From Palaeococcus pacificus DY20341 (lineage in GTDB: Archaea > Methanobacteriota_B > Thermococci > Thermococcales > Thermococcaceae), in the NCBI RefSeq assembly GCF_000725425.1, contig NZ_CP006019.1, positions 1,302,001 through 1,366,000 on the forward strand: 64,000 bases of DNA, read 5' to 3'. Below the pieces are notes generated by a model, which was not told where the DNA came from, did not search any database, and was given only the letters and a program-made list of their open reading frames with translations. Below, piece by piece: positions 1 through 64,000 of the stretch; positions within the stretch are counted from its first letter, which is position 1, and each line of letters opens with the position of its first letter. The position numbers and the translations under genes were made by a program.

Positions 1-1
1 T

Positions 2-676
2 GTTGAAGAACATATAACCTACTACCTCCGTTTTAGAGGGTTTAGTAAAAAAGAAGCCAAAAAGCGTTGCGAAGAAGCTCTCAAATCTTTTAATCTAAAT
101 GATCATAGACGTAAAAAACCGTTTCAATTAAGTACTGGTTTGAAAAGACGAGTGCAGTTAGCATCTGTCCTATCTGCCAAAGCGCCTGTGATTTTTCTTG
201 ACGAACCAACAACAGGACTGGATCCAAAAAGCAAGAGGAACACGTGGAAGCTAATCAAAGACAAAATTGAGGATAGTGGGGCAACTATTCTTCTTACAAG
301 CCACGATCTTTATGAGGTAGAGTATCTTGCGGATCGAGTGATCATCATAAACAATGGTCGACTAATAGCTGAAGGCACGCCGAGAGATTTGAGAAAAAGA
401 TTTGGTAAGACCGTTAAAGTTATTTTTGAAGATCCCATACTGATTTCTAATACTTTAATGGATGAATTTATGAAGGTTGATGGAATCAAGGGCATTTTTC
501 AAGTAAGCGAAAATGCAGTTGAGATAAAGCTGGATTCCTTGGATCGCTCCATTAACAACCTTGTTCGAATTCTCGCATCTAAGGAGCTAAAAATTAAGGA
601 TATTGTCACAACCGCTGCAAACTTCGAGGACGTGTACCTTGAAATAATAGAAAATTCTGGAGGTGACATGGGATGA
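2..676 (+). CDS. ABC transporter ATP-binding protein (5' end outside the window)
   Basis: ATPase of an ABC-2 type exporter, lacking its N-terminus and Walker A because the window begins inside it. The frame is open from base 2. The signature loop reads LSTGLKRRVQLA (Thr in place of the usual Gly/Ser), followed by Walker B VIFLDEP, the D-loop GLDP and the switch His in LLTSHD. A C-terminal accessory domain of about 80 residues follows, typical of DrrA/NodI-like exporters. The stop overlaps the start of the permease gene by ATGA, so the two are translationally coupled and should form one complex at the cytoplasmic membrane. The substrate cannot be deduced. Confidence 0.92.
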   Translation, partial: VEEHITYYLRFRGFSKKEAKKRCEEALKSFNLNDHRRKKPFQLSTGLKRRVQLASVLSAKAPVIFLDEPTTGLDPKSKRNTWKLIKDKIEDSGATILLTSHDLYEVEYLADRVIIINNGRLIAEGTPRDLRKRFGKTVKVIFEDPILISNTLMDEFMKVDGIKGIFQVSENAVEIKLDSLDRSINNLVRILASKELKIKDIVTTAANFEDVYLEIIENSGGDMG

Positions 677-1464
677 ACTTAAAATCAGTAGTGTCTTCGC
701 TTAGGGTCGCCATTTCAAGGGAAGTAAAAATGGGCATGGATTTGGAATTTTTCTTAGGAACGCTGTTTGAGCCTTTGATATACGTCATGCTCTTTGGGCC
801 TTTGATGGAAAAGCTCATTGGAAACGTGAATTTTGGAGGAAAAGAAATCTCCTACCTTGCTTTCATGTTTCCAGGAGTGCTCACGATAATAGGCATTAAC
901 CAAGGATTTCGGGGTGCTGCAACATTCATTCAGGATAAGTTCAGAGGTGGCTTGGAGACACTTTTTACACTCCCTGTGCCTCGCTCAGCTCTCTTCCTAG
1001 CCAAGATTTTGGGCTCATGTTTGAGAGCATTAATAGCAATGTCGGTAATTACACTCTTAGCAGCTTTAATGGCAGAAGGGCTTTCTTTGACATTATCAGG
1101 AATCCTAAAAAGCTTTTTGGTTAATATGAGCCTTGTTGTAGCCTTGGCAAGCTTCATGATATATCTCCTTTCCAAGAGCCAAAATCCAAATCTCCCTCTT
1201 GCAATTTCCAGCATATTACTGCTGCCCATGATGTTCCTTTCCACGGTGTTCTATCCTGAAAGCGTCTTCAGCAGTAACAGATTGCTCTCACTAATAGTCG
1301 CAGTTAATCCCATGACCCATGCCGCAAGGCTAGTTAGATCTTTTGTCTACTCAACCCCGCTATTAGCTTCAACGTTGCTAATATCTATGATATACTTATC
1401 AGCTCTTGCGCTTGTAAGCTTATTGCTAGGCGCCAGAGGGTTTGCGCAGGCACTTGAAAAGTAA
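673..1464 (+). CDS. ABC-2 type transporter permease
   Basis: Membrane subunit (263 aa) paired with the upstream ATPase, whose stop it overlaps by 4 bp (ATGA). About six hydrophobic segments are visible, beginning near residue 28 (FLGTLFEPLIYVMLFGPLM). The central stretch KFRGGLETLFTLPVPRSAL matches the conserved cytoplasmic ABC2_membrane region that contacts the ATPase. The gene ends the operon: the next gene has its own promoter. A multidrug or polysaccharide exporter is the usual role of this family; the sequence does not decide between them. Confidence 0.9.
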   Translation: MNLKSVVSSLRVAISREVKMGMDLEFFLGTLFEPLIYVMLFGPLMEKLIGNVNFGGKEISYLAFMFPGVLTIIGINQGFRGAATFIQDKFRGGLETLFTLPVPRSALFLAKILGSCLRALIAMSVITLLAALMAEGLSLTLSGILKSFLVNMSLVVALASFMIYLLSKSQNPNLPLAISSILLLPMMFLSTVFYPESVFSSNRLLSLIVAVNPMTHAARLVRSFVYSTPLLASTLLISMIYLSALALVSLLLGARGFAQALEK

Positions 1465-1514
1465 CCTTTGTGTTATCCTCTCTATTTTTATTCGCTATGG
1501 GAGGTTATCGTGAA

Positions 1515-1524
1515 ACTTAAATAC
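1515..1524 (+). promoter_or_regulatory. TATA box for the AlkD-like gene
   Basis: ACTTAAATAC is centred about 30 bp upstream of the ATG at 1550. No purine-rich ribosome-binding site is evident directly before that ATG, so the transcript is probably leaderless or nearly so. Inferred from archaeal promoter spacing only. Confidence 0.4.
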
Positions 1525-1549
1525 TTTTAGCAGGACTCTACGACGGGGT

Positions 1550-2248
1550 ATGATAATGATAGAGGATGTCTTAGATATTTTGGCATCTTTAGGAGATAAA
1601 AGAAATATTGAAGGCATGAAAAGGTTTGGCATAACTTCCTCCTCCAAGATTTTAGGGGTCCCTAAGCCAAAGCTGAGGGAGCTGGCTAAGAAAATAGGTA
1701 AAAACCATGAACTTGCCTTGAAGCTGTGGGATTCTAACATCCACGAAGCGCGAATTTTGGCGAGCATGGTTGCTGAGCCCGAGAAAGTTGATGAAGACCT
1801 AATGGAGCGCTGGGTCAAGGATTTTGACAACTGGGATTTGTGCGACCAATGTGTTATAAATCTTTTCTGGAGAACGAAGTTTGCATATAAAAAGGCCGTT
1901 GAGTGGAGCCAGAGAGAGGAGGAGTTTGTAAAAAGAGCAGGATTTGCTTTAATGGCAAAGTTAGCTATTAGCGACAAAAAGGCAAATAATGAGAAGTTTG
2001 AAAAGTTCTTCCCCTACATCCTCGAGGGTGCTAAGGACGAGAGAAACTATGTCAAGAAAGCTGTAAGCTGGGCGTTGAGACAAATTGGAAAGAGGAACTT
2101 GTATTTGAACAAAAAAGCCATTGAGCTGGCTGAGGAAATCAAAAAATTGGAAACCAAAAGTGCAAAATACATTGCCACAGAAACACTTAGAGAGCTGAGG
2201 AGCGAAAAAGTCCAGAGGAGGCTATCATCTAAAGAGATAGGGGCGTGA
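1550..2248 (+). CDS. DNA alkylation repair protein (AlkD-like, HEAT-repeat)
   Basis: 232-residue all-helical protein with the AlkD-family hallmark WDLCDQ near residue 100 and the conserved PKLRELAKKIG and SWALRQIGKR segments. AlkD proteins are HEAT-repeat DNA glycosylases that remove cationic alkylated purines such as 3- and 7-methylated bases. Length fits the family. The start is ATG 1550; an alternative ATG lies two codons downstream. Monocistronic: a convergent small gene and GNAT follow. Confidence 0.85.
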   Translation: MIMIEDVLDILASLGDKRNIEGMKRFGITSSSKILGVPKPKLRELAKKIGKNHELALKLWDSNIHEARILASMVAEPEKVDEDLMERWVKDFDNWDLCDQCVINLFWRTKFAYKKAVEWSQREEEFVKRAGFALMAKLAISDKKANNEKFEKFFPYILEGAKDERNYVKKAVSWALRQIGKRNLYLNKKAIELAEEIKKLETKSAKYIATETLRELRSEKVQRRLSSKEIGA

Positions 2249-2285
2249 TAAGACCCACAAGCTTTTGAAAAAATCAAAGAGTGGT

Positions 2286-2399
2286 TCAAAGAACCCTATT
2301 CCTAAAATCTATCGCATCCTTAACTGCCCACTCTTCCGCTATCTTCGGATCATCCCGGCTCACTTTTTTCCAAAACTTCCAACACTCACAATCTAACAT
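2286..2399 (-). CDS. Small conserved protein (37 aa), paralogue of the gene at 48236-48346
   Basis: A 37-residue ORF with a strong ribosome-binding site (GGTGAGGA, 3 nt before the ATG). The protein is rich in Trp and charge, with the core FWKKV (9-13), EEWAVK (22-27) and FRN (32-34). The same core occurs at the same spacing in the 36-residue ORF at 48236-48346, which supports real coding. It lies downstream of the GNAT gene at 2469 on the same strand. It has no signal peptide or TM segment. Function unknown. Confidence 0.7.
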   Translation of the reverse strand: MLDCECWKFWKKVSRDDPKIAEEWAVKDAIDFRNRVL

Positions 2400-2468
2400 T
2401 GTCCTCACCAATTGATAATAGTATGCTCAAAGTAGAACTCATAAGTGGTCAAAAATGGTCAAGAAAAG

Positions 2469-2921
2469 TCATTTCAAGCACTTTACATAGATTAAAGCTT
2501 CCTCCCCCCACTCAGGATAGGGGTCTATAAGGGCAATTCTCACGAACCCTCCCTTTTCATAAAAGCGCCTTGTTCGATCATAGGGTTTGTAGTTCAAGTC
2601 GCCGGAGGTTTTAACAAGGAGCACTTCAAAGCCCTTCCCCCTTGCCCATTCTTCAACGAACGACAAGAGGCTTGAGCCAATACCTTTGCCTTGGTGTTCT
2701 CTTTTTACGGCCATCCAGAGGATTTCAAGTGCTCTATCGTTGATGGGCTTTAGAATTATGAAGCCAATAACTTCGTTCTCATGGGCTATGAATGTAGCTT
2801 CGCTCTTTAGGTCGCGCTCAATCGCTTTAATTCCACCTTCGTTGAACCATTCTCTAAGGTCTTTGGCTATTTGGAGGCACTGCAAATACTCTTCTTCGCT
2901 TTGGAGAGGTTTGATTTCCAT
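2469..2921 (-). CDS. GNAT family N-acetyltransferase
   Basis: 150-residue single-domain acetyltransferase. The acetyl-CoA binding motif A reads REHQGKGIGSSLL near residues 80-92, followed by the helix FVEEWARGKGF and the closing strand GFVRIALI. Transfer of an acetyl group to an amine (protein N-terminus, amino acid or drug) is the family reaction; the acceptor is unknown. ATG start preceded by GTGAT. Upstream it diverges from the membrane protein at 3055. Confidence 0.88.
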   Translation of the reverse strand: MEIKPLQSEEEYLQCLQIAKDLREWFNEGGIKAIERDLKSEATFIAHENEVIGFIILKPINDRALEILWMAVKREHQGKGIGSSLLSFVEEWARGKGFEVLLVKTSGDLNYKPYDRTRRFYEKGGFVRIALIDPYPEWGEEALIYVKCLK

Positions 2922-3054
2922 AATCGATCACTTTCCCTTTTTATCATTTAGGCATTTTCTTAAGTTATAGGGAACGCTCCGAAACGTTATTTTCACAGAA
3001 TTCCTTAAATAACCTTAGCCTAATTATCTTTTGGTTGGAAATGGAGGGCCATCA

Positions 3055-4344
3055 ATGAGGAAGTTTGAAGATCCAGAGGCTCGCTATTTGTTAATGACGC
3101 TCATCATAGCATTCATAGTTTTCTCAGCTGTTTTAGTAGTCCCTATTAAGCTCATAGAGCCCGACGACATAACGTACTACGCCGCAATGAAGGCGTTTTC
3201 CCAAGGTAAAATCACAGTTTCGCGCTCCGAGCTTCTGGAGCTTCAAAGGGATGCAAGCTATGAAGAGCTCATAGGCGTGTCTAATCTTGCAGGCAAACAC
3301 CTTGGAATACAATACGTGAGGATTGATGTCGATGAGTATGCTTTGGAAAAGGCTCCCGGTTATGCCTTCATACTCGCCTTCTTTCACAAGCTCGGGCTTG
3401 AGAGAATAGTAAACTTAGTTTTTGGACTTTTTGGGCTGATTGTCTTCTACAAGCTCATCTCATTGGCTTACAATCCAAAAACTGCTTTTGTTTCTTCGCT
3501 AATCCTACTTTTCAATGCGACCTTCTTGGGAATGCTCTACAGGATTTACATGTCTGACTTTGCGAGCATGGTTTTTGTGCTCATCGGCGTGGCGTTCTAC
3601 TACATGGGACTCGAAAAAGAAAGCAAAACCCTAGCTGTGCTCTCCGGATTAGCTTTGGGATCGAGTGTGGCAATTAGATACACAAATGCCGTGATTTACT
3701 CTGCGCTCTTCCTCTATGCCGTGTGGTTTTTGAGAAAAGGCACGAAGAAACCGCTTAGATATCTTGGCATTCTCCTTTTGGGTTCGATTCCCCCTGTGAT
3801 TTTGCTCATGATATATCACTACACAGTCTTTGGAGGTCCATTTAGGGTGGGCTATGCATATACAATTGGCTACACAAACTTTGCTTTCCAGTTTCTGTTG
3901 AAGGGAGAGTGGCATAGGGCCTTTGCAATACTCTTGAGAAACTTCCTGGTTCACCCAAAGCTTCTCTTTGAAGGGTTCCCATCAATCTTTCTGCTTCCGG
4001 TGGGCTTGTACTTTGCAAGAAAAAGCCGCTTAACGCCCCTATTATTTCTGTGGTTCTTAGCATACTTTGGTTTATACTTCCAATACGATTGGCTCCGCGC
4101 CGATGCCTACATCTTCCAAATGCGCTTTTATCTCCCCTTCGCCCCAGTACTCGCAGCTTTGGCAGGAGTATTGATAGCGAGCATTTTAGATGAGAAAACG
4201 CCCAAAGAAATTAGAGCATTGGGCTATACGCTCTTTGGCTTCATATTGCTGGTGGACTTATCTTCATTTGCAAGTTTTGTGGCCCGTTACGTCCTTAATT
4301 TTAGGTTTGAACAGCCTTTGCTGCCTCCTCCTTTTAGGCCTTGA
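3055..4344 (+). CDS. PMT/GT39-like polytopic membrane glycosyltransferase (putative)
   Basis: 429 residues with about 10 hydrophobic segments. An acidic pair (EPDDITYY) follows the first TM helix near residue 38, as expected of the first extracytoplasmic loop of GT-C fold enzymes that use lipid-linked sugars. The remaining helices alternate with short loops, and the C-terminus ends in a Pro-rich LLPPPFRP. Family assignment rests on fold-level similarity only. ATG 3055 is chosen over the in-frame TTG at 3031 because GGAGGG lies 8 nt upstream. It may transfer sugars to S-layer proteins or lipids. Confidence 0.6.
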   Translation: MRKFEDPEARYLLMTLIIAFIVFSAVLVVPIKLIEPDDITYYAAMKAFSQGKITVSRSELLELQRDASYEELIGVSNLAGKHLGIQYVRIDVDEYALEKAPGYAFILAFFHKLGLERIVNLVFGLFGLIVFYKLISLAYNPKTAFVSSLILLFNATFLGMLYRIYMSDFASMVFVLIGVAFYYMGLEKESKTLAVLSGLALGSSVAIRYTNAVIYSALFLYAVWFLRKGTKKPLRYLGILLLGSIPPVILLMIYHYTVFGGPFRVGYAYTIGYTNFAFQFLLKGEWHRAFAILLRNFLVHPKLLFEGFPSIFLLPVGLYFARKSRLTPLLFLWFLAYFGLYFQYDWLRADAYIFQMRFYLPFAPVLAALAGVLIASILDEKTPKEIRALGYTLFGFILLVDLSSFASFVARYVLNFRFEQPLLPPPFRP

Positions 4345-4466
4345 TGAGTGAGTTTTTCTAAACGCTAAATTTCAACTAGCTCGTGGAAGAGGAGGTAATC
4401 ATTGTTAAAAATGTCTTTGAGCGTATAGATAAAAATTGCTAAATAAAAACCTGTGCCCTAGAAAAC

Positions 4467-4475
4467 AATTTAAAT
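4467..4475 (+). promoter_or_regulatory. TATA box for the methyltransferase at 4496
   Basis: AATTTAAAT is centred about 25 bp upstream of ATG 4496, which has no ribosome-binding site. This suggests a leaderless transcript. Inferred from spacing. Confidence 0.4.
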
Positions 4476-4495
4476 GGAGCATTAGTTAACTCTTT

Positions 4496-5110
4496 ATGGT
4501 TTTTGCAATGATGGAAGATAAATGGAACTTTGATGAATGGGCTCAAAGCTATGACGAAGATGTGAAGCAGGAAAACTGGATACACAAGGATTATAAAAAG
4601 GTTCTTAAACTCGTCGCGGAGAAAGCTAAAGGTATTGTAGTTGATATCGGCTGCGGCACGGGAAATATTTTGAGAGTCATTAAGTGTGAGCAATACATCG
4701 GTGTTGAGCCTTCAGGAGAAATGAGAAGAGTTTTTAAAGAAAAGTGGGGCTTTGAACCTGTAAACGGCCACTTCTTGGACATTCTTCTGCCAGCTGAAAC
4801 CGCCGATACTGTAATAACGACCTATGCTTTTCACCACGTGCCCGACGGGGAAAAGGAGAACGCAATAAAGGAGATGCTCCGGGTTCTAAAGCATGATGGG
4901 AAAATTGTCATTGGAGATGTCATGTTTGAGTCCGAAGAGGAGAAGAGACGCATCGGTGAAGAAGACGGTATAGCAGGGGAGATTGAGGATGAGTACTTCG
5001 CGACAGTAGAGCATTTGAGGGAGATATGCGAGAGACTGGGGCTTGAGTTTACGTTTGAGCAGATAAACAGGTATGTGTGGATCGCTGAGATGAAAAGAAC
5101 TACTCGATGA
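4496..5110 (+). CDS. Class I SAM-dependent methyltransferase
   Basis: 204 residues with a UbiE/Methyltransf_11-type Rossmann fold. Motif I is VVDIGCGTGN (about 46-55), the acidic post-I strand is IGVEPSGE, and ITTYAFHHVPD plus the motif LRVLKHDGKIVIGD follow. The C-terminal LREICERLGLEFTFEQINRY is typical of small-molecule methyltransferases. Substrate unknown. The ATG at 4508 is an alternative start. Its 3' end overlaps a convergent gene remnant on the minus strand. Confidence 0.85.
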   Translation: MVFAMMEDKWNFDEWAQSYDEDVKQENWIHKDYKKVLKLVAEKAKGIVVDIGCGTGNILRVIKCEQYIGVEPSGEMRRVFKEKWGFEPVNGHFLDILLPAETADTVITTYAFHHVPDGEKENAIKEMLRVLKHDGKIVIGDVMFESEEEKRRIGEEDGIAGEIEDEYFATVEHLREICERLGLEFTFEQINRYVWIAEMKRTTR

Positions 5111-5207
5111 TAATGCGACCATCCTCCATTATGGGCTCTCCGTCCACAAGCACCTTTGGATTCAGCAGGACAAAGTCACTACAGTACCTTCCTGAGTACC
5201 AAGACAT
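5100..5207 (-). pseudogene. Small ORF / C-terminal gene remnant between convergent genes
   Basis: A 35-codon open frame overlaps the 3' ends of the methyltransferase (plus strand) and of the GNAT gene (minus strand, other frame). Its translation after residue 9, DFVLLNPKVLVDGEPIMEDG and a final RIIIE, looks like the C-terminal strand of a metabolic enzyme, perhaps an M29-type aminopeptidase or an amidohydrolase. An AAGGAG lies 4 nt before its ATG, so a real 35-residue peptide cannot be ruled out. Most likely the tail of a deleted gene. Confidence 0.4.
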
Positions 5208-5994
5208 CAGGCTCCTTAAAGTCAGTCCAGTTCTTAAATCCAAGCTCTTTTAGGGGTTCAATCAAATCTTGCTTATCTTCAGGGAGCATTATGTCAATGC
5301 TGTCGTAGCCGAGTTTCTTTGCCTCAAAACTCATCGCAGGTAAAAGCGTTTTTATGCTCTCCATTGAGACTTTAAAAATTGTGAATGCCGGCTCAGTGTT
5401 CACTTCTGGATAAAGGAACTTGAATCCTTTAAATTCCCTAACCTTCGCCTTTTGGTTTAGCCATTCGATACTTTCCTTACATTTGTGCAGAAACTTCCAA
5501 CCGTAGGGGATATGGCCTTCATAGCCTAGTTCATCTAAAGAGGAAATTTTTGAAACGTTTGGTTCTTTTTCTTCCTCAAGCGCTCTTTGAACGTAATAAA
5601 ACCGCTCCACGATCTTAAATCCGTCCCTCTTTGCCATTGCAATGCTCTCTTTGTTGAGGAAGTAGGTTGAGAACTCCAGTGCATTTATGATGCCCTCTTC
5701 TGCCAGTTCTTTTCCTTTCTTGAGCATAAAGTTGTGCAAAAGCCTCCCAAACCCGTGTTTTTGATAATTGGGGTGAACTCTAAGGCCTTCAAGCCAGCCG
5801 ACTTTGTCAGGTAAGATTGTAAGCTTTGCCGTTCCGATGGCTTTTCCTTCAAGCTCGATAACATAGAAGTTTCCATCTTTCACCCAATTATCAAAAACCC
5901 TCGCAAGGTAGTCCTCACCTTCCCAGGTTAACTTTGCAATTTCCTCGATGAAGGGTTTATCTTCTGATTTAGCAGGCCTAATTATTGGTTCCAT
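5179..5994 (-). CDS. GNAT family N-acetyltransferase, two-domain
   Basis: 271 residues. The N-terminal GNAT domain (about 1-150) has the CoA-binding segment VHPNYQKHGFGRLL near 85-98. The C-terminal half resembles the second half of two-domain archaeal acetyltransferases, ending with a GFKNW segment and VLVLRKVL. Start taken at the ATG with GGTGG five bases upstream (5994) rather than the upstream in-frame start at 6027. The acceptor is unknown. Its 3' end overlaps the gene remnant at 5100-5207. Confidence 0.82.
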   Translation of the reverse strand: MEPIIRPAKSEDKPFIEEIAKLTWEGEDYLARVFDNWVKDGNFYVIELEGKAIGTAKLTILPDKVGWLEGLRVHPNYQKHGFGRLLHNFMLKKGKELAEEGIINALEFSTYFLNKESIAMAKRDGFKIVERFYYVQRALEEEKEPNVSKISSLDELGYEGHIPYGWKFLHKCKESIEWLNQKAKVREFKGFKFLYPEVNTEPAFTIFKVSMESIKTLLPAMSFEAKKLGYDSIDIMLPEDKQDLIEPLKELGFKNWTDFKEPDVLVLRKVL

Positions 5995-6105
5995 CGTACC
6001 ACCAAAAGTTCTATGCACCTTTGACATTTATAATTTTCCTACGTAGACTATTGCTTTTAAACAAAGCATTTTTGAGCTAACGTTGTGATGTTAATATTGC
6101 CAGCT

Positions 6106-6720
6106 TTACCTTACCTCAACTTCAATCACATCCCAGCTCTTCCAGCCTTTCTCTCCAAAGGCAACTATATAGAGATAATAAGTCCCCGCTTTTTGAGCTA
6201 TCACCTCAACCTGAAATTCTATGGTTTCATTGGGCTTTAAACAGAACTTCTGTGGGGTAATTTTGGTATCCAATCCTTCCACCTTCGTCAGTTTTCCCTG
6301 CATATAGCTCCATGAGGACTTTGAAGCTTCCGGACCGAGGTATGCCTTCAGCACTACGCAACCATCATAATAGCATGTGTTTTTAGACCCACCAGATTCT
6401 CCTACGTGATATTCCTTTCCGGTAATGTTGCCTCTAACCACAACCTTGTCTCCCTTGTGAATCATGACCTCGTTTTCACTCAATCTAATAGAGTGGATAT
6501 TCAACTCCCCGTAAGCCGGGTGCAGGCACTCGGGTTCAACTCTAGAAGCATTTTCATTCCCTCCATTAATTTCTAAAGGTGTTGATTCACTTTGAGAGTT
6601 ATTGTATTTCTCATTATCAGCTTCCAAAGATGTCTTCTGGTGCCTTTCGCTAATGAGCAAGCTTCCGGCTATCACTATCAAGATTAAACTCAAAATTAGG
6701 AAGAAATGAGTAAATTTCAT
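6106..6720 (-). CDS. Exported or membrane-anchored hypothetical protein
   Basis: 204 residues. An N-terminal hydrophobic segment (FFLILSLILIVIAGSLLI, about 6-23) acts as signal or anchor, followed by a low-complexity Ser/Asn linker to about residue 62 and a beta-rich domain with four Cys (in ECLHP, NTCYYDGC and FCLKP), probably disulfide bonded outside the cell. The C-terminal part (ETIEFQVEVIAQKAGTYYL, WDVIEVEV) resembles an Ig-like fold. GGAGG precedes the ATG. Direct GTTCT repeats sit over its likely transcription start. Function unknown. Confidence 0.75.
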   Translation of the reverse strand: MKFTHFFLILSLILIVIAGSLLISERHQKTSLEADNEKYNNSQSESTPLEINGGNENASRVEPECLHPAYGELNIHSIRLSENEVMIHKGDKVVVRGNITGKEYHVGESGGSKNTCYYDGCVVLKAYLGPEASKSSWSYMQGKLTKVEGLDTKITPQKFCLKPNETIEFQVEVIAQKAGTYYLYIVAFGEKGWKSWDVIEVEVR

Positions 6721-6752
6721 GAACCTGCCTCCTGATTTAGTGTCATAGACTC

Positions 6753-6780
6753 TATGTTCTCACAGAACCATATGTTCTCA
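6753..6780. promoter_or_regulatory. Candidate operator: repeated GTTCT elements
   Basis: TATGTTCTCA occurs twice, 18 bp apart (6753-6762 and 6771-6780). Between them the inverted partner AGAAC forms GTTCT-CAC-AGAAC. On the minus strand a TTAAATAAATT TATA-like sequence lies just upstream (about 6782-6795), so the repeats would cover the start of transcription of the exported-protein gene, a position typical of archaeal repressors. Regulator unknown. Confidence 0.4.
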
Positions 6781-6948
6781 ATTTATTTAAGCTTATTCAC
6801 CATTGTAAAACATGAGTCAAAAAGAGTAAGTCTTGGAGTTTTGTTTCTAAAATGGGTGAAACTTAAACAGAAAGTCCTCAAGATAAAACTCCGGGAGAAT
6901 CCTTAAAGTTTTTATGAACCTAAGCTATAAAACCTTAGAGGTGCTGAG

Positions 6949-7431
6949 ATGATTCCTCAAACCCACCTCAAAGTTCTCTATAAGCTGTATGAGAGGTTAA
7001 AGGATAGCAATGTGAATTGGGTTGTTACCGGAAGTCTTGGCTTTGCGCTCCAAGGTGTTCCAGTTGAGCCACATGACATTGATATCCAAACTGATAATGA
7101 AGGAGCTTATGAAATCGAGCGCCTCTTTTCTGAGTTTGTAGTTGAGCCTGTGAGATTTAAGGAAAGCGAGAGAATCCGCTCGCACTTTGGAGCGCTGATG
7201 ATTGAAGGCGTTAAGGTCGAGATAATGGGGGACATTCAAAAGAAAGTCAATGAGGAGTGGGAGCCGCCGGTGGACATAAACAAATACAAACGCTTTGTGC
7301 AAATTGAAGGGATGGAAATTCCCGTTTTGTCGCTAGAGTATGAGTATCAAGCTTATCTCAAGCTTGGAAGAATTGAAAAAGCGAAGATGCTGAAGGAGTT
7401 TTTAGAAAAGAGAGGAAAAGATGATGTTTGA
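6949..7431 (+). CDS. Nucleotidyltransferase-fold protein
   Basis: 160 residues. The Pol-beta type signature is visible: VVTGSLGFALQG (about 24-35) followed by the DID pair in HDIDIQ (about 43-48) and a third acidic strand in VKVEIMGD. Small proteins of this kind include MNT antitoxins and lincosamide/aminoglycoside nucleotidyltransferase relatives; no HEPN partner is adjacent. GAGGTG precedes the ATG. It ends exactly where the convergent GNAT gene begins its stop codon (zero spacing). Confidence 0.75.
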   Translation: MIPQTHLKVLYKLYERLKDSNVNWVVTGSLGFALQGVPVEPHDIDIQTDNEGAYEIERLFSEFVVEPVRFKESERIRSHFGALMIEGVKVEIMGDIQKKVNEEWEPPVDINKYKRFVQIEGMEIPVLSLEYEYQAYLKLGRIEKAKMLKEFLEKRGKDDV

Positions 7432-8352
7432 CTATCTACAATCTTTCCCTATCGAAATCACAAATTTTTCGTTTATTCTAAATGAGGCAACGATCGTTCT
7501 GAATGAGAGATACCCAAGGAGAATACCAAAGTCTCTAGTTTTCTTAAAACCTATATCCATCCTTTCGTTTTGGTTCTTGGAGAGCTTTAAAATCTGTTTC
7601 TCAATGAAAACTTCCAAACCTTTTGGGCTTAAAGGCTCTATCTTTAAGCTTACGCCCTCTCCGTAATTGAAGATTCCAAGCTCAAATGGATTCTCATAGG
7701 CAACTAAATCAAAGGCCTTTTTCTCTTCCATAACAGAGATTCCCGCAATTCTTGGCATTGTCCCTTCTTGCCCCGGCTGGCCTCTAAAATAAACTTTCAA
7801 GCGCGCATTGCCTATAATATCAGCAAAAGAAATCTCATAGAATTTCTCACTATGAAAGCTAACCTTCTTTCTGGAAACTTTGAACTCAAAGAGAGGATGA
7901 GTCTTGAGAAAGTTTTCGACAAAGCTGCCCTTTCCAAACCTAAAAAGCCAGAGTTGCTTCCTTTTAGAGAGTATCGCTGGATAAAAGTTAAACTTTTTAT
8001 AAAGGTTTAGGGCGGGAATATTATCGTATTCTGTCATTAAAAATTGAATATTGTGTCCTTTGCTTTCGGATATTTTGATGCACTCCTCTATGAGCTTTGT
8101 TCCAATTCCCTTTCCTTGGTATTCGGGATGCACTATTAAATTAACAATCTCCGCATAAGGTGGAAAAGCTACATCGAGAGTTACCTTTCCAACGACTCTA
8201 TCATCAGACAACGCTATTAGGACTTTTGAATAGTTCCTCAGGCTCTTCCAAATAGTGATAAGTTTTGGGCTGAATTTCCAGCCTAATGTATTATAAAGTT
8301 CCTCGACACCTTCTGCAAACTCCTCTTTAAACTCAAGGACTTGAACTTTCAT
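7432..8352 (-). CDS. GNAT family N-acetyltransferase with C-terminal extension
   Basis: 306 residues. The N-terminal GNAT domain carries VHPEYQGKGIGTKLIEEC (about 77-94). The remaining ~170 residues form a second mixed alpha/beta domain with no recognised motif. A GAGGTAG ribosome-binding site precedes ATG 8352. It is the last gene of the minus-strand run that contains the methyltransferase array, about 70 bp downstream of it. Substrate unknown. Confidence 0.82.
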   Translation of the reverse strand: MKVQVLEFKEEFAEGVEELYNTLGWKFSPKLITIWKSLRNYSKVLIALSDDRVVGKVTLDVAFPPYAEIVNLIVHPEYQGKGIGTKLIEECIKISESKGHNIQFLMTEYDNIPALNLYKKFNFYPAILSKRKQLWLFRFGKGSFVENFLKTHPLFEFKVSRKKVSFHSEKFYEISFADIIGNARLKVYFRGQPGQEGTMPRIAGISVMEEKKAFDLVAYENPFELGIFNYGEGVSLKIEPLSPKGLEVFIEKQILKLSKNQNERMDIGFKKTRDFGILLGYLSFRTIVASFRINEKFVISIGKDCR

Positions 8353-8422
8353 TTGGCACTACCTCAATTTTTAGCCCTTAAAGAGGTATTGCCAGTCGGG
8401 TATATTACACATTTGGTAATGT

Positions 8423-9163
8423 TCAAACTTTCTGTGCAACCACTATCATCCTTGGGGCGTTTAGCGAAAGCTCTCTCCCATCCCAGTGCCCAAAAACTTT
8501 GTAAACTTCGAACCCAGCTCTTTTGAGGAGTTCTTTTAGTTCCGTGAATGTGTAGAGTCTAATTGAATAGGAAACTTCTCTTCTCCTGCCGTTTCTTATG
8601 GTTATCCTTCTCACATTCATCCTTCCTGTAAAGACATCAAAGCTCGGCATGTCAATCATCAAATCTTCACCCTTCTCAAGCACGGAGCATGGAGAAAGGT
8701 GATTAACTACAAAATCTCTGTTTGGAACATCAAGGCAAAAGAACCCATTTGGCTTTAAGGCTTTGTAAACGTTTTGCAATACTTTAAAGTTCTCCTCGCC
8801 ACTAAAATATCCAAATGATGTGTAGAGAAGTAAAACTATATCAAATTCTTCTTTGAAGTTTGTTTCTCTCATATCTCCTTTCATGAACTTAACGCTTACT
8901 CCTTGCTCTTCTGCTTTCTTTCTTGCGATCTCTAGGAAACCCTCCATTATGTCAACGCCAACTACTTCATGCCCTAACTCTACCAACTTTATTGCATGTC
9001 TTCCAAAGCCGCAGGCTAAATCAAGGATTCTCTTTGACTCCTTCAATTCAAGGACTTTCACTAAAAATTCCACTTCCCTCTTGGTTCGCTCTTCAGTAAG
9101 TTTCTCCGAATAAAAATACATGTAATCGTCAACGTTGAAGACATCTTCGATGTTAAAGGTCAT
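8423..9163 (-). CDS. Class I SAM-dependent methyltransferase
   Basis: 246 residues. Motif I is ILDLACGFGRHA (about 44-55), then VVGVDIMEGFLEIA and KFMKGDMRE; motif IV region is FDIVLLLYTSFGYF. It belongs to the same superfamily as its four upstream neighbours but is clearly more divergent, resembling generic archaeal methyltransferases of the Methyltransf_25 type. ATG 9163 is preferred over GTG 9172 because GGAG lies 8 nt upstream. It overlaps the preceding gene by 11 bp, so translational coupling is likely. Confidence 0.85.
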   Translation of the reverse strand: MTFNIEDVFNVDDYMYFYSEKLTEERTKREVEFLVKVLELKESKRILDLACGFGRHAIKLVELGHEVVGVDIMEGFLEIARKKAEEQGVSVKFMKGDMRETNFKEEFDIVLLLYTSFGYFSGEENFKVLQNVYKALKPNGFFCLDVPNRDFVVNHLSPCSVLEKGEDLMIDMPSFDVFTGRMNVRRITIRNGRRREVSYSIRLYTFTELKELLKRAGFEVYKVFGHWDGRELSLNAPRMIVVAQKV

Positions 9164-9890
9164 CGTTATCACTCCACTTTTTCTCTCCTATTGTTATCAC
9201 GCTCATACTCGTTAGAGGATATGTCCTAACATTAAAACCCACTTTTCTAAGAATGAACTCCACTATCCACTGAGACCAAAGGTAAGTCTTCATAGTGAAT
9301 GTGTAACCTTCGCTTAAATTGACGTAGAAAAGCTCTCTGGAACCTCCTTTAAAGTCAAAACCCTTATGGTAGGCTATAAATGGTTCTTCAACATAAACGT
9401 CTTTTATGATTCCTGCAGAGAGGGCTTTCACAAAATCCGAGTAATCCACTATTATTGCACCGTCGGGCTTTAAAACCCTGTAAGCTTCTCTTACTATTTC
9501 ATCAAAGTCGTAGATGCTGAAGTGTGGCAAATTATACCCTAACGTAACAACGAGGTCAAAGCTTTCATCATCAAACTCTAGTCTTTTGGCATCCATAATG
9601 TAGAATTGTGCCTTCGAATTTCTCAGCTTTGCGTTCTCCCTTGCTTTTTCAATTGCCTTTCTGTCTATATCAATGCCCACAACTTCAAAACCAAGCTCCT
9701 CTAGGGCAAAAGTCGAGACTCCCGCATTACAGCCGATATCCAATACTCTCCCACTCTTTACTGGAGAATACTTTTGTAAAACTCCTTTTATTTGCTCTAT
9801 CCTTCTCTTTCCAACTTCAGTGTTTGGGTCATACATCTCGGCAAACTCCCTGTAAAACGGCTCAAAAGTTTCACCCAGATGTTTGAACAT
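9153..9890 (-). CDS. SAM methyltransferase, tandem paralogue 4
   Basis: 245 residues; one of four close paralogues in tandem. Opening FKHLGETFEP, motif I VLDIGCNAGVSTFALEELGF, then a shared FDLVVTLGYNLPHFS and the C-terminal signature WIVEFILRKVGF. Start chosen at ATG 9890 (GGGGTG 5 nt upstream), which aligns with the starts of the paralogues, rather than 9908. The conserved aromatic and His residues in the LPHFS loop probably line the acceptor site. Acceptor unknown, likely a small molecule. Confidence 0.87.
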   Translation of the reverse strand: MFKHLGETFEPFYREFAEMYDPNTEVGKRRIEQIKGVLQKYSPVKSGRVLDIGCNAGVSTFALEELGFEVVGIDIDRKAIEKARENAKLRNSKAQFYIMDAKRLEFDDESFDLVVTLGYNLPHFSIYDFDEIVREAYRVLKPDGAIIVDYSDFVKALSAGIIKDVYVEEPFIAYHKGFDFKGGSRELFYVNLSEGYTFTMKTYLWSQWIVEFILRKVGFNVRTYPLTSMSVITIGEKKWSDNDDL

Positions 9891-9967
9891 GTTTTCACCC
9901 CCATTCAATCTGGGCTTGCTCTTTAAAACAATTTATGGGTGTTTCTAAGGTTCTTCACAAACGCTCT

Positions 9968-10084
9968 TTAGTGCATAAGGCTTACAACCTCCACAATCCT
10001 TCTTGCTAAATAATCAACCAGCATTTGCGCCTTTGATTCTTTTACAGTTTTTCCTTATTCATACCTAGACACACAGATTTTCAC
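9968..10084 (-). pseudogene. Small gene interrupted by an in-frame TAA, coupled to the 58-aa membrane protein
   Basis: GTG at 10084 overlaps the TGA of the 58-residue membrane protein as GTGA. The frame reads nine codons (start KICVSRYE), meets TAA, then continues with coding-like sequence (GKTVKESKAQMLVDYLARR and IVEVVSLMH) to a TAA at 9968. The coupled start and the good amphipathic translation beyond the stop suggest a roughly 38-residue protein broken by one substitution. Sequencing error or recoding is possible. Function unknown. Confidence 0.4.
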
Positions 10085-10257
10085 TCCCATCTCTTCTTAA
10101 CATATCTTCCAGCTATCCATCCAGCCAAGACTCCTCCGAAGATGATTAGATAAGGATAAGCTAGAGCTATTGGGGTTTTAAAATTTTCAGGGGTATACTT
10201 CCAGAATACCGGAGCAAATAGACACAGTATGAGCACAGCACTCCATATCCGCTTCAT
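10081..10257 (-). CDS. Small two-TM membrane protein (58 aa)
   Basis: 58 residues with a GAGGT ribosome-binding site 9 nt before ATG 10257. Two hydrophobic stretches are visible: about 4-19 (start WSAVLILCLF) and about 29-50 (IALAYPYLIIFGGVLAGWIA), then a basic end GRYVKKRWE, predicting a cytoplasmic C-terminus. It sits inside the methyltransferase array in the same orientation and is coupled to a broken small gene. It resembles small transporter-associated subunits in shape only. Function unknown. Confidence 0.7.
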   Translation of the reverse strand: MKRIWSAVLILCLFAPVFWKYTPENFKTPIALAYPYLIIFGGVLAGWIAGRYVKKRWE

Positions 10258-10322
10258 TTCCCAAACCTCTCTAAATTAGTTCACCAATGTGTCTCTCACC
10301 ACTTCATATGTGATTTTCAGCT

Positions 10323-11045
10323 TCATGGTTTGACTCCCACCGTTACAACCATTCTCTCATTTATGTAATGGCTTTCTACTTCAAAACCAGCTTTTCTTAG
10401 GATGAATTCCACAATCCATGGAGACCAAAGGTAGAACTTAACGCTAAAAGTTGTCCCGTTGTCTAAATTTATGAAGAACCTTTCCTCTAAGCCTTCAATG
10501 AAGTTAAAACCTTTGTGAATGGAAATCAGCGAGCCCTCTACAAAAGCATCTCTGTGCCAGCTATAAAGCCCGTTTATTGTATCTGCGTGTTCAATTACAA
10601 GCACTCCCTTTGGCTTTAAGACTCGATAAACTTCTCTAATTATCTCGTCAAAGTCATAAACGCTGAAGTGCGGCAAAGGAGAGCCAAGTAAAGCCACAAG
10701 ATCAAAGCTTTCACTCTCAAACTCCAGCCTTTTAGCATCCATAAGGTAGAATTCTGCTTTGGAACCTCTTTCCTTTGCAACTTCTTTAGATTTTTGAATC
10801 GCTTCTTTTCTAATGTCTATTCCAATGACCTTAAAGCCGAGTTCTTCTAAAGCAAAAGTTGAAATTCCAGTGCCACAACCAACATCTAAAGCTTTTCCTC
10901 CCTTTATGGACAGATATTTCCTTAAGGTTTCCTTTAACTCTCTTATTCTCCTCTTCCCAATCTCACTCGTTGCATCCCAAGTAGTGGGAAGGGCTTTGTA
11001 ATAAATGTCGGCACCTTCGCCAAGATGTCTGGACACTTTAAACAC
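10323..11045 (-). CDS. SAM methyltransferase, tandem paralogue 3
   Basis: About 240 residues. Motif I ALDVGCGTGISTFALEELGF, acidic strand VIGIDIRKEA, FDLVALLGSPLPHFSVYDFD, and C-terminal WSPWIVEFILRKAGF. There is no ATG start: GTG 11045 gives FKVSRHLGEG, which aligns with the FKxLG start of the paralogues; TTG 11063 is the alternative. The GTG overlaps the stop of the upstream paralogue by 8 bp. Its N-terminal region is the most divergent of the four. Confidence 0.85.
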   Translation of the reverse strand: MFKVSRHLGEGADIYYKALPTTWDATSEIGKRRIRELKETLRKYLSIKGGKALDVGCGTGISTFALEELGFKVIGIDIRKEAIQKSKEVAKERGSKAEFYLMDAKRLEFESESFDLVALLGSPLPHFSVYDFDEIIREVYRVLKPKGVLVIEHADTINGLYSWHRDAFVEGSLISIHKGFNFIEGLEERFFINLDNGTTFSVKFYLWSPWIVEFILRKAGFEVESHYINERMVVTVGVKP

Positions 11046-11760
11046 CCGAAGGTTTTCTGCCAACAGTCACAACACTAAAAGTTCCTAAATAATGTGTCTT
11101 CACGTCAAACCCGGCTTTTCTCAGGATGAACTCTACAATCCACGGTGCCCAGACGTTAATCTTCACCCTAAAGAAGTAGCCCTTCTCAAGATTAATGAAC
11201 AGCCGCTCTACTTGTCCTTTCACGGTGTTGAGGGAAACATGGAAGGAAAGGAATGGATCTTCAACGAGCACGTGCTTATAACCGTCATGTAAAAGCTTAA
11301 CCCAGTCCGCATACTCAAGGAATAGGACTCCGTTGGGCTTTAGCACCCTGAAAGCCTCTTGGACAATCTTATCGAAATCATAAACGCTCAAGTGAGGAAG
11401 AGGGTTCCCTAAAAGCGCAACTAGGTCAAAGCTCTCATCAGGAAAATCTAGCTTTTTGCCGTCCATAACTCTAAATTCTGCATTGTACTTGAACTCTTTC
11501 GCAATTTCCTTTGCCTCTTCCACGAGTTCCTCCTGAACATCTATTCCAACAACTTCAAACCCCAGATTTTCGAGGGCGAAGGTCGAGATCCCCATGCCGC
11601 AGCCAACATCCAAGGCTTTACCGCTTTTTATGGGAAGAAATCTTTCAAGTAACTCTCTCTGCTTTCCCATTTTCTTTTTCCCAACTTCACTCCGCGGGTC
11701 GTACATCCAGAGCTTTTCCTTATAGGTTGGCTCAAAGGTATAACCGAGGTTTTTGAACAT
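11038..11760 (-). CDS. SAM methyltransferase, tandem paralogue 2
   Basis: 240 residues. FKNLGYTFEP start, motif I ALDVGCGMGISTFALENLGF (about 49-68), VVGIDVQEE, the shared FDLVALLGNPLPHLSVYDFD and a C-terminal WAPWIVEFILRKAGF. GAGGTGAT precedes ATG 11760, and only 4 bp separate it from the upstream paralogue. The long shared segments show recent tandem duplication, while the region after residue 150 varies, as if acceptor specificity has diverged. Confidence 0.88.
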   Translation of the reverse strand: MFKNLGYTFEPTYKEKLWMYDPRSEVGKKKMGKQRELLERFLPIKSGKALDVGCGMGISTFALENLGFEVVGIDVQEELVEEAKEIAKEFKYNAEFRVMDGKKLDFPDESFDLVALLGNPLPHLSVYDFDKIVQEAFRVLKPNGVLFLEYADWVKLLHDGYKHVLVEDPFLSFHVSLNTVKGQVERLFINLEKGYFFRVKINVWAPWIVEFILRKAGFDVKTHYLGTFSVVTVGRKPSGV

Positions 11761-11764
11761 AGTA

Positions 11765-12469
11765 TCACCTCATTCGAGCAAGAATCAGGTCCTTATCCTT
11801 AAACTCAACCCAAAAACCATTCTTCTCAAGAACATAACGCAGAATCCACGGCGACCAAATATAGAATCTGTCCCTTGAAAAGACGCCTTTCTCAAAATCG
11901 ATGAGCAATCTCTCAAGGTAGCCCTCGTAAACATTCACGTCTATGTTTATTCTAACCAAGCCCTCAGCCTCAAGCCCCGGCTGGTTGAAACCCCTTATGA
12001 GCGTCCAGAGAAAGTCACTTTCTTGAATCACAATCCAGCCTTGAGGCTTCAGAACTCGTCTAACTTCCTGCAAAATCTTATCAAAATCCCAGATGCTGAA
12101 GTGAGCTAAAGGATAGCCGAGCAACACAACAAGGTCAAAATTGTTTTCTTTGAAATTCAGATTTTTAGCGTTCATAACATAAAATTTTGCCTTTGAACCT
12201 CGCTTTTTGGCTAACTCTTTAGCCCGCTCTACGGCTTTTTCTTGAATGTCTATGCCCACAACGTCAAAACCCAGCTCTTCTAAAACAAAACTGCTTAGCC
12301 CTGCGTTGCAACCAATGTCCAAAGCTCTGCCATTTTTAATAGGTAAATGTCTTGACAGAATCTCCCTTACCTCCGCAAATCTTTCTTTACCTCTCTCGCT
12401 TTCTATATCGTATTCACCTTGGGTCTTTTCGTAGAGGGGCTCATCAGTATAGCCAAGATTCTTAAACAT
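11765..12469 (-). CDS. SAM methyltransferase, tandem paralogue 1 (first gene of the array)
   Basis: 234 residues. Start FKNLGYTDEP, motif I ALDIGCNAGLSSFVLEELGF, VVGIDIQEKA, FDLVVLLGYPLAHFSIWDFD, WSPWILRYVLEKNGF. This is the promoter-proximal gene of the minus-strand operon that runs to about 7.4 kb, with GGGGATC before its ATG. It keeps every fold motif but has His preceded by Ala (PLAHFS) where the other copies have PLPH or NLPH. Confidence 0.87.
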   Translation of the reverse strand: MFKNLGYTDEPLYEKTQGEYDIESERGKERFAEVREILSRHLPIKNGRALDIGCNAGLSSFVLEELGFDVVGIDIQEKAVERAKELAKKRGSKAKFYVMNAKNLNFKENNFDLVVLLGYPLAHFSIWDFDKILQEVRRVLKPQGWIVIQESDFLWTLIRGFNQPGLEAEGLVRINIDVNVYEGYLERLLIDFEKGVFSRDRFYIWSPWILRYVLEKNGFWVEFKDKDLILARMR

Positions 12470-12500
12470 AGCAGATCCCCAATATTACAACGCAAAAGAG

Positions 12501-12510
12501 TTTTAAATCT
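12501..12510. promoter_or_regulatory. Shared TATA-like element between divergent genes
   Basis: TTTTAAATCT lies between the methyltransferase operon (minus) and the membrane-anchored protein at 12540 (plus), about 30 bp from each start. It could serve as TATA box in either direction. The intergenic space is only 70 bp. Confidence 0.35.
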
Positions 12511-12539
12511 TTATCGATGAAATAAAATTTGGTGGTTAT

Positions 12540-13058
12540 ATGAAAAAGGTCTTCTCTTTCCTTCTCATTGCATTACTCTTAGTTTCAATCTTTTCAGTGT
12601 ATTCTTGGTGGCAATGCAGGAGGGAAAAGAGAAAAATGCAGATACAGATATACAATGAATTTGAAGTGAGCAGGTGGGAGCTTGAGTACATGGGAGAGAC
12701 CTTTCAACATTTACTTCAGAAAAATGCCTCACAAGATGTTCTTTTGCTTTATCTTGAGAAGTATCAACATCACGTACTTGTCGTGAAGAACGTCTTTGGG
12801 ATTTTGGGCTCCTACAATGAAGAAGAAAAATTCCGAAAGCTACATGTTGCAATGATGAATTTATTCGATGTTCTGAATAGTATGAGTGATAATCCTGAAA
12901 GCCTTAGAGAAAATCTGCAGAGCAATCTTGAAGCGTTGAGAGAGTTTGACAAACTTTTCAAAGAGCTTTCACAGTATCAGAAACCAAATGATATTCCAGA
13001 TAAGTTGGCGGAGAGTTTTCTTGAGGTTTCGGAGGATTTAATAAAAAGTGAGAGGTGA
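12540..13058 (+). CDS. Membrane-anchored helical hypothetical protein
   Basis: 172 residues. One N-terminal TM segment (VFSFLLIALLLVSIFSVYSW, about 4-23) is followed by WQCRREKRK and an almost entirely helical, charged domain with no Gly-rich turns, suggesting a helical bundle or coiled coil. Whether that domain is inside or outside the cell is unclear; the basic RREKRK after the TM segment argues for a cytoplasmic domain. GGTGG precedes the ATG. It is followed by the methyltransferase at 13063. Function unknown. Confidence 0.7.
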   Translation: MKKVFSFLLIALLLVSIFSVYSWWQCRREKRKMQIQIYNEFEVSRWELEYMGETFQHLLQKNASQDVLLLYLEKYQHHVLVVKNVFGILGSYNEEEKFRKLHVAMMNLFDVLNSMSDNPESLRENLQSNLEALREFDKLFKELSQYQKPNDIPDKLAESFLEVSEDLIKSER

Positions 13059-13062
13059 TTTT

Positions 13063-13680
13063 ATGAGCCTTCTCCGGGTATATCACGATGAGGCCATCAA
13101 AGTTTTTTATGAGAAGGGTGGAGATGAAGAGGATCTTTATTGGCTTGTTAGTAGCATCTTGATTAGATATCCGGAACACAGAGACGAGCTTGAAGTTAGA
13201 AAGAGTCTGATGCATTTAATAATTCAAGAGGTTGGTGGCAAAGTCCTAGATGTTGGTTGCGGCATTGGGATTTTAACATTCAGGATGGCACTTAAAGATG
13301 AAGTCAAAAAAGCTGTAGGCATCGATAGTAGTTGTGAACTAATCAACTTTTGCAATCGTTTGAGAAATAGAATCACAGAGAAAGCAGAATTTTTATGCAG
13401 TGATTTCCTGAGCGTGGAAGTTAATGGGAAATTTGACTGTGTTGTCTTTCTCTACACGCTCCACGACCATGAACCGGAGCCATTTTTAAAAAAAGCTCTC
13501 AAAATATTGAAACAAGAAGGGAGAATAATAATCGGCGATTTTGATATTAATGGACTTAGAGAGAAAGTTAAGGCATTCGCACAAGAAAATGGGCTGGAAA
13601 TCGTTAAAGATATTACCATTGGAAGGGCAAAGACACATGGAGGTATTCATGACGGGTTTTTAATCACTGCCCAGAGGTGA
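13063..13680 (+). CDS. Class I SAM-dependent methyltransferase
   Basis: 205 residues. Motif I VLDVGCGIGILTFRMA (about 58-73), AVGIDSSCELI, then AEFLCSDF, and FDCVVFLYTLHDHEP with a final strand GRIIIGDFD. Start at ATG 13063 with GAGGTGATTTT immediately upstream, a few bases after the stop of the preceding gene. The His-rich LHDHEP loop is in the position of the acceptor pocket. Substrate unknown; not a member of the tandem family. Confidence 0.83.
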   Translation: MSLLRVYHDEAIKVFYEKGGDEEDLYWLVSSILIRYPEHRDELEVRKSLMHLIIQEVGGKVLDVGCGIGILTFRMALKDEVKKAVGIDSSCELINFCNRLRNRITEKAEFLCSDFLSVEVNGKFDCVVFLYTLHDHEPEPFLKKALKILKQEGRIIIGDFDINGLREKVKAFAQENGLEIVKDITIGRAKTHGGIHDGFLITAQR

Positions 13681-13766
13681 AAATTGCGGGGGCACTTACA
13701 GATACGGCAAAAGGTTTGGATGAATTATTTTACCAAATAAAAAGCTTAGCAGGAGGTAAGATCTAG
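13677..13766 (+). CDS. Possible 29-residue peptide or C-terminal remnant
   Basis: GTG 13677 overlaps the methyltransferase stop as GTGA, and a 29-codon frame follows. The translation (GALTDTAKGLDELFYQ, IKSLAGGKI) looks helical and coding-like rather than random. It could be a coupled small protein or the tail of a lost gene. No homologue is recognised. Confidence 0.3.
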   Translation: MKIAGALTDTAKGLDELFYQIKSLAGGKI

Positions 13767-13781
13767 CAATGAAACCGCCAC

Positions 13782-13789
13782 ACTTATAT
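13782..13789 (+). promoter_or_regulatory. TATA box for the carotenoid-type membrane protein gene
   Basis: ACTTATAT is centred 27 bp before ATG 13813, which has no ribosome-binding site, so the operon 13813-16343 probably begins with a leaderless message. Confidence 0.45.
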
Positions 13790-13812
13790 CCCAATCCCGC
13801 TTAATTAAAGAT

Positions 13813-14514
13813 ATGACGCAAAGTGCAAAGCATGATCTCTACACAATCTCAGCCCTAATCCTGCTCGCCAACCTTTTTAAGCGCTCACCGATTTATAACA
13901 TCTTTTATCTCCTTGCAATGATTGTTCTCTCTCGAAGGCTCTGGAAGGACTTCCCAAGGTTTCTCGCAATCTCCGTCCTTGTAGGCTTCTTAGCTGAAAT
14001 CATCGGTACTCGCATGTGCACGCCCTTTGGCTGCTATTACTACGAAAATCTGAAGCCCCAGGTGTTCGGTGTGGCTCTCTTCGTCCCTTTTGCATGGGCA
14101 ATTTTTGGGTTTATTTCATATCTGACAGCGCGCCGCTTTTTTGTGCACAAAATGAGTAGAATAGTCTTTGCATCGCTCTTGATGGTCGTCCTCGACCTCT
14201 CAATCGACCCCATCATGACTTCGTGGAGGGCATGGGTGTGGGAGACGATAACAGCTATAAACTGGTTTGGAATCCCATGGACGAACTATCTGGGATGGTT
14301 TATTGTGTCCTTGACGTTTTTCTATCTCTACGAGCGTCTTTCAAAGGGTGAAGTTGGGGAGGAGCTTTTAAAGCTCGGCCCTCCAGTTTACCTTCTGGAA
14401 ATGTTCACATTCATGATTTATGCTCCCGCAGGTGTAAAAACTCCCACAACAATCGCGTTTTTGGTCTCCGTCGCTGTGCTTCTCCCGCTGTATTTATGGA
14501 GGTGGATGAAATGA
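13813..14514 (+). CDS. Carotenoid biosynthesis (CruF / DUF422) family membrane protein
   Basis: 233 residues with about seven TM helices. The family signature is visible: EIIGTRMCTPFGCYYYENLKP-type sequence (about 60-80), an interior WAIFGF, and acidic LDLSIDPIMTSW near residue 137. CruF enzymes hydrate C50 or related carotenoid ends; archaeal members are often called bisanhydrobacterioruberin hydratase. No other carotenoid gene is in the window, so the true substrate is open. Its stop overlaps the next gene by ATGA. Confidence 0.75.
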   Translation: MTQSAKHDLYTISALILLANLFKRSPIYNIFYLLAMIVLSRRLWKDFPRFLAISVLVGFLAEIIGTRMCTPFGCYYYENLKPQVFGVALFVPFAWAIFGFISYLTARRFFVHKMSRIVFASLLMVVLDLSIDPIMTSWRAWVWETITAINWFGIPWTNYLGWFIVSLTFFYLYERLSKGEVGEELLKLGPPVYLLEMFTFMIYAPAGVKTPTTIAFLVSVAVLLPLYLWRWMK

Positions 14515-15188
14515 AAGCTGCTTTAATTCCAATGAGAGCTAAAGTTAATGACTTTGAAGCAAACTGGAAGGAGTTTGAACAGAGATTTGAAGAGGCATTG
14601 GAGCACAGCCCCGACATCCTGGTGTTTCCCGAGTACTGCCTCACGGGCTTTGATGAGTGGGACTTCAGCGGGGCAAAGCTTTATGATGAGATTGTGGACA
14701 GGGTGAGCGCACTTGCAAAGGAGAACTCGGTCTATGTAATCCTCGGTCTCCTTGAGCCATACAAGCGCTGTGTTTACAACTCTGCTCTGCTCATCAATCG
14801 AGAAGGTGAAGTTATTTTAAAGCACCGCAAGTTCCAGGAGCCGATGAAGTTCTGTACAGGCAACACTGTAAGGACCGCGAAGACGGAGTTCGGAAAGCTT
14901 GCGATAATTATTTGCGGCGACCTCTACAATAAGAGAATAGCCAAGTGGATTAAACGCAAAAAACCTGACTACATCTTTGTACCAATGGATCGCTCTCCAT
15001 GGGGTGATTTTAATTTGGAGGAAGAGATTAAATGCATGGGCGGGAGGGTCAAGCTCTTAGGAGTTAAGACTTTCATAGTGAACTCCTACGCTCACTGGGA
15101 CAGCTTCGGCGGTGCATGGGTCTTTGACGAAAATGGAGAGCTTTTAGCTCAGAGTAATGGGGAGAAGATTCTGGTGTATGTGGAGTGA
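14511..15188 (+). CDS. Carbon-nitrogen hydrolase (nitrilase superfamily)
   Basis: 225 residues. The Glu-Lys-Cys triad is visible: Glu in FPEYCLTGF (about 41), Lys in LKHRKFQE (about 107) and Cys in IIICGDLYNK (about 138). The protein is somewhat short for the family. It hydrolyses or transfers an amide; the substrate is unknown. ATG 14511 has GGAGGTG upstream and overlaps the upstream stop, and threonine synthase follows 9 bp later, so the three genes probably form one operon. Confidence 0.85.
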   Translation: MKAALIPMRAKVNDFEANWKEFEQRFEEALEHSPDILVFPEYCLTGFDEWDFSGAKLYDEIVDRVSALAKENSVYVILGLLEPYKRCVYNSALLINREGEVILKHRKFQEPMKFCTGNTVRTAKTEFGKLAIIICGDLYNKRIAKWIKRKKPDYIFVPMDRSPWGDFNLEEEIKCMGGRVKLLGVKTFIVNSYAHWDSFGGAWVFDENGELLAQSNGEKILVYVE

Positions 15189-15197
15189 GGTGGTATC

Positions 15198-16343
15198 ATG
15201 CTTAAATGTACATCATGCGGAAAGGAGTATCCATTGAGAAAGCCGTGTCAAAGGTGCGAATGCGGTGAACCCTTAGAATTGGAGCTTTTCAAGGGAGTTC
15301 CTGGCATAGGAAGGAGTATTTGGGAGCGCTTTTCTCAATTCTATCCCTTCGAGCTCGACTTGGAGTATAGCCTCGGTGAAGGTGACACTCCCCTCACGAA
15401 AGCGAAGCGCCTCTCAAAAGAGCTTGGTGTTAGGCTGTACTTCAAGAACGAGACCCTCAACCCAACATGGAGCTTTAAGGATAGAGGAACGTTCATAGGC
15501 ATTCACAGAGCTTTGGAGCTTGGCTTTGATAAAATTGGGACAGTCTCAACGGGCAACATGGCCGCTAGTGTTGCTGCCTATGGGGCGCGCTTTGGGCTCG
15601 AAACCTTCATCCTTGTCTCCTCAAGCATAGCGGAGGAGAAGCTTAAAACTCTGGCGCCCTATGGAGCGAGGGTTATTAAAGTTCACGGAAATTATGGAGA
15701 GCTTTACTACAAAAGCCTCGAGCTCGGACAAAAGAAGGGTATCTACTTCATAAACTCCGACGACCCCTTTAGGGTCGAAGGTTACAAGAGCATAAGCTTT
15801 GAGATTGCTGAGGAAATTGCTCCCGATTATGTCGTAATCCCCACAAGCTCGGGCGGACTTTTTAGAGGCATTGTAAAGGGATTTTTAGAGCTCAAGGAGA
15901 GTGAGCTAATAGATAACCTCCCAACTTTCGTTGCCGTTCAAGCCAAAGGATGCTCTCCACTATGCAGGGCTTTTAATGAAGGTAAGCAAAAAATCGAGCG
16001 CTTTGAAAACCCCCACACCATAGCCCATGCCATAGAGAACCCTTACCCGCCGAGCGGGAATGCTGTTCTAAGGCTTTTGAAAGAACTCAAAGGGCTTTGC
16101 GTTGCTGTTAGCGATGATGAGATTTTAAAGGCTCAACGAGAGCTAGCTCGGGAAGGCCTTTTCATCCAGCCTGCTTCAGCTACGGGTATAGCGGCACTAA
16201 GAAAGCTCAGGGAAGAAGGAAAGATTAAAGCCGGTGCCAGAGTGGTGAGCATTTTAACCGGGAGTGGACTTAAGTTCTTAGATGCTGTGAAAGAAGGAAA
16301 AGTCCGCGAATGCAGAATTGAGGAGCTTGGAGAGTGTTTATAG
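15198..16343 (+). CDS. thrC: Threonine synthase
   Basis: 381 residues, PLP-dependent fold type II. Converts O-phosphohomoserine to threonine. An N-terminal Cys cluster (C4, C7, C17, C20, C22) forms the Zn-ribbon found on many archaeal threonine synthases. The PLP lysine is K94 in WSFKDRG, preceded by KNETLNPT. The SSGGL segment near 220 should bind the PLP phosphate, and TGSG is near the end. GGTG precedes the ATG. Last gene of the operon with the CruF-like and nitrilase genes. Confidence 0.93.
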   Translation: MLKCTSCGKEYPLRKPCQRCECGEPLELELFKGVPGIGRSIWERFSQFYPFELDLEYSLGEGDTPLTKAKRLSKELGVRLYFKNETLNPTWSFKDRGTFIGIHRALELGFDKIGTVSTGNMAASVAAYGARFGLETFILVSSSIAEEKLKTLAPYGARVIKVHGNYGELYYKSLELGQKKGIYFINSDDPFRVEGYKSISFEIAEEIAPDYVVIPTSSGGLFRGIVKGFLELKESELIDNLPTFVAVQAKGCSPLCRAFNEGKQKIERFENPHTIAHAIENPYPPSGNAVLRLLKELKGLCVAVSDDEILKAQRELAREGLFIQPASATGIAALRKLREEGKIKAGARVVSILTGSGLKFLDAVKEGKVRECRIEELGECL

Positions 16344-16348
16344 TTCCC

Positions 16349-17959
16349 TCAGCCCTTCTCAATGTCCACTATCCTTTCGCCGCTTACTTTTATCACCACA
16401 CTGTCGCCCTCTTTAAGAGTTAGGAGCTTGTATATAAGCTCGCCGCTGAGTTCGGCGGCGTTTGCGTAAATTGTGGTGTTGCCGATTACAAGAACCCAGT
16501 GGGTATTGCCGTTTTTGGTATATGAGTAGATGGCCTCAAGTGTGCCGCTGACCTCCTGGGGCTTTTCTCCGCGTATCTGCCCATAGATGAGGAATTCCTT
16601 TACCTCTTTTTCGCTCTCAAAGATTTTGACGTCTTTGGTTTCGGCATTTACAAAGGCTATCTTCGCTATTCCAGAGCCCGTCCTTGGTATAACAGCTATG
16701 CGCCACCAGAGCGTGCCCTTCATGAAAACTGGGATTGGCTCAACGGTTATGAACTGGTTCCAGTCAAACGTCGGGAGAGCTTTTTTAACGTAGTCAATAG
16801 CCTTTACTGGACCTGTTAAAGGAGTATCAAACTTTATTTGGCTCATTTCACCGCTTTGAGCATCCATTAGATATATGGCGGCAAGACCATACGCCTTTCC
16901 ATAGGGCTCTACAGCAGTCATCCAGTACTCCTTTCCATCACTCGTTATGACCAAAAACGGTTGCCTGTTGCCCTGGTTGCTAACATCTATAAGCTCTATT
17001 TGGTCTTTGTGGTAAATCCACAGGTTTATTATGTTGTCTAGGACACCCTCTTTCCAGTAGTTTTGAGCATTTATGATGTCTCTCGTGAGCCTCTCGGGGA
17101 ATATTGGAAATTCTTTGAGTCTCTCATCCTTTAGGGCTTCTTCAGGCGTTAAATCCTCTATGTTACCGTCTTCATCAACTATTATAACGCCGCCCCACTT
17201 GGGGACTGTGTAGAAAACCCTAAACTGGTACTCGATGTAAGGAACCACAATGTAGACTTTTCCTTCATAGTAAAGGGCCCTCGGCAGATCGAGGTCAATT
17301 AGGTAGTGTTCTTTGTAGATGCGCCACTCCAAGTTGTCAAAAATCTGCATCTCCGGCCCCACCTGGAGCTCCCTCTCGACCCTCTCAATTTTGGCCTGAG
17401 TCGTGTTCATATCCACAAAGAGAACGCCTTTATCCTTCAGCTTTATTGCATTCCATGCTCCATCGGGAACTATATAAAAGCCCCACACGGGAGAGCCGTC
17501 TTTTATTGTCAGGTGAGCATCTCCAAGGGTGTAGCGGGCATATTCGATCGTATCAAGAGCGTATTTATACGCCGTAAACTTTGGCAGAATCCTAATTTTG
17601 CTCGTTGAGAGCTGAGACATCTCACTTGAGACAGAGCTCGGATGATATTCATTGTAAAGGGCTGTATTCATCAGTGCTCCCGAGAGTATTGAAGCGGATA
17701 GTGAAAGTATAAGAACCACCACTAAAGCCCCGGTTATTGCCCTGTTCTTGTTTGTCGGTGCAAGCTTTGCTTTTATTGAGCATGGGAACAGCAGCAAAAG
17801 TGAAATTATTATGTAAATGATTGAGGGATTCCTGTAAAAGCCCATTATTAGGCCGTGAAACCATGGTCTAGCAATCCAAACCAAAAGAGCTATTACCAAG
17901 AGAGGCGCTATCCACAAGGCCCCTCTTTTGGAACCTATTTTGATATTGATTTCTTTCAT
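16349..17959 (-). CDS. Large membrane protein of unknown function
   Basis: 536 residues. Three TM helices lie at about 14-35, 44-62 and 74-97, followed by a soluble region of ~440 residues, probably extracytoplasmic. The soluble region contains repeated beta-rich segments with PepSY-like flavour (KAIDYVKKALPTF, then WWRIAVIPRTGSG, and VNAETKDVKIFE) and a final small beta-barrel-like part (GTLEAIYSYTKNGNTHWVLV, KEGDSVVIKVSG). Convergent with thrC with 5 bp between stops. No enzymatic motif recognised. Confidence 0.7.
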   Translation of the reverse strand: MKEINIKIGSKRGALWIAPLLVIALLVWIARPWFHGLIMGFYRNPSIIYIIISLLLLFPCSIKAKLAPTNKNRAITGALVVVLILSLSASILSGALMNTALYNEYHPSSVSSEMSQLSTSKIRILPKFTAYKYALDTIEYARYTLGDAHLTIKDGSPVWGFYIVPDGAWNAIKLKDKGVLFVDMNTTQAKIERVERELQVGPEMQIFDNLEWRIYKEHYLIDLDLPRALYYEGKVYIVVPYIEYQFRVFYTVPKWGGVIIVDEDGNIEDLTPEEALKDERLKEFPIFPERLTRDIINAQNYWKEGVLDNIINLWIYHKDQIELIDVSNQGNRQPFLVITSDGKEYWMTAVEPYGKAYGLAAIYLMDAQSGEMSQIKFDTPLTGPVKAIDYVKKALPTFDWNQFITVEPIPVFMKGTLWWRIAVIPRTGSGIAKIAFVNAETKDVKIFESEKEVKEFLIYGQIRGEKPQEVSGTLEAIYSYTKNGNTHWVLVIGNTTIYANAAELSGELIYKLLTLKEGDSVVIKVSGERIVDIEKG

Positions 17960-17990
17960 GGTTCATCCCATAGATGCATTCGCTCGCACA

Positions 17991-18023
17991 CTATATAAAC
18001 TCAACCTGAGAAATCTTTTTAAC
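17991..18023. promoter_or_regulatory. Divergent promoter region
   Basis: CTATATAAA (17991-17999) fits a minus-strand TATA box about 35 bp from ATG 17959. TCTTTTTAAC (18014-18023) fits a plus-strand TATA box about 27 bp before ATG 18046, which lacks a ribosome-binding site and may be leaderless. Confidence 0.4.
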
Positions 18024-18045
18024 TCCCTCTGGGTAGGCCTAAAAC

Positions 18046-19401
18046 ATGGAAGTGACGATTAAGATAACTATTCAAGAACTCATTGCAGATATTCTAACGG
18101 ATATAGAGGAGTTCAACTTATCGGCGAAGAATGCATTGGAAAGGGCGTTTAGAAATGTTGTTGAAGAGGATAGAGAGAGATATAGGGGGCTTGTGCACTC
18201 GTATATTTTTGAAATTTTGAAATGGCGTAAGAGGATTGACTTTGCTTTGAACTCTGTCCTAAAAGGTACAAAGATAGAGAAGCTCAATCCCTTTTTAGCA
18301 AACCTTTTGAGGATAGCTGTTTATGATATACGCTTTAAGGGCACTCCTCCCGCTATTGCCACAGACTCTGTGATTAGAGTTGTTAAGAAGCGCTTCAACA
18401 TAAAGACTGCAAAGTTCGCCAATGCCATTTTAAGGAGCGTTGAGGAGTTCAATGAGGAGAATGCATTGAAAAAGCTCAAGGAAAAAGATAGGATAGAGTA
18501 TTTGAGCGTCAAGTTCTCCCACCCGCGCTGGTATGTGGAGTATGCTATGGAACTGCTCGGTTATGAAGGAGCGATAAGGCTCATGATGAGCAACAACAGG
18601 CCCCAGCGCTATTATGTTAGGGTTAATCCGCTAAAGACGGATATAGATTCTTTGAGAGACTATCTCGAGGAACACGATGTTAGAGTAGCGAGAACTCCCT
18701 TAGATGATGTCCTGAAAGTTTTGGAATACCAAAAGCCCTTAACACGCTTGAAGTGGTATAAAGAAGGCTACTTCGTAATTCAAGACCTGGCAAGTGCATA
18801 TGTTGCCCATGTTTTAAGTCCGGAAAATGGCGAAAGGATTTTGGATATGGCCGCTGCTCCCGGAAGTAAAACATTTCACGTGGCTCACTTAATGGAAAAT
18901 ACAGGGGAGATAATAGCTATTGATTACTCGCGCGACAGGTTGGAAAAGATGCGCGAGAAAATGGCTCTTTTGGGAGTTAAAAACGTCAAGCTAATCCACG
19001 CCGATGGGCAGATATTTAAGTGGAAGCATGAGTTTGATAAAATTGTTTTAGATGCGCCCTGCTCTTCCTCCGGAACTTACCGCCAGTTCCCCGATGTAAA
19101 GTGGAGCTTCGATGAGGAGAAGATTGCGAAAGTTATCCAAGTGCAGAAGGCGATGCTCAAGAATGCATACAAGAATCTGCGCAAAGGAGGAGAGATGACC
19201 TACTCAACGTGTTCCATAAGGATTGACGAGGACGAGGAAAACGTTAAGTACGCCCTAAATAAGGTTGGCTTTGAGCTCGTCCCCTATGAGTTCACATGGG
19301 GTGAGAGGGGCTTCACGGAGATAGGTGACAAGGTGTTTAGAGCTTTTACTCATCTCCATGATTGTAACAGCTTTTTTATAGCAAAGTTGAGGAAGTCGTA
19401 G
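18046..19401 (+). CDS. RNA cytosine-C5 methyltransferase with NusB domain (NSUN/RsmB family)
   Basis: 451 residues. The N-terminal ~140 residues are a NusB-like RNA-binding domain (RAFRNVVEEDRERYRGLVHS region). The C-terminal domain has motif I DMAAAPGSKTFH (about 268-279), motif IV DAPCSSSGTYR with one conserved Cys and motif VI STCSIRIDEDE with the catalytic Cys. This is the RsmB/NOP2/NSUN organisation, methylating C5 of cytosine in rRNA or tRNA. The exact target is not deducible. Confidence 0.9.
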   Translation: MEVTIKITIQELIADILTDIEEFNLSAKNALERAFRNVVEEDRERYRGLVHSYIFEILKWRKRIDFALNSVLKGTKIEKLNPFLANLLRIAVYDIRFKGTPPAIATDSVIRVVKKRFNIKTAKFANAILRSVEEFNEENALKKLKEKDRIEYLSVKFSHPRWYVEYAMELLGYEGAIRLMMSNNRPQRYYVRVNPLKTDIDSLRDYLEEHDVRVARTPLDDVLKVLEYQKPLTRLKWYKEGYFVIQDLASAYVAHVLSPENGERILDMAAAPGSKTFHVAHLMENTGEIIAIDYSRDRLEKMREKMALLGVKNVKLIHADGQIFKWKHEFDKIVLDAPCSSSGTYRQFPDVKWSFDEEKIAKVIQVQKAMLKNAYKNLRKGGEMTYSTCSIRIDEDEENVKYALNKVGFELVPYEFTWGERGFTEIGDKVFRAFTHLHDCNSFFIAKLRKS

Positions 19402-19413
19402 TTTCTGAAAAAA

Positions 19414-19424
19414 GTTTTTATTTT
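19414..19424 (+). terminator. T-rich termination signal after the NSUN gene
   Basis: GTTTTTATTTT begins 12 bp after the stop codon, matching the oligo-T termination sites of archaeal genes. No hairpin is needed or seen. Confidence 0.4.
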
Positions 19425-19466
19425 GCAATATTCTACATGAAAGAGGCTGACTCATTATTTAACACC

Positions 19467-19574
19467 TCACGCTGTTCTCTCTAGGATTCGGTCTTTTGTG
19501 TTTGAGATTGTCATCTCTCTAGGAATTGATTCTTCCACATCGTGAGTAAAAGAAGTAAACAACAAAAAAGCCCT
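19467..19574 (-). pseudogene. Short remnant ORF at the distal end of the cassette locus
   Basis: A 35-codon open stretch without a start, bounded upstream by TGA (19575-19577). Its translation (AFLLFTSFTHDVEES then PREMTISNTKDRILERTA) looks like a genuine protein C-terminus. Upstream codons continue coding-like (TPTEKEIRAEC) across the stop. No family is recognised. The 240 bp around it otherwise holds only the terminator above and two near-repeats of TCTCTCTAGGA (about 19474-19520). Confidence 0.3.
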
Positions 19575-19650
19575 TCAACACTCAGCCCTAATTTCCTTTT
19601 CCGTGGGAGTTCTCTATCGTAGTTTAAAAACTAAAAGCTACTGGAGGACA

Positions 19651-19998
19651 CTAGCTACCACGTAGTTGTGTTTGATTATCATCCAGTCTTCTTGTTAGTA
19701 TTGCATGAATTCCCAAGCCTGTGGAGATGCCCCATAACGTTCCAAGGAGAGAGCCAGAGTTAGATTATCTGTTACTACCCATGCTGGAAGGACATAGAGC
19801 GGAAAGCTAACTGCAAGGCTCTTCATAGCTTTCTCCTTTGGAAACAACGCTTTTTTCCAGTGAAGTGTAATGAATCCAATAATATACGCAGTGATTATGA
19901 ATTGTGGGATTAAATATTTTGCAAAGATAAAACGTGCTTGTTATTGAGGTAAAAAACATAAAAGCAGGGATTGCAAATCTATCCTTAAATACTTGCAT
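19651..19998 (-). pseudogene. Broken multi-TM partner gene of cassette 4
   Basis: Start ATG 19998 has GGAGGTGA 8 nt upstream, inside the end of cassette 4. Reading frames must be joined at two points: QVFKDRFAIPAFMFFTSIT, then AKYLIPQFIITAYIIGF to LPAWVVTDNLTLALSL, then GTLWGISTGLGIHAILTRRL ending DDNQTQLRGS. Together they give a protein of about 115 residues with three to four TM helices and a charged tail, like the other partners. The two frameshifts mark it as a decayed membrane partner gene. Confidence 0.6.
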
Positions 19999-20003
19999 TT
20001 GCA

Positions 20004-20682
20004 TCACCTCCAACTATATGCACGTCTAATAAAATCTGCAATAACTGGAGTTAATTCTGAAAGTCCTTTAATTACCTTGCCCGCCTTGATAAGTTTTGCT
20101 GAGATAATGATGGCTTTAACCTCTCCTCCAATGAGGACGAAGTTAGTACCAACGTCCACTATCACGTCCTTGTTATCCTGTTTATGTTTATTACATCGAG
20201 TCCGGTGAATATAAAGTCGTTTCCATTCTGCGGGGATATTGCATACTTCAGCGATATCGGGACGTAGTCCCCAAACAAGTCTTTTTCGAGCGTTATGAGT
20301 CCTGTTCGCGCGGTATTCTTGAAAACTATCATAGCAGTTTCAGAGCTCTGTATTACGCTGGGATACTCAATCGTCCACGAGGAGCCAAGGACCGCGTAAA
20401 GTCAGGGTTGTCGGTATGCCACTCATTAACACTCAAAGAGTTCAAGAGGACATTTTCTTGCGCAGGATTATAAACAAATGCCTTGCACACTAATGTGGCC
20501 TTGTATTCTATACCGTTCCAGTTGAATTCAGGGTCATCACACTCAAAGCTCACTTGCTTCAACTCGGTTCCATTCATTGCTTTCACTTCCACCTTCACTT
20601 CGCTCCAGTGTTCTTCTCCTGCTCCGTTTGGTTCACCATCATAATTGTCGAGGAAGAGCTTGTAAGTATATTTTCTTCTCAT
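20004..20682 (-). pseudogene. Cassette 4: 5'-truncated C-terminal module of the large secreted protein, two frameshifts
   Basis: Begins at the stop of the preceding membrane gene with KLFLDNYDG and NGAGEEHWSEVKVEVK, the same junction sequence as in the full-length gene, then diverges (FECDDPEFNWNG, TLVCKAF). Two frameshifts follow: near 20390 (continuing WTIEYPSVIQSSETAM) and near 20180 (continuing DVIVDVGTNFVLIGGE). The end is a hydrophobic, Lys-containing helix-like tail (KAIIISAKLIKAGKVIKG) and YSWR. No signal peptide and no own promoter seen. Non-functional as it stands. Confidence 0.7.
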
Positions 20683-21209
20683 GACTCTTCTTTATTCCTT
20701 ACGTTCTGTAAGATTTTAATTTCGTTCTGCAACCATAATGTAATTATACCATACACTACGGCAATTGGGGTTCTGTAGAGTATTACGAATAAGAGAGTTG
20801 GGAGATAAAGGAGCATTAGACATAATGCCCTTAAGCTCTTGCATGCATTCTTAAGGTAATACCAGAGGAGAAACCAGATTAAAATACCAAAAGCCCCATA
20901 TCCTGGATGTTTAAAGAGCAACGTCGCTGAAAAACCAAGAAATGGAATGGAAGCCAAAGCACCACTGTTTTCAATATCTCTTCTGGTTATGCCAATTACA
21001 TTTCTCCTAATACTGATCAGAGCAGTCCCAAGCCATAGCATAAAGGAAGCGACAAGTGGCCAAAGTGCTCCTATTGAGTTCGAGCGTAGAGCAATGTATC
21101 CAGACACCATAAGAATCGCAAGACAAGCAATAGCCTGCCGTGAAGATACAATAGCAAGTGACGCTATGACAACCCACAAAAAAATAGAAACAGCAAGGGA
21201 AATATCCAT
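20679..21209 (-). CDS. Multi-TM membrane protein, partner of cassette 3 (candidate immunity protein)
   Basis: 176 residues with about six TM helices and a short charged C-terminal helix (NEIKILQNVRNKEES). GGGGGGATGAG supplies the ribosome-binding site, and the start is only 3 bp after the stop of cassette 3. This spacing is repeated at every cassette of the locus. No similarity to known transporters is evident. By position and topology it is a candidate inner partner or immunity protein for the cassette 3 product; inference only. Confidence 0.75.
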   Translation of the reverse strand: MDISLAVSIFLWVVIASLAIVSSRQAIACLAILMVSGYIALRSNSIGALWPLVASFMLWLGTALISIRRNVIGITRRDIENSGALASIPFLGFSATLLFKHPGYGAFGILIWFLLWYYLKNACKSLRALCLMLLYLPTLLFVILYRTPIAVVYGIITLWLQNEIKILQNVRNKEES

Positions 21210-21212
21210 TTC

Positions 21213-22244
21213 TCATCCCCCCACCACAGCATTATTGTCGTTTTCTTGTGAAAATCCATTCACACCCCATTCAAATATCCACTGGATCTCTGAAGCGGCT
21301 TTTCCGAGCTTTGGAAGACTTGTTAATGCAAATGCAATCCAGCCCACAGGGTTACTGCCCTCAACAACAAGCTGTGCTGTGGATATTATTTCCCCTGCGG
21401 TTGAACCGTAATCTATTGCCTTTTCCGTCTCACTCCTCGTGTCCTTGTAAATTATCGTTATCACATCTGAAACTGGATAATTCAGTTCACTAAACTTTGT
21501 TTTAATTAAGTATGAGTGACCAGCAAACTTATCAATGTAAGTTCTGTAAACGGGCTTTCCAAAGTAGTAGTTCGCCAGCTCGTCGTTTATATCTATGGTT
21601 ATCGTTAAATCCTCCTGCATGTTTGTTGGAGTTAGGGTTATGGTTTGCTTGTTAACCGTGACACTGCTCGGGCCGTCAGGCCACACCCTCTTCCTCCCAA
21701 ACTCAACCTCCACTAAGTTACGCCTTACTGTATCAGCACTCTTTAACTCAAGGTGAACAGTACAAGTTGTCGACTCGTCCAGAGGAACAATTACAGGCTC
21801 GCACTCCATACTTGCAATCACATTACCCACAGACTTTACCTCCACCCTCACCTCGCTCCAGTGTTCTTCTCCTGCTCCGTTAGGTTTGCCGTCGTAATTG
21901 TCGAGGAAGAGCTTGAAAGTGTGGTTGCCAATACCATAAACGTCCAGACTGAAGGCTGTTAGAGTGTAGTTCTGAGCGTTGGCCGGGAGCCTGCCAGCAA
22001 AACCATCAATGCGCTTTACCACCGCACCATCTTCATCCTCAACGAAACCGCTAAGTGGAATAGCCGTGTTTCCATAATTCCACGCTTTGATGGTAAAGTA
22101 CACCGTCCCACCACCCTCAAGCTCAGTCGGATACGCAGTTAAAACAACGTTAAAGGAACTGCTGGGAGTTCCAGTTACGGTTATTCCACTGCTCCTTGAT
22201 GCCTCCAGCTTTCTACCTTTCCACTCCTGTCCTCCAGTTGTCCT
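21213..22244 (-). pseudogene. Cassette 3: 5'-truncated C-terminal module, intact reading frame
   Basis: Open frame of 344 codons including the stop, starting after a TGA at 22245-22247, without a proper start or signal peptide. Homology to the full gene begins around KLEASRS, covers the whole Ig-like domain (AYPTELEGGGTVYF to GAGEEHWSEV) and is nearly identical in DNA; after EHWSEVRVEVK it diverges. The variable part keeps weak similarity to that of the full gene (VWPDGPSSVT, FAGHSYLI) and ends in a hydrophobic segment (NPVGWIAFALTSLPKLGKAA) and NAVVGG. Internal ATG 22103 could start a cytosolic fragment. Confidence 0.75.
21853..22111 (-). repeat. Direct repeat copy A: 259 bp identical to 27471-27729
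   Basis: Every base from 21853 to 22111 matches 27471-27729 with a constant offset of 5618. Mismatches occur just outside at 21847, 21852 and 22112, and divergence rises quickly beyond 22130. The tract encodes the Ig-like domain preceding the variable region. Confidence 0.9.
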
Positions 22245-22283
22245 TCAATTTTCGGTCTAAATCTCCCAGGTAATGTTCGCTTT

Positions 22284-22520
22284 TTAGACCTTTTTACGGC
22301 ATCTTAACCGTTCTTCTAGCTCTTTAGATGTCAAATACTCAATTTTCTTAGATTTTCCAATGATATATGGCTCTTTTCTCTGATCTCCATACTTCAGTAT
22401 CACCATGTACGCAACTAGTAAAATTACAAATCCTATGAAGTCTATGATGCTAATCCTTTCCTGGATAATCACAGTAAGAACATAAAAACAAAATAGTATT
22501 GCCCAATATCGAGTCTTCAC
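22284..22520 (-). CDS. Small membrane protein, partner of cassette 2 (candidate immunity protein)
   Basis: 78 residues from GTG 22520, chosen because GGGGTGAT lies 4 nt upstream as in neighbouring partner genes; ATG 22526 is the alternative. Two TM helices (AILFCFYVLTVII and IDFIGFVILLVAYMVIL) are followed by a charged helix (SKELEERLRCRKK). If the A-run frameshift of cassette 2 is corrected, the start falls 5 bp after its stop. Function unknown. Confidence 0.65.
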   Translation of the reverse strand: MKTRYWAILFCFYVLTVIIQERISIIDFIGFVILLVAYMVILKYGDQRKEPYIIGKSKKIEYLTSKELEERLRCRKKV

Positions 22521-23387
22521 GAGCATCACCCCAACAGCCAATCCCATATTTTTTTGAGAGTTTCTTTACTGCAATCTTGGCTCCGTTTTTGGTTATTTCC
22601 ATTTCAATAGCCATAAAGCCGGTTATTACCTCTGCGCTCGTCCGTGCGACATATAAGTAAAATAACACTGTCCGTTTTTCAACGTACTCGTCGTATTTGA
22701 CTGTGATAACTTCTTTCTCGCTTTGTGTTAGTGCTTCTGTTGTTGGCATAAAGTTTATTGCCTTGTAAATCTTTAGACTAATCGTGTGGTTCTTGGGCAA
22801 GTGGTAGATCCTTGTCGAGTTGTAGCATACTCCACGCTGACATACAGCTCTGCCGCTTTCCTCAACAGTACGAACAAAGCTCAATGCAGTTGCTGATGGT
22901 TCATACATAATTTGAGCCAGTCCATCGCTGAACTTAACCTCATACTGTAGATTTATTGAGGAATTTATTGGTAACGTTCTTATATTAAGCCAAAAGGTCT
23001 CGATGTCATCAATCACAACTCTTGGGGCTATTTGGATTTCTGGACCTTTATTTTGTATAGTAACGGTACAAGAAACCTTGTCCCTGTCCAGTCTCCATTC
23101 ATACAGCCCAACTTCTTTTGGCATACAAGCGAAGTCTGTAATTTCCAAGTTTGCATTGATTGTGTTGGATCCACTTTTCTGACTATCTCCGTTGGAGTTA
23201 ACCCTGATGCTTCCGCTCTTCGATGCTTCTAACTTCTCACTTTCCCATACCTCAATTCTCCACTCATGCTCTCCTGCAACGGCAGCCCACGTTAAAGTAA
23301 CCATTCCTGTGCCCCCACTACCAATCGTGATAGTTTTACTGTCCTGTTTAAGAGTACTGTTTAGTTCTTTCTGACTCTCTGATGACG
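22450..23387 (-). pseudogene. Cassette 2: 5'-truncated C-terminal module with a probable frameshift
   Basis: Homology to the full-length gene begins abruptly at SKTITIGSGG (about 23340) and ends after KLEASKSGSIRV, earlier than in cassettes 1, 3 and 4. A distinct beta-rich region with paired Cys follows (FACMPKEVG, VSCTVTIQN, VCQRGVCYN), then a hydrophobic segment (AEVITGFMAIEMEITKNG) and KKLSKK. At a run of seven A (minus strand, about 22549-22555) one extra A would give IWDWLLG and a stop just before the partner gene; as written the frame runs into that gene to 22450. Confidence 0.7.
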
Positions 23388-23603
23388 TTACCGTCGTCTT
23401 TCTACTTCTTGCTTTAATAATTGAACCCGTCTGTTTATGTTGGATTTTAGTTCGTCAACATCATCGAAGAGCGCCCAAGCGAATGCCCAGGGTATCATAA
23501 AAACCGAAATTAGTGCAATAAGCCATCCATAAACGTCCGCCTCGAGGAGCATAGGAAAGAACATTACTCCCAAAATGGTAGGCATCACGCGATCAGCTCT
23601 CAT
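23388..23603 (-). CDS. Small two-TM protein with coiled-coil tail
   Basis: 71 residues. Hydrophobic stretches at about 8-20 and 26-44 (LIALISVFMIPWAFAWAL), then a charged helix (DELKSNINRRVQLLKQEVE). Start ATG 23603 overlaps the upstream stop by ATGA. Last gene of a bank of partner-like genes; cassette 2 begins directly after its stop. Function unknown; resembles the membrane partners by layout. Confidence 0.7.
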   Translation of the reverse strand: MRADRVMPTILGVMFFPMLLEADVYGWLIALISVFMIPWAFAWALFDDVDELKSNINRRVQLLKQEVERRR

Positions 23604-23872
23604 AATTCACCCTCCAGTGCTTTAATTTTCTCCTTGAGATGTCCAAGGCTCTCATTTTCGGAATAAGCTAACATTCCATACATTAAGAGTGGCGCTAAGA
23701 GGAGCAGTGAGTATCCTAGGGATATCCAAGAGACCACGAGCGCTGAAATGCTGTAAAGCGTCATGAAAATTAGTTCTCCAGCACTGGGGCGTGTCTTAAG
23801 GGCTATCTCTATTATTAAAACTATGTACATCAGTGCCACGATTGAGTTCCAGAGTGGGATGTAATTAATCAT
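23600..23872 (-). CDS. Small multi-TM protein with coiled-coil tail
   Basis: 90 residues. Three hydrophobic segments (about 8-24, 32-50 and 52-68) precede a charged helix (SLGHLKEKIKALEGEL). ATG 23872 has GGAGGGAGG upstream and overlaps the stop of the 50-residue ORF by 8 bp. Start chosen over an in-frame upstream ATG at 23938, which lacks a site and would overlap that ORF fully. Confidence 0.68.
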   Translation of the reverse strand: MINYIPLWNSIVALMYIVLIIEIALKTRPSAGELIFMTLYSISALVVSWISLGYSLLLLAPLLMYGMLAYSENESLGHLKEKIKALEGEL

Positions 23873-24017
23873 TTGCCTCCCTCCTAACGCGGTCTTCGAG
23901 CTGTAATAGTCTGTGATTGATTTCTTTGAACTCTCCAAGGAGCCTGCAGCGGAAGAAGTACATTAAAAAGAAATAAAAGATCCAAGGGAGCACCATCAGT
24001 AAGTATGCGTCGGACAT
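23865..24017 (-). CDS. Small one-TM protein with coiled-coil tail (50 aa)
   Basis: 50 residues, with GGTGAT 3 nt before ATG 24017. One TM helix (YLLMVLPWIFYFFLMYFF, 5-22) then a charged helical tail (FKEINHRLLQLEDRVRREAN). The tail resembles the C-terminal coils of its neighbours. Overlaps the next gene by 8 bp, so the two are coupled and could act as two chains of one membrane complex. Confidence 0.65.
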   Translation of the reverse strand: MSDAYLLMVLPWIFYFFLMYFFRCRLLGEFKEINHRLLQLEDRVRREAND

Positions 24018-24041
24018 GGGATCACCCCGGGTTCTACTGTT

Positions 24042-24453
24042 CTAGGCTTTATTTCTCAAACTTGAGTCTTTATCATTGTACTCTAATCGTCTTGCAATTT
24101 CTGAGAATTCCTTTTTCAGCATCCTCTTGACGAACAGGCAATAAAGCATGAAAACTATTCCAAACGTTATCACAGTTCCATCCAGCAAAAATCCTAATGT
24201 TGTAGCGAAGATTAGAATGTACCCAGCATAAATCTCTAGAGGATCCCATGGACTCCCGTAACCCCAACAAATCCCTTATTTTCTCCAGCTCTTTATCAAA
24301 TCTGTACTCTGCAACTATTGCCAAAAACACGATCGTTGCTCCAAAGTATACTGCCTCCTTCGAATAGATATACATTAAAAGAGAGGAAAGAGAAATAAAA
24401 ATTACCGGAATTTCCAACTGCCAGACTCTTTTCATATTTAACTCCCTCGACAT
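24042..24453 (-). pseudogene. Frameshifted four-TM partner-like gene
   Basis: The first frame encodes two TM helices and the charged coil RFDKELEKIRDLLGLRES. After a shift near 24235 a second frame continues with IYAGYILIFATTLGFLLDG, another TM helix, and the coil RMLKKEFSEIARRLEYNDKD to a stop at 24042. Without the shift, translation runs to 24073 with low-quality sequence (DLCWVHSNLR). The rebuilt protein (about 136 residues) has the same 2TM-coil-2TM-coil plan as the partner of cassette 1. GGAGG precedes ATG 24453. Confidence 0.65.
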
Positions 24454-24483
24454 ATTTCCTCCAGAACTTTTTTCATATCAGAC

Positions 24484-24960
24484 TTAATTGTCCGATTTAG
24501 TCTCTGTCAGATATTGTTTATCATTGTTTGGAACTTTTGCCTTTCTGTTCTTTACGAATCTAAATATTATCTCACTTGCAAATATCAATATCCCTGCAGA
24601 CATAAAACATACTCCGTAGTTTTTCTCCAAAGCTATTCCTGCCAGACATAATAGAGGGGCTGAGAACATTCCAATCACTGCTAGGATAACCCATGGAGCG
24701 GTACTCTTCTTTAAGTAGTACTTCTGGAATTCGTGGGATTTTTGTTTTTCTTCGATATACGTTAAGAGTGGGACTAGCATAACTACAAAGATGTGTGGAT
24801 AACCATGGATCCACCATACTCCCACTGAGAGGATATAGCTCACCAATGCAACTAGCTCTTTGAATCTCTGAGTGCGTTGGGAAGTGATTGCAAGGGCAAA
24901 AAACAGAATTGAAGAGATAAAGGAAAGTACTATGGGTGGAATGTCCAGTAGAGTACTCAT
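24484..24960 (-). CDS. Multi-TM membrane protein of the partner bank
   Basis: 158 residues from ATG 24960 (GGTGAT 6 nt upstream; TTG 24966 is the alternative). About five TM helices, with a charged linker after the third (IEEKQKSHEFQKYYLKKS) and a charged tail. No cassette precedes it directly: 190 bp upstream hold only a 41-codon ORF and a perfect hairpin. Candidate orphan immunity-like protein; function unknown. Confidence 0.7.
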   Translation of the reverse strand: MSTLLDIPPIVLSFISSILFFALAITSQRTQRFKELVALVSYILSVGVWWIHGYPHIFVVMLVPLLTYIEEKQKSHEFQKYYLKKSTAPWVILAVIGMFSAPLLCLAGIALEKNYGVCFMSAGILIFASEIIFRFVKNRKAKVPNNDKQYLTETKSDN

Positions 24961-25007
24961 TAACAATCACCACCCGATATATCTTTTTATTATTGACTTG
25001 ACACTCT

Positions 25008-25033
25008 CAGTGATCTAGAGTAATAGATCACTG
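25008..25033. repeat. Perfect 10-bp inverted repeat
   Basis: CAGTGATCTA, a 6-base spacer GAGTAA, then TAGATCACTG. It lies about 50 bp upstream of ATG 24960 and just past the stop of the 41-codon ORF. It could be an operator, a hairpin in the message or a recombination scar. No T-run follows, so it is not a classical terminator. Confidence 0.6.
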
Positions 25034-25153
25034 CAGTCCAGGAATGCAGTCTGAATGCACTTCCATCAAACCACAATCACCTTTAAACTTGCTTGGAACC
25101 GAGAGGATAATTTTCCAAGGCCCTATTTGGAAGCTTCTGTGGTAGATGTGCAT
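25028..25153 (-). CDS. Possible 41-residue protein
   Basis: ATG 25153 lies 4 bp upstream of the cassette 1 partner's stop, with a weak GTGAG site. The translation (GPWKIILSVPSKFKGDCG, MEVHSDCIPGLQ) has two Cys and no TM segment. It could be a small gene or a scrap of a cassette. Its stop falls in the right arm of the inverted repeat. Confidence 0.25.
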   Translation of the reverse strand: MHIYHRSFQIGPWKIILSVPSKFKGDCGLMEVHSDCIPGLQ

Positions 25154-25157
25154 TCTC

Positions 25158-25523
25158 TCACTCTTGCTGATTTGGATACCTTAAACTATTTCTAATGTGG
25201 ATAATTTCTTGTTTGATTTGCCATCTCTCAATTAAAGAGTACAACAACACGAGAGCAATAAAGTCTCTTGGGCTTCCACTCATAGCAAAGGATATTGCAA
25301 CAATCCCCACCAAAATATACCTAACCACTACTTCTCCGGGATCCTGATCAATATTTCCGATGTTAAGCTTCTTTTTGAGATTTTGAATTTCATTTTTAAC
25401 CGGATAAAAAGCTGAGAGAAATGCAAATAAAATAAAGGATAAAAAATGAATCTCCTGCCCACTAAAGGCATATGCTAGTAGTGATAGTACTGAAATTCCC
25501 GTTGGGATAGTATCAAACTTCAT
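25158..25523 (-). CDS. Four-TM membrane protein, partner of cassette 1 (candidate immunity protein)
   Basis: 121 residues from ATG 25523, which lies 5 bp after the stop of cassette 1 (GGAGGGTGATGCAC, then the ATG). Two TM helices (about 6-35), a charged coil (KNEIQNLKKKL), two further TM helices (VVRYILVGIVAISFAM; DFIALVLLYSLI) and a final charged helix (RWQIKQEIIHIRNSLR). The plan matches the rebuilt gene at 24042-24453. Function unknown. Confidence 0.72.
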   Translation of the reverse strand: MKFDTIPTGISVLSLLAYAFSGQEIHFLSFILFAFLSAFYPVKNEIQNLKKKLNIGNIDQDPGEVVVRYILVGIVAISFAMSGSPRDFIALVLLYSLIERWQIKQEIIHIRNSLRYPNQQE

Positions 25524-25528
25524 GTGCA

Positions 25529-26272
25529 TCACCCTCCAAAATTAATCTCTTTCCAAATACTTTGACCAATACTTTTAACAAACAGAAATACTTGGATAAT
25601 TGTTTTTACTGGTTTTGGGGCTGGAGTCATTTCAACTATCACAGTTCCCATATATTCTACTGGGGCATATGCCAATCCCAAAGGTGCAATTATCATTAAT
25701 GCCCCCTTTTTGATACCACCATTAGCATCCTCGTTCCAGTATTTGCTTCCTGTGTATCTTGCCGTGATTATTCCTTCAAGGTTCATGTACTCACCTGAGT
25801 CTAATCTTATTTTCAGTTTTAGGTAGTGTGGGGTATCAACTCTTTCTAGCGTGTAGTGGCAGTCTCCGTTTTCACACACCCATGTGTTGGTTTTGGGAGT
25901 TAAATCCCTTACGTCGTTAAGCTCAAGAGCCTTAGCCATTTTCTCGTCCAGTGGAACGTAAACTTCGGCAATTTTTCCAGTAAACTGGCTGGGTATAACG
26001 TCCTTCACCATTGTTACGCTTATTACACTGGAAGTGTCCATGTCATCATCAAGCAATTTAGTCACTACCGAATAACCCACAGCCGTTGATAGAGTGTTCT
26101 TCCTAACTACTACCTCACAGACTCCAGCTTCTCCCAGCAATATCGGTTGCTCTGGACAGTTCAAACCGAACACCAGCCCTTTCAGTGGTTTTACTCCCAC
26201 CTTCACCTCGCTCCAGTGTTCTTTTTCCGTTTCATACAGTTTCAGTCGTAGTCTTTTGAGGGAGCTTATGCT
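25529..26272 (-). pseudogene. Cassette 1: 5'-truncated C-terminal module, intact reading frame
   Basis: Open from the codon after TAA (26273-26275) to a stop at 25529. Homology to the full gene is restricted to the junction EHWSEVKVGVK; upstream only KLYETEK remains. The variable region has a paired-Cys beta part (LNCPEQPILLGEAGVCEV, WVCENGDCHY) and a long hydrophobic tail (KKGALMIIAPLGLAYAPVEY, IIQVFLFVKSIGQSI) ending NFGG. Internal ATG 26206 could start 225 residues, but there is no signal peptide. Confidence 0.72.
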
Positions 26273-26286
26273 TTAGTTAATGCCTT

Positions 26287-26793
26287 TTACTTTGCATAAG
26301 ATACTAAATCATGTTTCAGTACTAAGTATGTCCATAAACTAAGGAGTGCAAATATCGTGGGTTCTAGAATGCTTTTTGTAGTTATAAGAATCAAAACTGA
26401 AAGTACTAACGATACAACTAACAGCCCGTGCTCTGATATTTTATCAACTATCTTCCAAATTGTCACATATATGAAGGCTCCCACAATAAAGAAAATCATA
26501 AGATTCCTGCTAAAATCTGTCATTGTAGAATAAGCAAGAATTGTAGGCAATAGAAAACCTACTACCACTAAATCTGAGATTACAAGGGTCTTGACAAATC
26601 TTGTATTCCCATGTGCACTCCATTTGTGGTGATAGTGGTGGATTTCAAGTCTAATCGCTGAATAAGCTACTAAATATCCTACAGCATAAATCAACATCTG
26701 AGAATTCTCGTTCAGGAATCCATATAGGAGACTACCAAAAATTAAAATTGGAAGATAAAACGTCAAAATATTGTGAACGCGGACTTTGTTCAT
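26287..26793 (-). CDS. Multi-TM membrane protein, partner of the full-length secreted protein (candidate immunity protein)
   Basis: 168 residues from ATG 26793, 4 bp after the stop of the large gene, with GGGGTGATATC as ribosome-binding site. Five to six TM helices in pairs separated by charged loops (RLEIHHYHHKWSAH; KIVDKISEHG). The His-rich loop is distinctive. Being the cognate neighbour of the only complete effector-like gene, it is the strongest immunity candidate of the locus. Confidence 0.78.
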   Translation of the reverse strand: MNKVRVHNILTFYLPILIFGSLLYGFLNENSQMLIYAVGYLVAYSAIRLEIHHYHHKWSAHGNTRFVKTLVISDLVVVGFLLPTILAYSTMTDFSRNLMIFFIVGAFIYVTIWKIVDKISEHGLLVVSLVLSVLILITTKSILEPTIFALLSLWTYLVLKHDLVSYAK

Positions 26794-26797
26794 GATA

Positions 26798-29700
26798 TCA
26801 CCCCACAAAACCATCGTTATCAAAATCCCTCGGTTGTTTCCATCCATAGAAATATGCCTCCTCCGTTATGTCCGCTAGGAAGAGCAGTAGTCCAGCGTAT
26901 CCGAATAGTCTAGATCCAAAAACCGCCAATTGTCCGGATCCTGTTGCCTCGGTTGTTATGTATCCTGCCTTTTCAAGTATCTCTGTCACTACAAATGTTC
27001 CTGAACCGCCGTATTCAACTGCATCTTCAATCGTGGTGCCACTATTCTTTAGTATCTGGAATGTCGTGCTTATTGGTGGCGCATTCTCAAAGTGTATCAC
27101 TATCTCCCAAGGTTGCTCCGTGGCAAGTTTATCCACATAAGAATGCCATGGGAAGAGGGGATCGATCCCAAAGTAAAACTCTGCAAAGTTTTCATCTATC
27201 GTAATCTTGATGTGAGTCTCGTCATCTGGATCATTTGGAGTCACTTTAAGAGTATCCTTTGACAACGTGACTTCTTTAAAATCGCTTGGCCAGACTTTTG
27301 CTCCCCCAACGTCGATTCCTGATATTTTGACTTGCACAGAGTCATCTGGATTTGTCCTTAGCAAGTACAAAGTGCAGTCAAGGTCGTCTACATCATTTTC
27401 ACCCAGCACAACTCCATCATCGCATTCCAACTTCAGATCTGCCTTCCAAGGTTTCACTTCCACCTTCACTTCGCTCCAGTGTTCTTCTCCTGCTCCGTTA
27501 GGTTTGCCGTCGTAATTGTCGAGGAAGAGCTTGAAAGTGTGGTTGCCAATACCATAAACGTCCAGACTGAAGGCTGTTAGAGTGTAGTTCTGAGCGTTGG
27601 CCGGGAGCCTGCCAGCAAAACCATCAATGCGCTTTACCACCGCACCATCTTCATCCTCAACGAAACCGCTAAGTGGAATAGCCGTGTTTCCATAATTCCA
27701 CGCTTTGATGGTAAAGTACACCGTCCCACTACCCTCAAGCTCAGTCGGGTAAGCGGTTAAAACAACGTTAAAGGAATCGCTGGGAGCTCCACCCACGGTT
27801 ATTCCACCGCTCCTCGATGCCTCCAGTTTTCCGCCCTCCCACACTTCTATCCTGTACTTGTGGGTTCCTGCAACGGCAGTCCACGTTAAGCTCACCACCC
27901 CAGAACCCCCACTGCCTATTGTGATAGTTTTACTCGCCTTTTCCGCATCATCAATGAAAAGTTTTACCATCACGCTCCGGGATCTAGAGACGGGGTTTTT
28001 GACGCTCACGTCAAAACTCACACTGTCTCCATGCGTTGGATTCGCTGGTGAAACGTCAACGCCAGTTATAGTTAAAGTTCCCGAAGTCACTGTAACACTT
28101 TTGCTGGCGCTCTTTGAATTGCCATTCCAGTAGATTGATGCATGGGCAACGTAAGTGCTGGCATCCTCGTAAGTTATTGTCTGTTCGAGCAGAGTAACCG
28201 CTCCATTTGCAGGAACGTTCACGGTATCAGAGTATGTCTTTGAATTAGTTGGCGAGAAAGGAATACTGATAGAGTACTCCACATCACTCAAAGGTGCGCT
28301 ATTCCCATTCTCCACGACAACCCTGTAAGTCACACTTTCGCCTTCAACAATCCTATCTCTTGAGGTTTCCATTCTAATGCTAACTTTGCTCCAGTCTATG
28401 GGAGATTCAAGGTTTATTGTCGAGGAGTATTCTCTCGTTATAGTCCTCTCCTGGCAGCTCGGCGAGGTGGAGAGTGTTTCGTGATTCTTTGAGAGGGGTA
28501 CTGCACCACAGGAGGGAGTGTAAGTGATTTCAACCTTTCCACTCACGGTGAGTTCACCATCCATGGAATGAGTTAGTGTGAACCTCTTGCTGTTCCAGGC
28601 GTAACTCTGACCTGAGTTGAGGAATGATAATGTTCCTGTATCAGAATCGCCGGTTGTGTAATCCTTAACGTTGATCCTAATGGTGTCGACTGCGTTGTTC
28701 TCCGCCTTGAACGAAATCTTAACGTGATACTCAACTTTTCCAGGCTGATTCTTGTCCACGATAACTTTAACTTCTGTAATCTTTAGCTGGCCAATGTTGC
28801 CCTGCGTGTCCAAGGCTTCCCTGATAATTTCAGGCTCTATCAACACTCCATTCACTTCTACTCCAAGATTTTCTTCGAAGGTTTGGGTGCCATCTACTGA
28901 ATAACCCTTTGGGGATACTGGTATTGGCGCTGGAATCCTGGGGTCGCCGGGTTTAATTGGAATGGGGGATTTTATGGGGCTTCTTTTAATTTCACTGGAA
29001 ATTATTAACACCTTCAATGCTTCCTTGAGCTCGGCAACTTTCTGATTGAGCATTGACTCCACTTTAGGATTATTGTTACCATAGTTTCTTGTTTTTATTA
29101 GGGCATATACGTTGCCCATGAGTTCATATGCCTTCAAAGCGTTCGGCCAGTAGTAGGTTGTCCTTTCAGTGATTATCTCTGTGGGCGTTATTTGAGTTGA
29201 TTTGAACGTAATGACGAGACCTCCATTTTTGATCCATCTAATGCTCTCAAGAGTGCCCTGTTTGCTGAGGATAGACTCTGTCCTATATAGCATAGAGGTT
29301 ACCTGTTCACCGCTAGATCCTGTGATGATCTTGTATGTTAAATCCTTCAGACTTTTTATGCCTACAGACATGTTCTTGTAGTCTTTCTGAGAGTACCTCA
29401 TGTAAAAGAGCGCCCATTCCTCTGCAAGTATAGGGTTTATCGCGATTCCGTGGTTTTCTTGTGGTGCTTCCCCTGCATTTGTCCACTTCCACTTTTCAAT
29501 CGCCCAAGTCTCGTATTCATTGTATTTGAAGGCGACGTTAATGAACGCCGTTGAGAATTCCTCTAGAAAGGCCGTCATATTAAAGTCTTCGGTAATTTGA
29601 TCAGCATTTTGGACAATGTAGTTTTGGAGGGCCTGGATTTCACTGTCACTCCAGCCCTGTTCTTTGAGAGTGCTGACGGTCTCTGCGGGTAGACCATTCT

Positions 29701-30043
29701 GTTTTATTTCTTCGGCTATGCTCCTGAGTTCTTGTGTGGTGTAGTAGGTTTTAACTCCTGATTGTTCGAGTTCTTTGAGGTTTTGCCAGATTAGTGCTGA
29801 TATTTGGACTGCGTTTTCTGCTCCTTTTTGGGAGTTTGTGATGAGTTCTCTGGCGGTGTTTTGGTCTGCTGTTTGATTGAGTTTGATTATGAGTTCTGCT
29901 TCTTTGTTGAGTATATTCCAGAATTCTTCGTAAGGCTGATTCTCGTTCTCGAGAGCGTTGACTGTGATCGTGGTGTTCTGGGCTGTGATAAAACTCAGGC
30001 TTAGGATGAGATAACTCAATACTAATATTAGTATTTTTCTCAT
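26798..30043 (-). CDS. Large secreted multi-domain protein with variable C-terminus (candidate polymorphic toxin or surface protein)
   Basis: 1081 residues from ATG 30043 (AAGGTGATAA upstream; the in-frame start at 30088 would bury the signal peptide). Signal peptide about 1-21 (ILILVLSYLILSLSFITAQ). Residues ~30-370 are helical. A Pro-rich linker (PIPIKPGDPRIPAPIPVSP) leads to several Ig/CARDB-like domains (~400-860), including VSPANPTHGDSVSF and the junction EHWSEVKVEVK at about 855. From there ~220 residues form the variable region: a Cys-containing beta part and a hydrophobic Gly-rich tail (GSRLFGYAGLLLFLADI) ending DNDGFVG. No C-terminal membrane anchor of the usual S-layer type. Family not recognised. 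Confidence 0.85.
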   Translation of the reverse strand: MRKILILVLSYLILSLSFITAQNTTITVNALENENQPYEEFWNILNKEAELIIKLNQTADQNTARELITNSQKGAENAVQISALIWQNLKELEQSGVKTYYTTQELRSIAEEIKQNGLPAETVSTLKEQGWSDSEIQALQNYIVQNADQITEDFNMTAFLEEFSTAFINVAFKYNEYETWAIEKWKWTNAGEAPQENHGIAINPILAEEWALFYMRYSQKDYKNMSVGIKSLKDLTYKIITGSSGEQVTSMLYRTESILSKQGTLESIRWIKNGGLVITFKSTQITPTEIITERTTYYWPNALKAYELMGNVYALIKTRNYGNNNPKVESMLNQKVAELKEALKVLIISSEIKRSPIKSPIPIKPGDPRIPAPIPVSPKGYSVDGTQTFEENLGVEVNGVLIEPEIIREALDTQGNIGQLKITEVKVIVDKNQPGKVEYHVKISFKAENNAVDTIRINVKDYTTGDSDTGTLSFLNSGQSYAWNSKRFTLTHSMDGELTVSGKVEITYTPSCGAVPLSKNHETLSTSPSCQERTITREYSSTINLESPIDWSKVSIRMETSRDRIVEGESVTYRVVVENGNSAPLSDVEYSISIPFSPTNSKTYSDTVNVPANGAVTLLEQTITYEDASTYVAHASIYWNGNSKSASKSVTVTSGTLTITGVDVSPANPTHGDSVSFDVSVKNPVSRSRSVMVKLFIDDAEKASKTITIGSGGSGVVSLTWTAVAGTHKYRIEVWEGGKLEASRSGGITVGGAPSDSFNVVLTAYPTELEGSGTVYFTIKAWNYGNTAIPLSGFVEDEDGAVVKRIDGFAGRLPANAQNYTLTAFSLDVYGIGNHTFKLFLDNYDGKPNGAGEEHWSEVKVEVKPWKADLKLECDDGVVLGENDVDDLDCTLYLLRTNPDDSVQVKISGIDVGGAKVWPSDFKEVTLSKDTLKVTPNDPDDETHIKITIDENFAEFYFGIDPLFPWHSYVDKLATEQPWEIVIHFENAPPISTTFQILKNSGTTIEDAVEYGGSGTFVVTEILEKAGYITTEATGSGQLAVFGSRLFGYAGLLLFLADITEEAYFYGWKQPRDFDNDGFVG
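27471..27729 (-). repeat. Direct repeat copy B: 259 bp identical to 21853-22111
   Basis: Copy within the full-length gene of the tract described at 21853-22111, in the same orientation, encoding the Ig-like domain and the first part of the junction. Confidence 0.9.
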
Positions 30044-30090
30044 TTTATCACCTTGGAAGTTGTGTTTATATTTTTGGAATATTTTCAATC

Positions 30091-30106
30091 TTTAAATACT
30101 TTTCTC
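30091..30106 (-). promoter_or_regulatory. BRE/TATA promoter of the large secreted protein gene
   Basis: On the minus strand GAGAAAAG is followed by TATTTAAA, placing transcription start near 30068, about 25 nt before ATG 30043. This is the clearest promoter of the locus; none of similar quality was seen directly in front of cassettes 1-4. Confidence 0.55.
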
Positions 30107-30260
30107 TCCAAATTTTGAACACCACTAAAAATAGTAACCAAAAAACGAAAAGAAAACAAAAACACTTAACAAAAAAAGTTCAGATTAAACCTCCGAGTTT
30201 CCCATGTTTATCATCAACACAAACAGTGCCGTTCAAACTAAACAGGTAGGGAGAACATGA

Positions 30261-31352
30261 TCAGCCCCTAAACCTCAGCACGTGTATATCTCTCACCACT
30301 TTATGCCTCTCTTCAAAGTCAGTGTATTTCGCTAAAACTTCAAAGCCAAGCTTTTCGAGCCATCTCCTGTCCTTGCGGTAGATTTTGCCATTTTTGAGCT
30401 TAAATGCGGGGAAAACAAATACCACTCTCGCGTTCCTTCTAAGTATTTTGGCAAAGCTCTCGAAGACGGGGTAGTAGAAGCGGTCGAGCTCGTTGGCCAT
30501 TCTTACGGCCTCCTCCCTCGTGGGGTGGTACTTTAAGGGCTTGCCCAAGTAGGGCTCGCTGACTATGACATCGAATTTAACGCGATAGCAGCGGTGGAGC
30601 TTTTTAGCATCGCACACTTGAAGATTAGCGGATCTTTTAACTCTAAACTCTTTTTTGAGCCACTTAATGTTTTCCTTAGCTGCATTAACGATCTTTGGAT
30701 TAACATCGCTTCCATAGGCGTTTAGACCTTGAAGGAGGAATTCCTGCACTATCGTTCCCACGCCGCAGAAGGGGTCTAACGCGTTCCCCTCTCTAACTTC
30801 ACTCAAGTTCACCATTATCCTCGCTAACCTCGGCGGAATTGAAAGTATCGCTCGTTGCCTCGGCCTCTCCACATCGAGCTTTTTGAGCTCAAATGGGTCA
30901 GCTACTCTAACAGTCTCGCCAACATAGAGCTTGTTCCCAAAGATAAACACGAAGTCCTTTACATCAGGAAAGCCCTTAAGAACGAGCTCAGAAGGCATGG
31001 AATAGATGTTTTTTGGCTTGAAGAACTTTGAGGGTTCTGGCTTAAAGCTCTTCTTTATCTTGCTCCCCATTTTTCTCCACAGCCGCCAATCTTCCTTCCC
31101 ATAAAAGCTCAGCGTAAATAGCTTAGCATATTCTAAATCTGCTATAGTCTCTTCACCTTCCCCAACTATCCGTATGAGCTTTAGAGAACCACCGAGTCTA
31201 TGAAAGAGATGCTCAATTTTTTTATTAGATTCAAAAATAAGCCAGTCCTTTGATGACTCAATCACCTTGACTTTTATTCCAAAGCGCCTCGCAAATGCCC
31301 AAAACTCTGCTTCGCTGAGCATGGGGTTCTTTCCAAAGATCACTGCATACAT
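30261..31352 (-). CDS. TRM11-family SAM-dependent methyltransferase with THUMP-like N-terminus
   Basis: 363 residues. The N-terminal ~160 residues (start YAVIFGKNPMLSEAEF) resemble the ferredoxin-like/THUMP part of TRM11/TrmG10 proteins. The catalytic domain has motif I ALDPFCGVGTIVQEFLLQG (about 191-209), YGSDVNP, and SEPYLGKPLKY where classical RNA N2-methyltransferases have DPPYG. Likely a tRNA guanosine-N2 methyltransferase, but the altered motif leaves this open. A TATA-like sequence near 31370 suggests a leaderless start. Confidence 0.8.
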   Translation of the reverse strand: MYAVIFGKNPMLSEAEFWAFARRFGIKVKVIESSKDWLIFESNKKIEHLFHRLGGSLKLIRIVGEGEETIADLEYAKLFTLSFYGKEDWRLWRKMGSKIKKSFKPEPSKFFKPKNIYSMPSELVLKGFPDVKDFVFIFGNKLYVGETVRVADPFELKKLDVERPRQRAILSIPPRLARIMVNLSEVREGNALDPFCGVGTIVQEFLLQGLNAYGSDVNPKIVNAAKENIKWLKKEFRVKRSANLQVCDAKKLHRCYRVKFDVIVSEPYLGKPLKYHPTREEAVRMANELDRFYYPVFESFAKILRRNARVVFVFPAFKLKNGKIYRKDRRWLEKLGFEVLAKYTDFEERHKVVRDIHVLRFRG

Positions 31353-31449
31353 GGTTAAAGCCTTGGCTGGGAAATTTAAAAAGCTTTGCTACCAAAAATT
31401 AAATATAATTCAAGCGCAGAATTATTTTGATAGATTATTAGGTGATGAT

Positions 31450-32721
31450 ATGCTCCTTGAAGAGATTCTCGCATCTGTGGATGTGATAAGAGATCCAGAC
31501 ATAAAAATAGCTACGTATGCGCGATTAGGTTTGGAATTTGCGAAGATGGACAATCCTCTTGCAAATAAAGCGTTTAAAAAGGCTTTTGATGTTGTTTACT
31601 CCATGAATGATCCATTTGCAATTCTTCGCAACTTGGCAGTGGTCGCATACTATATGGGAAAAGCGAACTTAAAGTCCTCAAAAAGAATTTTTCAGAGGAT
31701 TAAAGATGATTTAGATGTCCTGCCTAAAGATAAACGGGACCTCCTTTTAGTCGATATTGTCAACTACCTCGTTGATTTGGGTGAGATTGATGAAGCAACA
31801 TATCATGCTCTAGGAATATCTGATAAAGAGCTGAGAAATGAAGCTCTTGTTTTGGCTCTCAAAAGATATTTGAGGAAAATCAGTGCAAACAAGACAACAC
31901 GCGTTCTGCAAATGAGGAAGGCAGAGTACATATGGGAGCAGATAGAGAGTGAGCCCTACTACTCAATAGCTACCGTTGAGATAATTAAAGCCTATTTGCG
32001 GCTTGAAGAATATGATAGGGCCATTTTCATGATAAGCTACCTCAAAAGCAAGCCTTGGATAAAGCAGGTTGTGAGAGAGGTCATCACCCACCTAAAAAAG
32101 AAAAATATATCAAAGAAATACTATGAAAAGCTCGTTACTGTGGCCGTGGACCTCTCCGAAAGACTGGGCATTAATATAACACGGGATTTGATAGTCATAT
32201 TTGCACTGAATGGGGAAGTTAAAAACGCTGTTTCGTTAATACGGGGTGTTGAAGACCCTGATGATGCCTTAAAGGAGATCACTAAGGTGTTAATAGCGAG
32301 AAAACCGGGAGTTCTGCCGAAACTATTTGAAAGCCTCTCCGATGAAGAGCTAAACATCGCAGCGAAGGAATTAATGAATTATCTCTTGGACAATCCTCAC
32401 GAAGAGTTTAAAGACTTGGTAGCACAGATTCCTAAAAGAACTGCTGATGAGAAGATTTTGGTTAAAATTGTGGGATACTACCTAAAACTAGATGAACTTG
32501 AGAGTGCAGTAAGGATTGGAGCAAAAATTAAGGATGTAAAGCTCCGATCTCTAGCGTTTGGAAGTATTGCCCATTACTTACTAAAGAGGAACATGGTAGA
32601 GGATGCAATTGATTTGGTTATCCAAATAAAAGAGCCAAAGCTTTCATCGCAGTTAGTTTCTGAAATTCTTGTGAGAGTTGCTGGAAAAGTTGGAGGGGAA
32701 AGTATTGGAAACGCTGATTAA
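31450..32721 (+). CDS. Helical-repeat protein of unknown function
   Basis: 423 residues from ATG 31450 (GGTGAT directly upstream). Entirely helical with repeated pairs about 30-35 residues apart (AIATVEIIKAYLRLEEYDRA, KILVKIVGYYLKLDELESA), resembling HEAT/TPR solenoids. No signal peptide. Followed by a small helical protein overlapping its end, so they may interact. Thermococcales-type hypothetical; probable scaffold role is inference. Confidence 0.75.
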   Translation: MLLEEILASVDVIRDPDIKIATYARLGLEFAKMDNPLANKAFKKAFDVVYSMNDPFAILRNLAVVAYYMGKANLKSSKRIFQRIKDDLDVLPKDKRDLLLVDIVNYLVDLGEIDEATYHALGISDKELRNEALVLALKRYLRKISANKTTRVLQMRKAEYIWEQIESEPYYSIATVEIIKAYLRLEEYDRAIFMISYLKSKPWIKQVVREVITHLKKKNISKKYYEKLVTVAVDLSERLGINITRDLIVIFALNGEVKNAVSLIRGVEDPDDALKEITKVLIARKPGVLPKLFESLSDEELNIAAKELMNYLLDNPHEEFKDLVAQIPKRTADEKILVKIVGYYLKLDELESAVRIGAKIKDVKLRSLAFGSIAHYLLKRNMVEDAIDLVIQIKEPKLSSQLVSEILVRVAGKVGGESIGNAD

Positions 32722-33019
32722 GTCCCTCCGCCGTGAAAGGCATAGGAAAGAAGATTTGGAGTTTATTAGGATTCTGTTGGACACACTCATCAGTGGGGAT
32801 TTTGAGAGGTTGGCAGAGGATAAGGAGCTTTTGTTTGAGACTATTGATGAGATGTACAAGATACTGAGGGATGCTATGCTAAACTCAAAAGATGAAAATC
32901 TTCTAGATGCCTTTGAACATATAGCTGTACTTCGTGCGCTGATAAATTATCCGGATCTATCGCCTTTAAAGCTCTTAAAAGATACTAAACATGCTATAGA
33001 CAAGGCACTCGGTGATTGA
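32705..33019 (+). CDS. Small helical hypothetical protein
   Basis: 104 residues from TTG 32705, favoured by GGAGGGG 6 nt upstream; the alternative TTG at 32678 overlaps the upstream gene by 44 bp. Basic helical start (SLRRERHRKEDLEF) then acidic helices. It overlaps the solenoid gene by 17 bp and is followed 1 bp later by the YjbQ-family gene, so the three form one operon. Function unknown. Confidence 0.7.
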   Translation: METLIKSLRRERHRKEDLEFIRILLDTLISGDFERLAEDKELLFETIDEMYKILRDAMLNSKDENLLDAFEHIAVLRALINYPDLSPLKLLKDTKHAIDKALGD

Positions 33020-33020
33020 A

Positions 33021-33422
33021 ATGCTGCACACAATTGAAATTTTAACATCTAAGGAAGTCGAGATTGTCGATATAACTGCCCAAGTAGAGGAAATTGTTAA
33101 AAAAAGCGGTATAAGTGAAGGATTGGTGGTGGTTTTCACAAGACATACAACAACGGCCTTAATTCTAAACGAGAATGAGCCGAGACTCCTAAAGGATATG
33201 GAAAGGATTTTCAAAGAGCTCGTGCCAAAAGGTGAAGGCTACGCCCACGATGCTATAGACCACAATGCCCACTCCCACCTGAGGAGCATTTTGATGAGTT
33301 CAAGTATAGCAATACCCATTGAGAACAGCCGTTTAGCTTTAGGTACCTGGCAGTCTATCCTCTTTATCGAATTGGATGGGCCGAGGCGGAGAAAAGTCGT
33401 GGTAAAAGTGTGCCAGTGCTGA
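33021..33422 (+). CDS. YjbQ / UPF0047 family protein
   Basis: 133 residues. Family hallmarks: FTRHTTTALILNENEP near 40-55 and HDAIDHNAHSHLRS near 75-90, whose His residues form the presumed metal/phosphate site, and LGTWQSILFIELDGPRRRKV near the C-terminus. Bacterial relatives show weak thiamine-phosphate synthase activity; the physiological role is uncertain. ATG 33021 has GGTGAT upstream. Confidence 0.9.
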   Translation: MLHTIEILTSKEVEIVDITAQVEEIVKKSGISEGLVVVFTRHTTTALILNENEPRLLKDMERIFKELVPKGEGYAHDAIDHNAHSHLRSILMSSSIAIPIENSRLALGTWQSILFIELDGPRRRKVVVKVCQC

Positions 33423-33425
33423 TTT

Positions 33426-35337
<1,912 letters not shown>

Positions 35338-35387
35338 TCTTTCCACCAATTATTATCTTTCTCATCATGATTATTAACTTTTTATGT

Positions 35388-36314
35388 TCATTTCCAGTAG
35401 GGCTCTCTTATAATCACTGATTTTTTGAAGAGTTCTATTAACTCATCATCACTTGCTCCTTTCCTAAGTGGCTCTAGGAGGTCTATTAGATTGTCATTTC
35501 TATAGATACACGTTTTTATGTGGCCGTCTGCCGTTATCCTCAACCTCGTACAGTTGGCGCAGAATACTGTGTTGTGCATAGAGCGAACGACCTCTACCTC
35601 AACTATGCCATATTTCGTAGGAATGAAATATTTTCTCCTTCTATGGAGCTTTCTCTCCTTAATCTGTACAGCTCTTTTTTCAAGTTCCTCTTCTACCGGC
35701 TTGAGTGGATAGAAGAACGTCTTAAAAAATTCCGTCCCTTCAAGCTCCCTTGGAGCTTCGAGCTCAATGAGCTGAAGGACGACTTTGTTTTTAGCTGCAA
35801 ACTCAATCATATCCCATATTTCGTCCTCGTTTAGCCCCCTCATAATGGTCATGTTGAGCTTAACGGGGTGAAAAAACTTTGAAGCCTTTTCAATGCCCTT
35901 AATGGCCCTGTCCAACAAATCAACGCCTGTTATTTGTTTATACCTTTTTCTATTAAGGCTGTGAAAGCTTATGTTAACTCTATTTAACCCTGCTTCCTTT
36001 AGAGGCTCGGCTAAGCGGTTCATCACACTTCCATTCGTTGTCATTGATAAGTCCGTGGTGTATGGTTTAATCCTCTCCACTATTTCTACAATGTCCCTTC
36101 TAACAGTAGGCTCACCACCAGTTAACTTTACTTTTTTAATCCCAAGGGATGAAGCTATTCTCACAATGTGCTCAATTTCCTCGGGGGTCATCTCTCTCTT
36201 TTTGGCGTTAATTTGCCCTTCTCTATGGCAAAAAAAGCAGTTATAGTTGCATTCCTCAGTAAGTGAAATCCTAAGGTTTGTTAAAGGCCTTCCAAAGCGG
36301 TCCACTAAAGGCAT
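35388..36314 (-). CDS. moaA: GTP 3',8-cyclase MoaA (molybdenum/tungsten cofactor)
   Basis: 308 residues. Radical SAM cluster C22-x3-C26-x2-C29 ([13 protein letters not shown]) and the second, GTP-binding 4Fe-4S cluster C252-x2-C255-x13-C269. Catalyses the first step of molybdopterin synthesis; in Thermococcales the cofactor serves tungsten enzymes such as ferredoxin oxidoreductases. GGTGG precedes ATG 36314. The C-terminus ends REPYWK rather than Gly-Gly, as in a number of archaeal homologues. Apparently monocistronic. Confidence 0.94.
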
Positions 36315-36382
36315 TTATTCCACCAACACTTGATTAACCTATTCGCTTAAAAAAATGTTTTGGGAAAATGAAAGTGTTTAAC

Positions 36383-36775
36383 TCACTCTTTGATAATCTC
36401 GTAGGAGTATGTAACTTCTGTACCGCTGAGCTTTAGGTGTGCAGATGCTGAACAGTACTTATCTTGGCTTAATTTTATGGCACGCTCCGCTTTTTCTGGA
36501 TTGACATCCCCATAAATTTTGTAGTGAATGTGAACCTTCTTGTAAATTTTGGGGTGCTCTTCCCTTCTCTCGCCGCTTATCTCAACTTCGAGGTCTTTTA
36601 TGGGTTCACGCATCTTTTGGAGTATCATTACAACATCTATTGCCGTACATCCAGCAACGCTCAAAAGGAGGGTTTTCATTGGAAAAATGCCATTTTCGCC
36701 GAAGATTATTTTTCCTCCTTCCTCAACTTGGGCTTCAAACTTCCCGTCACCAAGCCATTTTACACTCCCTTTCAT
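36383..36775 (-). CDS. OsmC family protein
   Basis: 130 residues. OsmC/Ohr fold with the conserved Cys in VAGCTAIDVVMILQKMR (C43) and the second in DKYCSASAHL (C107), the pair that reduces hydroperoxides in Ohr/OsmC peroxiredoxins. Family length is typical. ATG 36775 has GGTGG upstream. Probable role in peroxide detoxification; no regulator adjacent. Confidence 0.9.
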   Translation of the reverse strand: MKGSVKWLGDGKFEAQVEEGGKIIFGENGIFPMKTLLLSVAGCTAIDVVMILQKMREPIKDLEVEISGERREEHPKIYKKVHIHYKIYGDVNPEKAERAIKLSQDKYCSASAHLKLSGTEVTYSYEIIKE

Positions 36776-36803
36776 ATAACCACCAAAGAAAATAAAGGGA
36801 GAG

Positions 36804-36813
36804 CTTTTAAATA
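36804..36813 (+). promoter_or_regulatory. TATA box for the radical SAM gene at 36834
   Basis: CTTTTAAATA is centred 26 bp before ATG 36834, which has no ribosome-binding site; leaderless transcription is likely. Confidence 0.45.
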
Positions 36814-36833
36814 GCTTTGCAAAACCTTAAGTT

Positions 36834-37676
36834 ATGTACATAAGGCCTTTCGATCCATGGAAGTCAAAGTTCTGCACGTGCCCATTCAAGTACACTCTAA
36901 ACGTTTACACCGGCTGCGATTACGCCTGCGTTTACTGCTACATCACTTCTTATATCCCAAGGGCATTCCAAGTTAGGACGAAAGAGGGGCTTTTGCCGAG
37001 GCTCGAAAAGGAGCTTAGAAAGCTCGACAAGCGCTTTATAATAGCTCTCTCCTATTCATCCGACGCATATCCTACAGTTGATAAAGAGCTAAAAATTACC
37101 CGCAGAGTCCTCGAGCTTTTCAAGCGCTATGATGTTAGATGCATTCTTCTGACAAAATCCAACCTATTTGAGCGTGATTTGCACATTTTAAAGGAGCTTA
37201 AGTGTGCCGTTGGGATAACAGTCACAACCATTGATGAGGATAAGGCGAGAGTTCTAGAGCCAAATGCTCCAAGCCCCAAAGAAAGGATAGAGGTATTAAA
37301 GAAGGCTAAAAAAGAGGGTATTCCTGTGTATGCACGCATAGATCCAATAATCCCCTACCTGACATGGGAGGACTTCGAGGAAACGCTCGATGCTTTGAGC
37401 TTCGTTTCCCACATAACTGTATCCACGCTAAAACTCCGTCCTGATTCTTGGAGGAGGATGAAAGTGAAGTTTCCAAAAGTTATGGAAAAGCTCGGGCCCT
37501 TGTATAAAGAAGGTGGAAGGATTGAAGGGTACTATTATCTGCCAAAGAGGCTTAGGCTTAAGATTCTAGAAGAAGCAAGGAGGAAAACAGAAGAAAAGGG
37601 GATAACCTTCGGTTCCTGCCGTGAGGGATACTACTCATTTCCAAGCTGCGACGCGTCACATCTCGTTCCTATCTAA
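36834..37676 (+). CDS. Radical SAM protein (SPL / SplB-like family)
   Basis: 280 residues. Radical SAM motif C31-x3-C35-x2-C38 in TGCDYACVYCYITS, with additional Cys at CTCPF (about 14-16). The arrangement NVYTGCDYACVYCYI is typical of the SPL-family radical SAM proteins (COG1533), named after spore photoproduct lyase, but archaeal members have unknown substrates. The 3' end overlaps the convergent amidotransferase gene by 21 bp. Final SCREGYYSFPSCDASHL contains two more Cys. Confidence 0.85.
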   Translation: MYIRPFDPWKSKFCTCPFKYTLNVYTGCDYACVYCYITSYIPRAFQVRTKEGLLPRLEKELRKLDKRFIIALSYSSDAYPTVDKELKITRRVLELFKRYDVRCILLTKSNLFERDLHILKELKCAVGITVTTIDEDKARVLEPNAPSPKERIEVLKKAKKEGIPVYARIDPIIPYLTWEDFEETLDALSFVSHITVSTLKLRPDSWRRMKVKFPKVMEKLGPLYKEGGRIEGYYYLPKRLRLKILEEARRKTEEKGITFGSCREGYYSFPSCDASHLVPI

Positions 37677-38426
37677 CTGAGGAACGTTTTCCTCAAGCTC
37701 TCCTCTTTTTGCCTCTTCGATAAGTGCCTTAAAGAGGGGCAGCATGTTGTCCATCCATTCCGCATGCCATTGAACACCAATAACAAATTGGCCCTCCATT
37801 TCAATCGCTTCAATAACTCCATCTGGAGCATAGGCTACCGATTTGAGGCCCTCACCAAGGCGTTTTATGGCTTGATGATGGTAACTGTTCACCATTAGCG
37901 TCGCTTCTTTAGTGCTCTCCACACTTAACGCCGGCTTTAAAATTTCGAAAAGTTTTGTATCAAGCTTTACTTTTATTCCGTGAATCGGATAATTTCGTGG
38001 AAGCAAATCCTCGCCTTTGGCAAACCAGTCGTGCTTTATAGAGTTAACAACTTCACTAGCTAGGTCTTGATAAAGAGTGCCTCCAAGAGCTACATTTATG
38101 AGCTGAGCACCGCGGCATATTCCTAAGAGTGGGATTTTGTTATCTATGGCCTCTTTGACAAGAGCTATTTCAAACTCATCCCTATAGGGCTCGATGCTCC
38201 TTATTTTGTTGGTTGCTCCCTCTCCGTAAAAGCTGGGATGGATATCACCACCCCCGCTTAGGAGTATCCCATCCACTAAATCCAAAGCCTCCTCTACTTC
38301 CATAAATGGGCTCAGGAGTACAGGAATGCCTCCAGCTTCTCTCACCATTCTAACATAGGCCTCTTTTATGAAAAAGGCCTGCTTTTTCCAGGAGTATGAT
38401 GTGGTTATTCCTATTACAGGCTTCAT
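37656..38426 (-). CDS. Class I glutamine amidotransferase-like hydrolase (PuuD-like)
   Basis: 256 residues, peptidase C26 family. Nucleophile Cys in LGICRGAQLINVALGG (about 104-119), the family SGGGDIHP loop near 57-64, and the His/Glu pair in VQWHAEW (about 225-231). Relatives hydrolyse gamma-glutamyl amides such as gamma-glutamyl-GABA; the substrate here is unknown. ATG 38426 preceded by GGTGGTGAT. Confidence 0.87.
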   Translation of the reverse strand: MKPVIGITTSYSWKKQAFFIKEAYVRMVREAGGIPVLLSPFMEVEEALDLVDGILLSGGGDIHPSFYGEGATNKIRSIEPYRDEFEIALVKEAIDNKIPLLGICRGAQLINVALGGTLYQDLASEVVNSIKHDWFAKGEDLLPRNYPIHGIKVKLDTKLFEILKPALSVESTKEATLMVNSYHHQAIKRLGEGLKSVAYAPDGVIEAIEMEGQFVIGVQWHAEWMDNMLPLFKALIEEAKRGELEENVPQLDRNEM

Positions 38427-38490
38427 TATATCACCACCAACATTGTTGAGGGAACTGGTATTTAAACCTCATTGCCTCTTTACCCTTTTG

Positions 38491-38520
38491 GAAGCCTCGT
38501 CCTTCAGGGCAGGGAAGAGG
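38491..38520. mobile_element. Possible remnant end of an IS200/IS605-type element
   Basis: The segment reading CCTCGTCCTTCAGGGCAGGG resembles the short GC-rich hairpin sequences found at the right ends of tnpB-carrying IS200/IS605 elements in archaea. No transposase reading frame is present on either side. Recognition from memory of the motif type; weak. Confidence 0.25.
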
Positions 38521-39123
38521 TCAGTTATTCTCCTTCATTTTTTGATTTATTCTCTCTACGAACCTGTCGAGTCTTTTTTTAACTTCTTCCTCTTCAATTA
38601 AATCTCCCTTAATTGAGCTTCTCCCATACTCTCTTGAAGAAATTAATACAACTTCAGGCCAAAATCCAAAGTTTGCAAAACTATAAAGTGCTTCATGAAG
38701 CGCCATATCACCCCCTGAGGAAAGATTTCCGATTATTATGAAGTTCACTTTCTTAGCAAACTCTTTCCATTCTTTATAACTCTCAAAAATTGCTTGCCCT
38801 CTTTCAGAAAATGCAAGATAAAGCGAAGCGACATGTCCTCCATAAGTAGGTACTGCGAAAAGGATTATGTCCGCACTTTTGCATTGTTCATAGATTTTTG
38901 GAACATCATCTTCTACCGGGCATGCTTCACCAGAGAAACATTCATAGTTGCAATGACTACATGGGGTGATGTTGAGGTCATAGCTTTCCATAAGCTCTGT
39001 TTCAAAACCCATCTCCTCAAATTTCTTAAGACAGTACTCCAAAAGCTTTGAACAATTTCCTTTTCTTCGTGCACTAAAAGCTAGACCCAAAACATAAACT
39101 TTGGCAGACTTCTCATAGACCAT
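38521..39123 (-). CDS. Iron-sulfur flavoprotein / NADPH-dependent FMN reductase family
   Basis: 200 residues with a flavodoxin-like fold. N-terminal FMN phosphate loop GLAFSARRKGNCSK (about 12-25) and the FAVPTYGG loop (about 86-93). Between them CSHCNYECFSGEACP has four Cys spaced x2-x3-x5, a compact motif like that of iron-sulfur flavoproteins. Probably a redox carrier. Start taken at ATG 39123 (GGGGGAT upstream) rather than the in-frame start at 39189. A TATATAA sequence near 39155 fits the promoter. Confidence 0.82.
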   Translation of the reverse strand: MVYEKSAKVYVLGLAFSARRKGNCSKLLEYCLKKFEEMGFETELMESYDLNITPCSHCNYECFSGEACPVEDDVPKIYEQCKSADIILFAVPTYGGHVASLYLAFSERGQAIFESYKEWKEFAKKVNFIIIGNLSSGGDMALHEALYSFANFGFWPEVVLISSREYGRSSIKGDLIEEEEVKKRLDRFVERINQKMKENN

Positions 39124-39294
39124 ACTATCCCCCATAAGCAATGAGCAGCGGTGTATATAATGCTTGTTATTATCAAACGGCCAAATCACAAGCTATATAA
39201 GACAGAAGATCAGAGAAAAATCAGAAGTGGAATTATATCAAACTTTCATTATTTCTATTTTAATTCATTACACAATTTGAGAAGAGGGGTATGG

Positions 39295-40113
39295 ATGAGA
39301 CTGAAAAATACTTGGGCAAAGTTGATAATTTTAACTCTGGTTTTAGCACTTCTGTTTTGGCTTCCCATTCCGGGGATAAGAGCATCGTCAGAGGCTGGGA
39401 ACTTAATATACTGGTTCTTAGTTGCATTCCTTGACATATTAGTGCTGAGCTACATGATAGTTAATTCCAAGTGGAGCGGCTGGAAGCTCGTTTTAGCAAC
39501 TTTTGCCGTGTTTTATGGGGCAATGACGTTTCTGAGCCAGATAGAGACCATTGTATTCTTAACCTACTTTGAAGAGATAATCCCTCCTGAGATGATTCCA
39601 AAGCTTTTTGTAGAAGGATTTATTGTCGCAACAGTTTTCTCACCGATAGCAGTGATAGTTCACGATAAAATGGAAGAAACTCCTCAAGAACATGCCAAAG
39701 AGTTTTCTCTCCCTCTAAAGACTTGGATTTGGAAATTGCTGTTAATTGGAATTGTTTACATGTTTATTTACATTGCGTTTGGAGCTCTGGTCTTCAAACC
39801 ATTGGCAGGGAAAGCCTTTGATGAATACTACGCTAACCTGCAGCTGCCAGCATGGATACTTCCATTTCAAATCTTAAGGGGCATAATATGGGGCCTTTTG
39901 GCAATCCCAATAGTCAAGATGATTGATGACTGGAAGAAAGCCCGCTTAGCTGTTGCTTTGCTCTACTCAGTACTCATGGCTAGTCTCCTTTTAGTTCCCA
40001 ATCCATATATGCCCGACGTCATAAGAAGAGCGCACTTTGTGGAGGTCCTTTTATCGAACTTCTTATTTGGCTGGCTTGTTGTGACTATATTTCACTGGAG
40101 GTATGAGAGGTGA
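39295..40113 (+). CDS. Polytopic membrane protein of unknown function
   Basis: 272 residues, with about seven TM helices (first at about 9-24, LIILTLVLALLFWLPIP). A charged loop near 135 (HDKMEETPQEHAKEFSL) splits two halves. ATG 39295 is chosen since GGGGTATGG precedes it and the longer frame upstream is not hydrophobic. It overlaps the downstream acetyltransferase by GTGA. No family recognised. Confidence 0.7.
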   Translation: MRLKNTWAKLIILTLVLALLFWLPIPGIRASSEAGNLIYWFLVAFLDILVLSYMIVNSKWSGWKLVLATFAVFYGAMTFLSQIETIVFLTYFEEIIPPEMIPKLFVEGFIVATVFSPIAVIVHDKMEETPQEHAKEFSLPLKTWIWKLLLIGIVYMFIYIAFGALVFKPLAGKAFDEYYANLQLPAWILPFQILRGIIWGLLAIPIVKMIDDWKKARLAVALLYSVLMASLLLVPNPYMPDVIRRAHFVEVLLSNFLFGWLVVTIFHWRYER

Positions 40114-40889
40114 GGATTGAGATTAGAGAAGTTGATGAAACTAATATAGGTGACATGATTTCGGTGTGCAATCCTTCTACCATCAGTGAGGCGTACAAGA
40201 AAGGCGTCGAGATCAAGAGGGTTTGGCTTCTCGAGATGCTGAGAACGTATGGGGATGTTGGCCTTGTTGCGTATTTTAATAGAAAGCCTGCTGCTCAACT
40301 ATTAACCTACCCTGAAAAAGCAGACCCGACAAGTCTGAAGCGAGAAAACGTTTTAGTCATCAACTGCATATACAATCCTCTTTTAGAAGCCCAAAGAAAG
40401 GGAATAGCAAGGAGTATGGTCGAGAAACTCATTGAAAAGGCAAGAGGGAAATATGAATTTTTGCTCACTCATGCATTTGATACGGGAGAGTTTTTGTCAC
40501 AAGCGGAGTTCTTTGAGAGGTTAGGCTTCAGGAAGATAACTAAAGAAGACCTTTACTACTCGTTTAGCGGGAGAGCGCTTAAAGAACCTTATTCTGGTTT
40601 CTGGAAAGAGGGAGAGGAATATAAGAGGAGCAACGAGGATATCGGCAAAGTCTTAATATTCTACGAGCCTACATGCCCCTTCACTTATCTTTGGGCACAT
40701 AGGAGTAAAGAAATAGTGAAAGAAATTGCTCCGGAACTGGAGATAAGAATGTTGAATGGATGGGAACATCCAGAAGAGTTTGTGTCCAGAGGGCGGAATT
40801 GGATGTTGGTGAACGGCATTCCAATAAAATCGCTCCCTATAGAAAAGGAGAAGTTTAGGGAGGAACTCATGATAGCAATAAAGACTTAA
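40110..40889 (+). CDS. GNAT acetyltransferase fused to a YoaP-like domain
   Basis: 259 residues. GNAT domain 1-150 (IYNPLLEAQRKGIARSMVEK is the CoA loop, near 88-107), then a C-terminal thioredoxin-like domain (KVLIFYEPTCPFTYLWAHRS, near 185-204; NWMLVNGIPIKS) like that of Bacillus YoaP. The Cys-Pro of the second domain sits where a thioredoxin active site would be. GTG start overlaps the upstream stop (GTGA). Substrate unknown. Confidence 0.8.
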   Translation: MRIEIREVDETNIGDMISVCNPSTISEAYKKGVEIKRVWLLEMLRTYGDVGLVAYFNRKPAAQLLTYPEKADPTSLKRENVLVINCIYNPLLEAQRKGIARSMVEKLIEKARGKYEFLLTHAFDTGEFLSQAEFFERLGFRKITKEDLYYSFSGRALKEPYSGFWKEGEEYKRSNEDIGKVLIFYEPTCPFTYLWAHRSKEIVKEIAPELEIRMLNGWEHPEEFVSRGRNWMLVNGIPIKSLPIEKEKFREELMIAIKT

Positions 40890-40953
40890 GTGTGGGGGCT
40901 GAGGTTTATAATCCAAACTCAAAGCGGAGATGGTAATTTTGAGGATAAGACAG

Positions 40954-41463
40954 ATGATAACGTTTGAAAAAGGGGATATGAGGTTTAATTATCGGGTGGT
41001 TGGGATTATATTCAATAAGAATTATGTTCTCCTCCACAGAGCAGAAAGGGATAATTTTTGGGCTCTGCCGGGAGGACGGGTTGAGCTGTTGGAGCCTTCA
41101 AAAGATGCGTTAAAGAGAGAAATGCAAGAAGAGCTTGGCGTTGAGGTTCGTGTGGACAGGCTAATCTGGATCGTTGAGACGTTCTTTAAAGATGGTGGGA
41201 CACTTTTTCATGAGATGGGGCTTTACTATCTGGTAGAGCTTCCCAAAAATTGCTCCCTCTACAGGAAAAGACAGTTTTTGGGGAAGGAACGTCTAGAAGA
41301 AGAAAAAGAAATCAGGCTGATTTTTGAGTGGTTCTCTCTTAATGAGCTTGAGGCTCTCCCGCTCTATCCACGATTTTTGCGGAAAGCGTTGAGGGATCTC
41401 CCTCAAACCACGCAGCATATAGAGGTGTGGGAAAATTTGAAAAAGAGGTCAAAGAGCATCTAG
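40954..41463 (+). CDS. NUDIX hydrolase
   Basis: 169 residues. A complete Nudix box, G41-x5-E47-x7-R55-E-M-x-E-E-x-G62, is visible. The family hydrolyses nucleoside diphosphates linked to another moiety. ATG 40954 has GAGG 9 nt upstream; ATG 40930 is possible, but its GGAG is too close. The 3' end overlaps the convergent aldo-keto reductase gene by 15 bp. Substrate not deducible. Confidence 0.88.
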   Translation: MITFEKGDMRFNYRVVGIIFNKNYVLLHRAERDNFWALPGGRVELLEPSKDALKREMQEELGVEVRVDRLIWIVETFFKDGGTLFHEMGLYYLVELPKNCSLYRKRQFLGKERLEEEKEIRLIFEWFSLNELEALPLYPRFLRKALRDLPQTTQHIEVWENLKKRSKSI

Positions 41464-42618
41464 TGGGATTACTTTTCGCAGCTGGGCTTGGATGTCCTTC
41501 AGTTTTTCACTAACATCTTCTTTATCCAACTCCTTCCTCAAACCGTAGAGCTCATAGAAAATTGATAGTATCTCTTTTTCCTCAATAATGCCAAGGGAAA
41601 GTGCAGTTTCAATAACATATATCAAATCAACGAAAGCTCTTTGAGGTTCTTGGAGGGGTTCGATGAGAATTTGTTTTATGGATTCTTTCTGCTTCTGCCT
41701 TAGCCACTCATTTTCTCTCTTAAAAAACTCCTCCAGCTCTCTCAAATCCTCTTTGGGGATCTCCCATCCACTCGCTTCAACGTTCTCTTCTAAATGCTTT
41801 ATCGTTGAAGGTCCAGTTAGGGCGCATATTACCCCCTCATGGGCAAGAACCCAAGCGATGGCAACCTGCACTGGAGTTTTATCATATCTCTCTCCCAACT
41901 CGGCAAACTTTTTGGCTATTCTCAAGCCATGTTGAAAGCGTTCTCTCTGGAAAAGTGGGTCTAAATAACGTATATCCCCAGGTTCAAACTTTTGATTTTC
42001 TTTAAACTTCCCTGTGAGCAAGCCTCTTCCCGTTGTGCTGAAAGCAATGATTCCCAAATTGTATTTCCTGTAAAGTGGCAAAAGCTTTTCATAGGATTCT
42101 CTTGCAACTGCACTAAACTCTGCAAGAACTGAGAAAGGCTTTCCAAGCCTGCAGTATTCCTCTGTGACCTCTATAGGCAAGTGGCCAACGCCGTAATATC
42201 GAATCTTCCCCTCTTCAATAAGATCTTCCAGCGCTTCAATGGTTTCCTCTATTGGCGTGGTTGGGTCATGGAAGTGAACTTGGTAGAGGTCGATATAATC
42301 GGTCTGGAGTCTCTTGAGGCTCTCCTCACAGGCTTTTTTGATGTACTCTTTGGAGAGGTTTGGCTTTATGCCGCTCCTAATCCCCACTTTCGTGGCTATA
42401 TAAATGTCTTCACGGAAGGGCTTTACAATTTCCCCCAAAATTTGTTCAGCGTTTCCATAGGCTTCCGCAGTGTCAAAGAAGTTAACCCCAAGTTCATAGG
42501 CACGGTAAATCATTCTCTTAAACTCTTCAAGATTTTTTACTCCATAAACCCCGCTTAAAGAGTACGTACCGATCCCTATCTCGGAGATTTTCAAATCCCT
42601 ATGCTTTTGATATTTCAC
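41449..42618 (-). CDS. Aldo/keto reductase with C-terminal extension
   Basis: 389 residues. TIM-barrel AKR with catalytic D49, Y54 (NFFDTAEAYG), K77 (IATKVG) and the His in LYQVHFHDP (about 115). The NADPH-binding end ALTGPSTIKHLEENV is present. About 80 residues beyond the usual AKR end are helical and charged (EIEEKEILSIFYELYGLRKE-type). GTG start with GGAGGG upstream. Substrate unknown. Confidence 0.88.
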   Translation of the reverse strand: MKYQKHRDLKISEIGIGTYSLSGVYGVKNLEEFKRMIYRAYELGVNFFDTAEAYGNAEQILGEIVKPFREDIYIATKVGIRSGIKPNLSKEYIKKACEESLKRLQTDYIDLYQVHFHDPTTPIEETIEALEDLIEEGKIRYYGVGHLPIEVTEEYCRLGKPFSVLAEFSAVARESYEKLLPLYRKYNLGIIAFSTTGRGLLTGKFKENQKFEPGDIRYLDPLFQRERFQHGLRIAKKFAELGERYDKTPVQVAIAWVLAHEGVICALTGPSTIKHLEENVEASGWEIPKEDLRELEEFFKRENEWLRQKQKESIKQILIEPLQEPQRAFVDLIYVIETALSLGIIEEKEILSIFYELYGLRKELDKEDVSEKLKDIQAQLRKVIPLDAL

Positions 42619-42637
42619 AAATATACCCTCCTACAAT

Positions 42638-43414
42638 TTAAATTGATACCAAAACATCCAAAGCAGCCTTAACCAAGATTCCTTCTGTTCTTCGCAGTCT
42701 TTCACCTTCAAATTCCGGATTCCATCCATTGTAAAGTGTATCTGATACTGCTAAAGCAATGGCTAAATCAACGCCTCTAAACTTAGCGACGCTCATTAAG
42801 GCAGAGCTCTCCATCTCAACGCCAAGAATGCCACGCTTTGAGTATTCTCTCACCTTATCCTCTGTTTCTCTAAAGGATGCATCTGTTGTCCAAATACCTC
42901 CTTCGAACACATTAATATGTTCTTTTTCAGTTTGACATTTCACTTCTTTTTTAAGTGCGTTGAAAAGCATCTCGCTGGGCTTTGGTATGTAATCCGGTGG
43001 CATGTAGTGATAGCTCGTTCCCTCTTCCCTCAAAGCCCACGTTGGCAGTATCACATCGCCAATGTTTACACCTGTTTTAATTGCACCTGCTTCCCCTACC
43101 ACTAAAAATTTCTTTCCCCCGCTGGCTATTGCGAGCTCTAAAGCAAAAACCGAAGCTGGCGCTCCAAAATAGGGGTTAAGCACGTAAATTTTCTCGCCTT
43201 GGTATTCGCCAACAAAAGCTTGATACACATGGGTGCATTTAGCTTTAATTTCCACGTTCTCTAACAATCGTTTGGCATGGTTCATTGCAATACCTGTGAA
43301 GGTTATTAGATATTTTGAGCAGGATTCGCTTTTTGCTTCTACCACTCCCCTTTTAAAATCAGAGGGTTTTATAATCTCTCTTCCTTTCCCAAGCTTTATA
43401 CCACTATTCAGCAT
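42638..43414 (-). CDS. Nucleoside phosphorylase (PNP/UDP family)
   Basis: 258 residues. Family 1 nucleoside phosphorylase: GEAGAIKTGVNIGDVILPTW in the middle, the ribose-binding EMESSAL (near 203-209, the GVEMESSALM signature), and SDTLYNGW near the end. It cleaves a purine or pyrimidine nucleoside with phosphate; the base specificity is undecided, uridine phosphorylase-like by overall feel. GGAGAGG precedes ATG 43414. Confidence 0.85.
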   Translation of the reverse strand: MLNSGIKLGKGREIIKPSDFKRGVVEAKSESCSKYLITFTGIAMNHAKRLLENVEIKAKCTHVYQAFVGEYQGEKIYVLNPYFGAPASVFALELAIASGGKKFLVVGEAGAIKTGVNIGDVILPTWALREEGTSYHYMPPDYIPKPSEMLFNALKKEVKCQTEKEHINVFEGGIWTTDASFRETEDKVREYSKRGILGVEMESSALMSVAKFRGVDLAIALAVSDTLYNGWNPEFEGERLRRTEGILVKAALDVLVSI

Positions 43415-43495
43415 CCTTTTCCTCTCCGTTCTGTAAGTGACTTCAGCTTTTCATCTATCCCCCTTTTTCTAAAATTGCTCTCTTTTACTTTACAG

Positions 43496-44278
43496 CTACT
43501 TTTTTGCCCAATAAATAGCGCGGTGTGAGGTTTCACCAATTGGATTGCCTTTATAGTCCCCATATCTCCTCTCAATAACGAACCCTGCATCAGTTATCCA
43601 CCCTTCAATTTCCTGAGCAGTGGGGATATATTTAACATAGCTCTCTTCTTTACAAAAAGTTTCGCCTGATTTTAGTCTAAGCTCAAACCTGCGCACACCC
43701 GATACTACCTGCTTTTGTGCGTCATATTTTTCGTCTATAAGGATATAGCGTCCATAAGTTCCCCAACTATCAATGCCCTCAAAAATTACACGTTCTCCTG
43801 GTTGACCGAAAAATTGTTCGGGATGGGCAACTAAGTGGGTATCTAAATACATGTGTCCACCGGGTTTGAGTGCGGAATAAGACTTCTCGATAAGTTTCTG
43901 CTGGGCAGCTTTATTGTCATTATTGGATATAATGTTAAGCAGAACGTTGCCGGCTAGGATCACGACGTCATATTCTTCACCCCAATTGGCGGTAATAGCA
44001 TCCGCTTGGATTATTGTGATGTTTTCTAATCCCCGGGTTTTTTCAAAGAGTTTTGCCAGCATCAAATTGTCCATATCCAGTCCAACCACTATATGCCCAT
44101 CTTTTGCCAAAGGGACGAGTATGCGACCGCTGCCACAGCATACCTCAAAAATACGCTGTTCCTTGCGGTCACCAATCATTTTCTTAATCATCTGAACATC
44201 TTCTATCTTAGTTACTGTCTGTTCATATAACTCCACTGTCCAATGGTGTAAATATTTACTGTACTGTTTAATTTCCAT
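43496..44278 (-). CDS. SAM-dependent methyltransferase, bacterial-looking
   Basis: 260 residues. Motif I IFEVCCGSGRILVPLA (about 43-58), VVGLDMDNLML, and YDVVILAGNVLLNIISNNDN. Late region HMYLDTHLVAH and SYVKYIPTAQEIEGWITDAG are like small bacterial methyltransferases. Start ATG 44278 with GGGAGA upstream rather than 44308. With the adjacent Cys-rich DUF3795 gene it may have come by transfer from bacteria or methanogens. Confidence 0.83.
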   Translation of the reverse strand: MEIKQYSKYLHHWTVELYEQTVTKIEDVQMIKKMIGDRKEQRIFEVCCGSGRILVPLAKDGHIVVGLDMDNLMLAKLFEKTRGLENITIIQADAITANWGEEYDVVILAGNVLLNIISNNDNKAAQQKLIEKSYSALKPGGHMYLDTHLVAHPEQFFGQPGERVIFEGIDSWGTYGRYILIDEKYDAQKQVVSGVRRFELRLKSGETFCKEESYVKYIPTAQEIEGWITDAGFVIERRYGDYKGNPIGETSHRAIYWAKK

Positions 44279-44311
44279 AAATCTCCCTTCGGTTGGTTTA
44301 ACAAACATGAA

Positions 44312-44617
44312 TCAAACTTTATTTTGCGCTAATCCTTTAAGTAAAGCAACCCTCTCTTCCACGATTTTCTTGTGCTGTTCTTCCGTCCACGCAGGATCTT
44401 TATTCTTCCAAAACTTGATACATGGGATTTCCCCACATTGTCCACAGTGCTCTAGCCCTCTATCAATTACACAGCATTCATAAAAATCACAAACATCAAG
44501 TCCTACTTCGTGCAACCAACATGGCTTGCCTTCTATGACATAACATCCTTCACAGTTTTTTCCATACATCCCACAGTCACTACATATACATCCACATACT
44601 CCAATAACCTTTTCCAT
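44312..44617 (-). CDS. DUF3795 Cys-rich protein
   Basis: 101 residues with 13 Cys, arranged as GVCGCICSDCGMYGKNCEGC, then YECC and HCGQCGEIPC. This is the DUF3795 pattern, thought to bind metal or an Fe-S cluster; function unknown. GGAGGTATCGTT precedes ATG 44617. It lies immediately upstream of the methyltransferase, in the same orientation. Confidence 0.88.
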   Translation of the reverse strand: MEKVIGVCGCICSDCGMYGKNCEGCYVIEGKPCWLHEVGLDVCDFYECCVIDRGLEHCGQCGEIPCIKFWKNKDPAWTEEQHKKIVEERVALLKGLAQNKV

Positions 44618-44691
44618 AACGATACCTCCTTAGGTTTTTAATGTCTGTTTAATCCCCATCTTAAACTTTCTCTTTTTATGGGGAATGCATC

Positions 44692-45471
44692 CTAAACCTC
44701 CGTCTCCGTTTTCAGTCGCCAGCCATCGATGTTAAACCCTCCCATCCTCTCAAAAACATGCATGATTAGTTTCTCCAACGTTTCAACCTGTTCCCTCTCT
44801 ATAGTGCTCAAGAACAGTGCCATAAACTCCCTATCCGGAAAAGGTTCAAACATGTATGCCTCTCTAAACTCCCCATCGGCAAACATGCGGTAAACCTTGC
44901 TGGCCGGAGGGGCTTCAACTGAGAGGAATTGGGAGTAGACCCCAAGGACTTCATTTAAGGTCAGGTGATACAAATATGGGAAGCTCGGGTCGTTTCTTTC
45001 CTTCGCATCCTTTACGCTGTCAAGCATATCCCACAGACCATATTTCGCAATCTCGATCCAAATGTTATCTGGCTTTTGAAAAGGCTTTTTCATGTACTCC
45101 AACGCTTCTTTCTTAAGCTCCTTAGCTATGCCAGTTTTATCAAAGAGAACTTTTCCAACCGCGACTATTCTCGCGGTGCACCTGCTGTTTTCCCTGAATT
45201 CCTTCTTAAAGTAGTGTCTGATCTGTCTGGGCGGATTTGCAAAGTATTCAATTAAAACGCCATTAATTACTTTGTTTCCCCGCTCACGCCAATCCACATC
45301 TTCAGATAGGATTATGTAAACATCTACGTCCGAATATTCGGTTTGGGTGTTTATCGCTCGACTTCCCGTGAGCAGAGCAGCCTCAACAAACTCTTTTTCC
45401 TTCCATTCCTCAAGAAAAATTTCCAAAGCGAACTGCCAGTCGTTTTTGTTTTGGGGGATGTTCATACTCAT
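44692..45471 (-). CDS. Nucleotidyltransferase-domain protein (aminoglycoside NTase-like)
   Basis: 259 residues. Pol-beta fold signature LLTGSRAINTQTEYSDVDVY (about 33-52) with GS and the DVD pair. The rest is helical (YLYHLTLNEVLGVYSQFL), like the C-terminal domain of streptomycin/kanamycin-type adenylyltransferases. GGGAGGTTGT precedes ATG 45471. Whether it modifies a small molecule is unknown. Confidence 0.8.
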   Translation of the reverse strand: MSMNIPQNKNDWQFALEIFLEEWKEKEFVEAALLTGSRAINTQTEYSDVDVYIILSEDVDWRERGNKVINGVLIEYFANPPRQIRHYFKKEFRENSRCTARIVAVGKVLFDKTGIAKELKKEALEYMKKPFQKPDNIWIEIAKYGLWDMLDSVKDAKERNDPSFPYLYHLTLNEVLGVYSQFLSVEAPPASKVYRMFADGEFREAYMFEPFPDREFMALFLSTIEREQVETLEKLIMHVFERMGGFNIDGWRLKTETEV

Positions 45472-45517
45472 ACAACCTCCCTACGCCAATATAGTTGTAG
45501 TTTCATTTTCTCACTCC

Positions 45518-46846
45518 TCAGCTATGCCATACATCCGAGGGGTTTCTGGTTTTTACCTCGGCCAGCTTTTTGTTCAAGGCCGCTACCAGTGAACGCGTCG
45601 TGTTTTCACGATAAGCCAGAACTTCAAGGGCATTAGCAAGGGCATCTGGATCTTTGATGAACGCCTCCACATCCTTCATGTTCTGTTTGAAGTTATCTGC
45701 CAGTTTTTCCAGATGGCTTGTTATCCAAAGAAGCTTTGCACGAATGCGTTCATCCTTTACATCATCATGAGTTTTTATAACCATATCGAGCTCCTCAAGT
45801 TCAGAAATTAACTTTTCAATAGCCTCCAGCCACTCTTTGATGCCCATTCCTGTTCTCTGTCTGAATATCCTTCTAACCCACATCCTCGCGAACCTGTTGA
45901 GCTCGTTAGTCTCTCTTTCAACGTCTTCCATGATCTTTTTTAGTTCTTCAGCGAGTTCAAGTGCCGTTTTTTCACTCACAGCCTCATCTCTATGGAGAAT
46001 ATCGTTGGTATGTTTGCCCTCAGATTGTGTGGAGAAAGTTAGGAGCCCTGCCTTAGCAAGCGGCCCGAATGGATCCGCCACCTGCCCATGATAGTCCTTT
46101 GCATGAGCAATGCAGTAAGCAAGTCCTGCTGCACAGTCTTCAGCTGGCATGAGTCCATTATATCCTGGATTCACGCTTTGATTTATGAACTCATCATATG
46201 CCATGCCATAGAGTGGGGCTAACTCTTGGGCAGCATTTCTTATTCCCGGAGTGTCAACCATTCCGGGCGCAAAGATGAAGACTGACACACCTGAGTCTTC
46301 ACCCAGTTCTGCCGCTAAAGAGAGTCCAAATGAGTTTAATGCAGCTTTAGAAGCTGAATATGGTGCTACGTAAGGCATTCCCTCTTCTGATGTCATCATG
46401 ACAATGACTCCATCTTTTCTTTCCACCATATCGGGTAGGAATGTCCTCACCAAAAGGATAGCCGCCCGGGCATTAACTTTCCAGGACTCGTCCCAATCTT
46501 CAAGAGGGGTGTCCAATATTGAACCGGTCTTCACTATAGTGGCGTTGTTGACCAGTATATTCACTTTGCCGAACTCTTTGGGGATTTTCTCTGCAAGTTC
46601 CTTAATGCTCTTCTCATCGGAGACATCAGTTTGGAAATAAAAAGCTGTGCCCCCTTTAGAGCAGATCTCTTCTTCAACTTCAGCGCCTGATTCGGAAATC
46701 TCAGCAATAATGACCTTTGCACCAAGCCATGCTAAAGCTTTTGCAAGCTCTTTACCAATACCGCGTCCTGCACCTGTAATGAGTGCAACTTTTCCGGAGA
46801 GTTCGTTTCTGGATAGACCCATACTTTTCATTTTTTCATACCTCAT
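45518..46846 (-). CDS. Short-chain dehydrogenase with ~190-residue helical C-terminal extension
   Basis: 442 residues. Residues ~15-250 are a classical SDR: TGAGRGIG cofactor loop, NNAT, and PYSASK with catalytic Tyr and Lys; a Ser lies in MMTSEEG. From about residue 255 a long, highly charged helical region follows (ELAEELKKIMEDVERETNEL, KLISELEELDMVIK), not part of known SDRs. ATG 46846 preferred (GGAGGAG upstream) over TTG 46861. Substrate unknown. Confidence 0.85.
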   Translation of the reverse strand: MRYEKMKSMGLSRNELSGKVALITGAGRGIGKELAKALAWLGAKVIIAEISESGAEVEEEICSKGGTAFYFQTDVSDEKSIKELAEKIPKEFGKVNILVNNATIVKTGSILDTPLEDWDESWKVNARAAILLVRTFLPDMVERKDGVIVMMTSEEGMPYVAPYSASKAALNSFGLSLAAELGEDSGVSVFIFAPGMVDTPGIRNAAQELAPLYGMAYDEFINQSVNPGYNGLMPAEDCAAGLAYCIAHAKDYHGQVADPFGPLAKAGLLTFSTQSEGKHTNDILHRDEAVSEKTALELAEELKKIMEDVERETNELNRFARMWVRRIFRQRTGMGIKEWLEAIEKLISELEELDMVIKTHDDVKDERIRAKLLWITSHLEKLADNFKQNMKDVEAFIKDPDALANALEVLAYRENTTRSLVAALNKKLAEVKTRNPSDVWHS

Positions 46847-46870
46847 CTCAAACTCCTCCAAAGCATCAAC

Positions 46871-47311
46871 TCACTTACCCCAATCACCTTTCACAACGAC
46901 AGTTTTGGCAACTATATCACCGAACCGCTGTTTCTTCCTTGACGTTGCGATCAGAAGTGCCCCCACCAAGTAGGACGCAATGCCATCAATCACCCTGAGC
47001 ACGTTCCTCAAAAGCGCTTCACGGAGTCCGCAAGGTTCTCCATTTTCCTTCTGCACCTTGAGCCCAAGCACTCTCTTGCCAATCGTGAAGCCCATTGTTC
47101 CCTCAAGCACAGTAAAGTAGGCGAGATATACCCCCAAGTATAACAACCCGATTAAGGGTATAGCAAACAGCTCGTCCATGCTTGGAGGGTGCTTGATCCA
47201 GATGCTAAAGATAGGAAAATGGAGTATCCCCAAAAGGGAAAACAAAACAATGGTGTCTATGATGTAAGCTGCTCCTCTTTTCAAAACTCCTGGATACTCA
47301 ACCTTTTCCAT
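46871..47311 (-). CDS. RDD family membrane protein
   Basis: 146 residues. RDD motif: first TM with R and D (KRGAAYIIDTIVLFSLLGI, about 11-29), second TM, then MGFTIGKRVLGLKV. The conserved Arg and Asp residues sit in the first and last helices. RDD proteins are small membrane proteins, often ascribed transport roles. ATG 47311 has GGAGGGAT upstream; the long in-frame extension to 47458 is not typical of the family. Confidence 0.82.
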   Translation of the reverse strand: MEKVEYPGVLKRGAAYIIDTIVLFSLLGILHFPIFSIWIKHPPSMDELFAIPLIGLLYLGVYLAYFTVLEGTMGFTIGKRVLGLKVQKENGEPCGLREALLRNVLRVIDGIASYLVGALLIATSRKKQRFGDIVAKTVVVKGDWGK

Positions 47312-47490
47312 GTTTATCCCTCCTTTAAGTCCTCCATATCCTATTTTGCCAAACTTTGTGCGCACACTCTTTCGCTTTTTTAGCTCTCCCTCCTCAAGAG
47401 GCCCCTTCTCAATAACGAAGAAGCTCTCCAAGGTAAAAGAGAACCGATTTATAAACAACCACCGCTTTTATGATAAAGCCTCCTTCAGGC

Positions 47491-48069
47491 TCACAGCCAG
47501 CATCCGCTAAACGAGAATCCCACACCTCCTTTATTGTCCTCTCTCAGCAGGTCATAGTGGAGTTCATCAACATAACCAAACTCGGGCAAATAAACATGCT
47601 TCCTTAAGCGCCCAACGAACTTGAAGCCATTCTTCTCTAAAACCCGTTGAGAAGCTTTGTTCGGCTCATAGACTCTTGCCCAAAGCTTATTGAGGTTCAT
47701 ATTCTCGAAGGCAAACTTGCACAATAAACTTAAAGCCTCACTCGCGTAGCCTTTCCCCCAGTGCTCCTTAGCTATAACATACCAGACCATAGCATGCCTT
47801 GAAACCCAGTTAATTCCCTGCAAGCCTACGAATCCAATAAGTTCTCCGTTAGTATTATCCACTATTGCGAAATCTACCATTTTCTGCTTGTTCTTTTTAG
47901 ACATTTCATAGATTTCGTCAAATTCTTCTCTAAGGTGTATTCTCGCTCCATCATTAAGAAAGCTCTGTATGTTCCTGTCGTTTATCCACAAAAACCATTT
48001 ATCTTTGTCCTCTTTCAAGATAATGGCCAACGAAATTTTTTCTCCTCTCATAATTTTTGGTCGTTCCAT
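47491..48069 (-). CDS. GNAT acetyltransferase (RimJ/RimL-like)
   Basis: 192 residues. RimJ/RimL-type layout: start ERPKIMRGEKISL, FAIVDNTNGELIGFVGL, CoA loop EHWGKGYASEALSLLCKFAF (about 112-131), and RVYEPNKASQRVLEKNGF (about 139-156). Family members acetylate protein N-termini or antibiotics. ATG 48069 with GGTGGTG upstream. The 36-residue paralogue gene lies ~170 bp upstream on the same strand. Confidence 0.87.
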   Translation of the reverse strand: MERPKIMRGEKISLAIILKEDKDKWFLWINDRNIQSFLNDGARIHLREEFDEIYEMSKKNKQKMVDFAIVDNTNGELIGFVGLQGINWVSRHAMVWYVIAKEHWGKGYASEALSLLCKFAFENMNLNKLWARVYEPNKASQRVLEKNGFKFVGRLRKHVYLPEFGYVDELHYDLLREDNKGGVGFSFSGCWL

Positions 48070-48235
48070 TATACACACCACCTAAGCTCTACGAGCAATT
48101 TTCATTTTCAAATGTTCTCCATAATCTCTCGGCTGTTCCTTCATCTCTTTAAATTCAAAGCGTGCCAGAGAAAGAGAGTCTCTGGCTTAATTTTCCCCCT
48201 CTTCACCTTCGTCCGTTTCATCATCGTATTCTCCC

Positions 48236-48346
48236 CTACATCATGTTCCTAAATTCCCATGCCTCTTTAACTGCCCACTCTTTCACGACACCGCTCTCGT
48301 TTTTTCCCACTTTCTTCCAAAACCTCAAACTCTCGAAATCAAACAT
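48236..48346 (-). CDS. Small conserved protein (36 aa), paralogue of the gene at 2286-2399
   Basis: 36 residues from ATG 48346, with GGTGAG 4 nt upstream. Shares with the 37-residue protein at 2286 the core FWKKV (9-13), KEWAVK (22-27) and FRN (32-34), at identical positions; only the middle loop differs. No TM segment. Two independent copies with ribosome-binding sites make coding very likely. Function unknown. Confidence 0.7.
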   Translation of the reverse strand: MFDFESLRFWKKVGKNESGVVKEWAVKEAWEFRNMM

Positions 48347-48496
48347 TTCACTCACCTCACTACTCCCTAAAAGTGTTCAAACTACAATATTTCAGCGCTC
48401 AAAATTGACCAATTTATTTAGGCCTTCTACTTTTTCTTTCCAATTCTCTTGAGGCTATATGGAGCTCACAAAATTGCTTTTCTCAAAAAAGCGATG

Positions 48497-49240
48497 CTAC
48501 ATCAACCCTGAAAGAAAATCGGCGAAATAATGGGCAATCACTGCCGGAAAAATGCTGCGGCTTTTCATATAGAGGATTCCCCAGAGCCAGCCAAATGCAC
48601 ACTGTCCAAGAAATCTAAATAAAGCTGCAGCTATGCTGTATCCTGAAGCTTCCCACAAAGGCCCAAAAAAGTTTGTCGGAATGTGCGCTAATCCAAAAAG
48701 CAATCCTCCAAAGAACCAGGCTTTGTTTTGCCCCAATGCTCTCTCAAGCTTTGATTGAAGTGTGGCACGGTAAAACCACTCCTCTTTGAAAGATGGGGAG
48801 AGGAATCCGATTATCAGCTTATCCATACTTGTGGATACAGAACCCTCAAAGAGGAACGCAAAAAAGCCAAAAAACATGCCAAACCCAATCAATGCAGTCG
48901 CGGGCTTCCATGCTATGGGAGTTCTAAAGCCAAGCTCTCTTGCACCTCGCTTGTGGATCACAACCTCAACCACGAATGGGAGCAGAAGGACGAGGAAGAA
49001 GTGTAAGGAAAACTTAATTCCACCTATCGCTACACTTGGATAGGACTCAGTGCCAAAAAGCACGATGTATGTGATTGATGCAAATATAATTAACCAGATG
49101 GTAATAGCTTCAAAGAGCTCCCTTGTTGGGTTTTCACTTTTTGGCAGGGGTGAAGGATAGCTTCCAATCTTTTTATGCGCGAGGAGTACAAAGAGGATTG
49201 TTCCAAAGGCACCAAGTGCCATTTGAAGAGATGTTTGCAT
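48497..49240 (-). CDS. CPBP family intramembrane metalloprotease (Abi family)
   Basis: 247 residues, about seven or eight TM helices. The CPBP motifs are present: E153-E154-x3-R158 (KEEWFYRATL), FGLAH with H186, and H237-x3-D241 (HYFADF, where N is more common). Relatives process CAAX proteins or confer bacteriocin immunity in bacteria. GGAGGAAGC precedes ATG 49240. Substrate unknown. Confidence 0.86.
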   Translation of the reverse strand: MQTSLQMALGAFGTILFVLLAHKKIGSYPSPLPKSENPTRELFEAITIWLIIFASITYIVLFGTESYPSVAIGGIKFSLHFFLVLLLPFVVEVVIHKRGARELGFRTPIAWKPATALIGFGMFFGFFAFLFEGSVSTSMDKLIIGFLSPSFKEEWFYRATLQSKLERALGQNKAWFFGGLLFGLAHIPTNFFGPLWEASGYSIAAALFRFLGQCAFGWLWGILYMKSRSIFPAVIAHYFADFLSGLM

Positions 49241-49329
49241 CTAGCTTCCTCCATTGCGTTTAAATAAATCGAGTTGCATTTGGCAATATAAAAACCTTTG
49301 CTCAGCTAGAAAAAATATGAAAGCGGCTA

Positions 49330-50178
49330 TCAGTAGGTTGATAAACTATTGTATTCAATGTCCACAATCTCAATTTGGTCATAGCAAAAGTCTCCTGTTT
49401 TTAGTTTCCATATTATGTTGACCTTGCTTGGGACAACAACGCCGTTGAACATTTTGTATTTCACAATCTGTCCTTCCCAGTCCTCTAAAACGAACTCTCC
49501 ATCAACCTCCATGTACCGCTTTGCAGTGATTCTCGTTACTTCGCCCTTTTCGTTAAAATGGAAAACTGCCGAAGCTGAGACTCCATCGTAAGTTATTGTA
49601 GCTTTTGCTGAGGTGTTATCTATAGATTCCCATGTGATGTAGTCGTTTAAAAACGCTGAAGGAAACCAGATGCACTCAGCAAGAAATCTCAAAAGCTCTC
49701 CGTGATCAACCTCATTTCCTTTTGCATCGACAACCGTAATTAACCCCAATAGTTTTACCACCAAATTGCCCTTACCCTCAACAAATTCGTCCTTCGCATG
49801 TATTGATAGCAGTGGAGCAGCTCTCACTTTTGCTATCCAGATGAACTCAGCGGAATCCACTCTAAAATACTGCTCTGCTGTTATTGGCATCCACTTTTGA
49901 TCTTCCTTCATACGGAAATACCCGCCTTGTTTTAACCTAACAGTGTTGAGTTCTTCCTTGCCTATGATCTGGGTATATCTCAAATATCTTTGAACCGGTT
50001 CAGGTAAATCTTGTACGTCTTCCTCGGTAATGACTTTGGGTTTTGTCATATCACTCTCTTTAAAAAGCTCTTTTACCTCGTTTCTTGTACTTTTGGTGAA
50101 TGCAACGCCACCGAGAACAGCAGTTGAGACTAGTAGAATAACAATTATTCCTAATACAATTAATACACTTTTCATCAT
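49330..50178 (-). CDS. DUF6544/DUF6920-like membrane-anchored protein
   Basis: 282 residues. N-terminal TM helix (SVLIVLGIIVILLVSTAVLG, about 4-23), then LPEPVQRYLRY (about 58-68), the family signature, and a beta-rich domain (GYFRMKEDQKWMPITAEQYF; EDWEGQIVKYKMFNGVVVPS). Such proteins are known mainly from bacteria and lack an assigned function. GAGGTAAAACAA precedes the ATG pair. Confidence 0.7.
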   Translation of the reverse strand: MMKSVLIVLGIIVILLVSTAVLGGVAFTKSTRNEVKELFKESDMTKPKVITEEDVQDLPEPVQRYLRYTQIIGKEELNTVRLKQGGYFRMKEDQKWMPITAEQYFRVDSAEFIWIAKVRAAPLLSIHAKDEFVEGKGNLVVKLLGLITVVDAKGNEVDHGELLRFLAECIWFPSAFLNDYITWESIDNTSAKATITYDGVSASAVFHFNEKGEVTRITAKRYMEVDGEFVLEDWEGQIVKYKMFNGVVVPSKVNIIWKLKTGDFCYDQIEIVDIEYNSLSTY

Positions 50179-50318
50179 TTTGTTTTACCTCGTTTTGGAA
50201 CTTTCATCACCTTAATTTGCGGTGACAACGTTCATTGCCCGTAGGTGTTATATACTTTTGGGAAGTATAACAAGAGCGATTGACTAAATATCCAAAGAAA
50301 ATCAGGGGGAGATATCTA

Positions 50319-51179
50319 ATGAAAATAAAATTCCTCATGATAATCTTAGTAATTTTTGCATCTTTACTATTTGGCTGTTTAGGGAATGGAGGAGATGTCA
50401 CTCTAGTCGAACCCGGCTCACATAGAAAGATAGATTACAACGGCACCGAGCTTATAATGGAGCTTAACTTTTGGAACATCAAAGAGTTTAATGGAAGCGC
50501 TAAGCTAGCTTATTACAAAAGCAATCATACAATAGGGTTTTACGCAAATTTGAGTGATATTGTGATGGAAGAACCTCAACGTTACATTCAAGGCTATCCT
50601 GAGATATTTTATGGATATAAACCGTGGATTGATCATGGAACCAATGGAAAGCTCCCTAAAAGGATAAAGGAGCTTGGAAACATTGAGGTGACATTGAACT
50701 ACTCCCTCTGGCACAAAAGAAACCTTCCTATAAACTTAGCCATGGAAGCTTGGATAACTGCGGAGGAAAAAGCTAGGGGAGCTAGAGAGGGCGATGTGGA
50801 GTTAATGGTGTGGCTCTATTCAAATTCGCTTGTTAGGCCGGCGGGAAGTAAAATTAAAACTATAACTGCCCCCATAGTTGTAAACGACACTCTAAGAGAG
50901 GCAGAATGGGAAGTTTGGCTCTACTGCAATGCTCTGCCTTGGGACTTAATAACTTTCCGCTTAAAAGAGCCTATTAAAAGTGGGAAGGTTGAGTTGAGCG
51001 TTTCACCACTTATTGCAACAGCTAAAGAAGTTTTTGAAGAAAATTTCTGCAGAGTCAAAGACTTTGAGGAGCTTTATCTGGAGGACTGGGAAGTTGGAAC
51101 GGAGTTTGGGAGCCCTTATAAAAGGAGTGCTAACTTTGGATGGCAAATATTTGAATTTGAGATTAGGGTAAAGGAGTGA
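50319..51179 (+). CDS. Lipoprotein-like exported protein
   Basis: 286 residues from ATG 50319 (GGGGGAGATATCTA upstream). Lipobox LLFGC (about 16-20) ends a typical signal peptide, predicting lipid anchoring at Cys20 outside the membrane. The mature part is beta-rich with two further Cys (WLYCNALPW; NFCRVKDFEEL). No family recognised. It is followed 24 bp later by the GNAT gene at 51204. Confidence 0.75.
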   Translation: MKIKFLMIILVIFASLLFGCLGNGGDVTLVEPGSHRKIDYNGTELIMELNFWNIKEFNGSAKLAYYKSNHTIGFYANLSDIVMEEPQRYIQGYPEIFYGYKPWIDHGTNGKLPKRIKELGNIEVTLNYSLWHKRNLPINLAMEAWITAEEKARGAREGDVELMVWLYSNSLVRPAGSKIKTITAPIVVNDTLREAEWEVWLYCNALPWDLITFRLKEPIKSGKVELSVSPLIATAKEVFEENFCRVKDFEELYLEDWEVGTEFGSPYKRSANFGWQIFEFEIRVKE

Positions 51180-51203
51180 TTATATTTTGGGAGGTTTGAT
51201 ATA

Positions 51204-51995
51204 TTGCCTTTAGAAACGTTTCGCGACGCTCTCATTTTGGTATATCGTGAAAATCCCTGCCAAGTTCTGCCGAATGCATTATGGAAAACTCTAAAAGAAA
51301 TTAACAAATTTGAGACATCTTTTAAGGTTGAAAATGGCTTAGTAACACACCTCGAGGCGTGGAATGACGAAAGCTTATACATCTATTGGAGCAGAGACAG
51401 AACCCCACCAAAAATTCCCAAAAAACGCTTAGACAACCTAAAGTTTGCTCTTGTGCACCAAGACTTTTTAAGGGCTTTTCCTGCTGAAAATTTTGATATA
51501 CAAAGACCATACTTCCGGCTTATCCGCAAAAAGCAACAAATGAGAGAAGTAGAGCTGCCGCAAGGCTTTCACATAGCTAACGTAGACACAAAAAGCGAGA
51601 GTGACCTCGTTGCTGAAGTTATTAAAAAATGCTATGAAAACATAAATGTAAATCCAGAAATCGTGAAAAGCTGGACTAAACACCCCGTATTTGACCCAAA
51701 TTTGTGGATTTGGGTAATTGATGACGAGAAAGGCACTCCGGCAGGCTTAGGAATTGCGGAGTTTGACCCCACAATTCGAGAAGGCTCCCTTGAGTGGATA
51801 CAAGTTCTTCCTGAGTACAGAGGAAAAGGCATAGGAAAATCTATCGTATTGGAGTTGCTCAGGCGTCTCCAAGGTCGTGCGGCATTTACTACGGTTTCAG
51901 GAGAGGTTAACAATAAAACCAAGCCAGAAATCCTCTATAGGCGGTGCGGATTCCAAGGGGATGATGTGTGGTGGCTTTTAATCAAGAAAGGCTAG
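51204..51995 (+). CDS. GNAT family acetyltransferase (two-domain)
   Basis: 263 residues with an uncommon TTG start (GGGAGG 9 nt upstream; no ATG near). N-terminal half is a small mixed domain; C-terminal GNAT carries IQVLPEYRGKGIGKSIVLEL (about 203-222) and YRRCGF near the end. Substrate unknown. Located behind the lipoprotein gene and convergent to the phosphatase at 52012. Confidence 0.82.
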   Translation: MPLETFRDALILVYRENPCQVLPNALWKTLKEINKFETSFKVENGLVTHLEAWNDESLYIYWSRDRTPPKIPKKRLDNLKFALVHQDFLRAFPAENFDIQRPYFRLIRKKQQMREVELPQGFHIANVDTKSESDLVAEVIKKCYENINVNPEIVKSWTKHPVFDPNLWIWVIDDEKGTPAGLGIAEFDPTIREGSLEWIQVLPEYRGKGIGKSIVLELLRRLQGRAAFTTVSGEVNNKTKPEILYRRCGFQGDDVWWLLIKKG

Positions 51996-52011
51996 AATTA
52001 CAAATGCTTGT

Positions 52012-52518
52012 TTAATCTTTATCAAGAAATTCCTTCAGCTCTTCAAAGCTCTTGACATCAGCCCACATATGGATGAATTTTATATTTGGAACCTCTCTCT
52101 TTACATTTTCTACATGGGAAGCTTTATCATCAACATAAACAACCTCCTTAATCTCATAGCCCAGACTTTCAAGCTGTTCGACTGTTCTCCTAATCATATC
52201 CGCTTTATCTGGATGATTCTCCATTTTTGGAAAGAGAAAATACTCCCAAATTCCAAATGCTTCTAAAATTGGCTGTACTATTTCTTCTACGTTCCAGCTT
52301 GCGATGCTTAAGATAAATCTTTCCTTTGCCCATTCAAGAAACTCCCTAGTTCCTTCAAAAAGCCTAACCTCTCTTCCGTAAACATCTATGAACAGGTTCC
52401 CTTCAACCTTAAATTGAGGATCTTTAAATCGAAGAACTTCAAATTTAAGAACCATTTGTGGCATATCTTTTTGTTCCCAAAGTGTTCCATCCAAATCAAG
52501 AACCAAAAGCTTCTTCAT
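52012..52518 (-). CDS. Mg-dependent phosphatase MDP-1-like (HAD superfamily)
   Basis: 168 residues. HAD motif I DLDGTLW (DxDGT, about 7-13), motif II SIASWN, and motif III/IV VVYVDDKASHVENV. Cap-less, like MDP-1 family protein-tyrosine or fructosamine-6-phosphate phosphatases. ATG 52518 chosen (GGTGGTAATT upstream) over 52530. Substrate unknown. Confidence 0.85.
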   Translation of the reverse strand: MKKLLVLDLDGTLWEQKDMPQMVLKFEVLRFKDPQFKVEGNLFIDVYGREVRLFEGTREFLEWAKERFILSIASWNVEEIVQPILEAFGIWEYFLFPKMENHPDKADMIRRTVEQLESLGYEIKEVVYVDDKASHVENVKREVPNIKFIHMWADVKSFEELKEFLDKD

Positions 52519-52557
52519 AATTACCACCAAAAACAGGATATAAAAGAAGAAAAGAGC

Positions 52558-53901
52558 TCACTCCTTCTTGACGTGCTTCTCGACGAACTCCTTGAGGACG
52601 TCCTTGAGCTTTGGTTGGCCGATCTCTTCAAGCTCGTACCTAACCCTAACGGATGGCTTATTGAGCTTCATAACCCTTCTAAGGTCAATTGGGGTTCCCA
52701 TGATGACAACGTCAGCGTCGGCCTTGTTGATTGTCTCCTCGAGCTCCTTAATTTGCTTCTCGCCGTATCCCATGGCTGGGAGGATGTTGCTCAAGTGGGA
52801 GTACTTCTTGTAGGTGTCGATGATTGAGCCAACAGCGTATGGTCTTGGGTCGATGATTTCAGCGGCGCCGAACTTCTTAGCGGCAACGTAACCGGCACCG
52901 TAGGTCATTCCACCGTGTGTGAGTGTTGGGCCGTCCTCAACGACTAAAACGCGCTTGCCCTTAATGAGCTCTGGGTTGTCAACGAAGATTGGTGAAGCAC
53001 CTTCGATAACGATAGCGTTTGGATTGGCCTTCTCAATGCTCTCCCTGACCTTTTGTATGCCTTCTGGTGAAGCAGTCTCCATCTTGTTGATGATTATCAC
53101 ATCAGCAGCTCTGAAGTTGGTCTCACCTGGGTGGTACTTGAGCTCGTGGCCTGGCCTGTGTGGGTCGACAACAACTATCCAGAGGTCTGGCTTGTAGAAT
53201 GGGAAGTCGTTGTTTCCGCCGTCCCAGAGGATAATGTCAGCTTCCTTCTCGGCCTCTCTCAAGATTTTCTCGTAGTCAACACCTGCGTAAACTACGAGCC
53301 CTCTGTCAATGTATGGCTCATACTCTTCTCTCTCCTCAATTGTACACTCGTGCTTGTCAAGATCCTCATATGTGGCGAACCTTTGGACGACCTGCTTTCT
53401 AAGGTCACCATATGGCATTGGGTGTCTTATGGCAACTACCCTGTAGCCCATCTCTTGGAGGATTTGAACGACTTTTCTTGATGTTTGGCTCTTACCGCTT
53501 CCTGTTCTTACAGCGGTGACGGCTATAACAGGCTTGGTTGATTTAATCATTGTGCTCTCTGGGCCGAGGAGCCAGAAGTCGGCACCGGCGGCGTGGACCC
53601 TTGAGGCCAAGTGCATAACATACTCATGGGAAACGTCGGAGTAAGCGAAAACGGCCACATCAACGTTTTTCTCCTTAATTATCTTCTCTAAATCATCCTC
53701 GCTCAAAATTGGAATTCCCTCGGGGTAGAGCTCGCCAGCAAGTTCTGGTGGGTAAACCCTTCCCTCGATATCAGGAATCTGAGTTGCGGTAAAGGCAACT
53801 ACTTCGTAGTCCGGGTTGTCCCTAAAGAAGGTGTTGAAGTTGTGGAAATCTCTTCCAGCAGCACCAAGAATTACAACTCTTGTTTTCTTTTTCTCGGCCA
53901 T
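52558..53901 (-). CDS. CPGS-related P-loop GTPase (COG2403 type)
   Basis: 447 residues. N-terminal Rossmann-like part (VVILGAAGRDFHNFNTFFRD), then P-loop VRTGSGKSQTS (about 131-141), an acidic DGGNNDFPF and the base-recognition NKME (about 275-278). This family is often annotated as cyclic 2,3-diphosphoglycerate synthetase-related, and a genuine CPGS lies 0.5 kb away. The reaction is unproven. AGGTGG precedes ATG 53901; codon use here is strikingly uniform, suggesting high expression. Confidence 0.82.
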   Translation of the reverse strand: MAEKKKTRVVILGAAGRDFHNFNTFFRDNPDYEVVAFTATQIPDIEGRVYPPELAGELYPEGIPILSEDDLEKIIKEKNVDVAVFAYSDVSHEYVMHLASRVHAAGADFWLLGPESTMIKSTKPVIAVTAVRTGSGKSQTSRKVVQILQEMGYRVVAIRHPMPYGDLRKQVVQRFATYEDLDKHECTIEEREEYEPYIDRGLVVYAGVDYEKILREAEKEADIILWDGGNNDFPFYKPDLWIVVVDPHRPGHELKYHPGETNFRAADVIIINKMETASPEGIQKVRESIEKANPNAIVIEGASPIFVDNPELIKGKRVLVVEDGPTLTHGGMTYGAGYVAAKKFGAAEIIDPRPYAVGSIIDTYKKYSHLSNILPAMGYGEKQIKELEETINKADADVVIMGTPIDLRRVMKLNKPSVRVRYELEEIGQPKLKDVLKEFVEKHVKKE

Positions 53902-54061
53902 CTAAACCACCTCAAAATATTTTAGTTCCAGCAAATAATGCATCGATATTGTCATTTATAACCATTATCGTTGAGCAATGAAAGCTTTTAGCAAAAATTC
54001 TTAGATTGCACATTCTGGAAAAAGAAAGTTCTTCGGAAGGATGTGAATTTTTATTTCCAAA

Positions 54062-54454
54062 TTATTTTTGGCGCTCCACAAGAAGCTTCAGCCCGCTCAA
54101 TCCAACGATTTTAACCTTTTCACCCGCTTTTATATCCCCTTCGATGCTTTCGGCCCTCCAGTATTCACCCCCAACTTTCACAACACCTTCTGGGTTTAAA
54201 TTCTCAACTGTAGTTGCCTCTCTTCCCACCAGTGCCTCTCCACCAACTTCTACTTTCTTATCAAGCACTTTCCATAGCAAAGGGACAAATAGAACATCTT
54301 TGAGAATTAAAAGGGTTATTATTGTTAAACTAACCTTTAAAGGTATTTCTATACCTGCAGAAGGTAAAATAACCAATAAAAAAAGTCCTACAACTATTTC
54401 ATCTATCAAAATCCCCGAGAGCTTTAAGGCGTTTTTAAGGCTTTTCATATCCAT
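54062..54454 (-). CDS. NfeD-like membrane protein
   Basis: 130 residues. Two TM helices (about 15-33 and 36-60), then a C-terminal OB-fold of NfeD type (EALVGREATTVENLNPEGVV, GEYWRAESIEGDIKAGEKV). NfeD proteins act with SPFH/stomatin membrane proteins, but no stomatin gene is adjacent here. The start overlaps the 3' end of the CPGS gene by about 20 bp (ATG 54454 or 54448). Confidence 0.85.
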   Translation of the reverse strand: MDMKSLKNALKLSGILIDEIVVGLFLLVILPSAGIEIPLKVSLTIITLLILKDVLFVPLLWKVLDKKVEVGGEALVGREATTVENLNPEGVVKVGGEYWRAESIEGDIKAGEKVKIVGLSGLKLLVERQK

Positions 54455-55754
54455 CTCTCTTCAAATCTTCCCACAGTTGAACAATGGCACTCTTTAAGTC
54501 TTTTCCATCCACATTAATCGGCTCATTGTCCATGTATACTACTTCCTTCCCTTGGGATAGTGCTTCTTTTGTAACTACATCAACAGCAGCGGCCTTTAAT
54601 TCAACCAAAACGGCATCATAATCTCCAACAGCTTTCAAGTCCTCTCTAAGCTTTGGTCTGTCAGCCAAGTTTGAGCTCATCCCAACGACTTCAACGCCAT
54701 AGGTTTCCTCCAAATAGTTCGCGATCTTTTTAACCACTTCTTTAGATGCTGTCATTACAAGGAGGAGTCTTTTTCCTTCGATGGGGCCAAGGGGACGCGG
54801 CCTAAATACCGTCGTGTGAACGTCTGCACTGGGGTTTATTCTTCTCACAGCTTTTTGCACTTCCCTAAGCTTTTCTTCACTTACCATAGGCTCTTCTGCC
54901 ATAGTTATGACCACTAAGTCTGCAAGCCCTATTCTAAAAGGCCCGAAATAACTCTTAATGAAATCCAACTTTTGATTTGCGCCAACGATGGTTATGTATC
55001 TATCCGCCTTAACAGCAGGAAAAGTGGCTCCACTTCCCTCCAAAATCACCAAATCCCTGTCCGTCTCGTTGGCTATCTTAACACCTTCCTCAACGATATC
55101 AAAGAACGAAAAGCCAGCCATTCCTCCTCCACAGCGCCTGCATCCTATGGTCAGAACTCTCGACGTTAGAGCATTTTCTATGTGATCTGAAGCAGCGTGT
55201 TTGCCTTCCTCGCTTAGCTTTATTAGAAACGTTGGTGTTATTTCCATTTTGTCTCCCTCAATTATTTCGGGCTTTTCAGGGCCGCCTCGTCCCATAGTCA
55301 CAATTACGGGGTTGGCTATCCCCTTTAGTGTTCTTGCAACAAAGCCGCTCACTGCTGTTTTCCCTGTCCTTTTTCCTGTGCCGATTATAGCTATGCTGGG
55401 CTTGTTTAGGAGTTTTTTGAACATCTTAGGCCTAAACTCAAAGTCTGCTCCCTTATAGACTATGCCGTAGCGCATTAAAAGTGAAGCAATTCTAAAGCGA
55501 TCCTCATAATTTAACACGGGCTCATCGCTCAAATCAACAACCTCCTGAATTGGAAAAGCTTTAATTGCGCGCTCAATGGCTTCCAAATAATCATCATCGT
55601 GAAATACTGTGAGACCCAGCTCACGCTCAAGCTCCGCAATGCTCCCAATTTTCTCTCTTCCTCCTAAAAATACGGCACAGCAAGCGTTGATTTTCCTTAA
55701 CGCCCACTTAGTAACGTCTGGATAATGCTCGCCATCTATAAGTGCTAAGCGCAT
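54435..55754 (-). CDS. cpgS: Cyclic 2,3-diphosphoglycerate synthetase
   Basis: 439 residues from ATG 55754 (GGAGGGAGGCGCC upstream; the in-frame extension to 55838 is upstream sequence). Begins RLALIDGEHYPDV, the CPGS family start. P-loop IIGTGKRTGKTAVSGFVAR (about 145-163) and VMEGSGATFPAVKADRY-type region. CPGS makes the intramolecular phosphoanhydride of 2,3-diphosphoglycerate with ATP, giving a thermoprotective solute in hyperthermophilic methanogens. In Thermococcales its product is less documented. Confidence 0.85.
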   Translation of the reverse strand: MRLALIDGEHYPDVTKWALRKINACCAVFLGGREKIGSIAELERELGLTVFHDDDYLEAIERAIKAFPIQEVVDLSDEPVLNYEDRFRIASLLMRYGIVYKGADFEFRPKMFKKLLNKPSIAIIGTGKRTGKTAVSGFVARTLKGIANPVIVTMGRGGPEKPEIIEGDKMEITPTFLIKLSEEGKHAASDHIENALTSRVLTIGCRRCGGGMAGFSFFDIVEEGVKIANETDRDLVILEGSGATFPAVKADRYITIVGANQKLDFIKSYFGPFRIGLADLVVITMAEEPMVSEEKLREVQKAVRRINPSADVHTTVFRPRPLGPIEGKRLLLVMTASKEVVKKIANYLEETYGVEVVGMSSNLADRPKLREDLKAVGDYDAVLVELKAAAVDVVTKEALSQGKEVVYMDNEPINVDGKDLKSAIVQLWEDLKRDGYEKP

Positions 55755-55800
55755 GGCGCCTCCCTCCACTACCCTATTAATGTTCGAAAGTATAAAACCT

Positions 55801-57315
55801 TTAGTAGAAATCCTCAAAGAGTTCAACTTCCTGCACATAAGATCGCTTGAGCTTTATGGCTGTTCTAGCTCTCTCAAGCTCTCTCCCTAAATAGAAAGCA
55901 TGCCTCGGCGAAATTTGGAAGTGTTCCAAGATGGTGTCTATTATTGCGTTGGGCTCTCCTCCGGAGATTGTTAAAATCTGTTTCGTCCCTTTATGGGCAA
56001 TGACCCAGATTTTGCCCTCTTTGGTAAATATTCTGAAGTAGATGCTTTCAAGCTTAACCTCTCTTTCCTTAGCCTCAACTACTGGCGACATGACGGAATA
56101 TTCAGCTATTTCGCTCTTTTTCTCCTTTAGGATAAGCAAATCAAAGCCCAAATCTTTCGGCACCTCAAAGAGCATCATGTCCAAAGCCCTTCTAAGCTCT
56201 TTTACGCCACCACGACACTTAGCACTCACCTCAGTCGTCAGCAAAAGAGAAATATTAAGCTCTTTCGCAACACCGGCCAATAGAGCGTTTATTCCAACGC
56301 TGTCTGCATCAATGAGCTCAACTACATTGCCAACTCCAGCCAAGAGAACATCATTAGGGTTTCTCTCCCTATAAAGCTGAAATGCAGTTATGGAGCGTGC
56401 TAAATGGGGTACATGCTCTAAAATCAAGTCCGGAATAACCCTCCCATACCCTAAATTTAAAGCTTCTTCTTTTAGCCTCTCCAAAAATTTGGTCCTCTCA
56501 GCCGGATTTTTAGGAAAGTACCCTTTCTTCTGGTTGGTAGGAATTAGAACAACAGGCTTATCCGTAACGAGTCTCTCAACGTTGCTCTCATCTATGCTTA
56601 AGAATAAATCTGCATAATCAAGGGCTTTCTCAATTTCGCGCTCGTTCAATGAGTCAAAGCTTATCGGAACACTAAAGCCTTCTTCACTGAGCTTCTCCCG
56701 GATTTCGGGTATTTTCTCAATAAACTCCAAGTTCTTCTTACCACTAACCATCCCAATGTCTATTATATCCGCACCGCTCTTGAGGTAGTATACGGCTCTT
56801 TTAACTATCTCGCTAACGCTTAGCTTTGGAGCATCGACTATTTCGGCCAAAATTCTATGGGGAAAATCAAATCCGACGGGTAGGGTCCCAATAAAAAAGT
56901 TGTAGGGTTTTTTGAGGGCTTTCTCGATGTAGGCTTTATTTTTCGTTTTATTCTTGATATCTTCAACTTTTTTAAGCGTATCCTGATGAAAGAGCAAATC
57001 AGCTGGGACTTCTTTGCTGAGCTTAAAGCCCTCTCTAATTGCTTTTAAGACTTGGGGCAAGTCGTGAGCATAGCGCGGGCCTTTGAATGTTAAAATTCCT
57101 ATCTTTTCTTCAATCTCTTGAGCCGAGCCTCTAACGAGGCCTGGAATTAGAATTAAGTCATAGCCCTTAACGTTGACTTTTTCGAGATAGTGGGCTATTA
57201 GCTTAGGCGTTAGAAAAGCAGCTACACTAACAGGGGTTACAAATACCTCACAACCTTTCCCATATTTTCTAACCAGTGGTTCAGCTAAACGACCAGTTAC
57301 GAGGAGGATTCTCAT
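55801..57315 (-). CDS. Dihydropteroate synthase-like protein (DHPS-related, TIGR00284 type)
   Basis: 504 residues. Unlike true DHPS (~280 aa) it has an extra N-terminal region (start RILLVTGRLAEPLVRKYG) and C-terminal region. The central TIM-barrel part shows GADIIDIGMVSGKK and ISFDSLN; pterin-pathway archaea have such proteins in tetrahydromethanopterin-related genomes. Thermococcales lack classical DHPS, so the role is open. GGTGAAC precedes ATG 57315. CpgS follows about 45 bp downstream. Confidence 0.85.
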   Translation of the reverse strand: MRILLVTGRLAEPLVRKYGKGCEVFVTPVSVAAFLTPKLIAHYLEKVNVKGYDLILIPGLVRGSAQEIEEKIGILTFKGPRYAHDLPQVLKAIREGFKLSKEVPADLLFHQDTLKKVEDIKNKTKNKAYIEKALKKPYNFFIGTLPVGFDFPHRILAEIVDAPKLSVSEIVKRAVYYLKSGADIIDIGMVSGKKNLEFIEKIPEIREKLSEEGFSVPISFDSLNEREIEKALDYADLFLSIDESNVERLVTDKPVVLIPTNQKKGYFPKNPAERTKFLERLKEEALNLGYGRVIPDLILEHVPHLARSITAFQLYRERNPNDVLLAGVGNVVELIDADSVGINALLAGVAKELNISLLLTTEVSAKCRGGVKELRRALDMMLFEVPKDLGFDLLILKEKKSEIAEYSVMSPVVEAKEREVKLESIYFRIFTKEGKIWVIAHKGTKQILTISGGEPNAIIDTILEHFQISPRHAFYLGRELERARTAIKLKRSYVQEVELFEDFY

Positions 57316-57374
57316 ACTAAGTTCACCAGAGCCCTTTAAGTCAACAGCACAAATGAAAATATGGAGAATAGGAA

Positions 57375-58820
57375 TCAGTAAGTTCTTGCAAATCTAGCTA
57401 TGAACTTTGCCTCTCTTCCGCAGTGTGGGCACTTCTTTCCTTCTATCTTTGCCTTTTCCTCGGGATATGGCGTTCCAAGCATCTTGGCGTCGAGTACTTC
57501 TTCCATCTCCAGGCCACAGCTCTCTTCACCACACCATGGAATCTCGACAATCCCTCTCCTACCTTCAAAGACTTTCTTAGCTTCCTCTAGGCTGTCAACG
57601 CGCTTTATGTGGCTCTCAAGGAACTCCTTTGCTCTGTTGTAAAGGTTCTCCATTATTGCGTCTATGAGCTCTCTAACAGCATCAACGAGTTTCTCCCTCT
57701 CGATGACGCTTTTCTCTAATGTGTCTCTCCTTGCTATAACCGCTTTTCCTCCCTCAACATCCCTTGGTCCAACTTCAATCCTTAATGGGACACCCTTAAG
57801 CTCCCACTCGTAGAACTTCCTTCCTGGTCTTATCTCGTCTCTATCATCCAAGTGAGCCCTTATTCCAGCATTCTTCAGCTCCTCAACTATGCCCCTTGCG
57901 TAGGCAACGACATCGTATGGTGAGTCCTTCTTTGGAATTGGCACAACAACAACTTGGATTGGAGCTATTGTTGGGGGTAATACCAATCCATTGTCGTCGC
58001 CGTGGATTGCCATAACAGCTGCCAAAAGCCTCTCGCTCATTCCAAATGTCGTTTGGTGGGCGTATTCGTGGTCTCCAGTCTCAGTTTCGTACTTGATGTT
58101 GTAGGCCTTAGCGAAGTTCTGCTTGTAGTTGTGCATAGTACCTATTTGGAGCGTCCTTCCATCGGGCATCATAACTTCGGCGCCGAGCGAATAAAATGCT
58201 CCAGGGAACTTATCCCAATCAGGCCTCTTTGAGACTATGTAGGGCAAGGCCAAGAATTTGGCCAATCTATCGAATATCTCCAAGTCTTCTCTAATTTGCC
58301 TCTCCGCATCTTCAAAGTCTCTGTGAGCAGTGTGAGCCTCAAAGAACCTGCTAATTTCTCTAACTCTAATCAAGGGCCTTGTGTGCTTGGTCTCATAGCG
58401 GTAGACATTCACTATTTGGTAAACCTTGAAGGGCAAATCGGCGTGATTCCTAATCCAGAGTGAGAACATTGAATACATAGCAGTTTCACTTGTTGGCCTA
58501 AGGAGGAGCTTAATTTCTAAAGGATTTAGCCCCGCATGGGTTATCCAATAAACCTCCCCCTCAAAGCCCGCTATGTGTTCAGCCTCTTTTTGGAACTCTG
58601 TTTCGGGGATTAAAGCGGGGAATAGAACTTCCTCGTGGTTTGTCCTTTCCATTTCATCATGAATAAATCGCTCTATCTTTCTCATTATTTTAAGGCCGTA
58701 TGGCAGCCAAATGTTCATTCCTTTGACAGGGTATCTCTTATCTTGAATTCCTGCTGTTTCAATTAGCTCATTATACCACTCGCTGAATTCCTTTTGCCAC
58801 TTCTCTCTTTTTACCTTCAC
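57375..58820 (-). CDS. proS: Prolyl-tRNA synthetase
   Basis: 481 residues. Archaeal/eukaryotic-type class II Pro[22 protein letters not shown] near the start, motif 2 [17 protein letters not shown], the [14 protein letters not shown] region, an anticodon-binding domain and a C-terminal Zn-type domain (CGEESCG, KCPHCG) ending in TY as expected for this type. GTG 58820 chosen (GGTGGTG upstream, gives KVKREKW); GTG 58829 is the alternative. Confidence 0.95.
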
Positions 58821-58914
58821 TAACACCACCTAACCCTAAGAGTGAAGCAAGACATTTAATTTTTTCGCTTGAGAGCGCTTAACTTTTTAAGCTTTCTTTC
58901 ATATTGAATGTTAG

Positions 58915-59820
<906 letters not shown>

Positions 59821-59834
59821 TCTTTTCTTTTTTA
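59821..59834. terminator. Oligo-T/poly-pyrimidine termination signal
   Basis: TCTTTTCTTTTTTA directly after the map stop codon fits an archaeal T-rich terminator; the trm10 stop lies in the same few bases on the other strand. Confidence 0.4.
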
Positions 59835-60965
59835 GCAGTTGTAGCAGAGCATTGCGGCTTTTTTGAGGAGTATCACATAGTGGCCCTTACCATTTATTAG
59901 CCTGTAGCTCGAGAGTTTCTTAAGGTGGTGGATTCTCCTCCTCTCCAGAGCTACAAAGCCGAGCTCCCTAAGGACTTGGACGAAGTCCTCCCAGCGGATG
60001 TTTAACCACTCTTTGAGCTCATCGTAGAGCTCCTTCTCAACCACAAGGAACTTTTTGCCGTCAATTAAAAATCTAATTTTACGCTTTGGTATCTCCTTTC
60101 TAAGCCTCCAACGGGCCTGGAGAGGAGCTTGAACATCCAAAATTGCTCTTTCCATATCTTTATCCTCCGTAAGCATTTTGAGCAGGATTTCCAAAATTAG
60201 ATTAATCCTATCAGGAACCCCAATTACATCCCCTCTGAGGGTGATTTTACGCTTCTTAACTTTAATTCCCTCTTTCTCCAGAGACTCAGCTATTTGAGAA
60301 GTTGTTCCTCTCTTAGTCCCCCCCATATCGACTATTCCACCGAGGATGAAAGCTTTAACATTGAAGTCCTCTGAACTGAGGTCTTTGTCTCCATTAGGAT
60401 CCAATAGAACAACCTCAGATATGCCCTTTTCCTTTAGAAACTCGGCTGTACTTTTCTCTATTATGTTTCCCCTATCAAGAGGCATGCCTTTTAAGAGTTT
60501 TTTAAACTCCTCATTCGCCCAAGTGACGATAAGAGAATCTCCAACCAAGTAGTCTCTGAGTGTTCCATAACTTCTGGAAGCCTGGAAGGCGACCTTTTTC
60601 TTTTCTCTCGGAGTGTGCTTCTCCCAGTGCATTAGATCTATTATGAAGTAAGGGTAGTTTTGTTCTTCCAATTTTGCCCTAAGTTCTTCAGGCGTTAAAA
60701 TAATCTCAAACCTATCTTTAAGCTTTAAAGGGATAAAAGCGAACTTTGAAGGCTCAACCCTCTTACCGCTAAAGTCCCATGAAAGGGCAGCTCCATCCTC
60801 GACCTTTCCAATAAATCCCTTCTCTTCCAGAACAGCAATAGCAATATCCTGAATAATGTCTTGGGATTTTCTGTTAGGTATTCTCTTTGAGAGCGTCCCC
60901 AAACTTTCTATTCCCTTCTCCCTCAAGAGCTCCTTGAACAGATCACCGAGCTTTTTCATAGGCAT
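59832..60965 (-). CDS. trm10: tRNA (purine-9 N1)-methyltransferase, Trm10 family
   Basis: 377 residues. SPOUT fold with the Trm10 signatures YPYFIIDLMHWEKHTPRE, FQASRSYGTLRDYL and the knot strand AFILGGIVDMGGTKRGTT, plus the C-terminal GDVIGVPDRINLILEI. Methylates N1 of G9 and, in Thermococcus kodakarensis, also A9 of tRNA. N- and C-terminal extensions make it longer than the eukaryotic enzyme, as is usual in archaea. ATG 60965 lacks a ribosome-binding site; a TATA-like GCTTAAAAAC near 60990 suggests a leaderless message. The last residues end in two Cys (MLCYNC). Confidence 0.87.
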   Translation of the reverse strand: MPMKKLGDLFKELLREKGIESLGTLSKRIPNRKSQDIIQDIAIAVLEEKGFIGKVEDGAALSWDFSGKRVEPSKFAFIPLKLKDRFEIILTPEELRAKLEEQNYPYFIIDLMHWEKHTPREKKKVAFQASRSYGTLRDYLVGDSLIVTWANEEFKKLLKGMPLDRGNIIEKSTAEFLKEKGISEVVLLDPNGDKDLSSEDFNVKAFILGGIVDMGGTKRGTTSQIAESLEKEGIKVKKRKITLRGDVIGVPDRINLILEILLKMLTEDKDMERAILDVQAPLQARWRLRKEIPKRKIRFLIDGKKFLVVEKELYDELKEWLNIRWEDFVQVLRELGFVALERRRIHHLKKLSSYRLINGKGHYVILLKKAAMLCYNC

Positions 60966-61011
60966 CGAGAGGGGGAAAGATGAAATGTTTTTAAGCTTTG
61001 CGTCTTTGTGT

Positions 61012-62190
61012 TCAATCCTTTAATGGGCCTTCTTTGGGAGACATTCTCGCTGCTTGGAGTGATGTTAACGCGAAAGCAGTTAAAATCGGCAGGATTGGGA
61101 ATACCACCGCATAAGTACCTCTTACATTTGCGAGGTAGCCCAAGAGTAGGGGGCCCGAGAGATAGCCCAAGTCAAAAAACATTGTATAGAGGCTCGAGCC
61201 AAATCCCCTAATTTTTTGGGGAAGCTTTGCCAATGCGAGCATTTGGAGGGATGGGACGGCCAATCCAAAGCCCATTCCTAATGGGACTGCACTTAGATAT
61301 GCCAAAGGTGGCTCAAGAGCCCTTGTAAGCATGACATATGCGATAATAACCAAGACGAGGCCTACCGTAGCGACTGGGATGGGGCCCCTTTTGTCAGCTT
61401 GTTTTCCACCAAAAACTCTCGTTAGTAGGCTAAAGGCACCCATTATGCTTGCGTATACTCCAAAAATACTAGTCCCAAGTCCCAAAACTTTATAGTACGC
61501 CGGGAGGAAGGTATACAGCCCGCTGTAGGCGAGCACCATAAAGAAGAGCGAGAAAGATGCCGCCGCAAACGCCCAGTTGATTAGGCCTTTGTATGAAGCT
61601 TTGGTCTTGTCGTGGACTATCTTTATCAATCCCTTCTGCTTTCTGTAGGGGATAAAAATAAATCCGAATCCGATTATGGAGAGGAAAATCGTCAAGATAA
61701 AGGCACTTTGGAAGCCAAGATAATCCGCAACAAAGCCTCCAAGAGCGGGGCCTATAAGCTGGCTTATCGAGAACATGGTGCCCCTCCATCCCAAAGTCTC
61801 TCCTACCCTTCCTTTTGGTGCCAAATCAATAGCCGTCGAGAGTGAGGAAGGGAAAAAGAATGCCGAAGCGGCACCGTGAATAGCCCTCCCTACCGTAAAC
61901 AGCACCAAGCTTTTAGCCACTATTGAGAGCGCATAAAAAACTCCCGCCAAGGCACCTAAAATCGTTCCAAACATCATTACTTCAAACTTCTTGCCCCTAT
62001 CACCCAATATTCCGCCAATGGGCTTTAAAACAAGGGCAAATATCGAGGAGACGGAAGCGATAGTTCCAACAACGAGGGGGCTCGCACCATAGAGAATAGC
62101 GAGGGGTGATATGAGCGGAGAGACAAGTATGTAGCCGAGGAAGAAGAAAAATGTCGAGAAGTGGAGGAGCCAGATTTCTCTGTTTTCCAT
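61012..62190 (-). CDS. Major facilitator superfamily transporter
   Basis: 392 residues with twelve predicted TM helices. The MFS motif A loop is GGILGDRGKKFEVMMFG (about 58-74), with a second copy GGKQADKRGPIPV (about 251-263). Substrate unknown; drug-efflux-like by overall look. GGGGATTTGAG precedes ATG 62190, and the start lies 1 bp from the stop of the upstream asparaginase-like gene, so they are cotranscribed. Confidence 0.87.
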   Translation of the reverse strand: MENREIWLLHFSTFFFFLGYILVSPLISPLAILYGASPLVVGTIASVSSIFALVLKPIGGILGDRGKKFEVMMFGTILGALAGVFYALSIVAKSLVLFTVGRAIHGAASAFFFPSSLSTAIDLAPKGRVGETLGWRGTMFSISQLIGPALGGFVADYLGFQSAFILTIFLSIIGFGFIFIPYRKQKGLIKIVHDKTKASYKGLINWAFAAASFSLFFMVLAYSGLYTFLPAYYKVLGLGTSIFGVYASIMGAFSLLTRVFGGKQADKRGPIPVATVGLVLVIIAYVMLTRALEPPLAYLSAVPLGMGFGLAVPSLQMLALAKLPQKIRGFGSSLYTMFFDLGYLSGPLLLGYLANVRGTYAVVFPILPILTAFALTSLQAARMSPKEGPLKD

Positions 62191-62191
62191 C

Positions 62192-63112
62192 TCAAATCCC
62201 CGTGAAAGGTTCTTGCATCCCCTCTTTCATATATGCGACGCTCATGTGCTTTGTGTTCTTCGCAAAGCCGATGTTGCCTCTGGCGTCTATCATTATAACC
62301 CCCGCATTGTCAGAGCCGAAGTGTTCCGTTGCAAGGCTTATGGCAGCTTCACTTGCTTTTTGAGCGGTCAGTCCAAAGCGAACGAAGTCCACGGCGCTTT
62401 TAGCAAGGACGAGCTTTATCATAACCTCTCCAAGCCCGGTGCATGAGGCCCCAGCAAACTCGTTTGCATAGGTTCCTCCCCCGATTATGGGAGTATCTCC
62501 TATGCGCCCAAACATCTTCAAAAATACTCCTCCTGTCGAAGTTCCTGCAACTACTTCCCCGCCGTCAAAGGCAACAGCCCCAACCGTGCTCCTCAAAACT
62601 TCGGGGTACTCCTTAATCAGCTCGCTTATCTTCTTCCAGTGAGGGATTTGCCCGTCGTTTAGAAGCTTTTCTCTAAGCTTCTTCCACTGATCTACCCTTT
62701 CCTCAGTTGTTGGGTTGTAATCGTCAAAGCCCATTAAACGAGCAAATTTAACAGCACCTTCTCCTCCTAAGAGAACATGGTCGGTCTTTTCCATGACCTT
62801 TCTTGCAACGCTTATAGGGTTTTTAACACCCCATATACCCGCGACGGCACCTGCTTCCAAAGTTCTTCCGCGCATCACAGCAGCGTCCATTTCTACCTTC
62901 CCATCCAACGTGAGAACGCTCCCAGTTCCTGCATTAAACACTGGATTGTCTTCTAAAGCCTTAATAGCTTCCTCGACTGCATCTAAAGCTGAGCCTCTTT
63001 TTAATTCCTTCCATCCAGCTAAAACAGCTTCCCTAACACCTTCGAGAACTTTTGGAATTCTCTCCTCTTTCTTAATGGTGCCAGCACCGCCATGAACAAT
63101 AATAGCTACCAT
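62192..63112 (-). CDS. Isoaspartyl peptidase / L-asparaginase (plant-type, Ntn hydrolase)
   Basis: 306 residues. N-terminal IIVHGGAGTIKKEERIPKV, and the autocleavage/nucleophile Thr in STVGAVAFDGG near residue 170, followed by TSTGGV and GDTPIIGGGTYAN. Removes isoaspartyl residues from peptides and hydrolyses asparagine. ATG 63112 (GGTGG 7 nt upstream) preferred over 63124. Likely helps repair or recycle proteins damaged at high temperature. Confidence 0.92.
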   Translation of the reverse strand: MVAIIVHGGAGTIKKEERIPKVLEGVREAVLAGWKELKRGSALDAVEEAIKALEDNPVFNAGTGSVLTLDGKVEMDAAVMRGRTLEAGAVAGIWGVKNPISVARKVMEKTDHVLLGGEGAVKFARLMGFDDYNPTTEERVDQWKKLREKLLNDGQIPHWKKISELIKEYPEVLRSTVGAVAFDGGEVVAGTSTGGVFLKMFGRIGDTPIIGGGTYANEFAGASCTGLGEVMIKLVLAKSAVDFVRFGLTAQKASEAAISLATEHFGSDNAGVIMIDARGNIGFAKNTKHMSVAYMKEGMQEPFTGI

Positions 63113-63178
63113 GAAAACCACCACCCATTTATTGTGGTCAAAAGGTTAAAAGCATTATGGAAGCGAAGAGAAGTAAAT

Positions 63179-63934
63179 TTAAAACTTCTTGCTATCTTGG
63201 ACTGCACTCAATGCAAACTCTCTAAATTCCAAAAGTTCTTCTTTTTCCAAATCCACGTCTTGATTGTTTTGATACCTCAAAAGAGCTTTTTCTATCGTTC
63301 TTCTAAATCTCATTGGGAGGTTTTTGAGGGCCCAAGTGCCGCCTTCAACTTTCGAAGCTATTTTCTTTTCTCTCAGATAGTAGAGCATTCTGCAGATGTT
63401 TAAAACGAGATATTCTGGAGGGTTTAGAGAGGCTTCATCTTTCACATCATAGAGCAGGGCTTTTATAAAGTGTTCATCTGTAACTTCGCCAAAAACTTCC
63501 TCTATGGGTTTTCCAGAGAGGGCAACTCCTCTTTCTTTGAGCACTTTCAAATGTGCTGACAGATCTGGATCGAGCTCTCCACTTTCAAAGGGAATTTCTC
63601 CCCTTTCATAGGCTTCTCTAAACCATTCGCTGTAATGAAATTCAAAAGGGATTGGATAAGGGGGATTTTTAGCATATTTCTCTAAGATGACGCTCATCTC
63701 GAGACCTTTGCCGCCAATCTCTTTGGAAACTTCCAAGCAAACTCTAGCTAAAGCTTTCTTGTCTTCTAAGCTCATTGGAGTTTTGACCACGATTATTAGG
63801 TCCACATCGCTGTATCCTGGGACGAAGCATCCCATAGCCAAGGAGCCGTGTAGGTATATCCCAACCAGATTTTTACTGAGTATTTCTTTAAATTCCTTGA
63901 GAGCTTTTTCTAGACCGTCTTTGACTTTTTCCAT
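63179..63934 (-). CDS. Nucleotidyltransferase (aminoglycoside adenylyltransferase-like, DUF4111 type)
   Basis: 251 residues. Pol-beta signature VGIYLHGSLAMGCFVPGYSD (about 24-43) with GS, then DVDLIIVV. The C-terminal region (EYLVLNICRMLYYLREKKIA; GTWALKNLP) matches the helical domain of the AadA/DUF4111 family. A chromosomal copy in a hyperthermophile is unlikely to serve against antibiotics in nature; the acceptor is unknown. The gene begins right after a partial minus-strand gene. Confidence 0.85.
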   Translation of the reverse strand: MEKVKDGLEKALKEFKEILSKNLVGIYLHGSLAMGCFVPGYSDVDLIIVVKTPMSLEDKKALARVCLEVSKEIGGKGLEMSVILEKYAKNPPYPIPFEFHYSEWFREAYERGEIPFESGELDPDLSAHLKVLKERGVALSGKPIEEVFGEVTDEHFIKALLYDVKDEASLNPPEYLVLNICRMLYYLREKKIASKVEGGTWALKNLPMRFRRTIEKALLRYQNNQDVDLEKEELLEFREFALSAVQDSKKF

Positions 63935-63940
63935 TTTTTA

Positions 63941-64000
63941 TCAGCTCAGAGACATATTTATCGTGGTTTCTCCTATGTTCTCCAAGTACTCTAAAATGCG
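63941..64000 (-). CDS. C-terminal end of a gene running out of the window
   Basis: Nineteen codons and a stop (TGA 63941-63943), open to the window edge, reading RILEYLENIGETTINMSLS. It may belong to a regulator-like or short protein upstream of the nucleotidyltransferase gene, 6 bp away. Too short to identify. Confidence 0.4.
   Translation of the reverse strand, partial: RILEYLENIGETTINMSLS

Follow-up and report, generated by a model that had tools for sequence, protein, structure and literature searches.

The window analysed here, a stretch of 64,000 nucleotides from the deep-sea archaeon Palaeococcus pacificus DY20341, carries on its minus strand, between about 19.5 and 30.1 kb, an island of VARTIG, the Thermococcales module (arCOG07710/arCOG14200) that Makarova et al. 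2021 (PMC8416519) described. Read in the sense of the genes, a full-length Ig protein is followed by m1, Ig2, m2, m3, m4, m5, m6 and m7, and then by Ig3, m8, Ig4, m9 and the broken Ig5 and m10. As in other VARTIG modules, a large secreted multi-Ig protein heads the co-directed array (26798..30043, minus; 1081 aa, arCOG07710 type), with a signal-peptide-like N-terminus and a variable C-terminus beyond a junction, HWSEV; this gene may be PAP_07455, the example protein that Makarova et al. took from the same strain, and it is matched in 53 of the 94 Thermococcaceae genomes searched. Five bases past its stop codon starts m1 (26287..26793, minus), which has six hydrophobic segments and is the membrane protein that pairs with the tip of the full-length protein itself; genes of its cluster (19) lie directly behind intact cassettes 6 times in the comparison set. 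The short genes Ig2 to Ig5 are homologous to the C-terminal ~200 aa of the large protein, as is usual for VARTIG, and m1 to m9 correspond to its variable set of small genes, most of them with transmembrane (TM) segments. Ig2 (cassette 1; 25529..26206, minus) is headless and consists of a distal Ig-like domain and a tip, tip A, which lies at ~25529-25735 behind an ARYTGSKYW motif, with a junction remnant extending to 26260; its cognate membrane partner is m2 (25158..25523, minus). Further downstream, Ig3 (cassette 2; 22527..23380, minus) has its frame broken near the C-terminus at a run of seven A, where the neighbouring frame (22527-22560) reads ..KETLKKIWDWLLG, resembling the ..GKEFLKKVLDWLVG of L023_2; the genome was sequenced by 454 (PMC4574382), so this homopolymer break may be a sequencing error. 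Its partner m8 (22284..22547, minus) is intact, and a 57% identical gene stands behind the matching tip in locus L023. Ig4 (21213..22246, minus) is intact and shows the DNNxxxGG ending typical of VARTIG proteins (..DNNAVVGG), with m9 (20679..21209, minus) as its partner, and the array closes with Ig5 (20004..20682, minus), broken into several frames, and its broken partner m10 (19690..19998, minus).

Between m2 and Ig3 lies a bank of small membrane genes, m3 (24484..24960; 158 aa, four hydrophobic segments), m4 (24042..24453, in two frames), m5 (23865..24017; 50 aa, one TM), m6 (23600..23872; 90 aa, two to three TM) and m7 (23388..23603; 71 aa, two TM), all on the minus strand. The preliminary description had proposed five genes here, one of them frameshifted and none with an effector module of its own, and these points were borne out: all five are present (23388-24960), the two frames of m4 belong to a single paralogue of m2, and no effector module belongs to any of the five. 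Counting them as five independent genes does not hold, however, because m5, m6 and m7 behave as a single three-gene unit and the bank thus amounts to three units: m3, the probably dead m4 and the triad. Relatives of m5, m6 and m7, 55-80% identical and in the same order, occur in four other genomes, and m3 has an 86% identical relative in L062, also orphan, behind tip A and m2; conservation in the same order indicates that these are real genes and not chance ORFs. Estimates of dN/dS (NG86) were 0.07-0.59 for the triad in comparisons including the window copies, 0.23, 0.23 and 0.38 for m5, m6 and m7 against L071, where tip B (see below) is likewise missing, and 0.42 for m3 against L062, all of them values that show constraint but average over the whole path, the earlier paired phase included, and from which the orphan phase is not separable. 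Each half of m4 can be aligned with its counterpart in m2 (30% identity; E values of 9e-7 and 2e-8), which places the break inside a single m2 paralogue, so that m4 is probably dead, a relic unless its break is a 454 sequencing error.

The earlier idea of a shared plan, a TM hairpin or two followed by a charged helix, survives as an architecture, since all bank proteins have TM segments and a charged C-terminal tail, but m5 has a single TM and hence no hairpin, and homology among the proteins was undetectable by profiles. With hhalign, the m2 family against m3, m6 and m7, as well as m5 and m7 against m6, gave probabilities below 1% from shallow alignments, and a common origin of all the small membrane proteins is unsupported by the profile comparisons run, except for m4 with m2. 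The m2 protein is itself an internal duplication, (TM-TM-coil) x2, whose halves align with a score reached by none of 500 shuffles, and m4 has the same halves. The tails of the partner proteins are mostly charged and, judging the topology from this charge, probably cytoplasmic. Structure prediction (mean pLDDT of 34 for Ig2 and 52 for m2) offered at most four helices in m2 as a usable outcome. A scan for promoters and terminators, with a bacterial consensus applied to an archaeal host, stayed at chance level.

To place the bank in context, the 94 genomes were searched with the full-length VARTIG protein and 72 regions from other Thermococcaceae genomes (L022-L094 minus the window's own L093) were compared. 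Genes were called with a script of our own that draws on codon use together with homology and ribosome-binding sites and whose calls are imperfect (a complete tip B in L031 was missed). Ig cassettes were recognised through a domain ending in the junction HWSEVxVxVK together with similarity of the C-terminus. A TM gene lies directly behind 168 of the 176 C-terminally intact Ig cassettes, at a median gap of 4 bp and often overlapping. When cassettes of the same fine cluster were compared between different loci, the partner belonged to the same family in 327 of 409 pairs (shuffled mean 14, maximum 25), against 155 of 13378 between-locus pairs of different clusters, counts that are to be read as effect sizes because close loci are not independent. 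Partner identity follows the last 80 residues of the cassette, the tip, with a partial rank correlation of 0.62 over all families, compared with 0.08 for the Ig part. In this line, cassettes with Ig parts at least 60% identical had similar partners in 66 of 77 pairs when their tips were similar and in 2 of 53 when they were not. The P family, to which Ig2 belongs, illustrates the point, as its alignment is conserved as far as ARYTGSKYW and diverges after it: relative to L051, Ig2 is 48% identical in the Ig part, 75% in the tip and 76% in the partner, whereas relative to L042 the values are 67%, 27% and 9%, and between L071 and L031 they are 82%, 19% and 13%. The partner family therefore tracks the last ~80 residues and not the Ig domain. 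Two traits of polymorphic toxins are thus present, namely a conserved N-terminal body with an exchangeable C-terminal domain after a junction motif, and, immediately after every type of C-terminus, a partner gene specific to it. Tips are also more hydrophobic than what precedes them, 73% of them containing a hydrophobic segment above 1.2, versus 6% of the preceding Ig parts. As a separate observation, the partner set of the tip ending in ..YKSIWG (L042, 14684-15390; L062, 2747-3239) also comprises three genes, all tiny and with TM segments (37, 91 and 39-40 aa), so that the triad is not the sole case of a three-gene partner.

The relatives of the bank genes were then sought beside tips in other strains, the check that the preliminary description had proposed, and they were found there. 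In all 5 loci with tip A (..IGQSIWKEI), the gene behind it is m2, the intact paralogue of m4. Tip B (..LKPLFLPGG) is present in 3 of the 94 genomes (G004, G047 and G076), always directly before m5-m6-m7, and close relatives of the triad exist in five genomes, these three, that of the window and that of G002 (L071), from the same genus. Tip B was looked for in the last two genomes and is absent from both, and in both the triad sits behind tip A and m2. Diverged triads stand behind a diverged tip in L031 and L025, although the triads of L025 and L034 are 96-98% identical in DNA, recent copies that make such counts not fully independent. Regarding m3, tip E of L062 is directly followed by a gene 40% identical to it, so that the evidence beside a tip concerns this paralogue and not m3 itself; the block of L062 with tip A, m2 and the orphan m3 has 89-92% DNA identity to the window. 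Homologues of m2, m3 and m6 in unrelated contexts were searched for in the 94 Thermococcaceae genomes, and none convincing appeared outside VARTIG islands, the one marginal m2 match (E 5e-4), from a genome in which the VARTIG protein had no match, being probably due to chance. For m6 the search extended to 115 genomes of the class, with no match in members outside the Thermococcaceae.

Across the comparison set, 106 TM genes of partner families are preceded by a further TM gene and not by a cassette, with at least one such displaced gene in 44 loci, as compared with 57 loci holding an intact cassette. For 45 of the 106 a gene of the same family lies in between (tandem copies), while 36 are non-tandem and their cognate cassette is absent from the fetched region. 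The reverse is very rare: at most 2 intact cassettes (L028_19 and L034_19) have no TM partner, the remaining partnerless cassettes being broken frames or fragments. Moreover, of the 52 displaced genes preceded by 45 bp or more, 19 keep a tip remnant upstream, and this remnant is of the cognate type, the one paired with the gene's family in other places, in 17 of the 19 (shuffled mean 3.2, maximum 11 in 10,000). One of the 19, in L031, is a whole tip with an open frame, overlooked in gene calling. The set also includes 51 intact headless cassettes (under 180 aa), and three stages can be seen, a full-length tip with its partner, a headless tip with its partner, and a partner alone, as in the window and L071. 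In the window, m3 and m5 to m8 are open, and the tips that would face them are absent or broken, as for Ig3, which is broken near its end in front of an open m8. The island type thus shows another trait of polymorphic toxins, the presence downstream of orphans of both kinds, C-terminal cassettes and partner genes, and the decay of m4 indicates that orphan partners are not always kept.

Traces of exchange are visible in the island itself. A direct repeat links an arm in Ig4 (21835..22134, minus) with one in the full-length gene (27453..27752, minus), 98% identical over 300 nt and 94.6% over 390 nt, and both 300-nt arms end exactly at the HWSEV junction, before two different tips. This pair points to a recent exchange or duplication within the locus, of the kind that Makarova et al. 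reported not seeing, and L067 has a similar near-identical arm pair with different tips. A general homogenisation of exchange arms within loci was not significant (0.634 versus a shuffled mean of 0.577 and maximum of 0.669). The headless tips of L025, L034 and L062 start at or just before ARYTGSKYW. Two side observations belong here. A cassette of Thermococcus sp. JdFR-02 (L095:7863-8426, the same as L045_26) is chimeric: it starts like another family (VGNVIASMNCNPSLVPLD) and switches in frame to the P family (ERLASALGLDDVRDL), which directly records a recombination inside a cassette. L062 (485-5066) contains P-family tips in tandem, each with its own partner, in a series that resembles a record of displacement: first tip E with an m3-like gene, next tip D and its three genes, then tip A followed by m2, and finally the orphan m3.

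Altogether, we are confident that the bank genes are displaced cognate partners of Ig tips in a VARTIG island. That they are orphan immunity genes, as the preliminary description had suggested in speaking of spare immunity genes left after the loss of their toxins, is probable and in our opinion the best reading, and it gains support from the bank relatives adjoining polymorphic tips elsewhere, the absence of tip B here and the 17 cognate remnants out of 19. According to the mechanism that we propose, the secreted Ig surface protein carries an exchangeable C-terminal tip of ~60-100 residues, and each type has its own membrane partner, encoded only a few bases further on by one gene or by a set of three. 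A new block of tip plus partner would be recombined in behind conserved DNA, with HWSEV as the junction and ARYTGSKYW as a further site inside the P family; the old tip, severed from signal peptide and Ig body, would go undelivered and decay or be deleted, and its partner gene would stay downstream. The tip would be a membrane-acting effector directed at neighbouring Thermococcales, the partners would act as membrane immunity proteins, and the orphan ones might protect against tips that the cell makes no longer. Since the tips lack a recognisable toxin domain, immunity is a role that we infer for the partners: neither tips nor partners gave a sequence match to a known toxin or immunity family in Pfam, NCBIfam, PADLOC or the PDB (the PADLOC assignment of m2 to KwaA, E 0.001 and 16.6 bits, is weak and covers mostly membrane helices), and in the literature found we met no report of toxicity, delivery or protection for VARTIG. 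The combination of hydrophobic tips and membrane partners is best accommodated by a membrane-acting effector with membrane immunity, although the C-terminal hydrophobic segment of the tips could be a membrane anchor, which counts against a toxin.

Other explanations have to be weighed against this one. The small size of the bank genes and their lack of a family match would suit unrelated membrane ORFs that had been inserted into a gene-poor stretch or had arisen there by chance, but the conservation of order and sequence across genera, the constraint and the restriction to VARTIG islands refute such an origin, which we consider hardly conceivable. Only slightly better placed, and still very improbable, is the idea that m2 to m7 form a single multi-subunit partner of tip A: all of them stand behind this tip in the window, as do m2-m5-m6-m7 in L071, but it is contradicted by L045, L051 and L062, where tip A and m2 occur without m5-m7 and which reveal that the triad is no obligate part of the tip A set, and by the triad standing behind tip B in three genomes.

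Two further alternatives accept the pairing and reinterpret the partner. It might be a cognate factor for assembly, export or anchoring, holding the tip in the donor membrane, with the tipless genes as relics; strict matching and tight spacing would fit equally well, the tips are hydrophobic enough for anchors and m4 has decayed. A holder without its client, however, should decay as fast as the client, and partners without tips (106, in 44 loci) far outnumber tips without partners (at most 2), while the triad and m3 are open, with dN/dS below 0.6 between genomes where they are orphan; we regard this possibility as unlikely. Somewhat less likely still is that the partners are membrane receptors for the tips of kin, in adhesion or DNA exchange, so that spare copies widen the range of strains recognised. 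Such self/non-self recognition is hypothesis (iii) of Makarova et al. 2021 and also predicts specificity between tip and partner as well as a value for extra partners, but it leaves unexplained the near-absence of intact tips without a partner, expected if the tip harms unprotected cells, and most bank partners, being small TM proteins that end in a charged tail, have little chain that faces outwards. The asymmetry in the loss of tips and partners thus fits anchoring and recognition less well than immunity.

Returning to the reading of the bank as orphan immunity genes, its broadest form would make the VARTIG tips an undescribed group of archaeal membrane-acting contact toxins without a known toxin fold, in which a dedicated membrane protein or triad neutralises each tip, specificity resides in the last ~80 residues and blocks are exchanged at HWSEV and ARYTGSKYW, two nested sites. 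Cells would accumulate banks of orphan immunity genes against their neighbours, in the manner known from bacteria with T6SS, CDI and T7SS; for this whole proposal we see the chances as evenly balanced. The locus resembles the VARTIG systems already described in having a large Ig surface protein first and short Ig cassettes with membrane genes behind. Among the three hypotheses of Makarova et al. (PMC8416519) is a role as polymorphic toxins; these authors assigned the variability to the ~200 C-terminal residues, remarked that certain membrane clusters go with one and the same Ig branch and saw no sign of recombination within loci. New with respect to the main text of that work are the near-universal pairing of one tip with one partner and the confinement of specificity to the last ~80 residues, together with the arrays of orphan partners, the asymmetry in the loss of tips and partners, the cognate remnants and the near-identical exchange arms within a locus. 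The orphan banks, the cognate remnants, the one-sided loss of tips and the specificity residing in the tip alone favour the conflict hypothesis of VARTIG, one of three that had been published without a means of deciding among them, and concrete pairs, tip A with m2 and tip B with m5-m6-m7, are now testable.

Among bacterial systems, the T6SS of Vibrio cholerae offers a close parallel, as new effector-immunity modules displace old effectors while the immunity genes stay in 3′ arrays (Kirchberger 2017, PMC5361080). Displacement with retention of immunity genes is alike in both cases, but those arrays are bacterial and involve other effectors and another delivery, the VARTIG partners are membrane proteins facing tips whose toxicity is only presumed, and headless VARTIG tips, unlike the displaced effectors of V. 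cholerae, often persist as an intermediate. The TspA/TsaI pair of the Staphylococcus aureus T7SS, a polymorphic membrane-depolarising toxin with membrane immunity proteins clustered downstream (PMC9484751), comes nearest to the kind of effector proposed here; however, the TsaI copies form one family (DUF443, five TM), whereas the bank genes belong to several families with one to four TM and without a detectable common origin, and the VARTIG tips, unlike TspA, sit behind Ig domains. Finally, the orphan cdiA-CT/cdiI modules of CDI systems lack a start codon, begin at the junction motif, carry immunity genes behind and are possible donors for exchange (PMC9086364), in the same manner as headless VARTIG tips begin at a junction motif with partner genes behind, although VARTIG has no CdiB/CdiA and no VENN motif, its junctions being HWSEV and ARYTGSKYW. 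If the proposal is correct, archaea of hot vents would bear membrane toxins and orphan immunity arrays that follow a bacterial logic with unrelated parts.
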